NCBI RefSeq assembly: GCF_001592965.1
Contig: NZ_LRPC01000001.1
Coordinates: 620,001 to 684,000, forward strand
DNA: 64,000 bases
Source of the DNA: Roseivirga spongicola
Lineage (GTDB): Bacteria; Bacteroidota; Bacteroidia; Cytophagales; Cyclobacteriaceae
Direction of reading: 5' to 3'
Shown here: positions 1 through 64,000 of the stretch, in pieces
Numbering within the stretch: position 1 is the stretch's first letter
Layout of the letters: every line of letters starts with the position of its first letter
The notes under the pieces: generated by a model
Databases searched by the model: none
Told to the model about the DNA's origin: nothing
The model's input: the letters and a program-made list of their open reading frames with translations, nothing else
Program-made: the position numbers and the translations under genes

Positions 1-581
1 GAGTTATAATGAATAGCCTTGGCCACCACTTCTTTACCAGTACCCGTTTCTCCGTTAATTATAACGGATATATTGGTGGTAGTGGCTTTCTTGATTAGGT
101 GGAAGACTCGCTTTAACGGCTCACTTTGTCCTATTATGGAGTTTTGAAAGTCGTACTTTTCCTGAACCTCTGTCTGAAGCTCCTCAATTCTATCTTCTAG
201 ATCAGATCGCTCACGAATGTGTCTAATTACATTGTGTAGGCGCTCTTTGATGTCTTTGGTTTTAGTAATGTAATCGAAAGCACCAATTTTAAGCAGGTTT
301 ACTGCTGTTTCAATTTCGCTTTGGTCGCTAATTACAATTACCTTGGTATTAGGCGAAACACTCAATACTTTCTTGAGTAATTCTTCGCCATTGGTGTCAG
401 GCAAGCGATAATCTAAAGTAAGCACCTGAGGCTTTTCTTTCTTAATGCCCTCTAACAACGAAGCCCCGTCTTCAAAGGCCTTAACATTGAAATCGGGGTT
501 CAGCTCTAGGGTATATACTAAAAGTTTTCTATACCAATCGTCATCATCGACAACGAATATGGTGTAAGAATTACTGGTCAT
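1..581 (-). CDS. sigma-54-dependent response regulator (NtrC family), C-terminus cut by window edge
   Basis: A cytoplasmic transcription activator expected to be phosphorylated by a histidine kinase and to remodel RNA polymerase-sigma-54. It starts with ATG at 581-579 and has 193 complete codons in the window. The first ~120 residues form a receiver domain with acidic pocket D12/D13, phospho-acceptor D57 in LTLDYRLPD, S84 and K106. A helical linker follows. At the edge the AAA+ domain begins with GETGTGKE, the Walker A form typical of NtrC-type activators. The DNA-binding domain lies outside the window. The gene begins 34 nt after the stop of the upstream hybrid kinase on the same strand, so the two are probably one operon and one signalling pathway. 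The family call is firm; the target genes are unknown. Confidence 0.93.
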   Translation of the reverse strand, partial: MTSNSYTIFVVDDDDWYRKLLVYTLELNPDFNVKAFEDGASLLEGIKKEKPQVLTLDYRLPDTNGEELLKKVLSVSPNTKVIVISDQSEIETAVNLLKIGAFDYITKTKDIKERLHNVIRHIRERSDLEDRIEELQTEVQEKYDFQNSIIGQSEPLKRVFHLIKKATTTNISVIINGETGTGKEVVAKAIHYN

Positions 582-615
582 GTTCGTGAAAAATTAAAGG
601 TTCTACAGTGGTCAA

Positions 616-3015
616 TTATACCTTAGAGTCTAGGTCATCTTTTATTAAGGAGTAGATTTCTTCTACTTTATTTATTTGCCTGTCAATATCTTCAAAAGAA
701 GATTTTTCGGCCATAGATTGAAGCTTCTCTATAGCTTCTACCAATACGTATGCGCTTAGGTGCCTAGCAGGAGGAAGCATTTTATGTGCCTCTTCTCTAA
801 TGCCAGTTCTAATTTCTAAATCGGTTGCCTTCCGTAAGTTCTTAAGGCTTTTTGTAGCACTCGTTTTAAACGTACTCACCATTTCATTTACAAAATCTTG
901 GTCTCCTATAGATTTCAAAGTGTTTAAATCATATAGGTTTTCAGCATTTACCTTTTTTGATTTGTTGCCGTTGAGAATAGACTTATCTCTTCCTTCTGGA
1001 TTGGTCAATGTTTCAATTACTTCTAAGAATTCTTGCTCATCGAATGGCTTTCTCATTATGTGGTTGAATCCAGATGTCTTACTCAGCTCTCTTTCATAGT
1101 TAGAAATAGTTGCGGTAAGTGCCATCATAGGACTCTTCTTGTTGACGGAACCATTGTTTCTGATTTTCTCTACAATTTCAAATCCACTGTAGCCCGGCAT
1201 TTTTACATCGAGAATTGCAATATCGAACTTCTCATTCTTTAGTGCCTCAAGTGCTTGAGTACCATCATTAGCACTTATAAGCTCTACTTCATGGTGTTTG
1301 AAAACTGCTTCTAAAAGCTTTAGGTTGAAAGGCTCGTCATCTGCAATAAGGATTTTCAAGTCCGATAGTTTAATTTCCTCCTCAGGCTTATTGTTATCTA
1401 CCGTCTTGTCTAGCTTACCAATTTGATATGGGATGTAAAGGGAAATTTCCGTACCCACACCTTCTTCACTTTCCATTTCTATGGTTCCTTTGTGCAGGTT
1501 AGTCAGCATATTGGTAATGGCTAAACCTAAGCCAGTACCTTGTCGTTGGTCAGAAGAGTTAGCCTGTTCAAACTCTTCAAAAATCTTCTTTTGCTTCTCT
1601 TTAGCTATTCCTAGACCCGTATCTTTTACTGCTAGTCTGAGCGTAACGTCTTTGCCAGATTTTTCGTGAATCGATGCACTCAGTGTAATAGAGCCTTCAT
1701 CTGTATATTTTATGGCATTAGAGACAAGATTAGTCATCATTTGACGTAGCCTGTGCGGATCTCCATTTACATACTTAGGCACAGACTCAAACTCGGTTTT
1801 TAACTTAATGCCTTTAGCAGAAGCTTTATCTTCAAATATTCTTATCACCTCAAAAAGTGTAGACTTAACATCAAAGATTTCTTTCTCTAAAGTAACCTTA
1901 TTGGCCTGAAGCTTAGATAGGTCCAGAATGTCGTTGAGTAAATGAATTAAGTGGTCAGAAGAATTCTTAACCACCTCTAGTTGATCTTTTTGCTCTGGAG
2001 ACATGTCTGATTTAAGCAGCTGATTAGTGAAACCAGCTATGGCGTTCATAGGAGTTCTTATTTCATGACTCATATTGGCCAAAAATCTTTCTTTAGCATG
2101 AGCTAAATCTTCGGCATTCCTTTTAGCCGATCTTAAAGCGTTTTGATATTTCTTATTTCTAGCTAAATAATTGACTTGAGTGATTATGGTAATTACCAAG
2201 AGCAAGCTTGTAAGTGTGGAGAATACTACAATCTCTTGGTTAGTGTCTTTAGCCATTACCTCGGCCTTAGCAACTTTCTGGTTATCGTTATCTAACTCTA
2301 TAAGCTGTAACTCATTTATTAAATAAACTATTTCATCTTGTAACTCTGCGGCCTCCTCGTTAAGGCTACTGAGTTTTCTTTTAATTTCTTTGTCTTGTTT
2401 CTCACTTGCAGTTCTAGCTTGTACAAGCTCGTCAAGTATTTCTTGACGAATTCGGCTAGATTCTTTTGGCACTTGCGTAGTATCCTTTTTCTTTCTGCTC
2501 AGCAACTTTCCAAAAAAGCCCTTTTTAGGTTCTTCTTCTATAGTATCTTCTTCAATGGTTTGAGGAATGCTTTCAATTTTTTCAGCCAGATCGTCTAGTG
2601 TGCTCTCTAGAATATCTGAATTAATAGCTCCTATTTGGGTTTGCACTTTAGCCCATTGATTCACCAATGATGAGAGTGAATCATATAGATTCTTTACTCT
2701 TTCATCTTCAATGTTCTGCTTTAGAGAATCTATAAGGAAAAGACTCTCGTCTAGGGCATTGTTGAAGGACTTTAGAAGTCCTGGCTTTGGGTCTGTTCTG
2801 TAAGTGTCAATATCTTTCTCCATTTCATCTATGTAGAAGGACACTTCATTGAGCACAATGAGGTTGTAGTTTGGCTGAGCGCTCTCGCCCAGTTCATCTA
2901 CCATCTGATCTAGTTTGGAGTATGCTTTGTACCCCATGATCATGATAATAATAGTGGTTATGGGCAGAGCCAAATTAATCGTCCAAGCGAGTGTCCTTCT
3001 GTTAATAATATTCAT
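616..3015 (-). CDS. hybrid sensor histidine kinase with receiver and C-terminal Hpt domain
   Basis: A 799-residue inner-membrane sensor. TM1 is at about 8-28, then a periplasmic, largely helical region at 29-258, then TM2 at about 262-283. The HisKA domain carries H317 in FLANMSHEIRTPMN. The ATPase domain has N433 (N box), DTGLGI from D465 and GTGLGLAI from G493. A receiver follows with D559/D560, phospho-acceptor D603, T634 and K656. The C-terminal Hpt domain carries H744 in EEAHKMLPPARHL. This layout (His-Asp-His) supports a phosphorelay, most simply to the sigma-54 regulator 34 nt downstream. Two oddities: the sensor region holds a short basic cluster (about residues 167-177), and the Hpt motif lacks the usual Lys-Gly after the histidine. 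The signal sensed cannot be inferred. Confidence 0.93.
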   Translation of the reverse strand: MNIINRRTLAWTINLALPITTIIIMIMGYKAYSKLDQMVDELGESAQPNYNLIVLNEVSFYIDEMEKDIDTYRTDPKPGLLKSFNNALDESLFLIDSLKQNIEDERVKNLYDSLSSLVNQWAKVQTQIGAINSDILESTLDDLAEKIESIPQTIEEDTIEEEPKKGFFGKLLSRKKKDTTQVPKESSRIRQEILDELVQARTASEKQDKEIKRKLSSLNEEAAELQDEIVYLINELQLIELDNDNQKVAKAEVMAKDTNQEIVVFSTLTSLLLVITIITQVNYLARNKKYQNALRSAKRNAEDLAHAKERFLANMSHEIRTPMNAIAGFTNQLLKSDMSPEQKDQLEVVKNSSDHLIHLLNDILDLSKLQANKVTLEKEIFDVKSTLFEVIRIFEDKASAKGIKLKTEFESVPKYVNGDPHRLRQMMTNLVSNAIKYTDEGSITLSASIHEKSGKDVTLRLAVKDTGLGIAKEKQKKIFEEFEQANSSDQRQGTGLGLAITNMLTNLHKGTIEMESEEGVGTEISLYIPYQIGKLDKTVDNNKPEEEIKLSDLKILIADDEPFNLKLLEAVFKHHEVELISANDGTQALEALKNEKFDIAILDVKMPGYSGFEIVEKIRNNGSVNKKSPMMALTATISNYERELSKTSGFNHIMRKPFDEQEFLEVIETLTNPEGRDKSILNGNKSKKVNAENLYDLNTLKSIGDQDFVNEMVSTFKTSATKSLKNLRKATDLEIRTGIREEAHKMLPPARHLSAYVLVEAIEKLQSMAEKSSFEDIDRQINKVEEIYSLIKDDLDSKV

Positions 3016-3064
3016 GAGGTTAAAATTGATGGTAGTGGTTACTTTAAAAAATTGACACTTACAC

Positions 3065-3072
3065 CAAAATTA
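3065..3072 (-). promoter_or_regulatory. candidate -7 element for the kinase operon
   Basis: On the minus strand this reads TAATTTTG, matching the Bacteroidota -7 consensus TAnnTTTG, about 50 nt upstream of the kinase ATG. I see no convincing -33 TTTG at the expected distance, so the call is weak. Confidence 0.3.
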
Positions 3073-3105
3073 ACCGTGAAACCTGTACGATTGTTATTTT
3101 GATCT

Positions 3106-3138
3106 TAAAAAAAGCTCTGTCATTTAAGACAGAGCTTT
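3106..3138 (-). terminator. intrinsic terminator after the DUF4382 gene
   Basis: A perfect 11-bp inverted repeat, AAAGCTCTGTC (3111-3121) and GACAGAGCTTT (3128-3138), has a 6-nt loop. It is followed on the minus strand by a run of T. It lies 16 nt beyond the DUF4382 stop codon and separates that gene from the kinase operon. Confidence 0.8.
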
Positions 3139-3154
3139 CAATTTATGTTTGGTA

Positions 3155-4069
3155 TTAGAAGATATCGATCAAAAGATTCAAGGTAGTTCTTGCCTCTACA
3201 TTGAATACAGACATCAATTCTCCTCCAATTTCTACTTGTACTTTTGTAGCAGCTTCAAAGTTAGTTTCGTTGCTTAAAGTTTCTTCGTCATACTCTGCAA
3301 CTACAATTTCATACTCACCTTCTGGCATGAAAGCCAAAGTAAAGTTACCTGTAGAAGTAGCTACTGCACTGTTGATAGACCCTTCAAATCTTGAACTTCC
3401 ATCAGCTGGTTCGCCTGCTTCAGAATCATCATATGTTCCTTTTAGGTAAGCATAAACAACTACCTTATCTGCATCTGAATAGTCACTCATATCTACATTA
3501 CCCTGAATAGATCCAGCTTCTGCTTTAGATACAAGTCTTGCAGTTGGTCTAAGGTTAAATTCACCATTACCTTTCTTCACAAGAGCTTTTCTCAAGTCAA
3601 CGTCAAGAACTACTTCAGACATTCCGTTAGCTAACACCTCAAAGTCACCCATGATTTTATAACCAGAAGATGAACCACTAGGTACTTTTATTTCTTGAGT
3701 GGTGTTGTCAGTGAACTCTACCCATGCCTGAGCATTACTAGTAAGCATCAATCTAATCTCGTCATAAGTACCAGCGTCTACTGTAGCTTCACCTAATAAT
3801 TTGGTTTGACCATTTTGGTAAGCCATTAGGTTAAACTCTTCAGGCTGATCGAAAGTAATAGTGTTTTTTACTTCGCCATTGGCAATAACTTGTACTTCTT
3901 CAACAGATAGATACACTCCAGAAATATTCTGAGCATCTACTGCTGCATCGGTTGCTTCTACACGAACAGATCCTTGTCCGTCCATTTCGTTATCGTTGTC
4001 ATCACAGCTAGTAAAAATCAGACCAGTGGTTACCACTAGCGCTGCCATTAATGTTTTTAAATTTTTCAT
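3155..4069 (-). CDS. DUF4382 domain-containing lipoprotein
   Basis: A 304-residue predicted lipoprotein of unknown function. The signal peptide ends in the lipobox GLIFTSC with lipidated C22. The next residues are acidic (DDNDNEMDG), as often seen in Bacteroidota lipoproteins that are exported to the cell surface. Residues ~33-185 match DUF4382: a VEATDAAVD start, a LSVEEVQV strand, and a closing segment LRKALVKKGNGEFNLRP. Residues ~190-304 look like a second all-beta, carboxypeptidase-regulatory-like module (SIQGNVDMSD, TGNFTLAFMPEGEYEIVV). It is monocistronic by appearance, with its own terminator directly downstream. The family name is fairly sure; no role is known. Confidence 0.85.
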   Translation of the reverse strand: MKNLKTLMAALVVTTGLIFTSCDDNDNEMDGQGSVRVEATDAAVDAQNISGVYLSVEEVQVIANGEVKNTITFDQPEEFNLMAYQNGQTKLLGEATVDAGTYDEIRLMLTSNAQAWVEFTDNTTQEIKVPSGSSSGYKIMGDFEVLANGMSEVVLDVDLRKALVKKGNGEFNLRPTARLVSKAEAGSIQGNVDMSDYSDADKVVVYAYLKGTYDDSEAGEPADGSSRFEGSINSAVATSTGNFTLAFMPEGEYEIVVAEYDEETLSNETNFEAATKVQVEIGGELMSVFNVEARTTLNLLIDIF

Positions 4070-4272
4070 TGTTATGGAATTTAGTTTTCAAATTGTTGTG
4101 CCACTATTTATCCCAAACTAGTGCCATTGAATTAAAAAACTGAAAACCAATGTTTTACAAGTAAGCAGAGTTGTATTTTTCTATCATTGAGAGAATTTCT
4201 CTTTCATTTTGAAAACAATTACCTGCCATGGCGAACAAGCTTTAGGAGTTGTAAGAATTGAAGCCCACATCA

Positions 4273-4303
4273 TTCGTAAGGCGAAGGGATTTTCCTATTT
4301 TTG
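4273..4303 (+). promoter_or_regulatory. candidate promoter of mutS
   Basis: TTCG at 4273-4276, a 19-nt spacer, and TATTTTTG at 4296-4303 resemble the Bacteroidota TTTG-N19-21-TAnnTTTG promoter. The mutS ATG lies 37 nt after the -7 element. Confidence 0.45.
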
Positions 4304-4340
4304 ACGATCAGACTAATACTTAATTTTCATTTTTCGGTTC

Positions 4341-6947
4341 ATGGCAAAAGCTAAATCTCCCAGCGAAACTCCATTGATGAAACAGTACAATGCCATTAAG
4401 GCAAAGTACCCTGGCGCTCTCTTACTTTTCAGAGTAGGCGATTTCTATGAAACCTTTGGAGAAGATGCCATTAAGGCGAGTAAAGTTTTAGACATTGTTC
4501 TTACAAAAAGAGCCAATGGAGCTGCTAGCCATATAGAACTCGCAGGTTTTCCGCACCATTCTTTAGATTCTTACTTACCCAAATTAGTCAGGGCTGGCAA
4601 TCGGGTAGCCATTTGCGATCAGCTGGAAGACCCAAAATCTGTAAAAGGCATTGTAAAGAGAGGCGTAACCGAATTGGTAACTCCTGGACTTTCATATAAT
4701 GATAATGTGCTTGAGCAGAAGAGCAATAACTATCTCTGCTCATTATTCTTTGGCAAAGATACCGTTGGAGTAGCCTTTTTAGACCTTTCTACTGGGGAGT
4801 TTTTAGCCGCAGAGGGGAGCCCTAATTACATAGACAAATTAATTCAGGGGTTGAACCCTTCAGAATTCATCTTCTCAAAAGCACAGCGCAATGCTTTCGA
4901 ACAGCATTTTAGAGACAACTTCAATACTTACCACATAGACGACTGGGTGTATGCCTATGATTTTGCCTATGAAAAGTTGACCAACCATTTTTCTACCTCT
5001 TCCCTTAAAGGTTTTGGAGTAGAAGACATGAAGTTGGCTATAGTAGCGGCTGGTGGTGTGCTCCATTATTTAGAAGACACTGAGCACAAAGAGCTAGACC
5101 ATATTTCTACAATTAGCCGTCTGGAAGAAGATAAATATGTTTGGCTAGATAAATTCACCATCAGAAACCTTGAGCTAATTCATCCACAGCACCAAGGAGG
5201 AGTTCCGCTCATAGAGGTGCTAGACCATACGCTTACACCAATGGGCTCTAGACTAATGAAGCGTTGGATGGTGCTTCCACTTAAAGAGCTGAACAGAATT
5301 GAAGACAGACTATCTGTTGTAGATGCTTTTTATGAAAACCCTGAGTTAAGAGACCAGGTGGCAGAACATTTAGAGCAGATAAATGATTTAGAGCGATTAA
5401 TTTCTAAAGTGGCCGTTGGCCGAATAAACCCTAAAGAGCTATTGCAGCTTAGAAGGTCTTTAGAGAACATTGGCCCCGTAAAAGCCTATTTAGCCAACAC
5501 CAATGTAAAAGCACTAGCCCACCTAGCCGATCAATTAGACACTTGCGAAAAACTGGTTGAAAGGATTAACACTGAGCTTAAGGATGATGCTCCAATGCAC
5601 GCTAACCAAGGTGGCATTATAAAAGAAGGAGTAGATGAGGAGCTAGATGAATTGAGAGGAATTGCCTTTAGCGGCAAAGACTACCTCATCCAGATTCAGC
5701 AAAGAGAAATCAAAAACACTGGTATTACTTCGCTTAAAATTGCCTACAACAAAGTATTTGGCTATTACCTAGAGGTAAGCAACACGCATAAGGACAAGGT
5801 GCCTGAAAACTGGATTCGCAAGCAAACCTTAGTGAATGCCGAACGCTACATTACCGAAGAGCTCAAAACATACGAGGAGAAAATTATTGGTGCAGAAGAT
5901 CAGTATAAGGTAATTGAGTACAGGCTTTTTCAAGAGTTAGTGGCATACTCTACTGATTACGTATCTAAAATTCAGCAGAACGCCAGATACATTGCCATGG
6001 TAGATTGCCTCATTTCTTTCGCTTTGGTGGCTAAGCAAAATAATTACTGCCGACCTCAGATGAGTGATAAAATGGTAGTAGACATTCATGAAGGTCGCCA
6101 CCCTGTTATTGAACAGCAATTGCCAGTTGGTGAATCTTACGTACCTAATGATGTTTCGCTAGACGATCACAACCATCAAATACTCATTATTACAGGACCA
6201 AACATGGCCGGTAAGTCGGCCTTGCTTAGGCAGACTGCTCTCATTGTACTAATGGCACAAATGGGAAGCTATGTACCTGCCTCTAAAGCCAATTTGGGCA
6301 TAACTGATAAGGTTTTCACCAGGGTTGGAGCAAGCGACAACCTGTCTAAGGGCGAATCTACCTTTATGGTAGAAATGACTGAAACCGCCAGCATTCTTAA
6401 CAATCTATCGAACAGGTCGCTAGTTTTGATGGACGAGATTGGTCGTGGAACCAGTACTTACGATGGTATTTCCATTGCTTGGTCTATTGTAGAGTACCTA
6501 CACAATCATGAGAAGTTCAAGCCTAAAACCCTTTTTGCTACGCATTATCATGAGTTGAATCAGCTGGAAGAAGATTTTCCTGCAATTAAAAACTACAACG
6601 TTTCCGTTAAGGAAGTGGCCGACAAAGTCATTTTTATGCGGAAGCTAAAGAAGGGAGGAAGTGAGCATAGTTTTGGTATTCATGTGGCGCAAATGGCCGG
6701 AATGCCAAATCAGGTGGTCATTCGCGCAGCAGAAATAATGCAGCACTTAGAGAAAGATAAGATTCGGAACAATGAAAGCGAGAAGATGAAATCTATCCCT
6801 AAAAACAATTATCAGATGACTCTTTTCGAAGCCGATCCAACTTTTAAAGAAATAAAAGAGCTTCTAGAGTCGCTAGATATTAATACTATTTCGCCTGTAG
6901 AAGCACTTTTGAAGCTGAATGAGATCAAAGGGAAATTAAAAAAGTAA
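4341..6947 (+). CDS. mutS: DNA mismatch repair protein MutS
   Basis: 868 residues, the usual length for MutS. The protein binds mismatches and small loops and uses ATP to recruit MutL. The mismatch-reading Phe-x-Glu is visible as F35-Y36-E37 in GDFYETF. The ATPase domain has Walker A GPNMAGKS from G619 and a Walker B with D698/E699 in LMDEIGRGTSTYDG, plus the downstream ATHYHEL switch. The order mismatch-binding, connector, lever/clamp, ATPase appears intact. The ATG start gives MAKAKSPSETPLMKQY, a typical MutS opening. It is followed directly by a tRNA promoter; no mutL is nearby. Confidence 0.98.
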   Translation: MAKAKSPSETPLMKQYNAIKAKYPGALLLFRVGDFYETFGEDAIKASKVLDIVLTKRANGAASHIELAGFPHHSLDSYLPKLVRAGNRVAICDQLEDPKSVKGIVKRGVTELVTPGLSYNDNVLEQKSNNYLCSLFFGKDTVGVAFLDLSTGEFLAAEGSPNYIDKLIQGLNPSEFIFSKAQRNAFEQHFRDNFNTYHIDDWVYAYDFAYEKLTNHFSTSSLKGFGVEDMKLAIVAAGGVLHYLEDTEHKELDHISTISRLEEDKYVWLDKFTIRNLELIHPQHQGGVPLIEVLDHTLTPMGSRLMKRWMVLPLKELNRIEDRLSVVDAFYENPELRDQVAEHLEQINDLERLISKVAVGRINPKELLQLRRSLENIGPVKAYLANTNVKALAHLADQLDTCEKLVERINTELKDDAPMHANQGGIIKEGVDEELDELRGIAFSGKDYLIQIQQREIKNTGITSLKIAYNKVFGYYLEVSNTHKDKVPENWIRKQTLVNAERYITEELKTYEEKIIGAEDQYKVIEYRLFQELVAYSTDYVSKIQQNARYIAMVDCLISFALVAKQNNYCRPQMSDKMVVDIHEGRHPVIEQQLPVGESYVPNDVSLDDHNHQILIITGPNMAGKSALLRQTALIVLMAQMGSYVPASKANLGITDKVFTRVGASDNLSKGESTFMVEMTETASILNNLSNRSLVLMDEIGRGTSTYDGISIAWSIVEYLHNHEKFKPKTLFATHYHELNQLEEDFPAIKNYNVSVKEVADKVIFMRKLKKGGSEHSFGIHVAQMAGMPNQVVIRAAEIMQHLEKDKIRNNESEKMKSIPKNNYQMTLFEADPTFKEIKELLESLDINTISPVEALLKLNEIKGKLKK

Positions 6948-6965
6948 TTTTTTTTCGATCAGCCG

Positions 6966-6995
6966 TTGCAAATTCAAACCCCTTCATTAAATTTG
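6966..6995 (+). promoter_or_regulatory. promoter of the tRNA-Gly gene
   Basis: GTTG with TTG at 6966-6968, a 19-nt spacer, and TAAATTTG at 6988-6995 match the Bacteroidota sigma-A promoter pattern well. The tRNA begins 45 nt further on. Confidence 0.6.
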
Positions 6996-7040
6996 CACTC
7001 CCATTCGCAATAAGAGCGAAATAAAGGGTTGAAAATATAA

Positions 7041-7113
<73 letters not shown>

Positions 7114-7121
7114 CAGAAGCT

Positions 7122-7146
7122 AAAAAGCGTGTTTTCACGCTTTTTT
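7122..7146 (+). terminator. intrinsic terminator after tRNA-Gly
   Basis: Stem AAAAAGCGTG (7122-7131), loop TTTT, stem CACGCTTTTT (7136-7145), running into T. It starts 9 nt after the tRNA. The downstream tRNA-Leu may therefore need readthrough or its own start; I see no good promoter between them. Confidence 0.75.
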
Positions 7147-7190
7147 AGTTTTAAACCAATTCAAGAATTTACAACTACCTAGTAGTTGCA

Positions 7191-7274
7191 GCCGGAGTGG
7201 TGGAATTGGTAGACACGCAAGACTTAAAATCTTGTGACCTTCGGGTCGTGCGGGTTCAAGTCCCGCCTCTGGTA
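7191..7274 (+). tRNA. tRNA-Leu (anticodon TAA)
   Basis: An 84-nt class II tRNA with a long variable arm (TGACCTTCGGGTCG). The acceptor stem is GCCGGAG with CTCTGGT (two G-U pairs) and discriminator A at 7274. The anticodon stem is CAAGA/TCTTG, with TAA at 7225-7227 reading UUA/UUG. CCA is not encoded. Confidence 0.96.
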
Positions 7275-7277
7275 CAG

Positions 7278-7312
7278 AAGCCTCGTCAGTTTTGACGGGG
7301 CTTTTGTTTTTT
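7278..7312 (+). terminator. intrinsic terminator after tRNA-Leu
   Basis: An 11-bp stem pairs 7278-7288 with 7293-7303 (one G-T wobble) around loop GTTT. It is followed by a T-rich tract interrupted by one G. Confidence 0.8.
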
Positions 7313-7462
7313 CTAAGCTACCCATGCTATTCTGTAGTAAAATCGCACATTATCTCTGAAATTTGCCGTTAGAATGAAAAACTGCGTTTGCTCAAACCTA
7401 AGCACCACTTTGATAGTTTTAAGACTTTTGCCGGTTGTCTCATCCGCAAGGTTACTTTTTAG

Positions 7463-10400
7463 TTGAAACTCCATTTGAAGAAACTGATTAAATACCGCGC
7501 CTTAAGAATTCTGATCAGAGTAATCATTGGTTTACTCCTGTTCTTCGCACTTTTAGTGCTCTTTATTCGTAGCCCGTGGGGGCAAGGCATTATTGTAGAC
7601 AAGGCGGTGAGTTTTGTGGAAGACAAAACCGGAACAAACGTAGATATAGACAAACTCTACCTCACCTTTTCTGGAAATCTATCCCTAAAAGGCCTTTATC
7701 TCGAAGACCAAAATCAAGATACCTTACTTTATTCTCAGGCATTAGAGGTTGCTGTAGGCTTGCTTCCTCTCATTAAGGGAGATGAAATCAACATTAAAAA
7801 AGTAGATTGGAACGGACTGAAAGCACGAGTAATTAGACCTGAAGCAAGCGAAAGTTTTAACTATCAGTTCCTCATAGATGCTTTTGCCAGTCCTGCAAAT
7901 TCGACAGTCACAGACACTACACCTACTACAGCTCCTGAAATCAACATCGGAAATGTTTATTTCAACAATTTCGATCTGATTTATGCAGATGAACCGCAGG
8001 GAATGCTGGCAAAACTTAAACTGGGGAGTTTAGCACTTGAGGTAGAAACCCTAGACCTAGATAAATTCATCTTTGAGGTGGATGAACTTTCAATTTCCAA
8101 TACCCGAGTAAATTACGAGCTCAACAAAAAAGCTCAGGTTACTCAAGCCACAGAAGAAAGTAACGAAGCAATGCAGCTTCCTCAATTAGCAGTTGGGCTG
8201 TTAAATCTGGAAAATGTGAGGCTGAATTATAAATCGCTTGCAGACTTTACCGAAGCTGAACTAGACCTTGAAGAATTGATCTTAGAGCTTCCTTTAGCCG
8301 ATTTAAATACTCAGAAGATTGTGCTCGATGAACTGACGCTGAATAACTCGAAGGTAGTTTATAGACAAACAGCTGCGCAAGCAGACCAATCTGAGGCCCA
8401 AGCAACTGCAACATCAACACAACCTACAGCATTTGAATGGCCTGATTGGAATGTGGAAGCGAAAAATATCTCATTAGCCAATAATGTGCTAACCCTGCAA
8501 ACGGCAAATACTTATTTGGAGTCAGGAGTTTTCAACCCAGAATGGATTGATCTCCAAGGGCTCATATTTAAAGCGGGAGACATTTCGTTAAAACCAGACG
8601 AAGCTAATTTTGAGCTCAACAACCTAGCTTTTAAAGAACGAAGCGGCCTAATGCTTCAAAGCTTTGCCTTCGATTTATCAGTCGATGAAAGTGAGCTGTT
8701 GCTTGAAGATCTAGCTTTCGTCACCCCTAAGAATAGCCTCTCAGGAAACATTGTACTGGGCTATACCTCAATCAACCAGCTCATCAACTCACCAGAATTG
8801 GCCAATCTAGACTTATACCTTAATCGGTTGAAGTTAGACCCAACAGAGTTTTCTGCTTTTAGCCCCGCATTGGCCAAAAACGAGTACCTACAAAAGCTTT
8901 CGAACAAGGAGCTTATTGGTTCACTAGCTATTGCGGGAAAGGTAAGCGACCTAAGCATTGACAAGTTTAGTTTGGTTTGGGGTGATTCTACAGACATTAA
9001 TTTTGTTGGCCGCATTCAGCACCTAACGGATACCGACTTGCTCAAAGCTTCACTACAAAACATCGATATTCGTTCCGCCAGAAAAGACATAGTTCAGTTC
9101 ATTGAAGAAGATAGCCTTGGGCTTGAATTGCCGAAACAGTTAAGGTTACAAGGCAATGCCACGGCCAGCCTAAATTCTGCCAATGCCGACCTCCGATTGA
9201 ACACATCGCTAGGTAATATCTCAGTCAACGGAGATTTTTCGCAGTCTGAACCTCTGGCCTTCAAAGCTGATTTATCAGCGGAAAACCTTCAGCTCAGAAC
9301 ACTACTTCAAAACGATCAACTCGATACACTCTCTTTTGCAATGAAAATAGAAGGAAGTGGTACCGAACTCTCCGATTTAGATGCAAAACTTTCTACCAGC
9401 TTTGAAAGGCTTACCTACAACGGCTATGACTTCTCTAACCTTGAAATTTCTGGAGCATTAGAAAACGGAGAAGGTGATGTAAAACTGGCATTCAAAGATG
9501 AGAATTTAGACATGACCATGCTCACACAGTTGGCGCTAGATTCGGTGTCTCCTAAAGTAAACACCAAGCTTACAGTTAAAGGTGCCGACTTATTTAGAAT
9601 GGGCCTTACGCAAGCCAATATTCGTACAGCTTTTGAGCTCAAAGCAAGCTACGTAGGTAATGAGGCTAACTTTGATATTGAAGCTGGCCTTAATGATGGA
9701 GTGGCTATTTACAATCAAGAAGCTTATAATTTTGGTGGATTCAGCATGAAAGCTAAATCTGCTCAAGACACCCTGAATGTATATATTCAGAGTAATACTA
9801 TAGACTCTAAAATTACAGCCAATAGAAGCCTTAATGAGATTATTCCAGTATTTCAGCGTGAGCTAGAGTACTACCTAAATCAGCCCGAAACTGTTTCTAC
9901 AGACTCCATCGATAACAACACCGTTTTGAATATGGATATGGTGATCAGGCAGACACCAATTATTTCGGAAGTGTTTTTACAAAAGCTAGATCGGATGGAT
10001 TCCATCTCTTTAGACCTCAACTTCAATGAACAAGACCACACCATTACAGCCGAGCTTTTGGCTCCATATATCCAATATCAGGGAAGTGCTTTAGATAGCC
10101 TTCAGTTAAAGCTAAATGGCAAAAACAACCGACTAGATTTTCTTCTGAGCTGGGCAGGTGTAAGTGCTGGCTCAATTGAGATAGATGAAACCATGCTCAA
10201 AGGTTATATAGACGATGGTTTTGTAGACTCACGGCTTACGGTAAAGGAGAATCAGAGCACACTGCTCAATGTAGGCTCCGAAGTACGGATCAATTCAGAT
10301 ACACTTCAGTTTACTATTGCTCCCGACACCTTGGTTTTCGATAGTAAAGAGTGGCAAATTTTAGATGGAAATCGAATTAGCTATGCTATCGAATACCTGA

Positions 10401-12475
10401 GGGTAGAAAACTTTGAACTATCTAACGGCCAACAGAAAATTACACTGGGTACTTCTCTACCAAATCATGAAGGAGAACATGTAGGAGCCATTTTTAGCAA
10501 CTTCAACCTAACCACTATTACTAGCTTATTGAACTCTGAAAAACCGCTAGCAGCTGGAATTCTTAATGGTGATGTCATTTTGGAAAATCCATTCGGAAGC
10601 TATGGTATAACGGCAGACCTAAATATTGCAGACTTAGCCACCTTGGATGTTCCGCTTGGTGAGATGAATTTAGATGCCTCAGCGGCTGGCTCAGATAAGT
10701 ACGAAGCCAAACTCACTATAATGGGAGAAAACATGCTACTAGGTTTGGTGGGAAGCTATACCGCTGCGGAAGAAGGCGGTAATTTGTCTTTAGACTTAGA
10801 CCTATCCAAGCTAGATATGTCTATCGTAGAAGCCCTTTCTAATGATGCGCTTTCAGAGTCTGAAGGAATGTTATCTGCCAATGTAGAAATTTCAGGCACT
10901 ACAACCGATCCTCAGTACAATGGAACACTGGCCTTTAATCAGGTAGGGTTTTTAGTGAATGAGCTGAATTCAACTTTCAGAATTGCCAATGAACAGCTAG
11001 AAGTAAATAACGCTGGCCTGTACCTGAACGACTTTGTGATTACAGACGGAGAAAGTAATGACTTTAGCCTAGATGGTGATATTCTTACGGAAAGTCTGAC
11101 TAACCCTAGTTTCGACCTAAAACTGGTAGCCAACAATTTTGGTGTAGTCAACTCTACTGCAGAAGATAGTGACCTATTTTATGGCGATGTAAGTCTAGAT
11201 GCTGATTTAGATATTACTGGCGATTTGGAAGTGCCTCGCGTGCGTGGTACCCTAAAGATTATTGATGGCTCCAACCTTACCTTCATTATTCCAGAATCTC
11301 AGGCCGAGTTAAAGGAAAGAGATGGCGTAGTGGTGTTTGTGAATAAAAAGAACCCAGACAATATTCTTACACGTACTAGCCAAGCCGAATCTTCTGCCTT
11401 AGCGGCATCACTTTCCGGATACGATGTAGAAACCAACTTTACCATTGGAGAAAACTCTGAGTTCAAAATAATTATCGATGAAACTACAGGCGATAATTTG
11501 TTGGTAAAAGGCAATGGCGACTTCAATCTATCGCTAGAGCCAAATGGTCGAACAAGCCTTTCTGGAAAGTATGAGGTAAGTGGAGGACATTACGAAGCCA
11601 ACCTTTTCAACCTAGTTCAAAGAAAGTTTCAGATTGTTTCTGGTAGTAGCATTTCTTGGGGTGGCGATCCATACGATGCAGATTTAGATGTTCGTGCTAT
11701 GTACGATGTAGAAACTTCCGCTGGTCCATTAATGGCCGTTAAAACTTCTGCCGAAGGCACCGCATTGGAAAGTTCATATCAAGAAAGATTACCTTTTCAG
11801 GTATACATCAATGTAGAGGGGCAGTTGCTAAGTCCGCAGATTTCTTTCAGTTTAGATATGCCTGAAGACGACCGAGGAGCCCTCAGTGGTTCGGTTTACT
11901 CGCAAGTACAACAGCTTAACAACCAAGAAGAGGAGTTGAACAAACAGGTATTCTCCTTGCTGGTGCTCAATCGGTTTTTCCCAAGTTCAGGAAGTGATGG
12001 AAGTAATGGTGGGCCAGCCTCTTTAGCCATGGACAACGTTAACAAAGTACTGAGCAGCCAGCTCAACACCTATTCAGACAAGGTGTTTGGAAGTGCCGTA
12101 GATGTTGGCTTCGACCTAAACAGCAGAAGTGATAGTACCGGAGCGCCAGCTCAAACTCAGCTAGGAATAACGGCCAGAAAACAGCTATTCAATGAGCGCT
12201 TAATTGTTCAGGTAGGTAGCGAAGTAGATGTGGCCGGAACGCAAAACGCTTCTCAGAGCACACCAATAATTGGAAACATTAGCTTGGAATATCTGCTGAC
12301 TGAAGATAAAAGACTCCGCCTAAAAGGTTTTAGTAAAAACCAATATGAAGGCGTAATAGATGGCCAACTTACTGTTTCGGGCATTGCTATAATATTCACT
12401 CGCGAGTTCAATAAGTTTAAAGAGCTTTGGGCCAAGCAGGTAAAAGAAGAAGTAGAAAAGGGAGGTAACAAATGA
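7463..12475 (+). CDS. tamB: TamB: inner-membrane translocation/assembly module, DUF490 family
   Basis: 1670 residues. TamB proteins are anchored in the inner membrane by one N-terminal helix and span the periplasm as a long beta-groove. They work with a TamA-type barrel in outer-membrane biogenesis and phospholipid traffic. Here the single TM is at ~13-34, the middle consists of repetitive amphipathic beta segments (AsmA-like), and the C-terminal ~450 residues match the TamB/DUF490 domain (GLRG-like RGTLKIIDG, then SGKYEVSGGHYEANLF). The start codon is TTG at 7463, because an in-frame TAG lies immediately upstream (7460-7462) and no ATG precedes the TM. The stop overlaps the next ATG as ATGA, so the two are translationally coupled to the TamL gene. 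Confidence 0.93.
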   Translation: MKLHLKKLIKYRALRILIRVIIGLLLFFALLVLFIRSPWGQGIIVDKAVSFVEDKTGTNVDIDKLYLTFSGNLSLKGLYLEDQNQDTLLYSQALEVAVGLLPLIKGDEINIKKVDWNGLKARVIRPEASESFNYQFLIDAFASPANSTVTDTTPTTAPEINIGNVYFNNFDLIYADEPQGMLAKLKLGSLALEVETLDLDKFIFEVDELSISNTRVNYELNKKAQVTQATEESNEAMQLPQLAVGLLNLENVRLNYKSLADFTEAELDLEELILELPLADLNTQKIVLDELTLNNSKVVYRQTAAQADQSEAQATATSTQPTAFEWPDWNVEAKNISLANNVLTLQTANTYLESGVFNPEWIDLQGLIFKAGDISLKPDEANFELNNLAFKERSGLMLQSFAFDLSVDESELLLEDLAFVTPKNSLSGNIVLGYTSINQLINSPELANLDLYLNRLKLDPTEFSAFSPALAKNEYLQKLSNKELIGSLAIAGKVSDLSIDKFSLVWGDSTDINFVGRIQHLTDTDLLKASLQNIDIRSARKDIVQFIEEDSLGLELPKQLRLQGNATASLNSANADLRLNTSLGNISVNGDFSQSEPLAFKADLSAENLQLRTLLQNDQLDTLSFAMKIEGSGTELSDLDAKLSTSFERLTYNGYDFSNLEISGALENGEGDVKLAFKDENLDMTMLTQLALDSVSPKVNTKLTVKGADLFRMGLTQANIRTAFELKASYVGNEANFDIEAGLNDGVAIYNQEAYNFGGFSMKAKSAQDTLNVYIQSNTIDSKITANRSLNEIIPVFQRELEYYLNQPETVSTDSIDNNTVLNMDMVIRQTPIISEVFLQKLDRMDSISLDLNFNEQDHTITAELLAPYIQYQGSALDSLQLKLNGKNNRLDFLLSWAGVSAGSIEIDETMLKGYIDDGFVDSRLTVKENQSTLLNVGSEVRINSDTLQFTIAPDTLVFDSKEWQILDGNRISYAIEYLRVENFELSNGQQKITLGTSLPNHEGEHVGAIFSNFNLTTITSLLNSEKPLAAGILNGDVILENPFGSYGITADLNIADLATLDVPLGEMNLDASAAGSDKYEAKLTIMGENMLLGLVGSYTAAEEGGNLSLDLDLSKLDMSIVEALSNDALSESEGMLSANVEISGTTTDPQYNGTLAFNQVGFLVNELNSTFRIANEQLEVNNAGLYLNDFVITDGESNDFSLDGDILTESLTNPSFDLKLVANNFGVVNSTAEDSDLFYGDVSLDADLDITGDLEVPRVRGTLKIIDGSNLTFIIPESQAELKERDGVVVFVNKKNPDNILTRTSQAESSALAASLSGYDVETNFTIGENSEFKIIIDETTGDNLLVKGNGDFNLSLEPNGRTSLSGKYEVSGGHYEANLFNLVQRKFQIVSGSSISWGGDPYDADLDVRAMYDVETSAGPLMAVKTSAEGTALESSYQERLPFQVYINVEGQLLSPQISFSLDMPEDDRGALSGSVYSQVQQLNNQEEELNKQVFSLLVLNRFFPSSGSDGSNGGPASLAMDNVNKVLSSQLNTYSDKVFGSAVDVGFDLNSRSDSTGAPAQTQLGITARKQLFNERLIVQVGSEVDVAGTQNASQSTPIIGNISLEYLLTEDKRLRLKGFSKNQYEGVIDGQLTVSGIAIIFTREFNKFKELWAKQVKEEVEKGGNK

Positions 12476-14742
12476 AACTAAAAGCTACCATTGGTTTACT
12501 TATTGCCCTTACGTTCATCAGTTCTTGTAGTGTTAGGCGCTTTGTACCAGAAGACAAATACTTGCTACGCTCGGCCAGTGTTAGCATGGAGTCAGAAGAA
12601 AAGCGTGGCGATTTAGGTGAGGTATCAAGTGAACTAAATGCTGTTCTCAAACCTCAGCCCAACTCCGTTTTTCTAGGCATGAGATTAGGGCTACTTTACC
12701 ATTATAAAGCACAGCGCGAAAAACCCGGGTTCATCATCAGATACCTGAATAAGAAGTTTGGAGAAGAGCCCGTTTACCTTTCCGATCTGGATTCTGCCAG
12801 AATTATAGAGCTACTAGACAATCGCTTGGAAAATAATGGCTTCTTCCACTCCAACGTTTCATCCAAAACAAAGATTAAAAGGCATTTAGCCTCTGTTAAC
12901 TTCAAAGCAGAGTTAGGAAAGCCCTACGAGCTAGCAACATATCAGCTAGACAGCACCAAAGGCAGCGTCTTCGTTGAAATAGATTCAACCTTAAGCGAGA
13001 CTCTTTTACCTGAAGAAGCAAGGTTTAACCTAGACCTGTTAAAGGCGGAAAGGCAGAGAATTGATAAGCGACTGAAGTCTAGAGGCTACTATAACTTTAA
13101 TGAAGACTTTCTGATTTTTGAAGCAGATACTAACCAGTATGACAACCGAAAATTCGATCTGTTTCTAAGACTGAAAAATGATGTACCTAGAAAATCACTT
13201 TTACCTTACACTTTAGAAGAAATCAATGTTTTTCCCGACTACTCTCTGAATCAGGAAAAGACAGAAAATGACACTATCACTCTAAACGGCATCAATTTTA
13301 TTCAGAACCCAGTGTTTTTTAAGCCAAAGAGAATGGAGCCTTATATTTTGTTGCATAAGGGCCAAACCTATAATCCTGACACCTCCAGACTTACCAGCAG
13401 CAGACTTTCTTCCATTGGTGCCTATCGTTTTGTAAACATCCGCTACGAAAGCATTAACCCTAATGACACTACCAGCGATACGTTAAAACTTAAGGCAAAC
13501 ATATTTCTGTCTCCGCTAAAGAAGAGGTCGGTGCGAGCAGAGCTTCAGGCGGTAACTAAGTCGAACGGATTTGCTGGCCCAGCTATGGCTTTGGTCTACA
13601 GTAACAGGAACCTATTTAAAGGTGGAGAAACCTTCAACCTTACGGGGAATTTGGGCTACGAGGTTCAGCTTGGTTCTGGAGGAACTACAACCGGCCTGAG
13701 CAGCACACAATTTGGTTTCAAAGCCGGACTTATCGTTCCAAGACTTTTATTACCGTTTAATATAAATGATAGGTATTTATATTCTGTCCCTAAAACAAAC
13801 ATGAGTGTCGGATTCGACTTTTTCGACAGAAGTGAACTTTATAGCCTTAGGTCGCTGAATCTTCGATTTGGCTATAACTGGAGAAAAAACAGGGCAGTAT
13901 ATCACGAGGTTAACCCGATCAGTGTAGACTATGTGAATACGTCTAATGTTTCTCCTGAATTTCAAGAGATCTTAGATCAGAATAGGTTTCTCCAAAGCAG
14001 CTTTCAAAAACAGCTGATAGCTGGTGTTACTTATACTTTTGTTTGGAATCAGCTCGCTCTTGCAGATAAACGAAACCCTATTTTGCTAGTGGCCAATGTA
14101 GATATTGCAGGCTCTGGGTTAGATCTGCTCAGCAACAAAACTAATGATGAGGGCAAGGAGACTCTTTTTGGTACAGCATACGCCCAATATGCTAAAGCCG
14201 ATTTTAACTTTGTATATAATTATAGATTGAGTAGCTCTCAGCGAATAGTAGCTAGGCTATTTGGCGGTTATGGTTTGCCATATGGAAACTCGGAAACATT
14301 ACCTTTCGCTAGGCAATTCTTTTCTGGTGGACCGTCTAGTGTTCGTGCCTTCAGAACCAGATCGCTTGGGCCAGGAACTTATAATCCTTCAGATGCCGAC
14401 CAGGGCTCATTCTTCGACAGGTCTGGAGACATTCGTTTGGAGGCCAATATTGAATACCGTTTCCCTATTTATTCCTTCTTAAAAGGAGCCTTGTTTGCCG
14501 ATGCTGGTAATGTTTGGCTCACCAAGGAGAACTCTGACCTGCCTGGAGGAAAATTTAGCTCAGACTTTATGAATGAGCTAGGAGTTGGAGTTGGTGCAGG
14601 TATGCGAGTAGATATTCAAAACTTTGTAATCCGATTCGACCTTGCTACTCCGCTAAACAAGCCTTATTTGCCTAGAGGAGAGCGATTCTCTGCAGACTTT
14701 AAGGAGTTCTTGTTCAACTTCGCAATCGGTTATCCTTTCTAG
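12472..14742 (+). CDS. tamL: TamL: lipidated BamA/TamA-family outer-membrane barrel
   Basis: 756 residues. The signal peptide ends in the lipobox FISSC (C19), so this is an Omp85 barrel carrying an N-terminal lipid anchor. That is the Bacteroidota-specific form called TamL rather than TamA. POTRA-like segments occupy roughly residues 30-400. The C-terminal ~380 residues form the Omp85 barrel, with the signature region FSGGPSSVRAFRTRSLGPG (the L6-type G-S-V/R-A-F motif) and a terminal strand ending in Phe (FAIGYPF). It overlaps tamB by 4 nt. The pair probably makes a trans-envelope complex. recX follows after 40 nt. Confidence 0.92.
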   Translation: MKLKATIGLLIALTFISSCSVRRFVPEDKYLLRSASVSMESEEKRGDLGEVSSELNAVLKPQPNSVFLGMRLGLLYHYKAQREKPGFIIRYLNKKFGEEPVYLSDLDSARIIELLDNRLENNGFFHSNVSSKTKIKRHLASVNFKAELGKPYELATYQLDSTKGSVFVEIDSTLSETLLPEEARFNLDLLKAERQRIDKRLKSRGYYNFNEDFLIFEADTNQYDNRKFDLFLRLKNDVPRKSLLPYTLEEINVFPDYSLNQEKTENDTITLNGINFIQNPVFFKPKRMEPYILLHKGQTYNPDTSRLTSSRLSSIGAYRFVNIRYESINPNDTTSDTLKLKANIFLSPLKKRSVRAELQAVTKSNGFAGPAMALVYSNRNLFKGGETFNLTGNLGYEVQLGSGGTTTGLSSTQFGFKAGLIVPRLLLPFNINDRYLYSVPKTNMSVGFDFFDRSELYSLRSLNLRFGYNWRKNRAVYHEVNPISVDYVNTSNVSPEFQEILDQNRFLQSSFQKQLIAGVTYTFVWNQLALADKRNPILLVANVDIAGSGLDLLSNKTNDEGKETLFGTAYAQYAKADFNFVYNYRLSSSQRIVARLFGGYGLPYGNSETLPFARQFFSGGPSSVRAFRTRSLGPGTYNPSDADQGSFFDRSGDIRLEANIEYRFPIYSFLKGALFADAGNVWLTKENSDLPGGKFSSDFMNELGVGVGAGMRVDIQNFVIRFDLATPLNKPYLPRGERFSADFKEFLFNFAIGYPF

Positions 14743-14782
14743 CTAGAGTCTTCTAATTGCTGCGAATTCGTAATTTCACCCA

Positions 14783-15277
14783 ATGTTTGATTCCGATAGG
14801 CAAAAACCTAAAAAGACATACGATCGAAAAACAGCCAAGCTCAAGGCCGCAGATTTTTGTGCCTATCAGGAAAGATCTCAACAGCAAGTTCGCGATAAAC
14901 TCTATGATTATGGTTTGCACTTCGATGAAGTGGAAGAAATACTCACAGAGCTCATTATGGAGGGCTTCATTAATGAAGAGCGATTTGCTAGAGCCTTTAT
15001 TGGTGGTAAGTTTAGAATGAAAAAGTGGGGAAAGCAGAAGATTCTCCAAAGCCTAAGGCCTCATAAAATCTCCGAATACTGTATTAGAAAAGGCATGGAA
15101 GAGATAGATCCTGAAGACTATTGGCAGGCACTGCTAGAACATACGGAAAAAAAGTACGCCCAGCTCAGCGGCAACTCTCCGTACATTATAAAAGGCAAGC
15201 TGACCCAACATTTATATGCCAAGGGCTTTGAGTCCGACCTCATTCGCGAAGCAGTTGAACAAATCGTTAAGGATTAG
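14783..15277 (+). CDS. recX: RecX regulatory protein
   Basis: 164 residues, typical for RecX, which binds RecA filaments and modulates recombination. The sequence shows the all-helical tandem three-helix repeats: a first repeat with YDYGLHFDEVEEILTELIME and FINEERFARAFIGGK, then KWGKQKILQSLRPHKIS, and a last repeat with LTQHLYAKGFESDLIREAV. The ATG at 14783 gives MFDSDRQKPKKTYDRK, a lysine-rich leader usual in Bacteroidota RecX. recA is not in the window. The gene lies 40 nt after tamL and may share its transcript. Confidence 0.9.
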   Translation: MFDSDRQKPKKTYDRKTAKLKAADFCAYQERSQQQVRDKLYDYGLHFDEVEEILTELIMEGFINEERFARAFIGGKFRMKKWGKQKILQSLRPHKISEYCIRKGMEEIDPEDYWQALLEHTEKKYAQLSGNSPYIIKGKLTQHLYAKGFESDLIREAVEQIVKD

Positions 15278-15308
15278 TTTCTCCCGCTGAACGAACACTG
15301 CTTTGTAT

Positions 15309-15316
15309 TAGATTTG
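15309..15316 (+). promoter_or_regulatory. candidate -7 element for the GH97 gene
   Basis: TAGATTTG matches TAnnTTTG and lies 18 nt before the ATG at 15335. A clear -33 element is not visible. Confidence 0.3.
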
Positions 15317-15334
15317 ACGTCAAATTGACTAGTC

Positions 15335-17395
15335 ATGAAGAAAGCTTTTCTTTTACTTCTACCGTTGTTAATGTTTTCATGTGGGGGCGAAAAGTTCTCC
15401 ATAACACTCACTTCTCCAAAAGAGGTTGTTTCCGTTCAGCTTTTTGAAAACTCAGAAAGTCAACTGGCCTACATCATGAATTTTCAAGGCAATCCGGTTT
15501 TACTGGAAAGCACTTTAGGCCTTGAACTTAGGGAATATGGTTTGTTGGGAAAAGAGATGGAGCTGCTCAGAGTAGACAGCACAAGAAATACCAGACCATG
15601 GAACCCACTTTGGGGTGAAGACGGAATTATAATTGATGACCATAAGGCCTATACCTTCTACTTCCGTAGCAAGAAAAACGACCTTTTAATGAATGTTCAT
15701 TTCAAGCTTTTTGCTGATGGCATGGGCTTCAAATACGAATTTCCTCCACAAGAAGGAGTAGATGAATTAATAATAGATGATGAGTTCAGTCAGTTCAAAC
15801 TCACAGGTGACCATACGGCTTGGTGGATTCCTGCAGATTACGACAGCTACGAGCACCTTTACAAAACCACCAAAGTAAGCGAAATTGACTCTTCTTTGGT
15901 AGACAGCAGTTTGCTAGCCGCCTCTACCATAATGGAAAGGCATGCTGTGAATACACCGCTTACTATGCAAACCGCTAGCGGTTTGCACATCAGTATTCAC
16001 GAGGCTTCATTAACCAATTATTCTGAAATGACCCTCCGGGTTGAAGACGATAAGAGAACTTTGACCAGTTCTTTAGTACCCTCCCAATTAAACGGATGGA
16101 AGGCGAAAGTAAACGCACCTTTTTCAACCCCATGGAGAACAGTTCAGGTAGCTGAAAAAGCTGGAGGCCTAATTGAATCTAAGCTGATTGTAAACCTAAA
16201 TGAGCCCAACAAACTAGAGAATACCGACTGGATAAAGCCTGGTAAATACATAGGTATTTGGTGGGAAATGCACCTACAAACTTCTTCTTGGGACATGGCC
16301 AGTGGCAAGCATGGTGCTACCACAGAAAAAGCTAAGAGGTACATAGATTTTGCTGCCAAACATGGCTTCGATGGTGTTTTAGTAGAAGGTTGGAATACTG
16401 GCTGGGAACGCTGGATAGGCTTTCCTGACAGAGAAGGAGTATTTGATTTTGTAACACCATACCCCGACTACAATCTAGAAGAGGTAGTAGCTTATGGTAA
16501 GCAAAAGGGAGTAGAAATTATTATGCACCACGAAACATCTGCCGCACCTAGAACTTACGAACAACAATTAGACACCGCTTATGCATTGATGCAAAACCTT
16601 GGCATCCATGCAGTGAAAACAGGATATGTCGGGCCAATTATTCCCGAAGGCGAATACCATCACGGCCAGTGGATGGTGAATCATTATAGAAAAGTGCTTT
16701 CAAAAGCAGCTCAATCTGAGGTAATGGTTTTTGCGCATGAGCCAATTAAAGCCACTGGCTTAAGAAGAACTTACCCAAACATGATGGCCAGAGAAGGACT
16801 CAGAGGCTCGGAGTTTAATTCCCCTTGGGGTGGAGGCAATCCGCCAGAGCATCTCACCATTGTACCTTTTACCAGAATGCTCGGTGGCCCTATAGACTAT
16901 ACACCAGGCCTATTTAAGCTGAACTTGAATGAATACAAAGAGGGGGCTTATGTGCCCACCACTTTGGCTCATCAATTGGCCGAATACGTAGTAGTATACA
17001 GTCCTGTACAAATGGCCCCCGACCTGATTGAACACTACGAGGGAGAGGCTGCCTTTCAGTTTATAAAAGATGTACCCACCGATTGGGATGCCTCCAAAGT
17101 GCTGGCTGCTGAAATTGGCGAATATATAGTGATGGCCAGGCTAGGCAAAAATGAGTTCGATTGGTACTTGGGTGGCCTAACAGATGAGAATGCCAGAGAA
17201 CTGGAAGTTAGTCTAGACTTTTTGCAAAATGGAGCTCAATACGAAGCTCAGATTTATAAAGATGCTGCTGATGCAGATTTTGAGACCAATCAGGCAGCAT
17301 ATGAGATTGAAAAGCGGATAGTGACTAAAAAAGACAAGCTAACGCTGAAAATGGCCCGAGGTGGAGGCGTTGCTGTAAGGTTTAAGGCGCTGTAG
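15335..17395 (+). CDS. glycoside hydrolase family 97 lipoprotein (alpha-glycosidase)
   Basis: 686 residues, the family size. The lipobox MFSC gives lipidated C16. Residues ~20-280 form the GH97 N-terminal beta-sandwich, ~285-560 the catalytic TIM barrel, and the rest the C-terminal beta domain. Family landmarks include WWEMHLQTSSW, GFDGVLVEGWNTGWERW, MHHETSAAPRTYEQQ, IHAVKTGYVG and MMAREGLRGSEFNSP. The MHHET and KTGYVG segments resemble the inverting, SusB-like branch (alpha-glucosidase) more than the retaining alpha-galactosidase branch, but this is from memory of the family. No susC/susD or other sugar-use genes are adjacent, so the substrate is open. Confidence 0.88.
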   Translation: MKKAFLLLLPLLMFSCGGEKFSITLTSPKEVVSVQLFENSESQLAYIMNFQGNPVLLESTLGLELREYGLLGKEMELLRVDSTRNTRPWNPLWGEDGIIIDDHKAYTFYFRSKKNDLLMNVHFKLFADGMGFKYEFPPQEGVDELIIDDEFSQFKLTGDHTAWWIPADYDSYEHLYKTTKVSEIDSSLVDSSLLAASTIMERHAVNTPLTMQTASGLHISIHEASLTNYSEMTLRVEDDKRTLTSSLVPSQLNGWKAKVNAPFSTPWRTVQVAEKAGGLIESKLIVNLNEPNKLENTDWIKPGKYIGIWWEMHLQTSSWDMASGKHGATTEKAKRYIDFAAKHGFDGVLVEGWNTGWERWIGFPDREGVFDFVTPYPDYNLEEVVAYGKQKGVEIIMHHETSAAPRTYEQQLDTAYALMQNLGIHAVKTGYVGPIIPEGEYHHGQWMVNHYRKVLSKAAQSEVMVFAHEPIKATGLRRTYPNMMAREGLRGSEFNSPWGGGNPPEHLTIVPFTRMLGGPIDYTPGLFKLNLNEYKEGAYVPTTLAHQLAEYVVVYSPVQMAPDLIEHYEGEAAFQFIKDVPTDWDASKVLAAEIGEYIVMARLGKNEFDWYLGGLTDENARELEVSLDFLQNGAQYEAQIYKDAADADFETNQAAYEIEKRIVTKKDKLTLKMARGGGVAVRFKAL

Positions 17396-17454
17396 AACAG
17401 ACAACCATTCCTATGCATGTGTTTTGATTAATTTGTTGATAATAGAAAGAGGTT

Positions 17455-17593
17455 TCGGTCACAGTCATGCTGAGGCCCCGAAGTATCGGGGGAAGCATCT
17501 TATCAAGCTGCGCAAGGGAAATTCGTAGTCTGTTTCAGTGGTTATAATACTAGATAGGATTCTTCTCTTCGTTCAGAATGACTTAGACGTTGC
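17455..17593. repeat. MITE-like intergenic repeat, copy 1
   Basis: About 140 bp. It contains GTCATGCTGAG near the left end and TTCAGAATGAC near the right end (imperfect terminal inverted repeats), an internal hairpin CCCCGA-AGTA-TCGGGG, and the conserved words GGAAGCATCTTAT and GGATTCTTCTC. The same words recur at 19061-19180 and 19336-19450. Nothing convincing is coded here; the plus-strand reading frame across it is an accident of the repeat. Confidence 0.8.
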
Positions 17594-17690
17594 TGCCTCA
17601 CCAGTCACAGAACCTATCCTTGTCTTCGTTAGAGCTTTGCCAAAAGTAGGAGACGGAAACCCGGTTTACTTGGTGACTTTGAGAAATAGC

Positions 17691-18881
17691 TTAAAAAGCC
17701 CTTTTTCTAGTTCCTCCAAGCCCTTTTTGCCAAAGATAAACGTAGCGTACAGTGAGCATAATCATCATAGGAATAAGTGCAGTGTTGTAAACCTGCAACT
17801 TACCAATCCATACGAATGTCATAGCGATAAGTAAGATCACTAGAAAACGAGCATATACCATCAACCATTTCTTAGGCTCCTTTTTCACCATAAAAAAGGC
17901 AATAATGAGGTTAGGAGCGAAAGCCCAAAGTACATTCAAGTTGTTGATGGTGGTAGTATGATGAGTAGCCACCCATAGGAGTAAAACAATAAGGCCTATG
18001 AGTCCTGTGATAAAGAACAAGGTGAAATCGAGCCAGCGAGATCGCTTCTTGGTAAGCCAATCTTTAACCGTCAGAATAATGACAATCAAGGCTATTACAG
18101 AGAACAGCAAAGTCGGGCTTAACTTCTCTTGTTTTTGCTCATAATAATCAGATTCGAATAGTTGCTTGGTTGCTTTAATGGCTGGCACCTGTTGCCCGTT
18201 GCGCTTTATGGTAGCGTGGTTATATCCAGAAAGCACATAATCTGGCAAGTACATTCTAGCTTCTACATCAGCTTTTCTGTCCACCACGTTGCCAAGACCA
18301 ATGTCAATGCCAAGATCCATCCAGGGGTGGTTGAATGAGTTTTCATCGACCAAATCTCTGTAAGTAGCCTCTTCTGTAATGTGATCATCATTGAAAACAA
18401 GCCTATCTCCCAAAACACTTTTTGGAATATCTCTGAGCTTAGTAGCACAGTTATCGAAGAACTGATCGTATAGATAGAGTCTATTCTGAGGTAGAATATT
18501 GTTTTCTAGAAACTCAAAAATGGCCTGTTTTTCTTCTAGGTTAATGTTCAGTACTTGCTCTGTTACCCAACGGTTTTGGCTTCTGTAGTTATCGAAAAAG
18601 CGGATGAATTCGTAGGCAGCAACCATGTACTGTTGCGTGCCAGCAGCAAAGCGTAGATAAAAACCACTTTCTGTAGTGTCGAAAATTCCGTAGTTATAGG
18701 CCTTGTCTAAGTTCAGTGCAGGGTCTTTCACTCTCAAGGCACTATGGCCGAAGCAATCTACCAGAGTAGGCCCCGGCCCCACGGTGATTAAACTTACCTC
18801 TGCATCTTCTGAAAGTTGTGCAAATTGTGCCGACAGGTTCAAGCTAAAAATTAGGCCAAGCAGTAGTAAGTTGAGCTTCAT
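17691..18881 (-). CDS. DUF4105 membrane protein (Lnb-like N-terminal domain)
   Basis: 396 residues. A signal peptide (cleavage after ~LSAQ, residue 19) precedes a periplasmic DUF4105 domain at ~25-240. This domain carries the conserved H46 in DCFGHSALRV and C145 in FDNCATKLRD, a Cys/His pair suited to acyl or peptide transfer. The C-terminal third has about five TM segments and a basic tail. In Bacteroides the DUF4105 family has been linked to lipoprotein N-acylation (Lnb); I recall this rather than see it, and apply it only as a possibility. The many lipoproteins in the window would be natural substrates. The gene stands alone between repeat-rich intergenic regions. Confidence 0.8.
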   Translation of the reverse strand: MKLNLLLLGLIFSLNLSAQFAQLSEDAEVSLITVGPGPTLVDCFGHSALRVKDPALNLDKAYNYGIFDTTESGFYLRFAAGTQQYMVAAYEFIRFFDNYRSQNRWVTEQVLNINLEEKQAIFEFLENNILPQNRLYLYDQFFDNCATKLRDIPKSVLGDRLVFNDDHITEEATYRDLVDENSFNHPWMDLGIDIGLGNVVDRKADVEARMYLPDYVLSGYNHATIKRNGQQVPAIKATKQLFESDYYEQKQEKLSPTLLFSVIALIVIILTVKDWLTKKRSRWLDFTLFFITGLIGLIVLLLWVATHHTTTINNLNVLWAFAPNLIIAFFMVKKEPKKWLMVYARFLVILLIAMTFVWIGKLQVYNTALIPMMIMLTVRYVYLWQKGLGGTRKRAF

Positions 18882-18915
18882 AGATTAAAACTATTTCTTT
18901 TCCAGATTAAAGCTG

Positions 18916-18923
18916 CAAATATA
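18916..18923 (-). promoter_or_regulatory. candidate -7 element for the DUF4105 gene
   Basis: Reads TATATTTG on the minus strand (TAnnTTTG), about 35 nt before the ATG. The -33 region is not convincing. Confidence 0.4.
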
Positions 18924-18973
18924 CGACTCAATTTTGCTCTTCCCCTTTTTCACGAATAAGCATAACTCGCCCT

Positions 18974-19181
18974 TGTTGGTGTTATCAACAAGTATTCGGA
19001 GACACATTTGAATACGTTTGTTGGTCACAAGATGAACAAAGGCAGTGCGACAATGTAGCTTCGGTTACCGTCATGCTGAGGCCCAGAAGTATCGGGGGAA
19101 GCATCTTATTCAACCATGTACGATGTATTTCTTCTGCTTGGATAGGATTCTTCTCTGCGTTCAGAATGACTTAGACGTTGC
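18974..19181. repeat. long intergenic repeat, unit A (contains MITE-like copy 2)
   Basis: It starts with TGGTGTTATCAACAAG and TTCGGAGACA, continues through TTTGTTGGTCACAAGATGAAC, and then contains a MITE-like core from 19061 to 19180 (GTCATGCTGAG ... TTCAGAATGAC). It is a direct repeat of unit B at 19247-19457, with ~65 bp of unrelated sequence between. Its core hairpin has one mismatch (CCCAGA/TCGGGG). Confidence 0.8.
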
Positions 19182-19246
19182 AACATCAGGTTCAAGGTTT
19201 TTTTATGTTATTTCACTGAACCGTATGTGATCAATTTCTAGCTCTT

Positions 19247-19457
19247 ATTGGTGTTATCATCCACAAGCATTCGGAGGCAATTTTGAATAAGTTTGTTGGT
19301 CACAAGATGAACGAAGGAAGAGCGGCAACGTAGCTTCGGTCACTGTCATGGTGAAGCCCCGAATTATCGGGGGAAGCATCTTATTCAACCATATACGATG
19401 CATTTCTTCTGCTTTGATAAGATTCTTCGCTCAGCTCAGAATGATTTAGAAGGTGGA
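19247..19457. repeat. long intergenic repeat, unit B (contains MITE-like copy 3)
   Basis: It aligns end to end with unit A (TGGTGTTATCATCCACAAG, TTTGTTGGTCACAAGATGAAC, then the MITE-like core from 19336). The core hairpin is preserved as CCCCGA-ATTA-TCGGGG while the loop has changed, which suggests selection on structure or recent copying. No gene is supported in 18924-19579; the two ~61-codon frames here are produced by the repeats. Confidence 0.8.
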
Positions 19458-19579
19458 GCTACGGGTGCAATATTTTCATTGGGTCTTATAAAAGGCCTTA
19501 TTACGAAGAAAGGCAGCAGGAATACATCAAATATCTCCTTCTGTTTTGCTCCGTTCATTCCACGCCCTAACTTCACAAA

Positions 19580-20602
19580 ATGAATAGCAACTGGCGCGAT
19601 GGACTGAATTACGCTTCCAAAATTACTCCAAGGAGGTTTTGGAACATGGTTCAGCTAGTAAGTAGCTATCTTGTCTCTAAGGCAACCAAAAAACCAGTAC
19701 ACTGGGGTTTGCCAACTAGTATCTCGCTAGAACCTACTACATCTTGCAATCTTCGCTGCCCAGAATGCCCCAGTGGGCTTAGGAATTTTACCCGTCCAAC
19801 GGGCATGTTGGCAGATGACATTTACAAATCCGTAATTGATGAACTGGCTCCCAAGTTGAGTTATCTCATTTTTTATTTTCAGGGCGAACCCTATTTAAAT
19901 CCAAGTTTTTTAGATCAGGTTAAATACGCTCACTCAAAGAAAATCTACACCGCTACTTCCACGAATGCTCACTATTTGAACGATAAAGTGGCCAAGAAAA
20001 CCGTAGAATCGGGTTTAGACAGGCTCATCATTTCTATTGATGGAACCACTCAAGAAACTTATGAGCAATACAGGGTAGGCGGAAAGCTAGAAAAGGTGAT
20101 TGAAGGCACTAAGAACGTTGTAAGGTGGAAGAAGGAGCTGAACTCGAAGACGCCTCATATCATTTTTCAATACTTAGTGGTAAAACCGAATGAGCATCAG
20201 CTTGATGATGTGAAAAGGCTAGCCAATGAATTGGAGGTTGACGAAGTGGCTTTCAAAACTGCTCAGATTTACGATTATGAAGACGGTTCAGAGCTTATCC
20301 CAACCATTGAAAAATATAGCCGATACAAGCAGCTTTCTAGTGGAAAATGGGCAATCAAAAACAGGCTTGTCAATCATTGCTGGAAGATGTGGCACTCATG
20401 TGTCATCACTTGGGATGGAAAAGTAGTGCCCTGCTGCTTCGATAAAGATGCCCATTATCAGTTAGGTGAGATGAAGAAACAGACTTTTGAAAGTATCTGG
20501 CGAGGCGAATCTTACACACGGTTTCGCCAAAGCCTTATCAAATCGAGAAGCGAAATAGAGATGTGCAAAAACTGCTCAGAAGGCACTAGGGTTTGGGCTT
20601 AA
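19580..20602 (+). CDS. radical SAM/SPASM domain protein
   Basis: 340 residues. The N-terminal radical SAM core carries the iron-sulfur motif C56-x3-C60-x2-C63 (TTSCNLRCPECPSG), then the FYFQGEPYLNP and IISIDGTTQETYEQYR segments. The C-terminal SPASM region supplies auxiliary-cluster cysteines C267, C274, C285, C286, C329 and C332 (NHCWKMWHSC, VVPCCFDKD, MCKNC). Such enzymes use S-adenosylmethionine radicals, often to mature peptides or modify alcohol and sugar substrates. No small precursor peptide or partner enzyme is visible nearby, so the substrate is unknown. The ATG start has no clear Shine-Dalgarno. The gene faces the split thioredoxin-like gene and sits beside the long repeats. Confidence 0.88.
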   Translation: MNSNWRDGLNYASKITPRRFWNMVQLVSSYLVSKATKKPVHWGLPTSISLEPTTSCNLRCPECPSGLRNFTRPTGMLADDIYKSVIDELAPKLSYLIFYFQGEPYLNPSFLDQVKYAHSKKIYTATSTNAHYLNDKVAKKTVESGLDRLIISIDGTTQETYEQYRVGGKLEKVIEGTKNVVRWKKELNSKTPHIIFQYLVVKPNEHQLDDVKRLANELEVDEVAFKTAQIYDYEDGSELIPTIEKYSRYKQLSSGKWAIKNRLVNHCWKMWHSCVITWDGKVVPCCFDKDAHYQLGEMKKQTFESIWRGESYTRFRQSLIKSRSEIEMCKNCSEGTRVWA

Positions 20603-20670
20603 TGAAATGGTTAAAACCATTAATAATTTAGCTCACGGATTAATATGCCAGTCCAAAGAGAGTTTTGAGT

Positions 20671-21045
20671 TCATTTTTCATCTATGTCAATCACTATTCT
20701 TTGTGGTATATTCCTTTTCTCTACTTTAATGTTGTGTGTAATTTCCATTACCTCACTAGTATTCCGCCTCAACGCTCGTATTTTGAGTTCATAATTACCT
20801 GGCTCAATATCGAAGCCTCTTTCTAAGCTTTGACTCTTTTCTGAAATACGATAAAACCGCGATGTTCCTTTTATAAATTCAGCCTCAACGTTAAGGCTAA
20901 CCAAGTCTTTTCCAACAAAACTGAGTACTACATTACCGCTGTTTAGCCTGTTCTGAACCTCTTCCAAGCTCAAGTCAAAATGTTTGCTCAGCGTTCTTAT
21001 AAGCATAACATTTCTTAACCTTGTCTGCTTCTCGACAACTTTCAT
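20671..21045 (-). pseudogene. C-terminal fragment of the thioredoxin-like protein, out of frame after a 29-bp duplication
   Basis: 124 residues starting MKVVEKQTRLRN. The first nine residues repeat the last residues of the upstream frame, because both are read from the two copies of an exact 29-bp tandem duplication. Removing one copy joins this frame to 21042-22307 and gives a continuous ~535-residue protein. The fragment holds the last helix of the thioredoxin fold and a ~90-residue beta-rich extension. Its ATG overlaps the upstream TGA as ATGA, so some product could still be made by reinitiation. It is not an independent gene in origin. Confidence 0.8.
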
Positions 21046-21084
21046 TTCCTTGTCTGCTTCTCGACAACTTTCATTTCCTTGTCT
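21019..21084. repeat. 29-bp tandem duplication inside a coding region
   Basis: Two exact copies, 21019-21047 and 21048-21076, plus the first 8 nt of a third (CCTTGTCT, 21077-21084). The single-copy ancestor would have had CCTTGTCT as an 8-bp direct repeat on both sides of a 21-bp spacer, a classic substrate for replication slippage. 29 is not a multiple of 3, so the duplication shifts the frame. Confidence 0.95.
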
Positions 21085-22307
21085 AGAAGAAATGTGGTTG
21101 GGTAGCCTCTAATGCGGAAGTCACTTTTTGCAGTTCCAGCTTCACTCTCCATCAAGTGCTTCCATGGCATATCATTTTTAGTTAAGAATTTTTCAACGGT
21201 TTCCTTTTTATCATTGGCAATGCTTACAATTTCTAACCCCTCACTTTTAAACACCTTGTAAGCATCTTGAAGGAAAGGAATTTCGCCAATGCAAGGCCCA
21301 CACCACGTACCCCAGAAGTCTAACAAAACGGTGTTGCCCAGTTGAGTTTTAAAAGGTGTTCCATCCAATTGAACTCCAACTATATCTGGGGCAGTCTGTC
21401 CAACAGAGGTTCCTTTACGTTCCTTTTTATCACTGACTAATAATTTGAGATGATTTCCTTCTAAGTCTATACCGACAATCTGAAAATCGAATTCATCTCC
21501 AAAAATGAAATCATTAAATGATATTTGATCATCTTTAGAAACTTTAGGTTCTCCCTTGTTGTACGGCTCATTAGATGAAAGAACCTTTAAGGTAGCTGGG
21601 GTATATTGAATTCCATAGAATGAATTATTGACAAAAATGTGATGCTTTCTACCATTCATTGTAAAAGCTCCAGACCTATATTCTGATGAAGACATGTATA
21701 CCTTTCCCATTTGCTTTAAAGGAACAAAGGCAAAGTAAATTGAGTCCTTAATTATGGCCTTTTTATTATAGCGCTCAATAAGTGCGGAGTATATTGGTGG
21801 GTTTTGAAATTCTTCAAACCCGTACTTATCTATATCTAGGCTAATTACCTCGTCATCGGAAAAATCTTCATTATTATTTTTGTCAATGATAAGAATGTGT
21901 TCAGAATTCACTTTTCCATAGGCCATAGAAACCTCGGTATCGACATAATCTGTGGTTAATTGAGCTAACTCTTCTGGAGATTCTTTTGAGAACCATTTAT
22001 TAAAGTTTTCAGCTGAGTCTAAGACCTCATTTTTTACGGCATAATACGCCATTTGCCTGAAATCAGATGAAAGTGAGCCAACACTTAATTCGGTATATTC
22101 TATTGGTAAACCAGAAGTTTTTTCATGTAGAGCAAAAAAAGGTTGGCTCTCACTAGTTGGGTTTGCCTTGAATGTTGACATACCCTGAGAGAATGGACCA
22201 GGACCAACATGCCTTTGAAGTTTTACTGTAATGGTATCTCCTATATTTTGTGCCGATGCATTGAATGCAATCAAGTAGACTAAGAGAAAGGTTATTGTGT
22301 GTCTCAT
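21042..22307 (-). pseudogene. TlpA/ResA-like thioredoxin-fold protein, frameshifted near its C-terminus
   Basis: 421 residues as it stands. A signal peptide (cleavage near FNASAQ, residue 20) exports it. Residues ~25-295 are a Bacteroidota-specific domain containing a perfect EF-hand loop: D142, N144, N146, D148, E153 in DKNNNEDFSDDE. Residues ~300-420 form a thioredoxin fold with redox motif WCGPC (C336, C339) and cis-proline P403 in GYPTTFLLD. The frame then stops early after EKQTRK because of the 29-bp duplication, losing the last helix and an extension now read at 20671-21045. Thioredoxin-like proteins of this type reduce disulfides in the periplasm. The gene may be inactive, partly active, or phase variable. 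The break could also be an assembly error. Confidence 0.82.
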
Positions 22308-22377
22308 ATCCTTCTATTAAATGAGAAAATAAATTAGAAGAATATTCATATCCCTACAAGGGATTGACATTTTTTAA

Positions 22378-22548
22378 CTAACCTTTTAAGTGATCAGGCA
22401 TTTTGAAAGGCTTCGCTGAAGGAGCTGGTGAGCATTTGTCGCAACCCGAGGCACAGCTGCTGTCTTTGGCTTTATACTGTCTGTAAAGCTTTCGGCCCAT
22501 AAAGAACAGAGCCGCTAAAAATAATATGCCGATAATGACTTCCTGCAT
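22378..22548 (-). CDS. small FeoB-associated-type Cys-rich membrane protein
   Basis: 56 codons, start ATG 22548-22546, stop TAG 22380-22378. An N-terminal TM helix (about residues 4-17, VIIGILFLAALFFM) is followed by a basic stretch GRKLYRQYKAKD and a cysteine cluster SSCASGCDKCSP (C32, C36, C39). The tail is proline-rich. This matches the small proteins often encoded beside feoB ferrous-iron transporters, which may bind metal at the membrane. No feoA or feoB is nearby, so the copy is an orphan. It lies 152 nt beyond the RmlD-like gene on the same strand. Confidence 0.75.
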   Translation of the reverse strand: MQEVIIGILFLAALFFMGRKLYRQYKAKDSSCASGCDKCSPAPSAKPFKMPDHLKG

Positions 22549-22700
22549 TAGCTAGTGAACCGTAGTTGTGGTAACAAAGTTCAGTATAGTTATTGAGAAA
22601 TAGTGCTCAAAAGGTGAATAGAAATTTACACCATTGGTCTTACTTATAAATTGACTTCTAATCCAATTAAAATAAACACCACTCAAACTACTTTAAACCC

Positions 22701-23603
22701 CTATTTCTCAATCTGCCCAGCTACAATGGCTATACCTTCATCAAATGAATGAGGCTCGTACCCTAACACGGTTCGGGCCTTTTCTATGAGCAGCCCAGTT
22801 CTTGGCGGACGCTTAGCCGTTTGAGTAAAGCTACTAGCATCGGCCCTTTGCATGGTACTGGTGTCTAAGTTGAAGAAATCGGCAGTTTTGAGCGCCATTT
22901 CATACGGATTGAGCAAATCTTTGCCGCAGATATTGAATACGCCTGGAGCTTTCTGCTTAGCAATTAGATAGCAACCCATGGCTAAGTCTTCTGCAAGTGT
23001 TGGGCTTCTTAACTGATCATCAACGACCTTGATTTCCTTACCCTCTTCCAAACTCTTCTTCACCCAAAGAATGATGTTGCTTCTGCTCATATCATGAGCG
23101 ATACCATACACCAAAACCGTTCTGGCAATGGCGTAATTAATGGTTGAATTCTCTAAAAGCTTCTCAGCTGCCAGCTTACTTTCACCATAATAGCTGACAG
23201 GATTGGCTTTGGCTTTCTCGTCATACGGGCCATCTTCTCCATCGAAAATGAAGTCAGTAGACAGATGAAGCAGGAAGCAGTTATTTTTAGCCGATGCTTC
23301 AATCAAGTAGTTCACTGCATTAACATTCTGATCCCAGCAAGCTTCTCGTTCAGTCTCGCACTGATCTACATTGGTCATGGCAGCAGTATGAATAATTACC
23401 TCAGGTTTATGCTTGGTTACTACCTCAAGCACTTGTTGCTTATCGGTAATATCCATTTGGTCGAAAACATAGTCAGTCTCCGGGTAAGGAAGTCGATTAC
23501 CACCCCTTGCAGTTGCAATTAATGTGTCTTCTCCTTTATCTAAAAGTAGTTTAACCAGCTTTTGGCCAAGTAATCCGTTAGAACCTGTGATGAGTATCTT
23601 CAT
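22701..23603 (-). CDS. RmlD-like NAD(P)-dependent sugar-nucleotide reductase (SDR)
   Basis: 300 residues of extended short-chain dehydrogenase type. The Rossmann motif is GSNGLLG (G7, G10, G13). The active site shows STDFIFDG (T116) and Y139-x3-K143 in YYGESK. The family includes dTDP-4-dehydrorhamnose reductase, but no rmlA, rmlB or rmlC genes are adjacent, so the substrate is unproven. The start ATG lies 2 nt after the stop of the upstream cyclophilin gene, placing it at the end of the compact minus-strand run from 29972. Confidence 0.85.
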   Translation of the reverse strand: MKILITGSNGLLGQKLVKLLLDKGEDTLIATARGGNRLPYPETDYVFDQMDITDKQQVLEVVTKHKPEVIIHTAAMTNVDQCETEREACWDQNVNAVNYLIEASAKNNCFLLHLSTDFIFDGEDGPYDEKAKANPVSYYGESKLAAEKLLENSTINYAIARTVLVYGIAHDMSRSNIILWVKKSLEEGKEIKVVDDQLRSPTLAEDLAMGCYLIAKQKAPGVFNICGKDLLNPYEMALKTADFFNLDTSTMQRADASSFTQTAKRPPRTGLLIEKARTVLGYEPHSFDEGIAIVAGQIEK

Positions 23604-23605
23604 GG

Positions 23606-24502
23606 CTATTTCTTTTCAGGGTACTCTATTCCATACTTTTTGGTAACCTGTGACTTAGGTACTTCAACTACCTTCACCGTCATTCTAATATCTTCCAAAG
23701 GCTTATCTCTCTGGTTAGTCTGAACAGCGGCAATTTTATCGATTACCTCCAAACCTTCAACCACCTTACCAAAAACCGTGTATTCGGCATCTAAATGAGG
23801 TACACCTCCCGTAGTGGCATAAATTTTCTTGGCCCAATCAGGATAGCCCGGATCTGTCTGATCTCCGAACTCTTCTTCTATCAGACCTATAGAGTTTAGA
23901 ATTAATTGTTGGTAAGCCGCGTTAAAGTCGTAGGTAGAGTCTTCTTCACTTTTCATTCTGTGATACTCCACTTTCTCTCTTAATTCTGGGTATCTATCAG
24001 AGCGATACATTCTGGTAAACAGACCATTAATTTTCAAGCTATATCTGCGCTCGGCTCTGGTGGCCAGACCTTCATCGTCATAGGATTCGCCTTGAACGAT
24101 ATAGAATTGGCTTCCGCTCGACTTCTTCTGAGGGTTTACGGCATCTCCCGTTCTGGCTGCTGCTAATGCCCCTTTTACATGAATGTATTTCTCAGGGAGG
24201 AACTCTGCATCTAGCGTGTAATCAACAGCTTCTTCCGCTACTCCTGTGGAAACATCTCCCGTCTGAATCATAAAGTTTTCAATGACTCTATGGAAAAGAA
24301 CTGAGTCGTACTGACCTGACTTGGTAAGCTTTAAAAAGTTCTCTTTATGAATAGGAGTATCGTCATACAGAACGGCAGTCATATCACCATATGGTGTTGA
24401 GATCACTACTAACTCATCTTTCTCTTCACAAGAGAAGCTCAAAAAAATAAAGGCTCCTAAAAGAGCCTTTATCCAAGTGTTTTTATTGAATACGGTAGTC
24501 AT
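23606..24502 (-). CDS. cyclophilin-type peptidyl-prolyl isomerase lipoprotein (copy 2)
   Basis: A periplasmic proline isomerase that helps protein folding. I choose the ATG at 24502 (MTTVFNKN), six codons inside the longest frame, because it puts the signal peptide in register; the lipobox FLSFSC then gives lipidated C25. Cyclophilin landmarks are VLFHRVIENFMIQTGD, GSQFYIVQGE and YTVFGKVVEGLEVIDKI. Compared with a minimal cyclophilin, about 85 extra residues lie between the QFYIVQGE strand and the YTVFG strand. It is a tandem paralogue of the gene upstream and overlaps its end by 20 nt. Confidence 0.9.
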   Translation of the reverse strand: MTTVFNKNTWIKALLGAFIFLSFSCEEKDELVVISTPYGDMTAVLYDDTPIHKENFLKLTKSGQYDSVLFHRVIENFMIQTGDVSTGVAEEAVDYTLDAEFLPEKYIHVKGALAAARTGDAVNPQKKSSGSQFYIVQGESYDDEGLATRAERRYSLKINGLFTRMYRSDRYPELREKVEYHRMKSEEDSTYDFNAAYQQLILNSIGLIEEEFGDQTDPGYPDWAKKIYATTGGVPHLDAEYTVFGKVVEGLEVIDKIAAVQTNQRDKPLEDIRMTVKVVEVPKSQVTKKYGIEYPEKK

Positions 24503-25415
24503 AGCTATATTTTTCAGCAATTTCTTTCTTTGGCATTTCTTCTACAGAAATATACATTCTTACATCCTCTACAGGTCTGTCGCCAGGAGCAGTTTGTACC
24601 CCTGCAATAGCATCGATTACCTCAAGACCAGAAATAACCTGTCCAAAAACGGTGTAATCGCCATCTAAGAATGGTGTACCGCCAACGGTTTGGTAGGCTT
24701 CTTTCTTAGCCTCTGACATCTCAGGCTTATTAAGTGAAATACCTGTAGCTTCTTCTAGTTGATCTAGCGTCTCCATTACCTTGGCCTCATAAGCCTGATC
24801 TCCACCTTGATTATAAGCTTCTTCGTAGGTTTTATTCAAATCATGATCTGGCTTGTTATTTCTTAAATACTGAAGCGCTCCACCAATAGCAGCAAAGTTT
24901 GGCCCTGAGAATTGAGCTATGCTCGCATCGTTCAACACTTCGCCTTGAACCACATAGAATTGGCTTCCGCTTGAAGCTCTTTCAGGGTTTATACCATCAC
25001 CTTTCCGAGCAGCAGAGAGTGCTCCTTTTTTATGATACAATTCATCACGAATTTCCGCAGGAACAGTATATCCCGGTCCACCTGAGCCTAGCCTTTTCTC
25101 TGGCCCAGCATTTTTAGATTCAGGGTCTCCACCTTGAATCATGAAGCCTTGAATAACTCTATGAAAAATAAGGCTGTCATAAAAACCTTCTTTAGCAAGC
25201 TTAATGAAGTTCTCCTTATGCTGAGGTGTTTGGTCGTAAAGAATAGCCTTCATTTCGCCCAAATCTGTCTTAATGGTTACCAAATAATCAGTTCCAGAAA
25301 GATCTACTTCTGGCAGATCAGAATCATTAGTAGACTCACTACTTGAACCATCTCCACAAGCTGTAACCACTAAAAATAAGGCCATCAAAAGGCCTAGAGC
25401 TTTTATTCTATTCAT
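24483..25415 (-). CDS. cyclophilin-type peptidyl-prolyl isomerase lipoprotein (copy 1)
   Basis: 310 residues. The lipobox VVTAC gives lipidated C20, followed by a Ser-rich spacer. The cyclophilin core shows LIFHRVIQGFMIQGGDP, RASSGSQFYVVQGE and YTVFGQVISGLEVIDAI. Like its neighbour it has a long helical insertion, here with LEEATGISLNKPEMSEAKK, before the YTVFG strand. It overlaps hemC by 8 nt upstream and the second cyclophilin by 20 nt downstream. The two probably arose by tandem duplication and then diverged strongly in the insertion. Confidence 0.92.
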   Translation of the reverse strand: MNRIKALGLLMALFLVVTACGDGSSSESTNDSDLPEVDLSGTDYLVTIKTDLGEMKAILYDQTPQHKENFIKLAKEGFYDSLIFHRVIQGFMIQGGDPESKNAGPEKRLGSGGPGYTVPAEIRDELYHKKGALSAARKGDGINPERASSGSQFYVVQGEVLNDASIAQFSGPNFAAIGGALQYLRNNKPDHDLNKTYEEAYNQGGDQAYEAKVMETLDQLEEATGISLNKPEMSEAKKEAYQTVGGTPFLDGDYTVFGQVISGLEVIDAIAGVQTAPGDRPVEDVRMYISVEEMPKKEIAEKYSYDYRIQ

Positions 25416-26337
25416 TATTAAGTCGTGTTTTAATCTCTTCTAAAATCTCTTTTCCACCCGAAGATAGTACTTCATTGGCAAGTTCGGAACCTAGTATTTC
25501 TGCTTGGTGAACCGGACCGTTTTTCTCTTTTAAAATCCGCTGCTTCCCATCCAAGCTAATGATTCCGCCTTTCATTTGAATTTCTTCTCCATCAAGCTGA
25601 GCTAAACCAAAAACAGGAATACTACAGCCTCCATCCATGGTTTTCAAAAATGCTCTTTCTGCTTTAAGGCAGTGCGCTGTTTCTGGATGGTCTAATACTC
25701 CTGAAATCTTTAGTTTTTTTGCTGGATCTAGGCTTTCGTGTACTTCTACAGTAACACTGCCTTGACCTACCGCAGGAATAAATTCTTCCAATGAAAGCTT
25801 AGATTTAATCTTCTCATTGTAGCCCATTCGGTGAACACCAGCGTAAGCTAAAAGCAGTGCATCGCAAGCTCCTTCTTCCATTTTTCTAATTCTGGTCTGA
25901 AGATTTCCTCGTACCGGAACAGTTTTAATGTTTGGATAAAAATGCCTTAGCGTAGCTATTCTTCTTGTACTTGAAGTACCCAATACTAAATCATCATTCT
26001 CAAGAGAAACACCTTCTTTATGGCTCACCATCACATCGTTTACCTCCTCACGCTCCATAAAGGCGATTAACTCAAACCCTTCTGGTAATGAAGACTGCAT
26101 GTCTTTGGCACTGTGCACCGCAATGTCTATTGTTCCATTGGCCAGCTGTTCTTCTATCTCTTCAGTGAATACTCCTTTGCTACCTATTTTGGCAATAGAA
26201 ACATCTAGGATTTTGTCCCCTTTGGTTTCTATGGTAACAATCTCTGTTTCTATACCAGCAGTTTCTAGCTTGTCTTGAACATGGTATGCCTGCCAAAGTG
26301 CTAGTTTACTTCCCCTCGTGCCTATTCTTACTTTCAT
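25408..26337 (-). CDS. hemC: porphobilinogen deaminase (hydroxymethylbilane synthase)
   Basis: 309 residues, the normal length. It condenses four porphobilinogen molecules into hydroxymethylbilane in haem synthesis, in the cytosol. Signature segments are RIGTRGSKLALWQ, HSAKDM, GTSSTRRIATL and VRGNLQTR. The dipyrromethane cofactor attaches to C238 in GGCSIPVFG. The start codon overlaps the upstream rimK stop by one base (TAATG), which points to coupled translation. No hemD follows; the next gene is a cyclophilin. Confidence 0.97.
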   Translation of the reverse strand: MKVRIGTRGSKLALWQAYHVQDKLETAGIETEIVTIETKGDKILDVSIAKIGSKGVFTEEIEEQLANGTIDIAVHSAKDMQSSLPEGFELIAFMEREEVNDVMVSHKEGVSLENDDLVLGTSSTRRIATLRHFYPNIKTVPVRGNLQTRIRKMEEGACDALLLAYAGVHRMGYNEKIKSKLSLEEFIPAVGQGSVTVEVHESLDPAKKLKISGVLDHPETAHCLKAERAFLKTMDGGCSIPVFGLAQLDGEEIQMKGGIISLDGKQRILKEKNGPVHQAEILGSELANEVLSSGGKEILEEIKTRLNNE

Positions 26338-27245
26338 TAAGCTTTCAGTTTAGAAATTGTGCCTTTTTTCTTCGGCTGATTTCTCTCAATGTATTCAATA
26401 ATATTTCCAGCAATATCTACTCCTGTCGCTCTTTCTATACCTTCTAAACCAGGTGAGCTATTTACTTCGAGTATAAGCGGCCCTCTACTAGACTGCAACA
26501 AATCTACCCCTGCCACAGACAAGCCCATTGCATTGGCCGCTTTGATAGCCACAGACTTCTCGCTTCGCGAAAGTTTCACTACTTCGGCCTTACCTCCTCG
26601 GTGCAGGTTACTTCTGAACTCACCTTCTTGGCCAGTTCGCTTCATGGCTCCAATTACTTTTCCGTCTACCACAAACACACGCAAGTCAGAAGCCTTAGCT
26701 TCTTTGATAAATTCCTGAACTATAATTCGGGCTTTAAGACCATGAAAGGCTTCAATAACCGACTGAGCTGCTTTTCTGGTTTCGGCCAAAACCACACCTA
26801 AACCTTGAGTACCCTCTAACAACTTAATGATTACTGGCGCTCCACCCACATGTTCGAGCAAGCTTTTATCTTCTCTAGAATAGTTGGTGAAAGCAGTTTT
26901 TGGCAAAGGTAAACCAGCTCCTCCCAAGAGCTGTAAACTCCTCAGCTTATCTCGTGAGCGGACAATTGATTGGGAATAAGTTGCGCTAAAAACGCCCATC
27001 ATTTCAAATTGACGCACTACAGCGGTACCATAAAAGGTAACAGAAGCACCAATTCTAGGGATTACAGCATCGATATCTGTGAGTTCTTCACCCATATAGT
27101 AAACTTTTGGTCCCGTTTCTTCAATGGTTAAGTCACACTTTAGGTGGTCTATTACCAAGGCCTCATGACCTTTTGCTTTGATAGCCTCAACCAGTCTCCT
27201 TGTTGAGTATAACTGGCTATTTCTTGAGAGTACTGCTATCTTCAT
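26337..27245 (-). CDS. rimK: RimK-type ATP-grasp ligase (glutamate ligase)
   Basis: 302 residues from the ATG at 27245 ([15 protein letters not shown]), the usual RimK opening; the longer frame to 27290 would add 15 residues lying inside the upstream gene. RimK adds glutamates to the C-terminus of ribosomal protein S6 or makes related poly-glutamate tails. ATP-grasp features include [34 protein letters not shown] and [19 protein letters not shown]. It overlaps the retropepsin-like gene by 29 nt. That pairing (RimK with a COG4067 protease) is known from other bacteria and suggests modification plus trimming. Confidence 0.92.
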
Positions 27246-27687
27246 TTTTATGTTTCTTTTGAAATGATAGGTTCTTTTTTCTAACATCAATTACAAAGCC
27301 CTGCCTTAGCAACTTTCTTCCCAAAAGGATTGGAAACTTCATTTTGCTGCGATCGGAAAGCGAAAACTCTGTAAGTATTTTGTGACCAAAAAGCTCAATG
27401 TGTGTTTTGATAACATAACGCTCTTCTATCGACCCGTTGGAACTTTTTATTCTCTTTTGAACAAAATTGGTAGTAGAAAAACTTCTGGCTTTCTTTTCAT
27501 GGATTCTATTTCCAGGAATACTGAAGCACAAGACTTTTTCACCGTCTACCGTTTTCACCTTTACTTTAGAACAGTTTATGGCTGAGGTATAAGCACCTGA
27601 ATCGACCTTTGCATCAATGTTAAACAGCATAAAGTCAGGCAAATCTACTTTATCTGCCCTTCCAATGGTAATGGCTTTTTTAAACAT
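27217..27687 (-). CDS. retropepsin-like protease of the RimB/COG4067 family
   Basis: 156 residues. The aspartic-protease triad is visible as D29-S30-G31 in [12 protein letters not shown]. The later segment [20 protein letters not shown] matches the conserved C-terminal part of the family (also annotated as ATP-dependent zinc protease). In other species this family sits next to rimK and is thought to act on poly-glutamylated S6. The ATG directly abuts the holB stop (27688) and the end overlaps rimK, so the three are transcribed together. Confidence 0.8.
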
Positions 27688-28821
27688 TTAATTGCTTTTG
27701 GCTCTTGCAATTTGGGCAATGGAAAGCGATAAATCAAGAAAGAGAATTTTCGGGTTGGCATTCCGTTCAATATGGTATTGTGCCTCATCGAACTGAGGGG
27801 ATATTCTAGCAATTTTCTCAGGCACAAAAACACTCGCGAACTTTTCTATAAAACCACGCTCCTGATCTGGTAACCTTGAAATTGAAGATGAATCTACGCC
27901 TTGCAGCAAAGTTTCTCGCATGTAGTTACTAGCAATACCCATTAGCCCCACCTGAAACTCTTTTCCCTTCTTTTGAAAATCATCAGCCTGCTTAATGAGC
28001 CCTTCAAAGTTGAAAGTAAAACACTGTCTCATCCAGTCTTTGAAATAATCATTGGCCTCATTACCTGTGCCATCAATTTCTGCCAAGGCCTTTCTTAAGC
28101 TACCATTTGCTCGATAGGCTATCTGGTCTATTTCTGCTGCTGAAAGAGCGCTTTTTTCTGTGAGAACAGACTTAACATCTTCATCTTCGAAAGAAGGTAC
28201 CCTAAGTTGCTGAGCTCTGGAAAGTATAGTAGTTAGGAGCTTATTTGAATCGTTAGAAACCAGAATGAAAATGGTGTTTTCGGGTGGCTCTTCTAATATT
28301 TTTAGAATTCCGTTGGCAGCATTAACATTCATTAATTCAGGCTGCCAAATGATCATTACCTTATACTTTCCCTCAAAAGACTTGAGTGAAAGAGCACGAA
28401 CAATATTTCTACTCTCTTGCCGAGGAATCATTAGTAGCTTGTTCTCCCAGCCAAAGTGATTACTCCAATCGGTCACATTTCCGTAAGGCGTTTGAGAAAG
28501 AAAACCTCTCCACTCTACCAAAAATTTATCGCTAGTAGCATCTTCTCTCTTAAATTTTGGGGTGGCTGCCGAAGGAAAAACGAAGTTAACATCTGGGTGA
28601 ATGTATTTGCTGTTCTTTTCACAGCTAGCACATACACCACAAGCATCGGTATCAGTTGGGTTTTCGCAGTTAAGGTAAGTCGAAAAAGCCAAGGCCATTG
28701 CCAAATTGGCCGAACCTTCTGCACCAACGAATAGCTGAGCATGGGCCACATGATTACCCTTTACCGCCTCTATGAGTTGGCTCTTAGTGTTTTCTAATCC
28801 CGGAATATCCTGAAACCTCAT
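27688..28821 (-). CDS. holB: DNA polymerase III delta-prime subunit
   Basis: 377 residues. It is a clamp-loader subunit of the replicative polymerase. The zinc module has C52, C61, C64 and C67 (CX8CX2CX2C), as in delta-prime and tau/gamma. The nucleotide-binding loop is degenerate (GAEGSANL, no Lys-Thr), normal for delta-prime, which does not hydrolyse ATP. Later segments LMNVNAANGILKILEEPPENT and LTTILSRAQQLRVPSF match the SRC-type sensor region. It overlaps the GlmU-like gene by ATGA. Confidence 0.93.
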   Translation of the reverse strand: MRFQDIPGLENTKSQLIEAVKGNHVAHAQLFVGAEGSANLAMALAFSTYLNCENPTDTDACGVCASCEKNSKYIHPDVNFVFPSAATPKFKREDATSDKFLVEWRGFLSQTPYGNVTDWSNHFGWENKLLMIPRQESRNIVRALSLKSFEGKYKVMIIWQPELMNVNAANGILKILEEPPENTIFILVSNDSNKLLTTILSRAQQLRVPSFEDEDVKSVLTEKSALSAAEIDQIAYRANGSLRKALAEIDGTGNEANDYFKDWMRQCFTFNFEGLIKQADDFQKKGKEFQVGLMGIASNYMRETLLQGVDSSSISRLPDQERGFIEKFASVFVPEKIARISPQFDEAQYHIERNANPKILFLDLSLSIAQIARAKSN

Positions 28822-29972
28822 GCTTTATCCCAAATTCTATATTGAGCAGTTTCATTATATACATGCTGAATAATGTCTTGCTCTACCCGATCATAATCTT
28901 TGCTTCTACGCTGCATTACTGCCTGCGCTACCTCAGCAAATTTTCTAAGCTGAAAGGTAACAAAACCATTCGCTCCGCCCCATGAGAATGAAGGAACAAA
29001 ATTTCTTGGGTAACCCGCTCCGAAAATATTAGCACCTACGCCAACCACAGTGCCAGTATTGAACATGGTATTGATTCCACACTTGGAATGGTCGCCCATC
29101 ATTAGGCCACAGAACTGCAAACCAGTATTGGCAAATCTTCCAGAAGCATAATCCCAGAGCTTCACCATTGCGTAGTTATTCTTAAGGTTAGAGGTATTGG
29201 TGTCGGCACCAAGGTTACACCATTCACCCAAAACAGAGTTACCCATGTAGCCATCGTGCCCCTTGTTGGAGTAGCCAAAAACTACTGAGTTGCCAATTTC
29301 ACCACCAACTTTAGAGAAAGGACCAATGGTAGTATCACCTTTTATTTTCGCTCCCATATTCAAATGAGCACTCTCGCAAAGTGCAAAGGCTCCGCTTATA
29401 ATGGCACCTTCATGCACTTGAGCATTTTTGCCAATGTAAACAGGCCCACCTTCAGCATTGATAATGGCGGCTCTAATGCTCGCACCTTCTTCAATGAATA
29501 GATTCTCCTTGCCATACACAATGGTGTGCGGATCAGTAATTTCTTGTGATGTTCTGCCCGCAGTCAGCAGCTGAAAATCAGCGATTATCTCACCTCTATT
29601 TTCTTTGAAAATGTCCCAAGTATGTTCAATAAGCGTGAATTCGCCAGAAAATGCGATTGTTTTACCTCCACCTGAATGTCGGGCTAAAACTGTATCACCA
29701 GAAACAAGTTCCTCTCCCGCTTTTAGCACTTTGATAGCATCTACCAAACCACTGTTAGGGCAAAGAGCACCATTAATTTCTAGTGAAGCGTCACTCTTTG
29801 CGTATTTGGTTTGAAGGTAGTCTTGGGTAGAAAAGCCACAATTGAACCCACGCTTAGCCCACTTTTCAGTGATGGTAAGAATACCAACCCTAATTTCTGC
29901 GACTGGGCGAGTAAATGTGAATGGCAGTAATTGTGTTCTTATTTCGGGGGAATCGAAAAGCGCAATATCCAT
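28818..29972 (-). CDS. GlmU-like sugar nucleotidyltransferase with left-handed beta-helix
   Basis: 384 residues from the ATG at 29972 (MDIALFDSPEIR). The longer frame begins at 29996 inside the rpmE2 terminator stem, so I reject it. The N-terminal ~120 residues are a divergent nucleotidyltransferase domain lacking a clear GxG signature. From ~150 on, hexapeptide repeats (VYIGKNAQVHEGAIISG, AHLNMGAKIKGDTTIG, NTGTVVGVGANIFG) form a left-handed beta-helix as in acyltransferases of the GlmU group. The exact substrate is not known. It is the first gene of the compact run that continues through holB, rimK and hemC. Confidence 0.82.
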   Translation of the reverse strand: MDIALFDSPEIRTQLLPFTFTRPVAEIRVGILTITEKWAKRGFNCGFSTQDYLQTKYAKSDASLEINGALCPNSGLVDAIKVLKAGEELVSGDTVLARHSGGGKTIAFSGEFTLIEHTWDIFKENRGEIIADFQLLTAGRTSQEITDPHTIVYGKENLFIEEGASIRAAIINAEGGPVYIGKNAQVHEGAIISGAFALCESAHLNMGAKIKGDTTIGPFSKVGGEIGNSVVFGYSNKGHDGYMGNSVLGEWCNLGADTNTSNLKNNYAMVKLWDYASGRFANTGLQFCGLMMGDHSKCGINTMFNTGTVVGVGANIFGAGYPRNFVPSFSWGGANGFVTFQLRKFAEVAQAVMQRRSKDYDRVEQDIIQHVYNETAQYRIWDKA

Positions 29973-29983
29973 GCACAAAAATA

Positions 29984-30014
29984 AAAAAGTCTCCATCTGA
30001 AAAAATGGAGACTT
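29984..30014 (-). terminator. intrinsic terminator after rpmE2
   Basis: A 10-bp stem pairs 29987-29996 with 30005-30014 (AAGTCTCCAT/ATGGAGACTT) around an 8-nt loop. It is followed on the minus strand by TTTT-rich sequence. It stands 31 nt beyond the rpmE2 stop and just upstream of the GlmU-like start. Confidence 0.75.
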
Positions 30015-30044
30015 AGATAATGTCTTAAAGTATTTTTAAGCTGA

Positions 30045-30287
30045 TTACTTTTTGTAACGTCTGTTGAATTTCTCAACACGTCCTGCAGTATCAACAAATA
30101 GTTTCTTACCAGTGTAGAAAGGGTGTGATGCAGAAGAAACTTCCACTTTAATCACAGGGTAAGAATTACCATCTTCCCACTCAATGGTTTCACTAGAAGT
30201 CATAGTTGACTTAGTTAAGAATTTGTGCTCACTTGAAGTATCGTAAAATACAACTGTGTTATAATCAGGATGAATGTCTTTCTTCAT
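30045..30287 (-). CDS. rpmE2: 50S ribosomal protein L31, type B
   Basis: 80 residues starting [16 protein letters not shown], the L31 signature, and ending [20 protein letters not shown]. There are no cysteines at all, so this is the zinc-independent type B form rather than the zinc-ribbon form. It is monocistronic: a very good promoter lies upstream and a terminator downstream. Confidence 0.97.
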
Positions 30288-30321
30288 GGCGTCTAAATTA
30301 TATCTCCCTCAAAAAGGACTG

Positions 30322-30353
30322 CAAATGTAGTGACTTTCGTTAAACCACACAAA
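30322..30353 (-). promoter_or_regulatory. promoter of rpmE2 (Bacteroidota type)
   Basis: On the minus strand: TTTG (30353-30350), a 20-nt spacer, then TACATTTG (30329-30322). This is an exact match to TTTG-N19-21-TAnnTTTG. The expected transcript start is near 30315, leaving a leader of about 28 nt. Confidence 0.75.
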
Positions 30354-30447
30354 CATCTTTCTTTTATAATTAAATAAAAATCAATGAATTGAGTTTTTTC
30401 TATCGCTCTAGCCTCAGTAACTATTATCTTCACCTTGAATTTCAACT

Positions 30448-32109
30448 ATGAAAAAGCTATTCATCGCCACGCTATTGGGCTTTCTGCTCTTCGATCTGCA
30501 AGCTCAAAACACTTTCATTCCTTATAACAGAGACTATTATCATTTAATAGACAGGTTTCAGATTATGTACACCAGCAAAGATAATTTGCTGCAAACCACA
30601 TTGAAACCCATTAGAAGAGCTTCGCTATCGAACTTTCTATTAAACATTGAAGGAGAATATGAGGGCATGTCTGAGCTAGACAAGTTCAACTATGAATTCC
30701 TTATGAATGACAACTGGTATAACACCAAGTCGAAATTCAATGACAACCCAAAAAGCTGGTGGGACTTAATGTACGAGCGAAAGTCTGACTTTTATGTGTA
30801 TAAAACGGATGACTTTGTTCTGAGAATAAACCCAGCCCTCACTTTTTCTGGAGGAAAAGGTAGCGATGAAGACCAGGTTTTATATACCAACACCAGGGGA
30901 GCAGAAATTCAGGGCGAGATAGATGGAAAGATTGGTTTCTACTCCATGCTTTCTACTACTCAGGCAAGGTTTCCTATGTATGTCCATGACTTCATAAGAA
31001 CCAACCGAGCTTTCCCGAATGAAGGATTCTGGAAAGACGGTGAAGGAAACAGCAGAACGTGGGATTTCTTCCATGCCCGAGGTTATTTGACCTTCAACCT
31101 AACCAAAAGCATTAATGTGCAAACCGGGTACGACAAGCATTTTATGGGAAATGGAATGCGTTCTTTGATGCTTTCCGACTTCTCTAGCCCAATGCTTTTC
31201 GGGAAAATCACCACTCAATTGGGCCCTTTTAGACTTACTAATCTGTTTGCTGAGCTAACGGAAGACATTGAGTTTGCGGGTCAAAACCCAGGAGATGGAA
31301 AGTACCCGAAGAAGTTCTTAGCCTCACACAGAATTGATGTGAGCATTCTGCCCAACCTAGAAGTAGGTTTGTTCGAGGCAATTATGGCCGATAGTGCCAA
31401 TATCAACTACTTCAACCCTGTAATTTTCTACAGGTCTATTGAGCAGCAACAAGGCAGCCCTGACAATACATTAATAGGTATGGACTTTAAGCTGAACTTA
31501 AAGAAGCAATACCAGATTTATGGACAGTTTATCTTCGATGAGTTTGTCATTAGCGAACTCAGATCCGGTGGAAGCTGGAGAAACAAGTTTGGTGTGCAAT
31601 TAGGTGGTAAATATCTCAATGCGTTCAATATTTCAAATCTCGATCTTCAGGCAGAGTTCAACGTAGCTAGGCCTTACCTCTATGCTTATGAAAGACCAGC
31701 CCTTAGTTTTTCTAACTACAGAAACCCTCTCGCACATCCTATGGGAGCTAATCTTAAAGAACTTGCACTAGTGGGTAGATACCAGCCAATTCCTAAGCTT
31801 TTTGTGACAGGCAAACTTATTCGTACTCAGTATGGGGAAGACGAAAATGGAATAAATTATGGTGGAAATGTTTTGAGCGACACAGATAACAGAGTCCAAA
31901 ATGGTGACTTTGAAATCGGCCAAGGAGTGGCAACCACCAATACTTATTTGGAACTAACCGGAAGCTACATGCTGTTGCACAACGTGTTCTTAGACTGGAA
32001 AAACATCTACAGAAAGAAAGATAGCGAGATTGATGCACGCTCGGCCAGCAGCTTTATGACCATGCTTTCTTTACGCTGGAACCTTCCGCAAAGAGAGCAC
32101 GAATTCTAA
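30448..32109 (+). CDS. RemB/Wzi-like outer-membrane beta-barrel protein
   Basis: 553 residues with a signal peptide (cleavage after DLQAQ, residue 20). The rest alternates in a way typical of a beta-barrel, with many aromatic-ended strands (GKIGFYSMLSTTQARF, INVQTGYDKHFMGNGMRSL, YQIYGQFIFDEFVI). The YDKHFMGNG...LLLSDF-type segment is what I associate with RemB, a gliding-associated protein of Flavobacterium, and with capsule-assembly Wzi-like barrels. Either a surface-polysaccharide or a motility-linked role is possible. It is followed after 40 nt by an ABC exporter and then gmhA, which fits envelope biogenesis. Confidence 0.6.
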   Translation: MKKLFIATLLGFLLFDLQAQNTFIPYNRDYYHLIDRFQIMYTSKDNLLQTTLKPIRRASLSNFLLNIEGEYEGMSELDKFNYEFLMNDNWYNTKSKFNDNPKSWWDLMYERKSDFYVYKTDDFVLRINPALTFSGGKGSDEDQVLYTNTRGAEIQGEIDGKIGFYSMLSTTQARFPMYVHDFIRTNRAFPNEGFWKDGEGNSRTWDFFHARGYLTFNLTKSINVQTGYDKHFMGNGMRSLMLSDFSSPMLFGKITTQLGPFRLTNLFAELTEDIEFAGQNPGDGKYPKKFLASHRIDVSILPNLEVGLFEAIMADSANINYFNPVIFYRSIEQQQGSPDNTLIGMDFKLNLKKQYQIYGQFIFDEFVISELRSGGSWRNKFGVQLGGKYLNAFNISNLDLQAEFNVARPYLYAYERPALSFSNYRNPLAHPMGANLKELALVGRYQPIPKLFVTGKLIRTQYGEDENGINYGGNVLSDTDNRVQNGDFEIGQGVATTNTYLELTGSYMLLHNVFLDWKNIYRKKDSEIDARSASSFMTMLSLRWNLPQREHEF

Positions 32110-32149
32110 ACAAAGCTTTTATTTACATAACTTGCCAGCCGATTAACTC

Positions 32150-33982
32150 ATGAGTACATACGGTCGGATAATTTCATTTGCTAAACCTTACCACAGGTAT
32201 TTCCCGCAATACATAGTTTTTGCCCTTTTAGCGATCATTTTTGGACTGTTAAACCTGGCCCTTTTAGAGCCGTTGTTTACAGTAATTTTCGAAACTAAAA
32301 CAAAGGAGGAACTTGCAGAACTTGCTTCAGTTGGGGAGTTCAGTTTTAGTGGATCTTATTTCAAGGGTCTATTCTATCAAAAATTGATTGAAATAAGAGA
32401 GAGCTACGGAAAGAGCCGAATGCTCATTTATGTAAGTGCTGTAATTGGTACTTCTGCACTTTTATCCAATCTCTTTACCTATCTCTCAAATGTTCTAATG
32501 GGTTATTTGAGAGCTGAGGTTGTTCAAAAACTTAGAAACAAGGTATTCGGTAATACAACAAATCTTCACCTTGGCTTCTTTGCCGGAGAAAGAAAGGGAG
32601 ACATTATGTCTCGAATGACTAACGATGTTCAGGAAATTGAGGTAACTCTTGTTAGTTCCATTAAAGTCTTCTTTAGAGAACCTGCCACAATTATTGTCTA
32701 TCTAACGTTTCTGTTTTTCACCTCTGTAAAACTCACGCTTTTTACTTTGATATTCTTCCCTGTAATGGGAACTATTATTTCAGAGCTTGTCAAAAGACTG
32801 AAGAAAAAAGCCATTTTAAGTCAGGAATCTTTGGGTCGAATAGTTAACCTAATGGATGAGGTTTTTGGTGGTATGAGGGTAGTTAAAGCTTTCAATGCTA
32901 AGGATTACATTAATGATCTTTTCAACAAAGAAACCAACCAATACAAGAAGATCAGCATGTCGATGTCTCGGAAAAACGAACTTGCATCTCCGGTTTCCCA
33001 GTTTCTTGGAATAATTGTGGTGGCAACTCTTTTAGTTGTTGGTGGTAACTTAGTATTGAGCCCAGAAGATGATCTTCAGCCTGAGGAACTATTCACCTAT
33101 CTTATAGTCTTCAGCCAGATTTTGAATCCTGCCAAGAGTATTTCTCAAAGCATCAGTAACATTCAGCGCGGCCTTGCTTCTGCAGAAAGAATATTCAAGC
33201 TGATTGACGAAAAGCCAAAAATCGAAGATGTACCAAACCCAGTTCTAGTCGAAGAATTTAAGAACTCCATCAGCTTCAACAATGTGAGTTTTACTTATGA
33301 GAAGGAACCTGTTTTGCAGAACATCAATCTGGAGGTTAAGAAAGGTGAAACAGTTGCTTTGGTAGGTTCTTCCGGAGCAGGAAAATCTACTTTAGCCGAT
33401 TTGATTCCAAGATTCTATGATCCTACTGAGGGAACAATCAATATCGATGGCACTTCAACCAAAGACATTCAAATTAACTCTCTGAGAGATTTAATGGGTA
33501 TAGTGACTCAAGAGTCTATTCTATTTAATGATACTGTGGCCAGCAACATTGCCTTTGCCATGCCTCATGCTAAGGAAGAAGACATTATTCAGGCCGCTAA
33601 AATTGCCAATGCGCACGACTTCATCAAGGAATTGGAGCATGGCTACCAAACCAACATTGGAGAGCGTGGTGGCAAGCTTTCAGGAGGACAAAGACAAAGA
33701 ATCAGCATAGCCAGAGCTATAATGAAAAACCCTCCAATTCTGATTCTAGATGAAGCCACCTCTGCCCTAGATACCGAATCAGAAAAGCTGGTTCAGGAAG
33801 CCTTGAGCAACCTAATGAAAAACAGAACTTCTGTGGTAATTGCCCACCGCCTGAGCACCATTCAGCATGCCGATAAAATTGTAGTAATGGATAAAGGCCG
33901 TATTGTTGAACAAGGCACTCACGAAGAACTTTTAAAACTGGGAGGCATTTATCACAAGCTGATTCACATGCAATCAGTTTAG
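32150..33982 (+). CDS. ABC exporter, fused permease and ATPase (MsbA-like)
   Basis: 610 residues. The N-terminal half has six TM segments of the type I exporter fold; the C-terminal half is the ATPase. Walker A is GSSGAGKST from G406. The signature is LSGGQRQR, Walker [13 protein letters not shown], and the switch histidine is in VIAHRLSTI. Half-transporters of this kind work as homodimers and flip lipids, lipid A precursors or drugs. The neighbours (outer-membrane barrel before, gmhA after) suggest an envelope substrate, but the family is too broad to name it. Confidence 0.9.
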
Positions 33983-34046
33983 ATTAATTCAAGTAATTTT
34001 TGGCTTATTATTCGCCAATTCGTTTTATTTATTCTACTCAAACCAA

Positions 34047-34634
34047 ATGGAGAACCAAGACCTTATTCTTAACGAGTTAAAAGAAGCTGCTAAAGTATTA
34101 GATCAGTTTCTCTCTAACGATGCCAATATTCAAGCTATTAATGATGCTGCTATGCTAATGGCCGATGCCATAAATGCCGGCAACAAACTGTTTAGCTGCG
34201 GTAATGGAGGTTCTCATTGCGATGCCATGCACTTTGCTGAAGAACTTACCGGAAGGTACAGAGAAGACAGAAAAGCATTGCCAGCCATTGCCATTTCAGA
34301 CCCAAGCCACATTTCATGTGTTTCTAACGACTTTGGTTACGATGCTATTTTCTCAAGATATATTGAAGGGCTAGGAAAAGAAGGCGATGTATTGGTAGGC
34401 ATAAGCACCAGCGGAAACTCAAACAATATTTTGAGAGCTGCAGCCATGGCCAAGCAAAAGAAAATGAAGGTGGTAGCCTTTACAGGCAAAAATGGCGGTG
34501 AGTTAGCGGAATTAGCCGATGTTGAAATCCGTGTTCCGCACTTTGGCTATGCCGATAGAATTCAGGAAATACACATCAAGGTGATTCACATCATCATTCA
34601 ATTAATAGAAAAACACACAATTGGAACTGTCTAA
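34047..34634 (+). CDS. gmhA: D-sedoheptulose-7-phosphate isomerase
   Basis: 195 residues with a SIS fold. It makes D-glycero-D-manno-heptose 7-phosphate, the first step to the heptose of lipopolysaccharide or S-layer glycans. Family segments include [51 protein letters not shown] and the zinc/substrate histidines in [14 protein letters not shown]. Heptose kinase and adenylyltransferase genes are not adjacent. The end overlaps the next gene by 14 nt. Confidence 0.93.
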
Positions 34635-36159
34635 AGGATATGGAAGTGCAGTATTTGGCGTAGATGCGCAAATAATTACTATTGAAGTCAACATTGTTGA
34701 TGGAACCAAATTTTGGCTTTCTGGTCTGCCCGATAGTGCCGTAAAGGAAAGTGAGCACCGCATTGAGTCGGTATTCAAGTATTTTGAGTACCGAATGCCT
34801 CGCAAGAAGGTGGTGGTGAATATGGCTCCGGCCGATATCCGTAAAGAAGGTTCTTCCTATGACTTACCCATTGCTCTAGGCGTACTCAAATCATCGGGCC
34901 AAATCATTGCCGATGATTTAGAGAAGTATGTCATCATGGGTGAATTGGCCTTAGACGGAACACTTCGTCCAATCAAAGGCGCTTTACCCATTGCCATTGA
35001 AGCTAGAAAGAATGGATTCAAAGGTTTTATACTTCCTTTGGAGAATGCCAACGAAGCCGCCATTGTCAATAACTTAGACATTATTGGAGTTACCAATTTG
35101 GTGGAAGCGATTGAGTTTTTGGATGGCTCCAGACCAATTGAACCGATTACCTATGATACTCGTGAGCACTTCTTCAACCACCTGAACGACTATGAAGCTG
35201 ATTTTGCACACGTTCAGGGTCAGGAGAATATAAAACGAGCGCTAGAAATTGCTGCCGCTGGCGGACACAATGTGATCATGATTGGCCCTCCTGGAGCCGG
35301 TAAAACCATGCTTGCCAAAAGGCTTCCGTCTATTCTTCCTCCACTTAGTTTGCAGGAAGCTTTGGAGACCACTAAGATTCATAGTGTAGCTGGAAAACTA
35401 GGTTCTAATGCTCAACTGATCACTAAAAGACCTTATAGAAGCCCTCACCATACGGTTTCAGATGTGGCTTTAGTTGGTGGAGGTGGCGTTCCACAGCCTG
35501 GTGAAATTTCTTTATCTCATAACGGGGTGTTATTTCTTGATGAGCTTCCAGAGTTTAAAAGAACTGTATTGGAAGTTATGCGTCAGCCTTTAGAGGAACG
35601 CAGAGTGACCATCAGCCGAGCAAAACTTTCGGTAGACTTTCCTGCCAATTTTATGCTCATCGCTAGCATGAATCCATGCCCATGCGGTTATTACAATCAC
35701 CCAGAAAAAGAATGCGTTTGTGGTTCAGGACAAGTGCAGCGGTACCTGAACAAAGTAAGTGGACCTCTTTTAGATCGAATCGATTTGCATGTGGAAGTAA
35801 CTCCTGTTTCATTCGATGAGATGACTCAGAACCGAAAGGCGGAAAGCAGCGAAGTAATTCGTGAAAGAGTAATCTCCGCAAGAAAAATTCAGCAAGAGCG
35901 ATTTAAAACTGAAGGCATTCATTCCAATGCCATGATGGGCAGCCAAATGGTAAAAGAGCTTTGTCAGATTAACGAAGCAGGAAAAACACTACTCAAAACT
36001 GCTATGGAAAGGCTCGGACTTTCTGCCAGAGCTTATGATAGAATCCTTAAGGTTAGTAGAACCATTGCCGACCTTGATGGCAAAGAGAACATTGGCATTG
36101 AACACTTAGCCGAAGCTATTCAATACCGCAGCCTCGACAGAGAAGGCTGGGCGGGGTAG
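34621..36159 (+). CDS. comM: ComM/YifB-family Mg-chelatase-like AAA+ ATPase
   Basis: 512 residues. Members promote branch migration during natural transformation and recombination. The order is an N-terminal Lon-protease-like domain (~1-180, [21 protein letters not shown]), then the Mg-chelatase ATPase with Walker A GPPGAGKT (from G222) and Walker [12 protein letters not shown], then a C-terminal helical domain. Cysteines in [19 protein letters not shown] form the family's zinc-like cluster. The start is TTG at 34621; no better in-frame start fits the usual N-terminus ([12 protein letters not shown]). It overlaps gmhA. Confidence 0.92.
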
Positions 36160-36289
36160 TCTACCCTCTATTTACCCAAACCCTAAAGGGGATCTAGTGA
36201 TTTTCGAACTTATTACCCTGCAAGGTTGGGGTAAGATAAGATCGAAAATCTGCCTTTATCGTATTAACTTGGGTTCTAAACCTCTAGAT

Positions 36290-37183
36290 ATGAAATTCGG
36301 AAGCGTCTCCAACCCAGAAGAAATAGATTTTACTTTACCGAAAGATCATTCGGGAACTGCCTCTGTTCTAAAAAAATCAGACTTTAAAGGTAAGCCTGCT
36401 GTTTACGTTGGCTGCGCGAAATGGAATCGTTCCGATTTGAAAGGGTTCTATCCAAGAGGCACTAAGGATGAGCTGACCTACTATGCTACTCAGTTCAATA
36501 GCATTGAGTTGAACGCGACTTTTTATAATTTCTATAACAAGGAGCAGTACAAAGGATGGGCAGATAAAACTCCAGATGACTTTAAATTCTTTCCGAAGAT
36601 AAATCAGATGATCAGCCATATGAAAAGGCTGAATGACGTAGGTCATTATACCGAAGAATATGTTCATGCATTAGCAGGTCTAGAAGAGAAGTTAGGAATG
36701 GTTTTCCTCCAGCTTCACAACAATTTCGCGCCCAAGAACTTTGACAGACTGGAGAAATACCTGACTGAATTTCCAAAGGGAATTCCTCTGGCTGTAGAAG
36801 TGCGCCATACCGATTGGTTGAATGATCCAGAAGTAGCGGATTCATTCTACAAGCTTTTAGAGGAGAATAATGTGACGAATATCATTACTGATACCGCTGG
36901 CCGAAGAGACCTGCTACACATGCGCCTAACCACACCAGACATTTTCATCCGCTATGTGGGTGCCAATCACGATTCTGACTACACTCGTTTAGACGACTGG
37001 TTGGAGCGCATTAAAAGCTGGGTTGAAATTGGCGGCTTGAGAAATATCTACTTCTTCGTTCATCAGAATCTTGAAAAAGCGTCTCCATTACTTTCTGGCT
37101 ACTTCATTAAAAAGCTGAACGAGGAGTTAGGATATGATTTACATATCCCTGAAACACAAAGCACTCAAACGAACCTTTTCTGA
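36290..37183 (+). CDS. DUF72 domain protein (YecE-like)
   Basis: 297 residues from the ATG at 36290 (MKFGSVSNPEEID). The longer frame from 36197 would add 31 residues unlike the family, including intergenic-looking sequence. DUF72 proteins have a TIM-barrel fold and unknown function. Landmarks are VYVGCAKWNRSDLKGFYP, FNSIELNATFYNFY, FPKINQMISH, AVEVRHTDWL and the closing YFFVHQNLEKASP. Its stop codon directly abuts the stop codon of acs on the other strand. Confidence 0.88.
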   Translation: MKFGSVSNPEEIDFTLPKDHSGTASVLKKSDFKGKPAVYVGCAKWNRSDLKGFYPRGTKDELTYYATQFNSIELNATFYNFYNKEQYKGWADKTPDDFKFFPKINQMISHMKRLNDVGHYTEEYVHALAGLEEKLGMVFLQLHNNFAPKNFDRLEKYLTEFPKGIPLAVEVRHTDWLNDPEVADSFYKLLEENNVTNIITDTAGRRDLLHMRLTTPDIFIRYVGANHDSDYTRLDDWLERIKSWVEIGGLRNIYFFVHQNLEKASPLLSGYFIKKLNEELGYDLHIPETQSTQTNLF

Positions 37184-39082
37184 TTAAAGCCCTGCTCCCT
37201 TAATGATATCATCTACTACCTCAGGGTTGAGAAGCGTGGAGGTGTCACCAAGGTTTGAAAGGTCTTTGCTAGCTACTTTTCTGAGTATTCTACGCATGAT
37301 TTTTCCAGAGCGAGTTTTTGGCAAGCCTGGCACAATCTGCACCACATCTGGCTTGGCAATTGGCCCAATGATTTTACGAACCGTATCCTTAATTTCATCT
37401 TTAAGGCTTTCTTCGGTTCTGCCAGACATATCGCAGATTACATAGGCATAAATGCCTTGTCCTTTCACATCGTGCGGATAACCCACCACTGCCGACTCTA
37501 TCACTTTCGGATGTTCGTTGATGGCATTTTCCACCTCAGCCGTTCCCATTCTATGGCCAGAAACATTAATTACATCATCTACTCGACCCAGAATTCTCAA
37601 GTAGCCATCATGGTCGCGTTTAGCACCATCTCCAGTAAAGTACATGCCTTTATAGGTAGAGAAATAGACATTTTTACACTTTTCATGATCGCCATATGTT
37701 GTGCGAAGAATAGAAGGCCATGGGAATTTGATGCAGAGATTTCCCTCCACATTGTTACCTGTGAGTTCCTTTCCATCAGCATCTACAATGATGGGTTGAA
37801 TGCCTGGAAGCGGAAGCGAAGCATGAGCTGGCTTGTTCGGGGTAATTCCTGCCAAGGCCGAAACCATAATTCCTCCAGTTTCCGTTTGCCACCAAGTATC
37901 TACTAGCGGGCAATTGCCCTTACCAATATGATCGTGATACCAATGCCATGCCTCTTCGTTGATAGGTTCACCTACCGAACCTATTACTTTCAATGACTGA
38001 AGGCTATAAGGCTCTACTGGCTCTAGGCCGTGCGCTTGTAAAGCTCTTATGGCAGTAGGAGCGGTGTAAAACTGATTCACTTCATATTTATCACAGATTT
38101 CCCAGAACCTACCTGCATGAGGGAAGGTTGGAACCCCTTCAAACATCAGGGTAGTTGCTCCAGACAAAAGAGGACCATATACAATGTATGAGTGACCTGT
38201 AATCCAACCAATGTCTGCAGTACACCAATAAACATCTCCCTGAGTGTACTGAAACACATTCTCAAAGGAATATTGTGCGTAAACCATGTAGCCGCCAGTA
38301 GTATGAACCACACCTTTTGGTTTACCCGTTGAGCCAGAAGTGTAGAGAATAAAGAGCATGTCTTCAGAGTCTACTTCAACCGCCTTAAATTCTTTAGGTT
38401 GACCTTCAATGGCATGATGCCACCAGATGTCACGGCCCTCTTCCATGGTTACTTCTTGCCCTGTTCGGTTCAGAACAATTACTTTTTCTACGCAGGAGCA
38501 CTTTTCTAAAGCCTCATCTACCACTGCTTTTACGTCAATTTGCTTGGCTCCTCTGAAGTTGCCATCTGAAGTAAGCACCATTTTGGCTTCGCAATCATTG
38601 ATTCTATCGGCTAGAGAAGATGAGGAGAAACCCGCAAAAACTACCGAGTGAATGGCTCCAATTCTAGCACAGGCCAGCATAGCCACTGCTGCCTCAGGCA
38701 CCATTGGCATGTAGATAATTACCCTGTCGCCTTTACCAACTCCTTGCGACTGCAAAGCATTGCAAAATTGGTTGGTCATTTCATACAACTCTCGATAAGT
38801 GACAATTCGGTTGGTTTCATTCGGGTCGTTCGGCTCCCAAATAATTGCAGGCGTATCCCCTTTGGTGTAGAGGTATCTTTCAAAGATGTTCTCCGTGATA
38901 TTCAACTTGCCATTGACAAACCACTTTACGTCTGGCCCCTCAAAATCCCATTCTAAGGTTTTATCCCAAGATTTGCGCCAATGAAAAGACTCTGCAATTC
39001 TAGACCAGAAGGCTTCTGGCTCAAGTACACTTTTTTGGTATTCGTGGATATATCCTGAAAGGGTTTGAATTTTATGGCTCAT
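37184..39082 (-). CDS. acs: acetyl-CoA synthetase (AMP-forming)
   Basis: 632 residues. It activates acetate to acetyl-CoA through acetyl-AMP. The adenylation motifs are ILYTSGSTGKPKGVVH, DTWWQTETGG and YFTGDGAKRDHDGY. The catalytic lysine is in PKTRSGKIMRR, which is also the usual site of inhibitory acetylation. The N-terminal ACS domain (WSRIAESFHWRKSWDK) supports the specific acs call over other acyl-CoA ligases. It is monocistronic by appearance. Confidence 0.96.
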   Translation of the reverse strand: MSHKIQTLSGYIHEYQKSVLEPEAFWSRIAESFHWRKSWDKTLEWDFEGPDVKWFVNGKLNITENIFERYLYTKGDTPAIIWEPNDPNETNRIVTYRELYEMTNQFCNALQSQGVGKGDRVIIYMPMVPEAAVAMLACARIGAIHSVVFAGFSSSSLADRINDCEAKMVLTSDGNFRGAKQIDVKAVVDEALEKCSCVEKVIVLNRTGQEVTMEEGRDIWWHHAIEGQPKEFKAVEVDSEDMLFILYTSGSTGKPKGVVHTTGGYMVYAQYSFENVFQYTQGDVYWCTADIGWITGHSYIVYGPLLSGATTLMFEGVPTFPHAGRFWEICDKYEVNQFYTAPTAIRALQAHGLEPVEPYSLQSLKVIGSVGEPINEEAWHWYHDHIGKGNCPLVDTWWQTETGGIMVSALAGITPNKPAHASLPLPGIQPIIVDADGKELTGNNVEGNLCIKFPWPSILRTTYGDHEKCKNVYFSTYKGMYFTGDGAKRDHDGYLRILGRVDDVINVSGHRMGTAEVENAINEHPKVIESAVVGYPHDVKGQGIYAYVICDMSGRTEESLKDEIKDTVRKIIGPIAKPDVVQIVPGLPKTRSGKIMRRILRKVASKDLSNLGDTSTLLNPEVVDDIIKGAGL

Positions 39083-39205
39083 AGGTGCTGAGTTGAATTG
39101 TCAATTAGAAATTAGCAATAATCAATTGGCCGAATAAGTTAATGGATTCCGCTTTTAAGCCCAATGCTATTGGTAAAAATGGCAGTATTGTTCAGGTTTT
39201 GGATG

Positions 39206-39249
39206 CAAAAATGCGCTCCCAACGAAAATACTGTTTCGTGAGAGCGCAT
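39206..39249 (-). terminator. intrinsic terminator after the first FtsX-type permease gene
   Basis: Stem ATGCGCTC (39211-39218) with GAGCGCAT (39242-39249), and an inner stem ACGAAA/TTTCGT. It is followed on the minus strand by TTTTT. It lies 22 nt beyond the permease stop. Confidence 0.7.
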
Positions 39250-39271
39250 CTGACATTTCTTTGTTTCGACC

Positions 39272-41629
39272 TTACTCGTACCTCAAACTCTTTACTGGGT
39301 TTGCACTAGCTGCTCTGATGGAGTGATAGCCAACGGTCATTATGGTGATTAGCAAAGAAGCTACTCCTGCAATGAGGAAGACAATGGCGCTGATTTGAAT
39401 TCTGTATTCAAAATCACCAAGCCAATTATCCATAAAAAAGTAGGCTAAAGGTGCTGCAATCAAAAAGCCGATGCCTACAAGAACCAAGAAGCCTTTAGAC
39501 ATGATAAGCATCAGATTCAGAATGCCAGCTCCCAAGACTTTTCTAATGCCAATTTCCTTTATTCTTTGTTCTGCGGCAAAGCTCGCCAAGCCAAATAGAC
39601 CGAGAAGTGAAATGAAAATGGCAATACCAGAAAAGTAGTTGGCCAACAAACCAATGGTAGTTTCTCCTCGGTATAGGTTTTCATAAGTTTCGTCTAGAAA
39701 CCTATAAGTGAATGGGTAGTTGGGGTTCAATTCTTTGGTTAGATCTTCCAAATAGCCAATTCCAGCTTCCGTATTACCATTCATTTTAGCGATAAAGTAA
39801 TTGGCGTTTTCAGGCCGAAGCGAGATAACTATCGGGTCGATGTTTTGGTGAAGAGAGCTGAAGTGAAAGTCTTTAACAATCCCGATCACCTTGCCGGTTC
39901 TACCCCAAAAAGTGACTGGGTAATTCAACGGATCTTCAACATTCATGGCTTTTGCCGTTTGCTCGTTTATAATCACGTTGAGCGTATCGCTAACTAAGTT
40001 AGGGTCGAAGGTTCTACCCTCTAGCATTTCCATCCCTAAGGTCTCAATAAAGCCTTCGCCTACCTGCAATACATTAAAGAGTGTTTCATTTTGATCCGTT
40101 TTTCCTTCCCAGCTATACCCACCAGAAGTAGAGGAACCAATATTAATTGGGGTGTTACTAGCTACTGTGATATTTGTAAAACTGGGGTTATCTAAAACCC
40201 GAGAAATGAAAAGCTCAGCACTTTGTTCATTGGCCAAATCTCCTTCAATAGGCAGGTAAACAATGTTTTCTTTCTGATAACCTAGGTTTTTATTCTTCAC
40301 AAATTCCATTTGTTGATGGATGACCAAAGTTGAGATGATCAAAAATGTAGAGATTAGGAATTGAAAAACTACAAGGCCCTTTCTAATTCCGTTCGACCAG
40401 CCCGAAGTTTTAAAACTTCCTTTGAGAACGCTCACAGGTTTAAAGCTGGATAGAATCATGGCTGGGTAACTGCCTGCCAAAACACCAACTATTAGCCCAA
40501 CTCCAATCAGCAGTCCGATTTGATTAACGTTTTGGTAGCTGAATGTCAGCTCTCTTTGAATCAGTTCATTTAATGAAGGGATAAGTAAGGAAATAAATAA
40601 GCCACTCAGCAATGCCGAAATGAGCGCCATAATGGTGGACTCACCAATGAATTGAAAAACCAATTGCTTTCGAGACGACCCAACCACTTTTTTCACCCCA
40701 ACTTCTTTTGCTCTTTTGGTAGACCTTGCCGTGGCGAGGTTCATAAAGTTGATACAAGCAATTACTAAAATGAAAATGGCTACTACAGAAAATAGCCTAA
40801 CGTATACTATTCTGCCTCCAGATTGCTTGCCATCTTCCCAGCTGCCTTTTAGGTAAAGATCTTTAAGTGGAAAAAGAAATAGATCGACCACTGAGCCCTC
40901 GTTTCGCTCTTTTACAAACCCTTTTATCTTTTCGTTAAAGGCTTGATGGTCTACTCCTGGCTGAAGTTTCACCATTCCTCTGATGCCATTATTACCCCAG
41001 TCTTCCAGCCAATCATTCTGTCTGAGCCAAGGTTCATAGGGCATTACAAAATCGAAGGTCATTGAAGAAGTTGTAGGCACATCTTCAAAAACACCGCCTA
41101 CTTGATATTCTCCCCAGCCATTAACTGAAAGGCTTTGGCCTAGGGCAGTTTTATCTCCGAATATCTTCTCTTTTAAGCTCTGCGATAAATAAAGAACGGT
41201 CGGCTCTACTAATGAATTCTCTTTTGAGCCTTCGATAAATTTGGTGGAGAAAATATGGAAGAAATCTTCGCTCGCTACACGACCAGTTTCTTTAAAGCTC
41301 TGATCTCCATTAGTGAATAATCGTTCTTGCTCCCAAGTGAATTGGGCAAAATGCTCTACTTCAGGCATGGCTTCCTTCATAGCATCTTTCAGCGGGCCAG
41401 GATTAGCCGATGTAGTGAAAACCGTTCCAGAATAGTCCTGATTTTCCATCATCTGATAGATTCGGTCTACATCTGAATGAAACTGATCGTATTGTTTTTC
41501 GCCCTGAATATAAATGAGCAATAGCATGCTGGCTGTAATACCAACGGTAAGGCCTAATACATTGAGTAATGCATAGGCGCGCTCTTTCCAGAAAACCCGA
41601 AGAGCGGTTTTAATGATTGTTTTAAACAT
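39272..41629 (-). CDS. FtsX/MacB-type ABC transporter permease (copy 1)
   Basis: 785 residues from the ATG at 41629 (MFKTIIKTALRVFW). The longer frame to 41692 adds 21 residues that do not match the family. It has the Bacteroidota double-FtsX layout: TM, a large MacB-like periplasmic domain, three TMs with the GVKKVVGSSRKQLVFQFIGE loop, a second periplasmic domain, and three TMs with GIRKVLGAGILN. No ATPase is encoded in the protein or near it. Such permeases usually join a separate MacB/LolD-type ATPase and are tied to envelope stress or peptide/antibiotic export. It is a paralogue of the next gene. Confidence 0.88.
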   Translation of the reverse strand: MFKTIIKTALRVFWKERAYALLNVLGLTVGITASMLLLIYIQGEKQYDQFHSDVDRIYQMMENQDYSGTVFTTSANPGPLKDAMKEAMPEVEHFAQFTWEQERLFTNGDQSFKETGRVASEDFFHIFSTKFIEGSKENSLVEPTVLYLSQSLKEKIFGDKTALGQSLSVNGWGEYQVGGVFEDVPTTSSMTFDFVMPYEPWLRQNDWLEDWGNNGIRGMVKLQPGVDHQAFNEKIKGFVKERNEGSVVDLFLFPLKDLYLKGSWEDGKQSGGRIVYVRLFSVVAIFILVIACINFMNLATARSTKRAKEVGVKKVVGSSRKQLVFQFIGESTIMALISALLSGLFISLLIPSLNELIQRELTFSYQNVNQIGLLIGVGLIVGVLAGSYPAMILSSFKPVSVLKGSFKTSGWSNGIRKGLVVFQFLISTFLIISTLVIHQQMEFVKNKNLGYQKENIVYLPIEGDLANEQSAELFISRVLDNPSFTNITVASNTPINIGSSTSGGYSWEGKTDQNETLFNVLQVGEGFIETLGMEMLEGRTFDPNLVSDTLNVIINEQTAKAMNVEDPLNYPVTFWGRTGKVIGIVKDFHFSSLHQNIDPIVISLRPENANYFIAKMNGNTEAGIGYLEDLTKELNPNYPFTYRFLDETYENLYRGETTIGLLANYFSGIAIFISLLGLFGLASFAAEQRIKEIGIRKVLGAGILNLMLIMSKGFLVLVGIGFLIAAPLAYFFMDNWLGDFEYRIQISAIVFLIAGVASLLITIMTVGYHSIRAASANPVKSLRYE

Positions 41630-41751
41630 GTTTTGAGTTTTTAGACCTAAAAAAATGAATTCACTAGGAAGACGAACCCCTAGAGAACTCATTACACAGA
41701 CTCAAAAAATGTTAGTTGGTTGCAAAGAAAAATCAAGAACCGCTCTAAGAA

Positions 41752-44409
41752 CTACTCCATTCGTAAAGCATTCGCAGGATTATTTTTTATTGTCTTGAAA
41801 GCGATCAGGCTGATTGTTGCGCCAATCAACAAGACTACTCCAGCGGCAGTGACACCGTAAACCATTGGGCTAATACCCGACTGATAAGTGAAATTGCTAA
41901 GCCAATCGCTCATAAAATAGATGGATATTGGAATGGCAACAACTAACGAAGCTCCAGCAATAAAAAGATACTTCATATTCATCAACCAAAGGATTTGCTT
42001 AGCCGATGCTCCTAACACTTTTCTGATGCTAATCTCTTTTACTCTCTGCTTGATGACCAAAGAAATAACACCTAACAAACCTCCACAAGCCAAGAATATT
42101 GAAATGACAGAAAGAATCACCGTAAGCCTAAGTGTTCGTGCCTCTTCCTGATATAGCTCTTCAATTTGGCTATCTAGAAATCTATAACTAAAGTCAATTT
42201 CAGGAACAACTTCCGTGAACTTAGATTCAACCTGCTCCATAATCTCAGGTAAATTATTCGGGCTGAATTTGGTCACCAAATAATTTGTAGCATTCTCATT
42301 AACCATCAAAATCATTGGCCTAATCGGAACATGCAAAGAATTATAGTGGAAGTCTTTTACCACCCCGACAACAGTACCTTTTACCAACTCCTCATTGTTC
42401 ACCCAATACAGCTGCTTCCCTACAGGGTCTTCAGCATTCAGGTCGCGAACAGCGGTTTCATTCAACACAAAAGCTGTTCCGGCAGAGTCGGCCGCAAACA
42501 CATCGTCTAGCATTCTGCCATCTGCCATTTCCAGACTCAGCGTGCTGGCAACATCTTTATCTACAAACATTTCAGAAGCATCTACCCTCAACTGTGGATT
42601 CTCTTCTAAGTATAAAGGATGCTGATTGAATTGCCCTCCAGGAACATTAGAAACAGCCGAAGTTTGGCTAATTCCAGGAATGGCCGTCAGCTCATCCTTA
42701 AGCACCTTAATTTTCTGACTACTTGTTTGCCCTACAATTTCCAACACCATTAGATTTTCCTGATCGAAGCCTAAATCCTTATCCTTCAAAAACTGAATTT
42801 GATTACGAATAATCAGGCTTCCGCTAATGAGAATAACTGTTGCCACCAGCTGAACTCCCAGCAGACCATTTCTCAAATTTGAACCACCTAGCTTGGATAG
42901 TTTTAAGCCTCTCAAAATACTACCAGCCTCAAAAGAATTCAGATAGACAGAAGGATATAGCGCTGAAACCACAGCAGTAAACACGGCAATCAAAACCATG
43001 AAAACCACAACATCTGCTTGCCATAAATTTTCAATGACAACACTTCCATTAACTAGGTGATTGAAAGGCGTTTCGAGCGAATACATAACGAAAACAGCGA
43101 TAAACAATGCCAGAAAAGTAGTTACTAAAGCTTCTACACTGAACTGAGCAAAAATTTGTGATCGGAAAGCGCCAAGCGTCTTTTTCACCCCTACTTCTTT
43201 CAGTCTCTGGGCCGCTCTAGCTGTATTCAGGTTTACAAAATTGATAATAGAAATAAGTAGGATGAATAGTGCGCTTACTCCATATATAATCAGGTAACTA
43301 AAGCTACCATTGGGCTCCAACTCCCAGCGAATATTAGAGTGTAAGTGAATGTCTTGAATAGGCTGAAGTTCGAAACCAACTTCTCTGGCCTTCAGGCTTT
43401 CGATATCATCATCCGACCAATTGAGGTACTTAGGCGCCCAATCGGGAATTTTGGCCTCTAGGTTTTCAGCCGATGCACCAGCACTCAACTTAACGTAGTT
43501 GAAGTGCCCAAAATCGTCCCAAGACATCCAAGGGTCATTAAAGTCTAGCGACTTTATACTCACATAAGAAATAATAAAGTTGAAGTGGAAGTGAGACGCT
43601 TTAGGAGCATCCTCCACAACTGCTGCTACCTCTAGCATGTCTTCCATCCCGTTGAAGCTTAATCTTTCCCCAACTGGATTTTCATCTCCAAAAAATCGCT
43701 TAGCAGTTGACTCTGAAAGCACAATGGCCCATGAGGTTTTCAATGCCTCTTTAGCATCACCTTGAATGGTTTTAAAGCTAAATACATCGAAAAAAGTACT
43801 GTCTGCAAAGAACCCGTCACTCACCTCATGTTCAACATTATTCTGCCTATGGGTAAGCAAAACACTTGCTTTGGTTAGGCCAGGACCATAAATAGGAGAA
43901 AGACTTACTGCTTGAACTACTTCAGGAAAATCACTGACCATGGCTTGTGCCATTGGGTGAGGCGTACGCGTTTGAGGATTTTCATTCATCCATGCAATGC
44001 GATAAATGTCATCGGCATTTTCGAAATGAGAGTCATAAGACGTCTCGAACTTCAGGTGTAAATAAATAAATCCACAAACGGTAAAGGCCAGAATGAGGCC
44101 TAATAAATGAAAGCTCGTTTGCATTTTATGACGCATTATTCCGCGCCAGGCAAATTTGAAATAGCTTCTGTACATGATGATTAAATTTGAGTTTTGACCG
44201 ATTTTTTTAACCGCGAAAGGACGCAGGAAATTGAACAAGTGGAACCAGTAATGAAGGTTAGCCCTCCACTTAGAGTTCTCCTCTCGCTCTGCTTGATAAT
44301 ATTCAAAGAGATCACCTTCTATTTCTTCTAACAATCGCCCTTTGCAGAACCAATGCAACAGCCGACTGCCAATTTTAGGTGGCTCAAAAAAGTTTTTAGA
44401 ATGAGACAA
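41752..44409 (-). CDS. FtsX/MacB-type ABC permease with N-terminal prefix domain (copy 2)
   Basis: 885 residues. The first ~80 residues (FFEPPKIGSRLLHWFCKG, then LLEEIEGDLFEYYQ) form the permease prefix domain seen in transporters that are paired with PadR regulators. Then comes the double-FtsX body, with GVKKTLGAFRSQIFAQFSVE and SIRKVLGASAKQILWL loops. Its start overlaps the padR gene by 14 nt, so both are controlled from the padR promoter. There is again no ATPase. Function is probably export or envelope maintenance; the substrate is unknown. Confidence 0.9.
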   Translation of the reverse strand: MSHSKNFFEPPKIGSRLLHWFCKGRLLEEIEGDLFEYYQAEREENSKWRANLHYWFHLFNFLRPFAVKKIGQNSNLIIMYRSYFKFAWRGIMRHKMQTSFHLLGLILAFTVCGFIYLHLKFETSYDSHFENADDIYRIAWMNENPQTRTPHPMAQAMVSDFPEVVQAVSLSPIYGPGLTKASVLLTHRQNNVEHEVSDGFFADSTFFDVFSFKTIQGDAKEALKTSWAIVLSESTAKRFFGDENPVGERLSFNGMEDMLEVAAVVEDAPKASHFHFNFIISYVSIKSLDFNDPWMSWDDFGHFNYVKLSAGASAENLEAKIPDWAPKYLNWSDDDIESLKAREVGFELQPIQDIHLHSNIRWELEPNGSFSYLIIYGVSALFILLISIINFVNLNTARAAQRLKEVGVKKTLGAFRSQIFAQFSVEALVTTFLALFIAVFVMYSLETPFNHLVNGSVVIENLWQADVVVFMVLIAVFTAVVSALYPSVYLNSFEAGSILRGLKLSKLGGSNLRNGLLGVQLVATVILISGSLIIRNQIQFLKDKDLGFDQENLMVLEIVGQTSSQKIKVLKDELTAIPGISQTSAVSNVPGGQFNQHPLYLEENPQLRVDASEMFVDKDVASTLSLEMADGRMLDDVFAADSAGTAFVLNETAVRDLNAEDPVGKQLYWVNNEELVKGTVVGVVKDFHYNSLHVPIRPMILMVNENATNYLVTKFSPNNLPEIMEQVESKFTEVVPEIDFSYRFLDSQIEELYQEEARTLRLTVILSVISIFLACGGLLGVISLVIKQRVKEISIRKVLGASAKQILWLMNMKYLFIAGASLVVAIPISIYFMSDWLSNFTYQSGISPMVYGVTAAGVVLLIGATISLIAFKTIKNNPANALRME

Positions 44410-44743
44410 CTCTGGCTAGTTTGAGTGCTACATCTGGTATCTGACTGAACAAGCTATTGCGCAGCTCATGGTTTTTCTCCAATGCCCGTTTACCTTCGGC
44501 AGTAATAGTGAACAAGCGCTTTCTACGGCCGCCTCTTTCATGGGTCGCATCAGCCAAATTAGAATCTAAGAATCCCTTTTCTTCCAACCTGCTCAGAGCA
44601 GAATGGACAGCACCTATAGCTACCTTTCTTTTGGTTTGATTGATAATTTCTTCCCGAATACTCAAACCATAAGCCTCAGGATAAAGCACTCCAACAATTA
44701 AAAGCACCAACTCTTCAAACTCACCTAACTGCGTTCCTTTCAT
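44396..44743 (-). CDS. PadR-family transcriptional regulator
   Basis: 115 residues with a winged-helix fold. Family segments are LGEFEELVLLIVGVLYPEAYG, VAIGAVHSALSRLEEKGFL and GGRRKRLFTITAEGKRAL. PadR proteins are usually repressors released by a ligand or stress. The gene directly overlaps the permease it presumably controls. An 8-bp perfect inverted repeat flanks the -7 element upstream, consistent with self-repression. Confidence 0.93.
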   Translation of the reverse strand: MKGTQLGEFEELVLLIVGVLYPEAYGLSIREEIINQTKRKVAIGAVHSALSRLEEKGFLDSNLADATHERGGRRKRLFTITAEGKRALEKNHELRNSLFSQIPDVALKLARVVSF

Positions 44744-44760
44744 CTATCCAATTTTCGTAT

Positions 44761-44800
44761 TTGTAGAACAAACATAGAAACAAATTCTACAATTATGAAA
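44761..44800 (-). promoter_or_regulatory. padR promoter with overlapping inverted-repeat operator
   Basis: On the minus strand: TTTC (44800-44797), a 20-nt spacer, then TATGTTTG (44776-44769) as the -7 element. A perfect inverted repeat TTGTAGAA (44792-44785) ... TTCTACAA (44768-44761), with a 16-nt gap, surrounds the -7 element and the start region. A repressor bound there would block polymerase. The start codon is at 44743. Confidence 0.65.
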
Positions 44801-44820
44801 TTTGATTTCAAAGAAGACAT

Positions 44821-44849
44821 AAAAAAAGCAGGACATACCATCCTGCTTT
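44821..44849 (-). terminator. intrinsic terminator after the TolB-like gene
   Basis: Stem AAAGCAGGA (44825-44833) with TCCTGCTTT (44841-44849) and loop CATACCA, followed by seven T on the minus strand. It separates the TolB-like gene from the padR promoter. Confidence 0.85.
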
Positions 44850-44900
44850 ATTCAATAAATGCGCTATTTCAAGGCGTTCTCGGGCAATCATTAATACCTC

Positions 44901-46025
44901 TTACCCCCCAATCCACTCAGCTACGAAGAGGTTGGTATCTCTTGTTCCGCCATTGTTTCGGTTAGAAGAGAACACAATGTACTTGCCATCATTTGAGAAA
45001 ACAGGGAAAGCATCGAAGGTTTCATCATGGGTGATTCTGGTTAAACCAGTTCCATCAGTATTAATCATGTATAGGTTGAAAGGAAAACCTCTGGTTGCCG
45101 TATGATTACTGGCAAAGATGATTTTCTCGCCCGAGGGATGAAAAAACGGTGCCCAATTGGCCTGTCCTAAGTCTGAAAGTTTTCTCAAGTCGCTGCCATC
45201 TGCATTGCAAATGTAAAGCTCCATGTCGGTTGGCATTACAAGGCCTTCGGCCAACAAGTCTTGGTACTCTCTTATCTCTTCTTCAGTTTTTGGTCTCGAA
45301 GAACGGAAGATCAACTTACTACCATCAGGAGAGAAGAAAGCTCCTCCATCATAACCTAATTCACTAGTGATTTGCTTTACATCCGAGCCATCAATATTCA
45401 TGGTAAAAAGCTCCAAATCGCCAGTCCTCATGGAAGTGAAAACAATTTTGTCTCCCTTTGGAGAAACCGTGGCCTCTGCATCGTAACCTGGCTCACTAGT
45501 CAATTGGTTAATGATATTTCCATCAAGATCTGCAGTGAAAATATCGAAGCTCGGATAAATAGGCCAAACATATTTGCCATCAGCTCTTCTTTCTGGAACA
45601 GGAGGACAGTCCTCATCTCCTAAATGAGTGGAGCCGTAAACTATTGTTTTATTATCTGGCAAAAAGTAAGAACAAGTTGTTCTGCCCATTCCGGTGCTCA
45701 CCATGGTTGGAGCATTATTCTTCAGGTCATCATTTCTCCAGTCTGTAACATAAATTTGGTCGCAGTTTGCTCCCCATTGGCTGTAATCTGACTGAAAAAC
45801 CAAGTAATTATCATCAAAGCTCCAATAAGCCTCTGCATTGTTTCCACCAAAGGTCAGTTGTTTAATATTCTTCAGATACTTCATTTCTTCTGGGTGAAGA
45901 AGAAGCGAGTCAGCAGCAGAATGTGCATCGGTTGTGGTAGTGCTATTCGACTTTTCCTGATTACAAGAAGCTAATGTTACAAGGGTTACTAATAGTAGTA
46001 GATAATGTCTAATCATGATGGGCAA
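44901..46025 (-). CDS. TolB-like PD40 beta-propeller lipoprotein
   Basis: 374 residues. The lipobox TLASC gives lipidated C21 (C18 if the second ATG, MIRHYLLL, is used). The remainder contains repeated PD40/TolB motifs: AEATVSPKGDKIVFTSMRTG, GGAFFSPDGSKLIFRSSRP, FFHPSGEKIIFASNH and PVFSNDGKYIVFSSNR, enough for a propeller. These proteins bind ligands or partners in the periplasm or at the surface; no enzyme site is visible. It diverges from the M28 peptidase gene over a 50-nt gap, so promoters overlap. Confidence 0.85.
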   Translation of the reverse strand: MPIMIRHYLLLLVTLVTLASCNQEKSNSTTTTDAHSAADSLLLHPEEMKYLKNIKQLTFGGNNAEAYWSFDDNYLVFQSDYSQWGANCDQIYVTDWRNDDLKNNAPTMVSTGMGRTTCSYFLPDNKTIVYGSTHLGDEDCPPVPERRADGKYVWPIYPSFDIFTADLDGNIINQLTSEPGYDAEATVSPKGDKIVFTSMRTGDLELFTMNIDGSDVKQITSELGYDGGAFFSPDGSKLIFRSSRPKTEEEIREYQDLLAEGLVMPTDMELYICNADGSDLRKLSDLGQANWAPFFHPSGEKIIFASNHTATRGFPFNLYMINTDGTGLTRITHDETFDAFPVFSNDGKYIVFSSNRNNGGTRDTNLFVAEWIGG

Positions 46026-46075
46026 TTAATGCCGCGAAGATAATCATTATTATCTTTGACTTAAATCTTGAGCAT

Positions 46076-47311
46076 ATGAAGCGACTTTATACCATTCTCG
46101 CCTTGGCTTTTTTAGCATCGGCTTGTACAGACTTTACCACCGACAAAGAGTTGATGACTGGCCTAAAGGAAGACATTACTTATTTAGCAAGCGATGACTT
46201 GGAAGGCAGAGCTATTGGTACCGATGGTGAGGTGTTAGCTGCAAAATATATTGCCGATAAATTCAGGGAAATAGGTCTGGAACCAAAAGGAACCGATAGA
46301 TACTTTCAGGTTTTTAAGGTGAATAAGCCTTCAAACCCACATGAAGAGGCCGTAATTGGAACGAATGGAGAAGGTATTTCTGGCAGAAATGTAGTGGGCT
46401 ATATAGACAATGGTGCTGAGTATACCATTGCTCTGGGTGCGCATTACGATCATTTAGGCTACGGCAATGAAGGCTCTTTGTACAGAGGTGAAGGTCAGGC
46501 AATACACAATGGTGCCGATGATAATGCCAGTGGAACAGCTGCTTTAATTCAATTGGCAGAGATTTATGCTGGCAAAAAGGCTAATTACAACTTCTTGTTC
46601 GTAGCCTTTTCTGGTGAAGAGAATGGTCTTTGGGGATCTAACTATTACTCAAAGAACTCAACGGTATCGATAGATAGCATTAACTACATGATTAATATGG
46701 ATATGGTTGGTAGGTTGAAGGAAGACAACTCTTTGGCTATATATGGAGCAGGAACTAGTCCGGTGTGGAATGAGGTAATTAATAAAGTGAATTACGATTC
46801 ATTAAAGCTTGTTACCACCGAATCTGGAGTAGGTCCATCTGACCATACGTCTTTCTATCTGCAAGACATCCCAGTACTTCACTTTTTCACCGGTCAGCAT
46901 GAAGATTACCACAGACCTACTGATGATGAGGATAAGATTAATTACCCTGGTATGATTAAGGTGATCAGATACATAGAAAGGCTGATAGATAACCTAGATG
47001 ATAAAGAGAGGCTAGCATTTACCAAAACTAAAGATGATTCTGGCGACTCTCCAAGGTTTACGGTTTCCCTCGGAGTGGTTCCAGATTACTTATATGATGG
47101 AAAGGGCATGCGTATTGACGGAGTAACCGAAGGAAAACCCGCCTCTGCAGCCGGAATGGAAAAAGGAGATGTTGTAATGAAGTTAGGAGACTCTACCATT
47201 GTAGACATGATGGGCTATATGCGAGCATTAAGCGCATTTGAATCTGGCGATGAAACCACCGTAGAGTTCAAGCGTGGAGAAGAAATAAAAACAGCTAAGG
47301 TTAAGTTCTAA
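46076..47311 (+). CDS. M28-family metallopeptidase lipoprotein with C-terminal PDZ domain
   Basis: 411 residues. The lipobox LASAC gives lipidated C17. Zinc-site residues of M28 aminopeptidases are all present: H123 in GAHYDHLG, D148/D149 in GADDNASG, E181/E182 in SGEENGLWGS, D209 in NMDMVGR and H279 in HEDYH. Residues ~320-411 form a PDZ domain (VTEGKPASAAGMEKGDVV). It probably trims peptides in the periplasm or at the cell surface. A possible -7 element TATCTTTG at 46051-46058 lies close upstream. Confidence 0.93.
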   Translation: MKRLYTILALAFLASACTDFTTDKELMTGLKEDITYLASDDLEGRAIGTDGEVLAAKYIADKFREIGLEPKGTDRYFQVFKVNKPSNPHEEAVIGTNGEGISGRNVVGYIDNGAEYTIALGAHYDHLGYGNEGSLYRGEGQAIHNGADDNASGTAALIQLAEIYAGKKANYNFLFVAFSGEENGLWGSNYYSKNSTVSIDSINYMINMDMVGRLKEDNSLAIYGAGTSPVWNEVINKVNYDSLKLVTTESGVGPSDHTSFYLQDIPVLHFFTGQHEDYHRPTDDEDKINYPGMIKVIRYIERLIDNLDDKERLAFTKTKDDSGDSPRFTVSLGVVPDYLYDGKGMRIDGVTEGKPASAAGMEKGDVVMKLGDSTIVDMMGYMRALSAFESGDETTVEFKRGEEIKTAKVKF

Positions 47312-47323
47312 ATTGGTTTTTGC

Positions 47324-47662
47324 GTGAAATTCGTATTTCACACCCTTATTGAATTTCTCAAAGACAAGCATTATCGCAGTCTATTAGGAGCCTCTATAGG
47401 CATCTTATTTGGTGGTGCGTTGGTGTACCATTATCTGGAAGGCTGGTCGTATTTAGACTCCCTGTATTTTGCGGCTATTACATTGAGCACTGTAGGTTAT
47501 GGCGATTTTTCTCCTCAGACTGATTTAGGAAAGCTATTTACTATAATATACATAGGCATAGGAGTTGGACTCATTCTGGCATTCATCAATGCTGTTTACA
47601 AACATTTTCAGCAAGTAAGTCGGGAGTATCCGAACGTCATTAAAGGAAAAAAGAAGCAGTAA
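47324..47662 (+). CDS. small two-TM potassium channel
   Basis: 112 residues with a GTG start at 47324. TM1 is at ~19-36, then a pore helix and selectivity filter TVGYGD (T56-D61), then TM2 at ~69-91 and a basic tail. No RCK or other gating domain is attached, so it resembles a minimal KcsA-like pore that would work as a tetramer. It starts 12 nt after the peptidase stop, so the two are probably co-transcribed. Confidence 0.88.
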   Translation: MKFVFHTLIEFLKDKHYRSLLGASIGILFGGALVYHYLEGWSYLDSLYFAAITLSTVGYGDFSPQTDLGKLFTIIYIGIGVGLILAFINAVYKHFQQVSREYPNVIKGKKKQ

Positions 47663-47746
47663 GCCATCATATATTCACTTAAACTAAGCTTTGTCAGGTT
47701 TTACTTTTCTCTAAAATGATATATTAGAGGACTGATTTTTTAAACT

Positions 47747-48187
47747 ATGACGCGCTATATCACTTTTTTTCTGGAGCGTCACCAATTTCGTATTCTTAGA
47801 GTTTGCATTGGCATTCTATTTTTATGGTTTGGTGGACTCAAATTTTTTCCCGGCTTAAGCCCTGCAGAAGGACTAGCTTCAACCACAGTAGAAATTCTTT
47901 CATTTCACTTGTTCCCTGAATGGCTCATTATGCCAAGTCTAGCCACTATGGAAGTAGGCTTAGGCCTTTTACTAGTGTTCTCAAAAGAGTTTAGGCTCAC
48001 TTTTTGGCTTTTACTCTTTCACATGGCCTGCACTATTATGCCGCTCTTTATTCTTACCGAAGTCACTTTCAAAAGCTTTCCGTTTCAGCTTACTATGGAA
48101 GGTCAATACATTGTGAAGAATATTGTGATTATTAGTGCAGCTTTTGTATTGGTTTTTCAACGGAAGAGCAATCGAATTCATAATTAG
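47747..48187 (+). CDS. DoxX-like small membrane protein
   Basis: 146 residues with four TM segments. The opening RVCIGILFLWFGGLKFFPGLSPAE and the second-helix segment LATMEVGLGLLLVF resemble DoxX/DUF417-type proteins, whose roles are poorly defined. It stands alone, with 84 nt before it and 62 nt after it. Confidence 0.65.
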   Translation: MTRYITFFLERHQFRILRVCIGILFLWFGGLKFFPGLSPAEGLASTTVEILSFHLFPEWLIMPSLATMEVGLGLLLVFSKEFRLTFWLLLFHMACTIMPLFILTEVTFKSFPFQLTMEGQYIVKNIVIISAAFVLVFQRKSNRIHN

Positions 48188-48249
48188 AAAACATTTACCG
48201 AACTTTTCCTTACCCATTTGATTTACTTTAATAAGTAAATTTTGATGCT

Positions 48250-49239
48250 TTGAAGTACGATGTAATAATTATTGGAGGAGGACCTATTGGGTTAAACTGT
48301 GCCATTGAAGCTAAGAAGGCAGGTCTTTCTTATGTTATTTTGGAGAAAGGTGTTCTGGTCAATTCACTCTATAATTTCCCCACAAATATGACCTTCTTTT
48401 CTACCTCTAATTTATTGGAAATTGGGGGCGTACCGTTTATTGCTCACAACGATAAACCGACTAGAAGAGAGGCGCTTGAGTACTTCAGAAGAGTTCAGGA
48501 TAGCTGGGATTTGGAAGTTCACTTGTATACAGAAGTGAAATCTATGGATCATAATGGTGAGGTTTATCAAGTAGAAACTACCAAGGGCATGTATAAGGCC
48601 AGCAATGTTATTGTAGCCACAGGTTTTTATGATACCCCTAGAATGCTCAATATACCTGGTGAAGACTTGAAGAAAGTCAAGCACTTCTATGACGACCCAC
48701 ACCCATACGTAGATCAGAAAGTATTAGTGATAGGAGCAGCTAACTCTGCCTGCGATGTTGCCTTGGAGACTTACTACAAAGGAGCAGATGTGACTATGGC
48801 CATTCGCGAATCTGAGATTTACCCAAAAGTAAAATATTGGATTCGTCCGAATATTGAAAACCGGATTAAAGAAGGTAGTATAAAGGCTTATTTTAATACT
48901 TCAGTAACAGCGATTAGACCCAATGAAGTTGTGCTTCAGACTGCCGATGGTCAGGTGGTATTAGAGAACGACTTTGTACTTGCCATGACTGGCTATATGC
49001 CAAACTACCAGCTTTTTGAATCGCTAGGAATCCCTGTGAGCACTGATGAATATAGAATTCCGCTGCACAATGAAAAAACGCTAGAAACAGAGCTGTCTGG
49101 AGTGTACGTGGCTGGCGTAATAAATGCAGGTATGCAAACCAGTAAACTCTTTATAGAAAACACTCGCGTTCATTCCAGATTGATTGTACAGAGCATCTTG
49201 TCTAAAAAGAACTCTGTAGTTGGAGTCAATTTAGGTTAG
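48250..49239 (+). CDS. ypdA: YpdA-like FAD/NAD(P) disulfide reductase
   Basis: 329 residues. The FAD motif is GGGPIG (G9-G14), the NAD(P) motif is IGAANSACDVAL near G162, and the C-terminal GVYVAGVINAG segment closes the FAD site. The whole protein aligns well by eye with YpdA, the bacillithiol-disulfide reductase of Firmicutes (for example NFPTNMTFFSTSNLLEIGGV). The cysteine that follows the GGGP motif in YpdA of Staphylococcus is isoleucine (I13) here, with C17 nearby. The start is TTG at 48250: an ATG at 48245 hits a stop after two codons. It may serve a bacillithiol-like thiol, but that is inference. Confidence 0.88.
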   Translation: MKYDVIIIGGGPIGLNCAIEAKKAGLSYVILEKGVLVNSLYNFPTNMTFFSTSNLLEIGGVPFIAHNDKPTRREALEYFRRVQDSWDLEVHLYTEVKSMDHNGEVYQVETTKGMYKASNVIVATGFYDTPRMLNIPGEDLKKVKHFYDDPHPYVDQKVLVIGAANSACDVALETYYKGADVTMAIRESEIYPKVKYWIRPNIENRIKEGSIKAYFNTSVTAIRPNEVVLQTADGQVVLENDFVLAMTGYMPNYQLFESLGIPVSTDEYRIPLHNEKTLETELSGVYVAGVINAGMQTSKLFIENTRVHSRLIVQSILSKKNSVVGVNLG

Positions 49240-49283
49240 TGTATTATTAGCAGTTATGTTTAATGGCTATTAAGGATTTTAGC

Positions 49284-51671
49284 CTATTCCTGCCTTAGAG
49301 TCTTTACAGGGTTCTTTTGAGCTGAGTTAAAAACTAAACCTCCTACCAAGATAAAAGTGAGTACTAAGGCGGCACCAACTCCTAAAGCGATCAGGCCAAA
49401 ATTGATTCCCGTTTGGTATTCAAAGTTTTGACTCCATTTGTCGATGCCTAAATAAGCCAATGGAACAGCAATTACACTAGCAATTAGTAGCAAGCGGAAG
49501 GTGCCCGAATACATAAGCCCGACAATCTGTGGAGACATGGCACCCAATACTTTACGAATTCCGATTTCCTTTCTACGCTGATCAATGTTAAAGGCCGTAA
49601 GCCCAATCAATCCAATAAGTGATATGATGGCGCAAAGGAGGGTCATAAAAGTGATTAGCTTACTTTGTGTTCTATCGGCTTCGTATAATGTGCTCAGCCT
49701 GTCATTAAGAAAGTTGTATTCAAACGGGTAATTAGGCAACTGTTCGTTCCATACTGCCTCCACAGCCTTTAAAGCTTCCGAAGCTTGATTTTGATTAAAT
49801 CTCACAATTAAATGCCTGCCCGGGTTGGGGTTGTAAACGAAAACCAAAGGCTCAATTGGGTTATGGAGAGAGAAGTGATTAAAGTCTCTCATTACTCCTA
49901 TAACCTGCCCAGGCTCTTGTTGGTGAAAAAAGCCTAGCTTCTTCCCAACAGGTTGATCCCAGCCTATTTCTCGAGCAGCTGTTTCATTGATCACAAACTT
50001 TGCATTACCACTTGTCTCGTCTTTGGTGAAAAATGTTCCTTCAGCCAAGGGGATACCAAAGGTCTTGAGGTAGTCAACTCCTCCGTGGATGTACTTAAAC
50101 TCCATTTGCTTCATCTCACCATCCTTTTCGACCTTAAAAACTATCTGCCCAATATCTGAACCCACTAAGAAGTTCGATGAAGTGACATTTTCGATCATAG
50201 GATAAGTCTCTAAAATATTTTTCATGGCAGTATACCTGCTCTGAGTTACTGAATCACTTGTGGTTATCATCATTACCTGATCTTTCTCAAAGCCCATATC
50301 CTTATTCTGAATAAAGGAGATCTGATCTTTCATGAGCAATGTGCTGAGCAGAACGCCTATAGATATAACGAACTGAAATAACACTAAACCTTGGCGAACC
50401 ATCTGTCCAGACTTTGAGGCTGTCCATGTTCCTTTGAGTGCAGAAACTGACTTGATCTGCGAAAGATAGAAAGCTGGATAAATGCCAGCTATCAGGCCAG
50501 TAAGTAGCACAATGGCCAATGTGCCGAGCAAAAGTGGAGGGTTTTGGAAGAGTGTAAAATCGAAGCTTACTCCAAGCCAGCTTTGTAAAGGAGAGTTAGA
50601 AATAAGTGCCCACACCATAACAATGGCTAGAAGGTAAGATACAATGGATTGTACCAAAGACTCGGTAAGCAAAGAAGCTCTCAGGCTGTTGACGTTTGTT
50701 CCTAAAACCTTTCTGATTCCAATTTCCTTCGCTCTTAAACCTGCTCTAGCCGTGGCCAAATTGATGTAGTTAATACAAGCTAGAAAGAGTATGGCCAAGC
50801 CTACAGAGGAGAAAACCAATAAATTGGTTGGGTTGCCTTTAGCAAAATCATCATCAATGCTCTCTTTATCGTAATGAATGGATGATAGCTGCTGAAGTCT
50901 CAGTTTGTGATTCCCATTAATCTGATTACCAAAAGGCATGTAATACTTTTCATTGAACGGAGCGAACTTGGCTAAAATGTCTTCTTTGGTGGTGCCTTCT
51001 TCTAGTAACACATAGTTAAGTCCGTCAGCATTCCACAACACCTCTGAGTTGAACACACCGTCTTGCATGGCAAACTCTCTGGTTTGAATGCCTGCAATCA
51101 GCACGTCAAATTCAAAGTGTGTGTTTTTTGGGAGGTCCTCATAAACCCCAGTAACTTTTAAGTCTTGGTTATCAATTCTGATGGTTTCATTCAATCCTAA
51201 TTCATCACCGAATAACTTGTCATTGACAGACTTAGAAATAATCACAGCATTCGGGTTTTTTAAGGCAGTTTCCGAATTGCCAATCAACAGGTTTAAGTTG
51301 AAAATATCGAACACGGTAGGATCGGTGTAATACATTCGCTCTTGGCTGAATGATTGGTTGTTGTATTTAATTTCTGGTTGGCCAACAAAACCAAATCGAG
51401 AAAAACTTTCTATTCCCGGGAGTTCTTCCTTCATCTTTGGCATCAGCTCAGAAGCGGAGTAGGCTGTGTTGAACTCTACACCTGGTGCAGAAAGCACATG
51501 GCTCACCCGATAGATTCTCTCATGGTTATTGAAATGTTGATCGAATGTTAATTCGTTCTGAAGAAACATAACCAACCAAATGGTAGCGGCAAGACCAAAA
51601 GTAAGCCCAACAACGTTTAAAAGGCTGAATAGACGGTTTTTCCAAAGAATTCGAAGAGCAAATTTAAGCAT
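49284..51671 (-). CDS. FtsX/MacB-type ABC transporter permease (copy 3)
   Basis: 795 residues, start MLKFALRILWKNRLFS. It has the same double-FtsX layout as the two copies at 39272-44409: TM at ~18-38, MacB-like domain, GIRKVLGTNVNSLRASLLTE loop, second periplasmic domain, GIRKVLGAMSPQIVGL loop, and terminal TMs. No ATPase is nearby. It lacks the prefix domain and has no PadR partner, so it is probably regulated differently from copy 2. Confidence 0.88.
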   Translation of the reverse strand: MLKFALRILWKNRLFSLLNVVGLTFGLAATIWLVMFLQNELTFDQHFNNHERIYRVSHVLSAPGVEFNTAYSASELMPKMKEELPGIESFSRFGFVGQPEIKYNNQSFSQERMYYTDPTVFDIFNLNLLIGNSETALKNPNAVIISKSVNDKLFGDELGLNETIRIDNQDLKVTGVYEDLPKNTHFEFDVLIAGIQTREFAMQDGVFNSEVLWNADGLNYVLLEEGTTKEDILAKFAPFNEKYYMPFGNQINGNHKLRLQQLSSIHYDKESIDDDFAKGNPTNLLVFSSVGLAILFLACINYINLATARAGLRAKEIGIRKVLGTNVNSLRASLLTESLVQSIVSYLLAIVMVWALISNSPLQSWLGVSFDFTLFQNPPLLLGTLAIVLLTGLIAGIYPAFYLSQIKSVSALKGTWTASKSGQMVRQGLVLFQFVISIGVLLSTLLMKDQISFIQNKDMGFEKDQVMMITTSDSVTQSRYTAMKNILETYPMIENVTSSNFLVGSDIGQIVFKVEKDGEMKQMEFKYIHGGVDYLKTFGIPLAEGTFFTKDETSGNAKFVINETAAREIGWDQPVGKKLGFFHQQEPGQVIGVMRDFNHFSLHNPIEPLVFVYNPNPGRHLIVRFNQNQASEALKAVEAVWNEQLPNYPFEYNFLNDRLSTLYEADRTQSKLITFMTLLCAIISLIGLIGLTAFNIDQRRKEIGIRKVLGAMSPQIVGLMYSGTFRLLLIASVIAVPLAYLGIDKWSQNFEYQTGINFGLIALGVGAALVLTFILVGGLVFNSAQKNPVKTLRQE

Positions 51672-51693
51672 AACAATTTGTTAACTAAGTCCT

Positions 51694-51726
51694 TCGTTAA
51701 AGATGCATACATTAATCTAATTTTGC
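51694..51726 (+). promoter_or_regulatory. candidate promoter of the putative small RNA
   Basis: TTCG (51694-51697), a 21-nt spacer and TAATTTTG (51719-51726) fit the Bacteroidota pattern with one -33 mismatch. Transcription would start near 51733. Confidence 0.4.
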
Positions 51727-51732
51727 AATACC

Positions 51733-51981
51733 AATAAGAAAGAGACAGACGGTGTTTAATGCTTGTGTAGCAAGAAGTTAATTATAGTTAAAGGAACGTA
51801 GCGCTTTAAACTATTCTGCTTAAAAAAACGTCTATATAGTAAAATCGTGAAGATCGATTTTGGTATGATAATTGAAAGGATAGATTAAAGAAAAACGAGG
51901 ACTAGTCAGTAGTTCTCTTCATACAGTTAGTAGTTTATTTGTTTAGTGACCCGAAGGAGTAGTTAACCTTCGGTTTTTTTT
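51733..51981 (+). ncRNA. putative structured small RNA (unknown class)
   Basis: About 250 nt with no credible ORF on the plus strand. It ends in a strong plus-oriented terminator, although no plus-strand gene precedes it within 2.4 kb. Two further hairpins are visible: ATAGTTAAAG (51784-51793) with CTTTAAACTAT (51804-51814), one bulge; and AAAATCG (51841-51847) with CGATTTT (51855-51861). I do not recognise 6S, SRP, RNase P or tmRNA features. The 5' end is inferred from the candidate promoter and is uncertain. Confidence 0.45.
51951..51981 (+). terminator. intrinsic terminator, plus strand, without an upstream plus-strand gene
   Basis: Stem CCGAAGG (51951-51957) with CCTTCGG (51967-51973), a 9-nt loop, and eight T at 51974-51981. 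On the minus strand the hairpin is followed by GTCAC, so it cannot end the minus-strand recQ-like gene. Confidence 0.8.
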
Positions 51982-51993
51982 GTCTTTACTTTT

Positions 51994-52028
51994 CGTCACT
52001 GCGAAGGAGGTACGACTGAAGCAGTCTC
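51994..52028. repeat. fragment of a GTCA-type intergenic repeat
   Basis: CGTCACTGCGAAGGAGG followed by GAAGCAGTCTC resembles the widespread bacterial intergenic repeat beginning GTCATTGCGAGG and ending GAAGCAATCT. Only one copy is in this window, so the call rests on recollection. Confidence 0.4.
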
Positions 52029-52061
52029 TAAAATTAAGAGTGAAGCATTATAAGCTTATGA

Positions 52062-55000
52062 TTATTCATGATTAGGAAGAGAAGTTCGATCATTTCTCTC
52101 GAAATATATCTCTGGCAGTACAATTCCCACTTCTCGATCGGAGTCTTCTGCTTTCCAGAAAAGAAGATAGTTTATCTTACAGTCTTTGGTTTTGAAGCCC
52201 TTTTCTTCGAGTTCTTTGAGCTTTTTCTTGAAGCTTTTTGAAAACTTGAGAACAAACTCTCTGTTAGTATTAAGGCAACCCTCTTCGGATAGTAATAATG
52301 CATCTCCACTTAATAGTTCACGAATTCGATGTTGTACAAATTCAAAATATCCTAGTTGAACGTCTCGGTGTGTCAATTGAAGGAGAATTTCATCCGGTGG
52401 TGAATAGACAGAGGGATCAATAGTCTTGATTATGTTTTGACTATTAATATGCTCAAACACGCGGCTATTTAAATGAATGGAAAGATTTTGTTTTGCTCTA
52501 GTTAAGGCTACATATACTTGCCTTTTTGCCTCATCAGTATTTAGATTAAAGTTATCAAGAAGAAGAAATATACTATCGAACTCTTTTCCCTTTGCTTTGT
52601 GAATAGTGGATACAAATATTGTCTCGACATCCTCACCATAAAAGTCTTCCAACTTTGATTCTCTAATAAAAACCTCAAAGTCAGAACGGTATTTCTTTTT
52701 AGGATTAGTGACTTCAAAGTCTCTTATAATATTTTGGCAAATCTCTAAAGTAGTACTGCTTTCAAATTGGTTGCGTAGCTCTCTTTTCGCTTCCTCCCAG
52801 TTTTCTTCATGGACTATATAAGAAGATTCGTCCAAGTTTAATTGACCAATGAAAAACCGAACCTCCACAAGGTTATATAAACTAAATCCATCATTGGTCT
52901 GAATGAGTTTGGCATTCCTCTTATTATTAAGAAGCAATCCGGTAACAAACATTGCTTCTTCATTGGTTTTTGTTAGAACACAGGTTGTGCCCATCAGTTC
53001 ACTTTCAAGTATACTTTGAACTAAGGGTGTAATCAGGTTTGTACTTTGATATTGAATAATTTTTATAACGCCTAGGCCTGCTTGTCTGGCAATGATCGGA
53101 GTGTTCTTTAATCTATGATGAATTGTTCTAACAAATTGATTAGTAAATTCTACCAAATTTGATTTGCTCCTATAATTCTCAACTAGTTCATACTTTACAG
53201 CCTTATTGGTTCGAATGAATTGCTCTAAATATTTGGAACTTGACCCCCTAAATTCGTAGATGTTTTGATCGTCATCGCCAACAGCAATCACTCTCATTTC
53301 TTCATTTTGCTCCATCAAAACCTGAATGAGTTCAAACTCATCGGAATTCATGTCTTGAGCTTCATCAATAACCAAGACTGTACGAGCTATTCTATTTGAC
53401 TCTACTTCTCCTACTCTTATTCGCTCGACAGTTCTTTTGAGTATACCATCTGATTTGTCTAGAGTTCCAACCTTGCCCAATAAATCGAAACAGTAAGAAT
53501 GAAACGTCTTTATATCTACATACAATGCAGCATTTCCTATTAATTGTAAGAGGCGTTTCTTAAACTCTGTTGCAGCTGCTCTTGAAAATGTAAGCATCAA
53601 TAATTGTTCGTGCTTTACATCTTCCATCAAAAGCAGTGAAGCCAACTTATGGACTAATACCCTTGTTTTGCCACTCCCAGGGCCTGCTGCAACTACAATC
53701 TGTTTAGATTCTCTATCATTTATAATTTTTAACTGGGTAGGAGACAGTTCTCCAAAGAGCTGTCTGAACTTGGAGGGTGTAATATTTCTCTTAATCTCAT
53801 CTTGTCTACTTCCTTTAAAGTACTTAGATAAAAAAGATTGATCATTCAACTGAAAGTAGTCCTCCACAAATTGCAAGGCATCTTTATAATCGCTGATCAT
53901 TTTTTTAGCATATTCCCCTACAATATGTATTTGCTGAACTTTGGATTCATAGAACTGATTGAGTTTTTGATAGTCCTCTATTTTGTACCTTTTCTTATTG
54001 TCTTGTTCGATACGCTCTACCGTCAATTTATTGTATACTACAAGAAACCCACCTTCAATTTTTATTGCTTCAATTCGTGATAGATAAAACAGAGTATCTT
54101 CTATGTCGTCAGTGGAAATATTTAGCCTGAAAAGCGCCTGACGGTTTTCATAAGCTTTTTTTAACTCTTGAACAGAAAACTCTACTAATACCTGTTCCTT
54201 TTCATTACTCGGTTTTAAAGAAGAACTCTTTTGATGGAGTAATTCAATTATGAATTGAGCCAACTCATGGCGCTTCTCCAGTTTATCTTGAAGTGCCAAT
54301 TTTGATTGACTACACAATACGGTTATGTGGTTTTTGGATGGGTCTAGATGCCTTTTAATCCAGTTCTTGATCGCCCAAAAATTGATGATTGTTTTCAACT
54401 TTTGAGGACTGACTTCATTACAGCCATTTTCCTCAGCTGTTTCATTCAGCTCTTTGATATGAAAAGTTCTTTCTTCCTCTTGAAAAACGGACAGCAGAAA
54501 CTTTTCAATTTTGGCATATACTTGAACTATATGAAGTGAACGATTTACACTCTCATCTTTCTGAATAAAAGCTGTCAAGTCTTTCGCATCTGCTAGAATT
54601 TTTTCCTCCCTAAGAAGTTTCACAATATTGATGACTTCTTCTTTGACAATTCCAAGATGATCAGATATGTAATCAACACGAGATTCGGCTACATCATCAT
54701 TACTCTGTTTTCTGCTCTTGCTTGAGAAAAGGGATTTAATTATTCGAACTCCCTTCTCCTTTTGATTTTCCTGAAACTTTTCAGATGCGTTTATTCTATC
54801 GATTGCCTCTTGTGCATTCTTAGCTAGAATGCTGTTAGCAAATATCCTCGGCATATTTTGTCCTCGCTTCAGATAGCCAGCATCTTCTAAGGCGGCAATA
54901 GCTGTTGTAACCCGGGTCTCTATATCTCTTATATTGTCATCCCACCCTGCCTTTCTAGCGATTTCTAAAGCGGAGTTAGAGGCTGTTGAACGAAACCTTG

Positions 55001-56882
55001 TGATATGCTTAATCGCTTTCCAGATTTGTTGAATTTCTTTGATACTCAATTTGGTTTGATTGAGTAGAATGAAGTGCTTGCTAAGGTCTTCTTCATTGAA
55101 AAGCACGTAACAATCAGCCGTAATGCTTTGATCCCTTCCTGCCCTACCAGCTTCTTGAACATAGTTTTCTAGTGAATCAGAGATTTCATAGTGAATAACC
55201 ATGCCAACATCTTTCTTGTCAACCCCCATTCCAAAGGCAGATGTAGCGACCATTATTTGTACCTCTCCATTTATGAAAGCATCCTGATTGGCAGACTTTT
55301 CTTGCTTCTCCATTCTACCATGGTAAGGCCTGGCTTTATACCCATCTTTTACCAAGCGCTCTGCAAGTTCATATGCCCTTCTGGTCCGAGAGACATAGAT
55401 TATTGTAGGACAATTCTTTTCATCCACTAAATCTCTTGCTGTATTGTATTTTTCCTCTTCATTCTCCTTTTCAAACACTTGATAATGAAGGTTCTTTCTT
55501 GATTCTTTTGAGCTGAAAAGCTCTAAACTCAATCCCAGTTTATTCTTGAAATACTCTCTTATATCTTCAATAACCTTTCTCTTGGCAGTAGCCGTGAAAC
55601 AGGAAACTGGTATTCCCTCTTCTAAATTCTTCTTTTCCTGAATTGACTTGATAAAATCGCCTATGTATAAATAATCTACCCTAAAGTCTTGTCCCCAAGA
55701 AGAGAAACAGTGTGCCTCATCAATGACAAAACGTGAGATTTTTCTACCCAGAATCAATCTTTCTATACTCTTTGATCTCAGGGATTCAGGGGATATATAA
55801 AGGATGGATGCCGAACCATCTTCAACCCTTTCAAACGACTTACTACGTTCAATTGGATCCAATAGCCCATTGATTGTTACAGATTCGGTAATCCCAACCC
55901 TTTCCAAATTATCTACTTGATCTTTCATCAGGGATTGGAGAGGTGAAATAACCACCGTTAAACCTCTTGTGTTTTCCCCGCTCATCAAGGCAGGCACTTG
56001 GAATGTAATTGACTTTCCTCCCCCTGTTGGAAAAACGGTTAGTATTGATTTGTTGTCGATTGCTGCTTTTACAGCCTTTTCTTGTAATGGTTCACCGCCA
56101 TAGCTTCGATATGAGTTAAAACCAAAAAACCTTTTTAAGCCAGCATGAATATCTAATGCCTGATCACAATAAACACAGCCTTTTATACAGGGTTTATTCC
56201 TTAGAAGGAATACAATTCGTTCTACTTCCCTATAGTTTCTTAATACCCATGGTGGGGTAATTGAATACTTGTTTTTAGAATTAATCAAAGCCAATGCATA
56301 AGCTAATTCTACAGGGTGTTCAGAGCTTATCTTAAGCAGATTGGAGCTTGTGCAGATCTTCGATTGAAAGAATCCATGTATTAATTCTGTAGGGTTTTTA
56401 TATTCCGATCTATAGTCAACAAAATTGAAAAAAGAGGAAAACTCTTTTTTGTCGTGTAAAAGCAGGTAGAGGATTTCTTTAAAATGACCTTCTGTTTTTT
56501 GAAATGCAGTGAGTTCATCAAAAAAGAGGTCTTTAGCTTTTATTGAGTCATTAAGTGGGTTATTAATTTCTTCTGTGAGAAGTTTGTCATCCTTCAATAG
56601 ATTATGATATGGTTTTGAAGGGAATAGTAAAGGCGATAAATGCAGTGTATCTATTACCTTCTTTGATTCAAGGAAATCCTGAGAAAAGGAGTTGCGAATA
56701 AATTTAAGATCGTGGCTTAGAATATTATGACCACATATAAACTCTGAATCAGTCAGGAATCGGATAAAGTCAGGTATAGAGTTTGAATGAAATGAATCTC
56801 CATTTGATTTTATAGCACCTATATCGAGGATTCGATTATTCTTTGGGTCAACTTCTGTATCAATGAAGACTATATTTTTCAT
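52062..56882 (-). CDS. DEDD exonuclease - RecQ helicase - UvrD-like helicase fusion
   Basis: 1606 residues. Residues 1-125 form a 3'-5' exonuclease of DEDD type: D8-T-E10, H52-N53 with D58, and a third motif around N111-D112 to D117. A cysteine cluster C232/C236/C239 with H246 precedes the RecQ core. That core has Walker A TGGGKS (286-291), DEAH 388-391 followed by CFSSWGQDFRVDY, TAT 430-432 and QEAGRAGRD from Q576. Residues ~620-1030 are helical linkers. An SF1 helicase follows: Walker A GPGSGKT (1067-1073), DEAQD 1173-1177, GDDDQNIYEFRG from 1202, STIHKAKGKEFD from 1425 and VALTRAKQNL. RecQ alone is ~600 residues and UvrD ~700, so three enzymes are joined. It overlaps the HNH gene as ATGA. 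I read it as the processing motor of a defence or repair cassette; all catalytic motifs look intact. Confidence 0.9.
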   Translation of the reverse strand: MKNIVFIDTEVDPKNNRILDIGAIKSNGDSFHSNSIPDFIRFLTDSEFICGHNILSHDLKFIRNSFSQDFLESKKVIDTLHLSPLLFPSKPYHNLLKDDKLLTEEINNPLNDSIKAKDLFFDELTAFQKTEGHFKEILYLLLHDKKEFSSFFNFVDYRSEYKNPTELIHGFFQSKICTSSNLLKISSEHPVELAYALALINSKNKYSITPPWVLRNYREVERIVFLLRNKPCIKGCVYCDQALDIHAGLKRFFGFNSYRSYGGEPLQEKAVKAAIDNKSILTVFPTGGGKSITFQVPALMSGENTRGLTVVISPLQSLMKDQVDNLERVGITESVTINGLLDPIERSKSFERVEDGSASILYISPESLRSKSIERLILGRKISRFVIDEAHCFSSWGQDFRVDYLYIGDFIKSIQEKKNLEEGIPVSCFTATAKRKVIEDIREYFKNKLGLSLELFSSKESRKNLHYQVFEKENEEEKYNTARDLVDEKNCPTIIYVSRTRRAYELAERLVKDGYKARPYHGRMEKQEKSANQDAFINGEVQIMVATSAFGMGVDKKDVGMVIHYEISDSLENYVQEAGRAGRDQSITADCYVLFNEEDLSKHFILLNQTKLSIKEIQQIWKAIKHITRFRSTASNSALEIARKAGWDDNIRDIETRVTTAIAALEDAGYLKRGQNMPRIFANSILAKNAQEAIDRINASEKFQENQKEKGVRIIKSLFSSKSRKQSNDDVAESRVDYISDHLGIVKEEVINIVKLLREEKILADAKDLTAFIQKDESVNRSLHIVQVYAKIEKFLLSVFQEEERTFHIKELNETAEENGCNEVSPQKLKTIINFWAIKNWIKRHLDPSKNHITVLCSQSKLALQDKLEKRHELAQFIIELLHQKSSSLKPSNEKEQVLVEFSVQELKKAYENRQALFRLNISTDDIEDTLFYLSRIEAIKIEGGFLVVYNKLTVERIEQDNKKRYKIEDYQKLNQFYESKVQQIHIVGEYAKKMISDYKDALQFVEDYFQLNDQSFLSKYFKGSRQDEIKRNITPSKFRQLFGELSPTQLKIINDRESKQIVVAAGPGSGKTRVLVHKLASLLLMEDVKHEQLLMLTFSRAAATEFKKRLLQLIGNAALYVDIKTFHSYCFDLLGKVGTLDKSDGILKRTVERIRVGEVESNRIARTVLVIDEAQDMNSDEFELIQVLMEQNEEMRVIAVGDDDQNIYEFRGSSSKYLEQFIRTNKAVKYELVENYRSKSNLVEFTNQFVRTIHHRLKNTPIIARQAGLGVIKIIQYQSTNLITPLVQSILESELMGTTCVLTKTNEEAMFVTGLLLNNKRNAKLIQTNDGFSLYNLVEVRFFIGQLNLDESSYIVHEENWEEAKRELRNQFESSTTLEICQNIIRDFEVTNPKKKYRSDFEVFIRESKLEDFYGEDVETIFVSTIHKAKGKEFDSIFLLLDNFNLNTDEAKRQVYVALTRAKQNLSIHLNSRVFEHINSQNIIKTIDPSVYSPPDEILLQLTHRDVQLGYFEFVQHRIRELLSGDALLLSEEGCLNTNREFVLKFSKSFKKKLKELEEKGFKTKDCKINYLLFWKAEDSDREVGIVLPEIYFERNDRTSLPNHE

Positions 56883-57868
56883 CTAAAAACATTAACTCCA
56901 TGCCATTCTAGGCTCTCTCTATTTGGCCAGTATTTTTTATTCGCTGGAAGACTTATTCGCTGGCCCTCGAATTGCCTAAGCGTAAGTTTGCCTTCCTCCA
57001 CGAACCCTTCAGAAACCCTAACTCGGAAGTCTGGAGTAATACTCAATAACCCTCTATCGAATGCACGATGCAAGTTTGGACATAAGGCGATTCCATTGGT
57101 TACCGTGTCATCATAACTTTCACTAAAGGGTATTATATGGCAAGCATCTATCATCGAGATGTTATGCATTGAGCTGACCCTCAGCCCTGAAATACAGCAA
57201 GAATGATCGTATATTTTTGGAATTTCACGCTTGAAAACTGACCCTCTAAGAAAGATTTCCTCGTCATTTTTTTGAGTCAACAGTTCCTTTGTTCTATCTC
57301 TATAATATTCGGAAGGATCGTTTAAAAAGCTGTATTCTAAATCATTGAAAAGTGAGACAGGGTCTTGTTCAGAAAAGTAACCCTTAGTGTTTGGAAAATA
57401 TTCTTCTAACAAAACCTGCAAGAGAGCCTTTCTAGAAGATGCATCATTAAGTAACTCAAATAAGGGTTTTTCGATCTCGGCATACTCCACCGCAGCATTT
57501 AGGTTCGCAAAGCTCTTGACTAACGAACCCATTGTATTCAGGTTGCTAAATCCAGCCTTTGGCTTCAACACCCAAAAACCCTCGCTTTTCATATAGAAAA
57601 AGGGATAGGATATCCGACAATCATGATTGGTTTGAACAAGCTTATTCCAGTTGGTTTTGAAAAGAGCAACCAATTCAGGTGTCAGATAAATCTTAGGTTC
57701 TGATATTCGTTTGGTTTCATATGCCTGAATAATAGAAAGAAGAAGAATCGGCTTGTGCGGGGCAATGCCGTGAGAGCGATCGATTCGTAGTTTACGAAAG
57801 ACTTTAAGGTATTTCGTAAGAAACTCATTTTGCTGTGGTGTGCCGTTTATTGTTGAGTGTTTTTCCAT
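56879..57868 (-). CDS. HNH endonuclease with putative modification-sensing N-terminal domain
   Basis: 329 residues. The C-terminal HNH nuclease shows C224/C225, then H244 in DACHIIPFSE, N258 in TNGIALCPNLH, H267 and D271. Residues ~15-130 hold a separate domain with GIAPHKPILLLSII (H38-K39-P40) and RISYPFFYM (Y88-P89-F90). These motifs remind me of the sulfur-binding domain of ScoMcrA-like type IV restriction enzymes that read phosphorothioate DNA; this is recollection, not a search. The ATG is 6 nt after the stop of the YCF48-like gene. The end overlaps the helicase fusion by 4 nt, so both proteins are made together. No methylase or dnd genes are near. Confidence 0.85.
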   Translation of the reverse strand: MEKHSTINGTPQQNEFLTKYLKVFRKLRIDRSHGIAPHKPILLLSIIQAYETKRISEPKIYLTPELVALFKTNWNKLVQTNHDCRISYPFFYMKSEGFWVLKPKAGFSNLNTMGSLVKSFANLNAAVEYAEIEKPLFELLNDASSRKALLQVLLEEYFPNTKGYFSEQDPVSLFNDLEYSFLNDPSEYYRDRTKELLTQKNDEEIFLRGSVFKREIPKIYDHSCCISGLRVSSMHNISMIDACHIIPFSESYDDTVTNGIALCPNLHRAFDRGLLSITPDFRVRVSEGFVEEGKLTLRQFEGQRISLPANKKYWPNRESLEWHGVNVFR

Positions 57869-57874
57869 ACAATT

Positions 57875-58942
57875 CTACTCAATATACCTAAATCCCAACT
57901 TTGCTACAGCTCCACCCGGGCCACTGGCCCAGGCTGATTTGCCTGTTTTGGAAACGGATACAGCGTAGTATTTTCCTTCCATTGGAGTATAGGCTTTGTC
58001 TCCATCGTAATAATAGTCGCAGCTTTCTCGGCCAACGGCCAATACTAGGTTGTTGTCGTAAACGGCTACTCCAGAGCGATAACCATTCGGCTTCATACCG
58101 GCCATTACCGGAAACCAGCTTTTGCCACCATCTGTGGTATAAGCCGCATTGATTTTGGTGAGCGAATCGCCACGGTAATCGCCACCAACCATTAGGCCTT
58201 CCATTTCATTTTTAAAGTCGATTGAGAAAATACCTTCTGTAGATTCTCCTGATTGCATCGGGGTGATGGTTTTTTGCCAGGTTTCTCCTTTATCGAAGGA
58301 GTAGAAAAGGCTGGCTTCTTGCCCTCCCAAACCAATATAAACCTGATTTTCACCAACAGTTCTCAGGCAAGTGCCACTGGCCGCAAAGCCTCCCTGACCA
58401 TCAAGTGCTTGCGGTCTTTGTTCAAATGGAAGTTCGTTCCAGGTTTCTCCACCATCGGATGTTTTGAGGATTAAAAGTCTGCCATCTATAGCATCGCCAA
58501 AAGCAATGCCTTCCTTATCATTCCAGAAATCCATGGCATCGTAGAAAGTGCCTTCTACCATACTGAAATACTTCTGTTCCCAATTCTGGCCGCCATCCGT
58601 TGTTTTGTAAATCACTGCTGGAAGGCCTGCACTGAGCACAATGGCCGTGTTGGAATCGAATGCTTCAATATCCCTGAATTGAAGCGTATCAGTACCGGGA
58701 ATAGAAACATTCTCCCAAGTGGTTCCGCCATCTATAGTTCTGATCACAGTTCCTGTGCTTCCACTGGCCCAAGCTACATCATCAGAAACGGCAGAAAGAC
58801 CACGGAACCCTGCAGTTACCCCAGATTCTTGCGGTTGCCAATAGGGTGTAGGCCTTTGTTGGTTGGTTTCTTTTTGATCGTCTTGTTTTGAACCACATGA
58901 GACTAGCAAAACAAGAAGCATGAGAGCAATGGTCTTTTTCAT
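57875..58942 (-). CDS. YCF48/BNR-like beta-propeller lipoprotein
   Basis: 355 residues from the ATG at 58942 (MKKTIALMLL); the longer frame adds seven residues. The lipobox VLLVSC gives lipidated C16. The rest contains repeated BNR/YCF48 motifs with the T-x-DGG-x-(T/N)-W core: IRTIDGGTTWENV, YKTTDGGQNWEQK, LKTSDGGETWNEL, YSFDKGETWQKT and YTTDGGKSWFPV. This makes a seven-bladed-type propeller. YCF48 homologues help assemble photosystems in phototrophs; here the role is unknown and any oxidoreductase label would be unsupported. Confidence 0.85.
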   Translation of the reverse strand: MKKTIALMLLVLLVSCGSKQDDQKETNQQRPTPYWQPQESGVTAGFRGLSAVSDDVAWASGSTGTVIRTIDGGTTWENVSIPGTDTLQFRDIEAFDSNTAIVLSAGLPAVIYKTTDGGQNWEQKYFSMVEGTFYDAMDFWNDKEGIAFGDAIDGRLLILKTSDGGETWNELPFEQRPQALDGQGGFAASGTCLRTVGENQVYIGLGGQEASLFYSFDKGETWQKTITPMQSGESTEGIFSIDFKNEMEGLMVGGDYRGDSLTKINAAYTTDGGKSWFPVMAGMKPNGYRSGVAVYDNNLVLAVGRESCDYYYDGDKAYTPMEGKYYAVSVSKTGKSAWASGPGGAVAKLGFRYIE

Positions 58943-58987
58943 TAGTGAGCTATTATAATGCATTTAGCTTCCCTAAAATAATTAAAT

Positions 58988-59064
58988 CTGTCATCCTCGC
59001 GCATGCGGGGATCTCCTCGGTTGTACTAATCTCACAGAGATTCCTGCCTTCGCAGGAATGACAG
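58988..59064. repeat. 77-bp palindromic MITE/REP-like element
   Basis: Terminal inverted repeats CTGTCATCC (left) and GGAATGACAG (right) enclose two inner hairpins: CCTCGCGCATGCGGGG and TTCCTGCCTTCGCAGGAA. It sits between two lipoprotein genes. The GTCAT/ATGAC ends are shared with the repeats at 17455 and 19061-19457. Confidence 0.75.
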
Positions 59065-59088
59065 CTAGGGAAGCAAATCTGGGGATTC

Positions 59089-59895
59089 TTATTCCTGAGA
59101 AGCTAAACTTGCTAAATCTGGTTTTTCTGGAGAAGTGAAAACTGATTCTGGAAGTTCATCGAAAACCATAACGTCTTCCATTCCACGTTCGCCCCTACTG
59201 CTAGAAAGCATAATTTCTCCATGCTTTTTATAGTCTAGCCAAGGCATGGTGAAGCCTGGCTTTTCTGCCTCTTGAGATGAATAATAGGCCCACTGGCTAA
59301 CTAACTTAGTCTCTTTATCTACCCATACATAGTACATATTCTGAGGAGTTCGGCCTACATTTTCGAAGGTCAGGTTCAGTTTGTCAGCAGCTCTTCCGTC
59401 AACAGTGGCTTCCTCACCCACATATTTTAAGGTAACGCCAGAATCTTTCAGCTTAAATGGCATCACTAACCAGTAAGAGTGATTGATCCATGTGCTTTTG
59501 GCTCTTTGCATTAGGTTCTGAGCCGAGTCGGCATCCATAATTTCTTCGCCATTCATAAAGGCTCTTCCTGTGCCATCATTAATGTTGGTGAGGTAAGTCA
59601 TTCCATTACCGGCATCAATGCGAACATTGCCTGTCCACTTATCCCAAACCAATGCATCACGGCCAAAGAACTTCCAAGCAATATAGTGGGTATTATCCCA
59701 TGCTTCTCGGCCGCCCATAGCCTCCATTACTTCATCGGCAATGGCAATGGCTTTTGCATCAGATTCTGCTTCATTAAAGCCTTCAGCTGCAGGGTTTCCA
59801 TAGGGTTCTTCCTGAGTGGTTTGACTGGTTTCTCCGCAGCTGAACAAGAAAAGCGTAAGTGTAAGAGATAAGGTGAGTTGAGTTAAGGTTTTCAT
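59089..59895 (-). CDS. hypothetical lipoprotein
   Basis: 268 residues. The lipobox FLFSC gives lipidated C20, followed by an acidic, Glu/Thr-rich spacer. The body contains MEAMGGREAWDNTHYIAWKF, DKWTGNVRIDAG and MYYVWVDKETKLVSQWAYY. The alternation of W/Y-rich strands suggests a LolA/LppX-like open barrel that could hold a hydrophobic ligand, but I do not recognise a characterised family with confidence. It is probably a single-gene unit, flanked by the palindromic repeat at 58988. Confidence 0.6.
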   Translation of the reverse strand: MKTLTQLTLSLTLTLFLFSCGETSQTTQEEPYGNPAAEGFNEAESDAKAIAIADEVMEAMGGREAWDNTHYIAWKFFGRDALVWDKWTGNVRIDAGNGMTYLTNINDGTGRAFMNGEEIMDADSAQNLMQRAKSTWINHSYWLVMPFKLKDSGVTLKYVGEEATVDGRAADKLNLTFENVGRTPQNMYYVWVDKETKLVSQWAYYSSQEAEKPGFTMPWLDYKKHGEIMLSSSRGERGMEDVMVFDELPESVFTSPEKPDLASLASQE

Positions 59896-60021
59896 AGATA
59901 AGGATTTGGGTTGAAATTAAGCCTTTCATTGGCTACCGCCAATACCTAATAAATAATCGTTTCAGAATGATGAATTGTTCAACACCCCAAATCCGCTAAA
60001 ACAAACCTTTCAACAATATTC

Positions 60022-60750
60022 TTATGAAAACATATTGTTGATGTTCTTTTCCTTTACTTTTACCTCATCTAATGTTAAGAACTGTTCCCAGAACTGCTCA
60101 TTTGGTAAACCTGCTACAATTACGATAGGCTCTTTTTTTACTGGGTGCTCAAAGTACAATCTGCGGGCATGTAGGTTGATGCTCTTGTCCTCATTAGGTT
60201 TTTTAAAGCCATACTTTAAATCACCACGAATTGGGCAACCAAACTCCGACATATGTACCCTCAGTTGGTGTGGCCTTCCAGTTAACGGTTCTAATTCAAC
60301 TAAGTAATGATTGTTCAGCTTACCTAACACCTTAAAGTTAGTCTCGGCTTTCTGAGCACCATCTATCGGTTCAGCATAAGCAGTCACGGTGTTTTTCGCT
60401 CCATCCTTCTTCAGCCAGCTTACTAGTTTACCTTTTTGCTGACTTGGCCTTTTCTTTACAATAGCCCAATAGGTTTTTTGAATCTTTCTAGAAGCGAAAA
60501 TTTTATTCATTCGCTCCAAGGCTTTAGACGTACGAGCAAAAACCAAGACACCACTTACAGGTCTGTCTAGTCTGTGAACCGGATGAAGGAAAACAGCCCC
60601 TGGCTTATTGTACTTCTCAGCAATGTACTCCTTACAATAATCTAATAAGGTTTTGTCGCCAGTGTGATCACCTTGAACAAGGTAACCAGCTGGTTTATTG
60701 ACAATCAGTAGGTGATTGTCTTCATATAGAGGTTGAACGATGCTTTCCAT
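60022..60750 (-). CDS. RluA-family pseudouridine synthase
   Basis: 242 residues from the ATG at 60750 ([15 protein letters not shown]); the longer frame from 60813 lies inside prfC. The catalytic aspartate is D62 in HPVHRLDRPVSGVLV. Other family segments are LLIVNKPAGYLVQ, TSKALERMNKIFASRKIQK and TGRPHQLRVHMSEFGCPI. There is no S4 domain, so it may modify tRNA or rRNA; TruC/RluC-like activity cannot be told apart here. The start overlaps the prfC stop by one base (TAATG), so it is coupled to prfC. Confidence 0.9.
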   Translation of the reverse strand: MESIVQPLYEDNHLLIVNKPAGYLVQGDHTGDKTLLDYCKEYIAEKYNKPGAVFLHPVHRLDRPVSGVLVFARTSKALERMNKIFASRKIQKTYWAIVKKRPSQQKGKLVSWLKKDGAKNTVTAYAEPIDGAQKAETNFKVLGKLNNHYLVELEPLTGRPHQLRVHMSEFGCPIRGDLKYGFKKPNEDKSINLHARRLYFEHPVKKEPIVIVAGLPNEQFWEQFLTLDEVKVKEKNINNMFS

Positions 60751-62327
60751 TAGAATTCGCTTGTAAAGTGAAACTGAATATCGGGGAAGTTGTCTTGAAC
60801 CATTTGAAGCCAAGCTTTTGATTCAGCCATAAAAACAAGTTTATCGTCTTTGTCTCTGGCAATGTGCCTTTGCTTTGAGCTGATAAACTCATTCAATTTT
60901 TTCGGATCCTTAGCCGAAATCCAACAGGCCTTATAAAGCTGCATTGGAGCAAACTCAACCGAAGCTCCGTACTCGTGCTTCAATCTATATTGGATTACTT
61001 CGAACTGAAGCTGACCAACTACACCAACTGCCTTTCTAGAGCCTAATTCAAAGCTAAAGAGCTGTGCAACACCTTCATCCATTAGCTGCTTCAAGCCTTT
61101 ATCTAATTGCTTGGTTTTCATGGCGTCTTTGTTGATCACCTCTCTGAAAATTTCAGGAGAGAAAGCAGGAATACCAGTGTAAATACCTTTCATGCCTTCA
61201 GTCAGGGTGTCACCAATTTTGAAGTTACCAGTATCATACAAACCAATAATGTCTCCTGGGTAGGCTTCATCAATGGTTTCTTTATCCTGAGCCATAAAGG
61301 CTGTGGCTTGAGATATTCTGAATTTTTTATCCTGACGGGTGTGGTAATAATTAGAACCTCTTTCGAATTTACCAGAACAGATTCTTAGGAATGCGATTCT
61401 GTTTCTGTGTTTCGGATCCATGTTTGCGTGAATCTTGAACACAAAACCTGTAAACTCTTTATGAGTTGGAGTAATCATTTCCTCATCCAGCTTTCTTGGC
61501 TTTGGGTTAGGCGAAATTTTAAGGAAAGTATCGAGTAGCTCCTTCACTCCAAAGTTATTTACTGCCGAGCCGAAGAAGACAGGAGCCACTTTCCCAGAAA
61601 GGTAGTCTTCCACAGGAAGCTCACCGTAAAGATCTTGCAGCATTTCTACATCTTCGCGCAGCTGATTTGCATAACGCTCCCCTATTAGTTTTTCTAACTC
61701 TGGAGAGTTAATGTCTGAGAATTTAGTAGCCTCTTCGTGGAGTTGCTGCCCACCTTTAAAAAGCCTCAAGCTTTTGTCGTAAAGGCTGTAAACACCCTGG
61801 AAAGTTTTACCCATTCCAATTGGCCAACTCAGTGGATGAACTTCGATACCAAGTTTACCTTCAATTTCATCGAGCAAATCGTAAGGGTCTTTTCCCTCAC
61901 GGTCAAGCTTGTTGATGAATGAGATCACCGGAGTGCTCCTCATTCTACAAACCTCCATGAGTTTCTCTGTCTGAATCTCAACTCCTTTCACACAGTCAAC
62001 CACCATAATTACGGAGTCAACTGCAGTAAGCGTACGGTAAGTATCTTCGGCAAAGTCTTGGTGACCAGGAGTATCGAGTAAGTTGATTTTTGAGCCCTCG
62101 TATTCAAAAGCCATCACGGAGGTGGCCACAGAGATACCTCTCTGCTTTTCTATCTCCATCCAGTCGGAACGGGCATGCATATCGATTTTATTCGACTTCA
62201 CCGCTCCCGCTTTTTGAATAGCACCTCCAAAAAGCAAAAGCTTTTCAGTGAGCGTGGTTTTACCCGCATCTGGGTGACTTATAATTCCGAAGGTTCTACG
62301 TTTCTCTATCTCCTGCGCTATGCTCAT
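60750..62327 (-). CDS. prfC: peptide chain release factor 3
   Basis: 525 residues from the ATG at 62327 ([15 protein letters not shown]). The longer frame would start at a TTG (62348) inside the predicted -7 promoter element, so I reject it. RF3 is a GTPase that removes RF1/RF2 after termination. Motifs are [13 protein letters not shown] (P loop), DTPGHQDF (G3) and FINKLDREG (G4). The RF3-specific C-terminal part includes [19 protein letters not shown]. It is coupled to the downstream pseudouridine synthase. Confidence 0.96.
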
Positions 62328-62345
62328 CTCGTTGAAATTGAGCTG

Positions 62346-62353
62346 CAAAAGTA
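62346..62353 (-). promoter_or_regulatory. candidate -7 element of the prfC promoter
   Basis: Reads TACTTTTG on the minus strand (TAnnTTTG), 19-26 nt upstream of the chosen ATG. It supports the shorter prfC start. The -33 box is not clear. Confidence 0.45.
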
Positions 62354-62391
62354 CTTAAAATCTCCGTCTAGACATAACCTCGCCTAAAATG

Positions 62392-63258
62392 TCATTCCCC
62401 TGCCTTTCTCTTTCTTTTCCAGCGTTTATGAGACCACAGCCAATACTCTGGCCGTTCTTGAATTACTTTTTCTAAGGTCTTATGATGCAGTTCGGTGATT
62501 TCTCCATGTGCCGTATTCAGCGGATCTTCAGTAAGAATTTCTAAAGTCATGCAGTAATGTCCTCTTTTGACTTTCTCATTCTTTGCAAATACCACTGCGT
62601 AGTTTCTTTCTTTAGCATACTTTTCGGCTCCAAAGGCTACTGGGGTTTCCTGATTTAAAAACTCCATCCAGTATACCTTTTTGGCAATGGTTGGAGATTG
62701 ATCTACGCCAAAGAAAATAGCATACGGATCTTTGTGTTCTTTAAAGAACCCTTCTCGAATAGCCTTTCTAGAGACAAGTAGCATTCCGGTTTTTGACCGA
62801 GCCTCTAACATTTTGCGCTCAAAGAATTCAGACTTGAATTGATGGTAAATGCCTAGTGTCTGGTGTTTAAACCAGGGGTTAATACCTGTGGCTACATACT
62901 CCCAGTTATTATAATGCCCTGTACAGATGATTAGTCCTTTGCCTTGTTCGAACAGGTGATCGACAATTTCGGGGTTTGAAACGGTCTGCTTGATCGCTAA
63001 TTCTTCAGCTGTCATGGTTTGCATCTTGATACCTTCCAGCATGACATCACAAAAGTGTCGGTAGAACTTCCTTCTAATATCCTTTATTTCTGCTGCCGAT
63101 TTCTCGGGGAAGGACTTCTTCAAATTGGTGTTGACTACTCTCGTTCGATAACGAAATATCTTATAGCCTGTCCAATACAAGAAGTCAGAAAATCCATAGA
63201 CCATCCACCAAGGCATGCGAGAGATAGGAAATACAACGAGGTAGTAAAAAAGAATCAT
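62392..63258 (-). CDS. LpxL/HtrB-like lysophospholipid acyltransferase
   Basis: 288 residues. Members add secondary acyl chains to lipid A or related lipids at the inner membrane. The active-site HX4E is H115-E120 in CTGHYNNWEY. An N-terminal TM covers ~1-25, and VVNTNLKKSFPEKSAAEIK, IYHQFKSEFFERKMLEAR and FFGVDQSPTIAKKVYWMEF are family-like. The C-terminus is strongly basic. The upstream region is shared with the divergent dnaK. Confidence 0.88.
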   Translation of the reverse strand: MILFYYLVVFPISRMPWWMVYGFSDFLYWTGYKIFRYRTRVVNTNLKKSFPEKSAAEIKDIRRKFYRHFCDVMLEGIKMQTMTAEELAIKQTVSNPEIVDHLFEQGKGLIICTGHYNNWEYVATGINPWFKHQTLGIYHQFKSEFFERKMLEARSKTGMLLVSRKAIREGFFKEHKDPYAIFFGVDQSPTIAKKVYWMEFLNQETPVAFGAEKYAKERNYAVVFAKNEKVKRGHYCMTLEILTEDPLNTAHGEITELHHKTLEKVIQERPEYWLWSHKRWKRKRKAGE

Positions 63259-63388
63259 AACTAGAATTGACTTAGTAAAATCAATAGACTGTGCAGTTTA
63301 CTCATTTTTAGTCTGACAACCTGCATTGAAGGGCAAGTGACTTTTCGTCCATTACACGGTAAAGTCATCAGTTCTGAAATCTACTTTC

Positions 63389-63411
63389 TGTCAATGTGTC
63401 ACCATCTGTCA
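63389..63411 (+). promoter_or_regulatory. three TGTCA repeats upstream of dnaK
   Basis: TGTCA occurs at 63389, 63397 and 63407, and TTTCTG/CAGAAA arms close to the outer copies form an inverted repeat. The cluster is 12 nt upstream of the sigma-54-like element. It could be an activator or heat-shock regulator site. Confidence 0.4.
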
Positions 63412-63422
63412 GAAAAATTCGA

Positions 63423-63439
63423 TTGGCATAACCATTGTG
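63423..63439 (+). promoter_or_regulatory. sigma-54-like promoter of dnaK
   Basis: TTGGCATAACCATTGTG has GG at 63425-63426 and GT at 63437-63438, ten bases apart, against the sigma-54 consensus GG-N10-GC. A start near 63450 would leave a ~33-nt leader. No TAnnTTTG element is visible here. Confidence 0.45.
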
Positions 63440-63479
63440 TAATGGGAGTCGGATTTGAATTAGAAAATATTACAGATAG

Positions 63480-64000
<521 letters not shown>

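What the first reader, a model, noticed from the sequence alone, without database searches (positions are those of the whole stretch)
52062..57868. Two-gene candidate defence cassette: HNH endonuclease plus exonuclease-RecQ-UvrD fusion
Seen: the HNH gene and the 1606-residue fusion overlap as ATGA on one strand, so they are co-translated. Known: HNH nucleases with a separate sensing domain act in type IV restriction, and helicase-nuclease fusions degrade DNA in several immune systems. Inference: the HNH protein marks or cuts modified or foreign DNA and the fusion unwinds and digests it. No transposase, integrase or methylase is present. I do not recognise this pairing as a named system.
Basis: partly seen in the sequence, partly recalled or inferred. 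Interest (0 to 1): 0.82.

Follow-up and report, generated by a model that had tools for sequence, protein, structure and literature searches.

The report
Sulfur-mark restriction nuclease with helicase partner
Two overlapping bacterial genes appear to encode a DNA-cutting enzyme whose sensor domain resembles those that recognise sulfur-marked foreign DNA, and a large two-motor DNA-unwinding protein that usually lives alone; close relatives of the nuclease also sit directly in front of other immune operons, which suggests an exchangeable sensor.

Summary
The two genes exist exactly as described: HNH (329 aa) and fusion (1606 aa) overlap as ATGA. The HNH protein's sensing domain is a DNA sulfur-binding domain (SBD): PDB SBDHga1 8h0l at E=8.7e-28 by profile, NCBIfam PT-DNA_restrict 109.6 bits, below its 180 cut-off. 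So it is most likely a phosphorothioate-dependent type IV endonuclease, a known kind. The fusion is a sporadic, mobile RecQ+UvrD protein; its exonuclease rests on motifs only. The pair is real but rare: 3 of 94 fusion loci outside the window with 1 kb upstream carry the overlapping SBD-HNH, on separate fusion branches. In the HNH subclade of ten, five precede the fusion, one precedes Hachiman hamAB by 6 bp, one overlaps a MksE/SMC (Wadjet-like) operon, one lies behind a type IV-like helicase gene, one precedes PDC-S13/RmuC, and one has no named defence gene. In the closest relative examined the pair is deleted, leaving a fusion remnant. Best reading: an exchangeable sulfur-sensing nuclease plugged in front of DNA-processing immune machines. 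Cooperation between the proteins is inferred, not shown. I found no named system for the pair.

The parts
56879..57868 (-). SBD-HNH endonuclease gene (329 aa): sulfur-binding-domain-like residues about 17-156, HNH_2 domain 224-277
   Evidence: PDB 8h0l SBDHga1 E=4.5e-11 single sequence, 8.7e-28 by profile; ScoMcrA SBD entries 5zmm/5zmo; NF045808 PT-DNA_restrict 109.6 bits, cut-off 180; HNH_2 1.5e-12; H38-K39, Y88-P89 and the HNH core motif present
52062..56882 (-). DEDD-motif / RecQ / UvrD fusion gene (1606 aa); RecQ-type helicase about 249-635, UvrD-type helicase about 1045-1480
   Evidence: TIGR00614 recQ_fam 268.5 bits (cut-off 219.8); UvrD-helicase 6e-33, DEAD 1.1e-30; motor motifs present
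56154..56882 (-). first 243 codons of the fusion: putative DEDD 3'-5' exonuclease region followed by a conserved C177 / C232-C236-C239 cysteine set
   Evidence: D8, E10, D58, D112, H93 the same in 119 of 119; cysteines invariant in the 36 rows of A3 and in 117-118 of 119; no Pfam hit; weak PDB hits only
56879..56882 (-). ATGA overlap of HNH stop and fusion start (coupled translation likely, inference)
   Evidence: the same overlap in L032, L093, L188 and L212
57875..58963 (-). BNR/YCF48-like gene directly upstream (6 bp gap), conserved in the genus: left border of the insertion
   Evidence: 19 of 19 genus genomes (window's included) have it; synteny; PSII_BNR
49284..51671 (-). MacB/FtsX-type permease gene: right border; its 74% counterpart was seen only in the closest relative G119 among the 17 regions fetched

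Best explanation
The pair is an accessory, horizontally moving immune operon. The first gene makes a type IV (modification-dependent) endonuclease whose SBD binds phosphorothioate (PT) linkages in incoming DNA made by PT-modifying neighbours, and whose HNH domain cuts nearby [SBD and HNH homology shown; PT dependence inferred]. The second gene, probably translationally coupled, makes a two-motor helicase (RecQ-type plus UvrD-type) with a probable 3'-5' exonuclease [motors shown by homology; exonuclease by motif only]. It would load on the ends or nicks made by the HNH enzyme and unwind and degrade the DNA so that it cannot be religated or rescued [inferred]. The fusion lacks this HNH partner in most loci examined, so the HNH enzyme is best seen as an interchangeable front-end sensor added to an independent DNA-processing machine.
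For: SBD: 8h0l E=8.7e-28 and ScoMcrA SBD by profile; all 41 sequences of A1, the window's included, match NF045808 PT-DNA_restrict at E<=0.001. The residues named for sulfur recognition ('HR or HK and YP', PMC7461809 passage) are H38-K39 and Y88-P89 here. No DndC match in the own genome (other PT systems were not searched), as expected of a PT-restricting strain. Coupling: the same ATGA junction in five loci (window, L032, L093, L188, L212) on four separate branches of the fusion tree. Slot sharing: in the same 10-row HNH subclade (97/90), HNH precedes HamA-HamB by 6 bp in L216 and overlaps a MksE/SMC operon in L219. Mobility: fusion in 12 of 241 order and 26 of 395 class genomes, window genome counted in both; lower GC (36.2% against 40.7%); a Desulfospira isolate copy in a clade of mostly Bacteroidota copies; a remnant in the closest relative G119.
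Against: Only 3 of 94 fusion loci outside the window with at least 1 kb of upstream sequence carry the overlapping SBD-HNH, so the fusion does not need it; conversely 4 of 51 SBD-HNH loci (window's included) show the fusion within their 1.5 kb flanks. Co-occurrence over 395 class genomes is near chance: 26 and 26 carriers, 3 with both (window genome included), about 1.7 expected. NF045808's curated cut-off is not reached by the window protein (109.6 against 180). No exonuclease family model matched the N-terminus. Padloc tallies of near (2+2 genes) and far (edge of flank) neighbours both contain defence genes, so enrichment close to the fusion is not shown. No structure prediction could be had.
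Confidence: 0.5

Rival explanations
1. Two independent defence genes that merely share a transcript: the SBD-HNH enzyme restricts PT-DNA alone, as EcoWI does, and the fusion is a stand-alone defence or DNA-processing gene. The overlap reflects compact operon building, not cooperation.
For: Most fusions examined stand without it (3 of 94 with it) and most SBD-HNH relatives without the fusion (4 of 51 with it in their flanks); EcoWI restricts PT-plasmids alone in vivo (PMC7461809 passages); HNH and fusion histories disagree (own-L212: HNH 61.0%, fusion 60.3%; own-L188: 55.9% and 72.2%).
Against: Five loci on four fusion branches have the same four-base overlap; two other immune-type operons stand in the same slot behind close HNH relatives.
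Confidence: 0.4
2. The fusion is a repair enzyme (end resection by RecQ, UvrD and exonuclease) that protects the host, for example by mending self-inflicted HNH cuts, rather than an effector.
For: RecQ, UvrD and DEDD nucleases are classical repair enzymes (recalled); seven of the eight plasmid relatives opened carry the annotation note DNA recombination.
Against: Sporadic distribution (26 of 395), relatives on 26 plasmid records, loss in the genus, and the RecQ part scores far below the recQ equivalog cut-off (314 against 640.2): not a housekeeping repair gene.
Confidence: 0.12
3. The HNH protein senses another modification or backbone feature, not PT.
For: Score below the curated NF045808 cut-off; [quoted passage not shown]
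Against: Pocket residues H-K and Y-P kept; the SBD profile match is strong; a DndC-start fragment lies just upstream of the pair in L213.
Confidence: 0.15

Closest known systems
SBD-HNH phosphorothioate-dependent type IV endonucleases (EcoWI, SprMcrA, SBDHga1)
   Same: N-terminal SBD plus C-terminal HNH, single chain of about 300 aa, residues named for sulfur recognition kept, no DndC match in the genome
   Different: Below the curated NCBIfam cut-off; coupled to a helicase gene, whereas the word 'helicase' occurs nowhere in the main text of PMC7461809, the screen that analysed SBD-HNH neighbourhoods (term count)
RecQ-like helicases of defence systems (PsyrT/RqlH, DpdF)
   Same: RecQ-type motor region scores well with their models (1.6e-81 and 2e-96)
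   Different: No PsyrA or Dpd partner among the three neighbours scanned; extra UvrD motor and DEDD region; below the DpdF equivalog cut-off (220.4 against 550)
Gabija GajB / UvrD-type immune helicases
   Same: UvrD-type motor next to a nuclease gene
   Different: No GajA among the genes scanned; GajB hits cover the UvrD motor only
Hachiman hamAB and Wadjet-like MksE/SMC operons
   Same: They occupy the same downstream slot behind close relatives of this HNH gene (L216, L219)
   Different: Unrelated machinery; here the RecQ-UvrD fusion stands in its place

Membership tests
PT-dependent SBD-HNH type IV endonuclease | SBD homologous to solved SBDs | tested here: met
   8h0l E=8.7e-28; ScoMcrA 5zmm 5.7e-7, 5zmo 9.6e-5 (profile)
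PT-dependent SBD-HNH type IV endonuclease | Residues named for sulfur recognition (H-R/K and Y-P) | tested here: met
   H38-K39, Y88-P89; K39 and P89 invariant in the 41 rows, H38 at 90% or more; ScoMcrA equivalents seen in the alignment
PT-dependent SBD-HNH type IV endonuclease | HNH catalytic motif present | tested here: met
   H244, N258, H267, D271 in invariant columns; that these are the catalytic residues is recalled
PT-dependent SBD-HNH type IV endonuclease | NCBIfam NF045808 above its curated cut-off | tested here: not met
   109.6 bits against 180; alignment 31-329 / 15-284 of 284. The model is of type 'exception', so I take this to lower the claim of being that named enzyme, not of being SBD-HNH
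PT-dependent SBD-HNH type IV endonuclease | Cleavage depends on PT | not testable with these tools
   Needs biochemistry
RecQ family helicase | TIGR00614 subfamily cut-off | tested here: met
   268.5 against 219.8 bits
RecQ (equivalog, housekeeping) | TIGR01389 equivalog cut-off | tested here: not met
   314 against 640.2 bits
DEDD exonuclease | Family model or structural match for residues 1-243 | tested here: inconclusive
   Four acidic residues the same in 119 of 119; the usual motif-III His (position recalled) is N107 in 114 of 119; no Pfam hit; PDB best E 0.11; structure prediction unavailable
PsyrTA | RecQ-like PsyrT with PsyrA partner | tested here: not met
   No such partner among the HNH gene and three neighbours scanned
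Gabija | GajA plus GajB pair | tested here: not met
   No GajA-like hit among the genes scanned
Dpd | DpdF equivalog score and Dpd cluster | tested here: not met
   220.4 against 550 bits; no Dpd-like gene among the three neighbours scanned

The most novel reading that the evidence does not exclude
SBD-HNH proteins of this subclade are an exchangeable sulfur-sensing front end: the same nuclease gene has been placed, with overlapping codons or a gap of a few bases, in front of at least three unrelated DNA-processing immune machines (RecQ-UvrD fusion, Hachiman, MksE/SMC Wadjet-like). It gives them PT-DNA as a trigger or entry point, which would make the RecQ-UvrD fusion a new broadly distributed defence machine.
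Probability: 0.3. Interest if true: 0.72.

Novelty: new variant of a known kind. Interest (0 to 1): 0.52.

Why it matters
PT modification is a widespread backbone mark, and the PT-dependent SBD-HNH nuclease EcoWI restricts alone (PMC7461809 passages). A sensor that is repeatedly docked onto different helicase or SMC machines would show that modification sensing and DNA destruction are separable modules, would give a first testable function to a large RecQ-UvrD protein whose relatives are annotated only as 'RecQ family ATP-dependent DNA helicase', and would suggest how PT-modifying and PT-restricting strains exclude one another.

Tried and rejected
Pair as an obligate two-gene system: rejected, since most fusion loci lack the HNH gene. 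Fusion as a core syntenic gene: rejected. Phage origin: none of the 20 phage records with a hit at E<=1e-40 covers 80% of the fusion; the 15 listed cover 21-24% of it, the RecQ part. The IMG/VR pattern scan found nothing, but it used only six eight-residue peptides. Defence-gene enrichment near the fusion: inconclusive; padloc tallies of 120 nearest and 120 edge-of-flank proteins from 30 loci with full flanks both held defence families (97 and 146 families at E<=1e-10, 25 of each shown), and no random-genome control was run. Recombination at the fusion 5' end as the cause of HNH swapping: identity between window and L212 is not raised over the first 150 columns (52%), so not supported. Methyltransferase-HIT protein as a constant partner: rejected; 14 of 395 class genomes match it, 10 of them with the methyltransferase part (one cut at a contig end) and 4 in the HIT part alone, and none of the 10 is among the fusion carriers. 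Against that rejection: it is adjacent to the fusion in L021 and L042 and lies nearby in L010 and L214, with a C-terminal remnant in L040, and in G624 the HIT-only match lies about 2.8 kb upstream of the fusion. The fusion tree is FastTree only, and neither tree was AU-tested for the pair. Rows dropped: 6 of 125 fusion loci shorter than 1300 aa or unmatched (L015, L031, L071, L075, L210, L211); the partial loci L018-L020 were not put in; alignment A1 used 41 of 54 HNH rows. The genome-contig scan kept the best 80 of 216 relatives, so distant fusions are under-sampled there. Literature: ten paper searches were answered, besides one rejected for its wording; judged from the listed titles and abstract starts (one search listed 20 of 38).
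Full report
WHAT IS THERE. The HNH start is 6 bp downstream of the stop of a BNR/YCF48-like gene (57875-58963). The fusion and the HNH gene have lower GC (36.2% and 39.6%) than the window as a whole (40.7%), the MacB gene (41.2%) and the BNR gene (46.1%).

THE HNH PROTEIN. Pfam sees HNH_2, with a sub-threshold HNH_4, but NCBIfam aligns residues 31-329 with the phosphorothioated-DNA-binding restriction endonuclease model NF045808 (1.5e-31, 109.6 bits; cut-off 180), and all 41 sequences of alignment A1, the window's included, match that model at E<=0.001. PADLOC gives a generic HNH model (1.9e-19) and a weak type IV restriction hit (0.00066). Against PDB sequences the single protein finds SBDHga1 (8h0l, 4.5e-11), and the profile finds it at 8.7e-28 plus the ScoMcrA entries 5zmm/5zmo/5zmn. 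PMC7461809 (passages) names 'HR or HK and YP' as the residues for sulfur recognition; PMC7470945 (section 17, and passages) describes the pocket of SprMcrA. The window protein has H38-K39 and Y88-P89, which line up with a ScoMcrA His-Arg and Tyr-Pro in the alignment. H244, N258, H267 and D271 of the HNH motif lie in invariant columns. DndC was not found in the window's genome (other PT-modification genes were not searched). So this is very probably an SBD-HNH enzyme; PT dependence is inferred.

THE FUSION. RecQ-type (249-635) and UvrD-type (1045-1480) motors carry their motifs. RecQ scores pass the family cut-off and fail the recQ equivalog cut-off. The first 243 residues hold D8, E10, D58, H93 and D112 in 119 of 119 homologues, with N107 (114 of 119) where a DEDDh enzyme would have His (position recalled). 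No Pfam model hits there and the best PDB profile match is E 0.11 to an exodeoxyribonuclease III. Exonuclease is therefore probable by motif, not established. C177, C232, C236 and C239 are invariant in A3, a possible metal or Fe-S site (inference).

DISTRIBUTION. The fusion is found in 12 of 241 order genomes and 26 of 395 class genomes at E<=1e-100 (the window genome is counted in both), and relatives in 26 plasmid records at E<=1e-60, of which 5 cover at least 80% of it. In the eight plasmid regions I opened, from eight different organisms, it is annotated 'RecQ family ATP-dependent DNA helicase'; within the 8 kb flanks there are HipA (2), BrnT and VapC toxin genes, a type I RM system and a Cas6 gene in six of them, and elsewhere ordinary genes. 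Genome contigs gave 80 relatives, best of 216; apart from the fusion itself no gene family was shared by more than 9 loci, and those lay at scattered positions. A Desulfospira isolate copy lies in a clade of mostly Bacteroidota copies. The SBD-HNH protein is in 44 of 291 order genomes (E<=1e-15) and 26 of 395 class genomes (E<=1e-50), window genome included.

HISTORY AT THIS SITE. All 19 genus genomes searched, the window's included, have the BNR gene. Seventeen regions of other genus genomes were fetched; none has the pair, but two of them (L151, L157) stop at a contig end at or inside the BNR gene, so 15 are informative; the eighteenth genome (G249) was not fetched. In the closest relative, G119, BNR and MacB flank a 51-residue remnant of the fusion C-terminus (residues 1548-1598, 72.5% identity), with no HNH trace. 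The pair, or at least the fusion, was thus at this site in a common ancestor of the two, or arrived and was then deleted in G119.

IS THE PAIR REAL? Outside the window, among fusion loci with at least 1 kb upstream (63 from genome contigs, 8 from the order set, 23 from the class set), three have an SBD-HNH gene overlapping the fusion start: L032, L093, L188. L029 and L187 are identical copies, so 93 of the 94 are distinct. A fourth overlapping case, L212, came in through the HNH search. Two more loci have an SBD-HNH gene nearby: L214 (after the fusion) and L021 (0.9 kb downstream, other strand). In all five overlapping pairs, the window included, the junction reads ATGA. On the fusion tree these pairs sit on four branches (FastTree); on the HNH tree all five lie in one 10-row subclade (97/90) inside a 13-row clade (100/100). 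Gene histories conflict: window and L212 are sisters by HNH (100/100), while by fusion the window goes with L021. In the 395 class genomes 3 hold both genes (G000, G563, G580), about what independence predicts (1.7); in G000 and G563 they overlap, in G580 they lie on different contigs. So the pair is a repeated local association, not a genome-wide dependency.

WHAT ELSE STANDS IN THE SLOT. The ten members of the HNH subclade: five precede the fusion. L168/L216 precedes HamA (2.8e-111) and HamB (E 0, 1074.4 bits) by 6 bp. L171/L219 overlaps by four bases an operon of a protein with no family hit, MksE (1.1e-45), a DUF3584 SMC (1.5e-52) and a DUF7281 protein; PADLOC sees only a weak JetC match (8.9e-6), so 'Wadjet-like' is my reading. 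L166/L215 lies about 0.4 kb behind a PLD/helicase/DUF3427 protein that matches a type IV restriction model (755 bits). L169/L217 stands about 0.2 kb before a PDC-S13 candidate defence gene and RmuC. L170/L218 has no named defence gene that I recognised (it was not family-scanned), only a 102-aa gene that looks like that of L217. This, more than the rare pair itself, supports reading the fusion as an immune machine.

OTHER PARTNERS OF THE FUSION. Ten neighbour proteins from seven loci of my choice were scanned: a DUF4268 protein (L099, PDDEXK_4 below cut-off), a DUF5655 protein (L022, HSDR_N_2 below cut-off), AbiEii (L056), another HNH_2 protein (L059), a NOV_C protein (L021), an ordinary aspartyl-protease-like protein (L073) and, in L021 and L042, an HNH_4 gene plus a methyltransferase-HIT fusion. 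The methyltransferase part (L214 copy) weakly matches the 'DNA phosphorothioation-associated putative methyltransferase' model (52.3 bits, cut-off 150).

LITERATURE. Ten searches were answered. By listed titles and abstract starts, none was a paper on this RecQ-UvrD fusion or on SBD-HNH genes coupled to helicase, Hachiman or Wadjet operons (one search listed 20 of 38). I saw passages or one section of five papers, and the library holds open-licence papers only. PMC7461809 (passages) reports under 3.6% association of SBD-HNH enzymes with dnd clusters and in vivo restriction of PT-plasmids by EcoWI alone.

VERDICT. A known nuclease kind in an apparently undescribed coupling to a widespread, uncharacterised helicase fusion. 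Cooperation is plausible and testable, not shown.

Noticed in passing
L213:10075-10236 (just upstream of the SBD-HNH gene): A 54-residue ORF matches the start of DndC (TIGR03183, 7.5e-11, below its cut-off as expected of a fragment) and stops there: a remnant of a PT-modification gene directly in front of a putative PT-restriction gene.
   Followed up: partly
L021:8113-10004, L042:8108-9998, L220-L231: An HNH_4 gene plus a methyltransferase-HIT (or HIT-only) gene form a recurrent two-gene module, usually without the RecQ-UvrD fusion; in L223 the preceding ORF end looks (by eye) like a PAPS-reductase/DndC C-terminus. The HIT part of the L214 copy also matches a ThsC model weakly.
   Followed up: partly
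L216, L217, L218, L219: An RmuC gene and/or a small 101-102-aa gene recurs near these SBD-HNH genes, with a Bro-N/PDC-S13-type gene in L217; the L219 copies of RmuC and of the PDC-S13-type gene were seen by eye only.
   Followed up: partly
window fusion residues 177, 232, 236, 239: Four conserved cysteines (117-118 of 119 homologues) between the DEDD-motif region and the RecQ motor suggest a zinc or iron-sulfur site.
   Followed up: no
L115, L118, L212: A second, shorter HNH protein (about 254-257 aa, different N-terminus) sits next to the SBD-HNH gene in L115 and L118, and in L212 directly after the fusion (HNH_2).
   Followed up: partly
L141:10000-10152: C-terminal remnant of the fusion in the closest relative, at the syntenic site.
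   Followed up: yes
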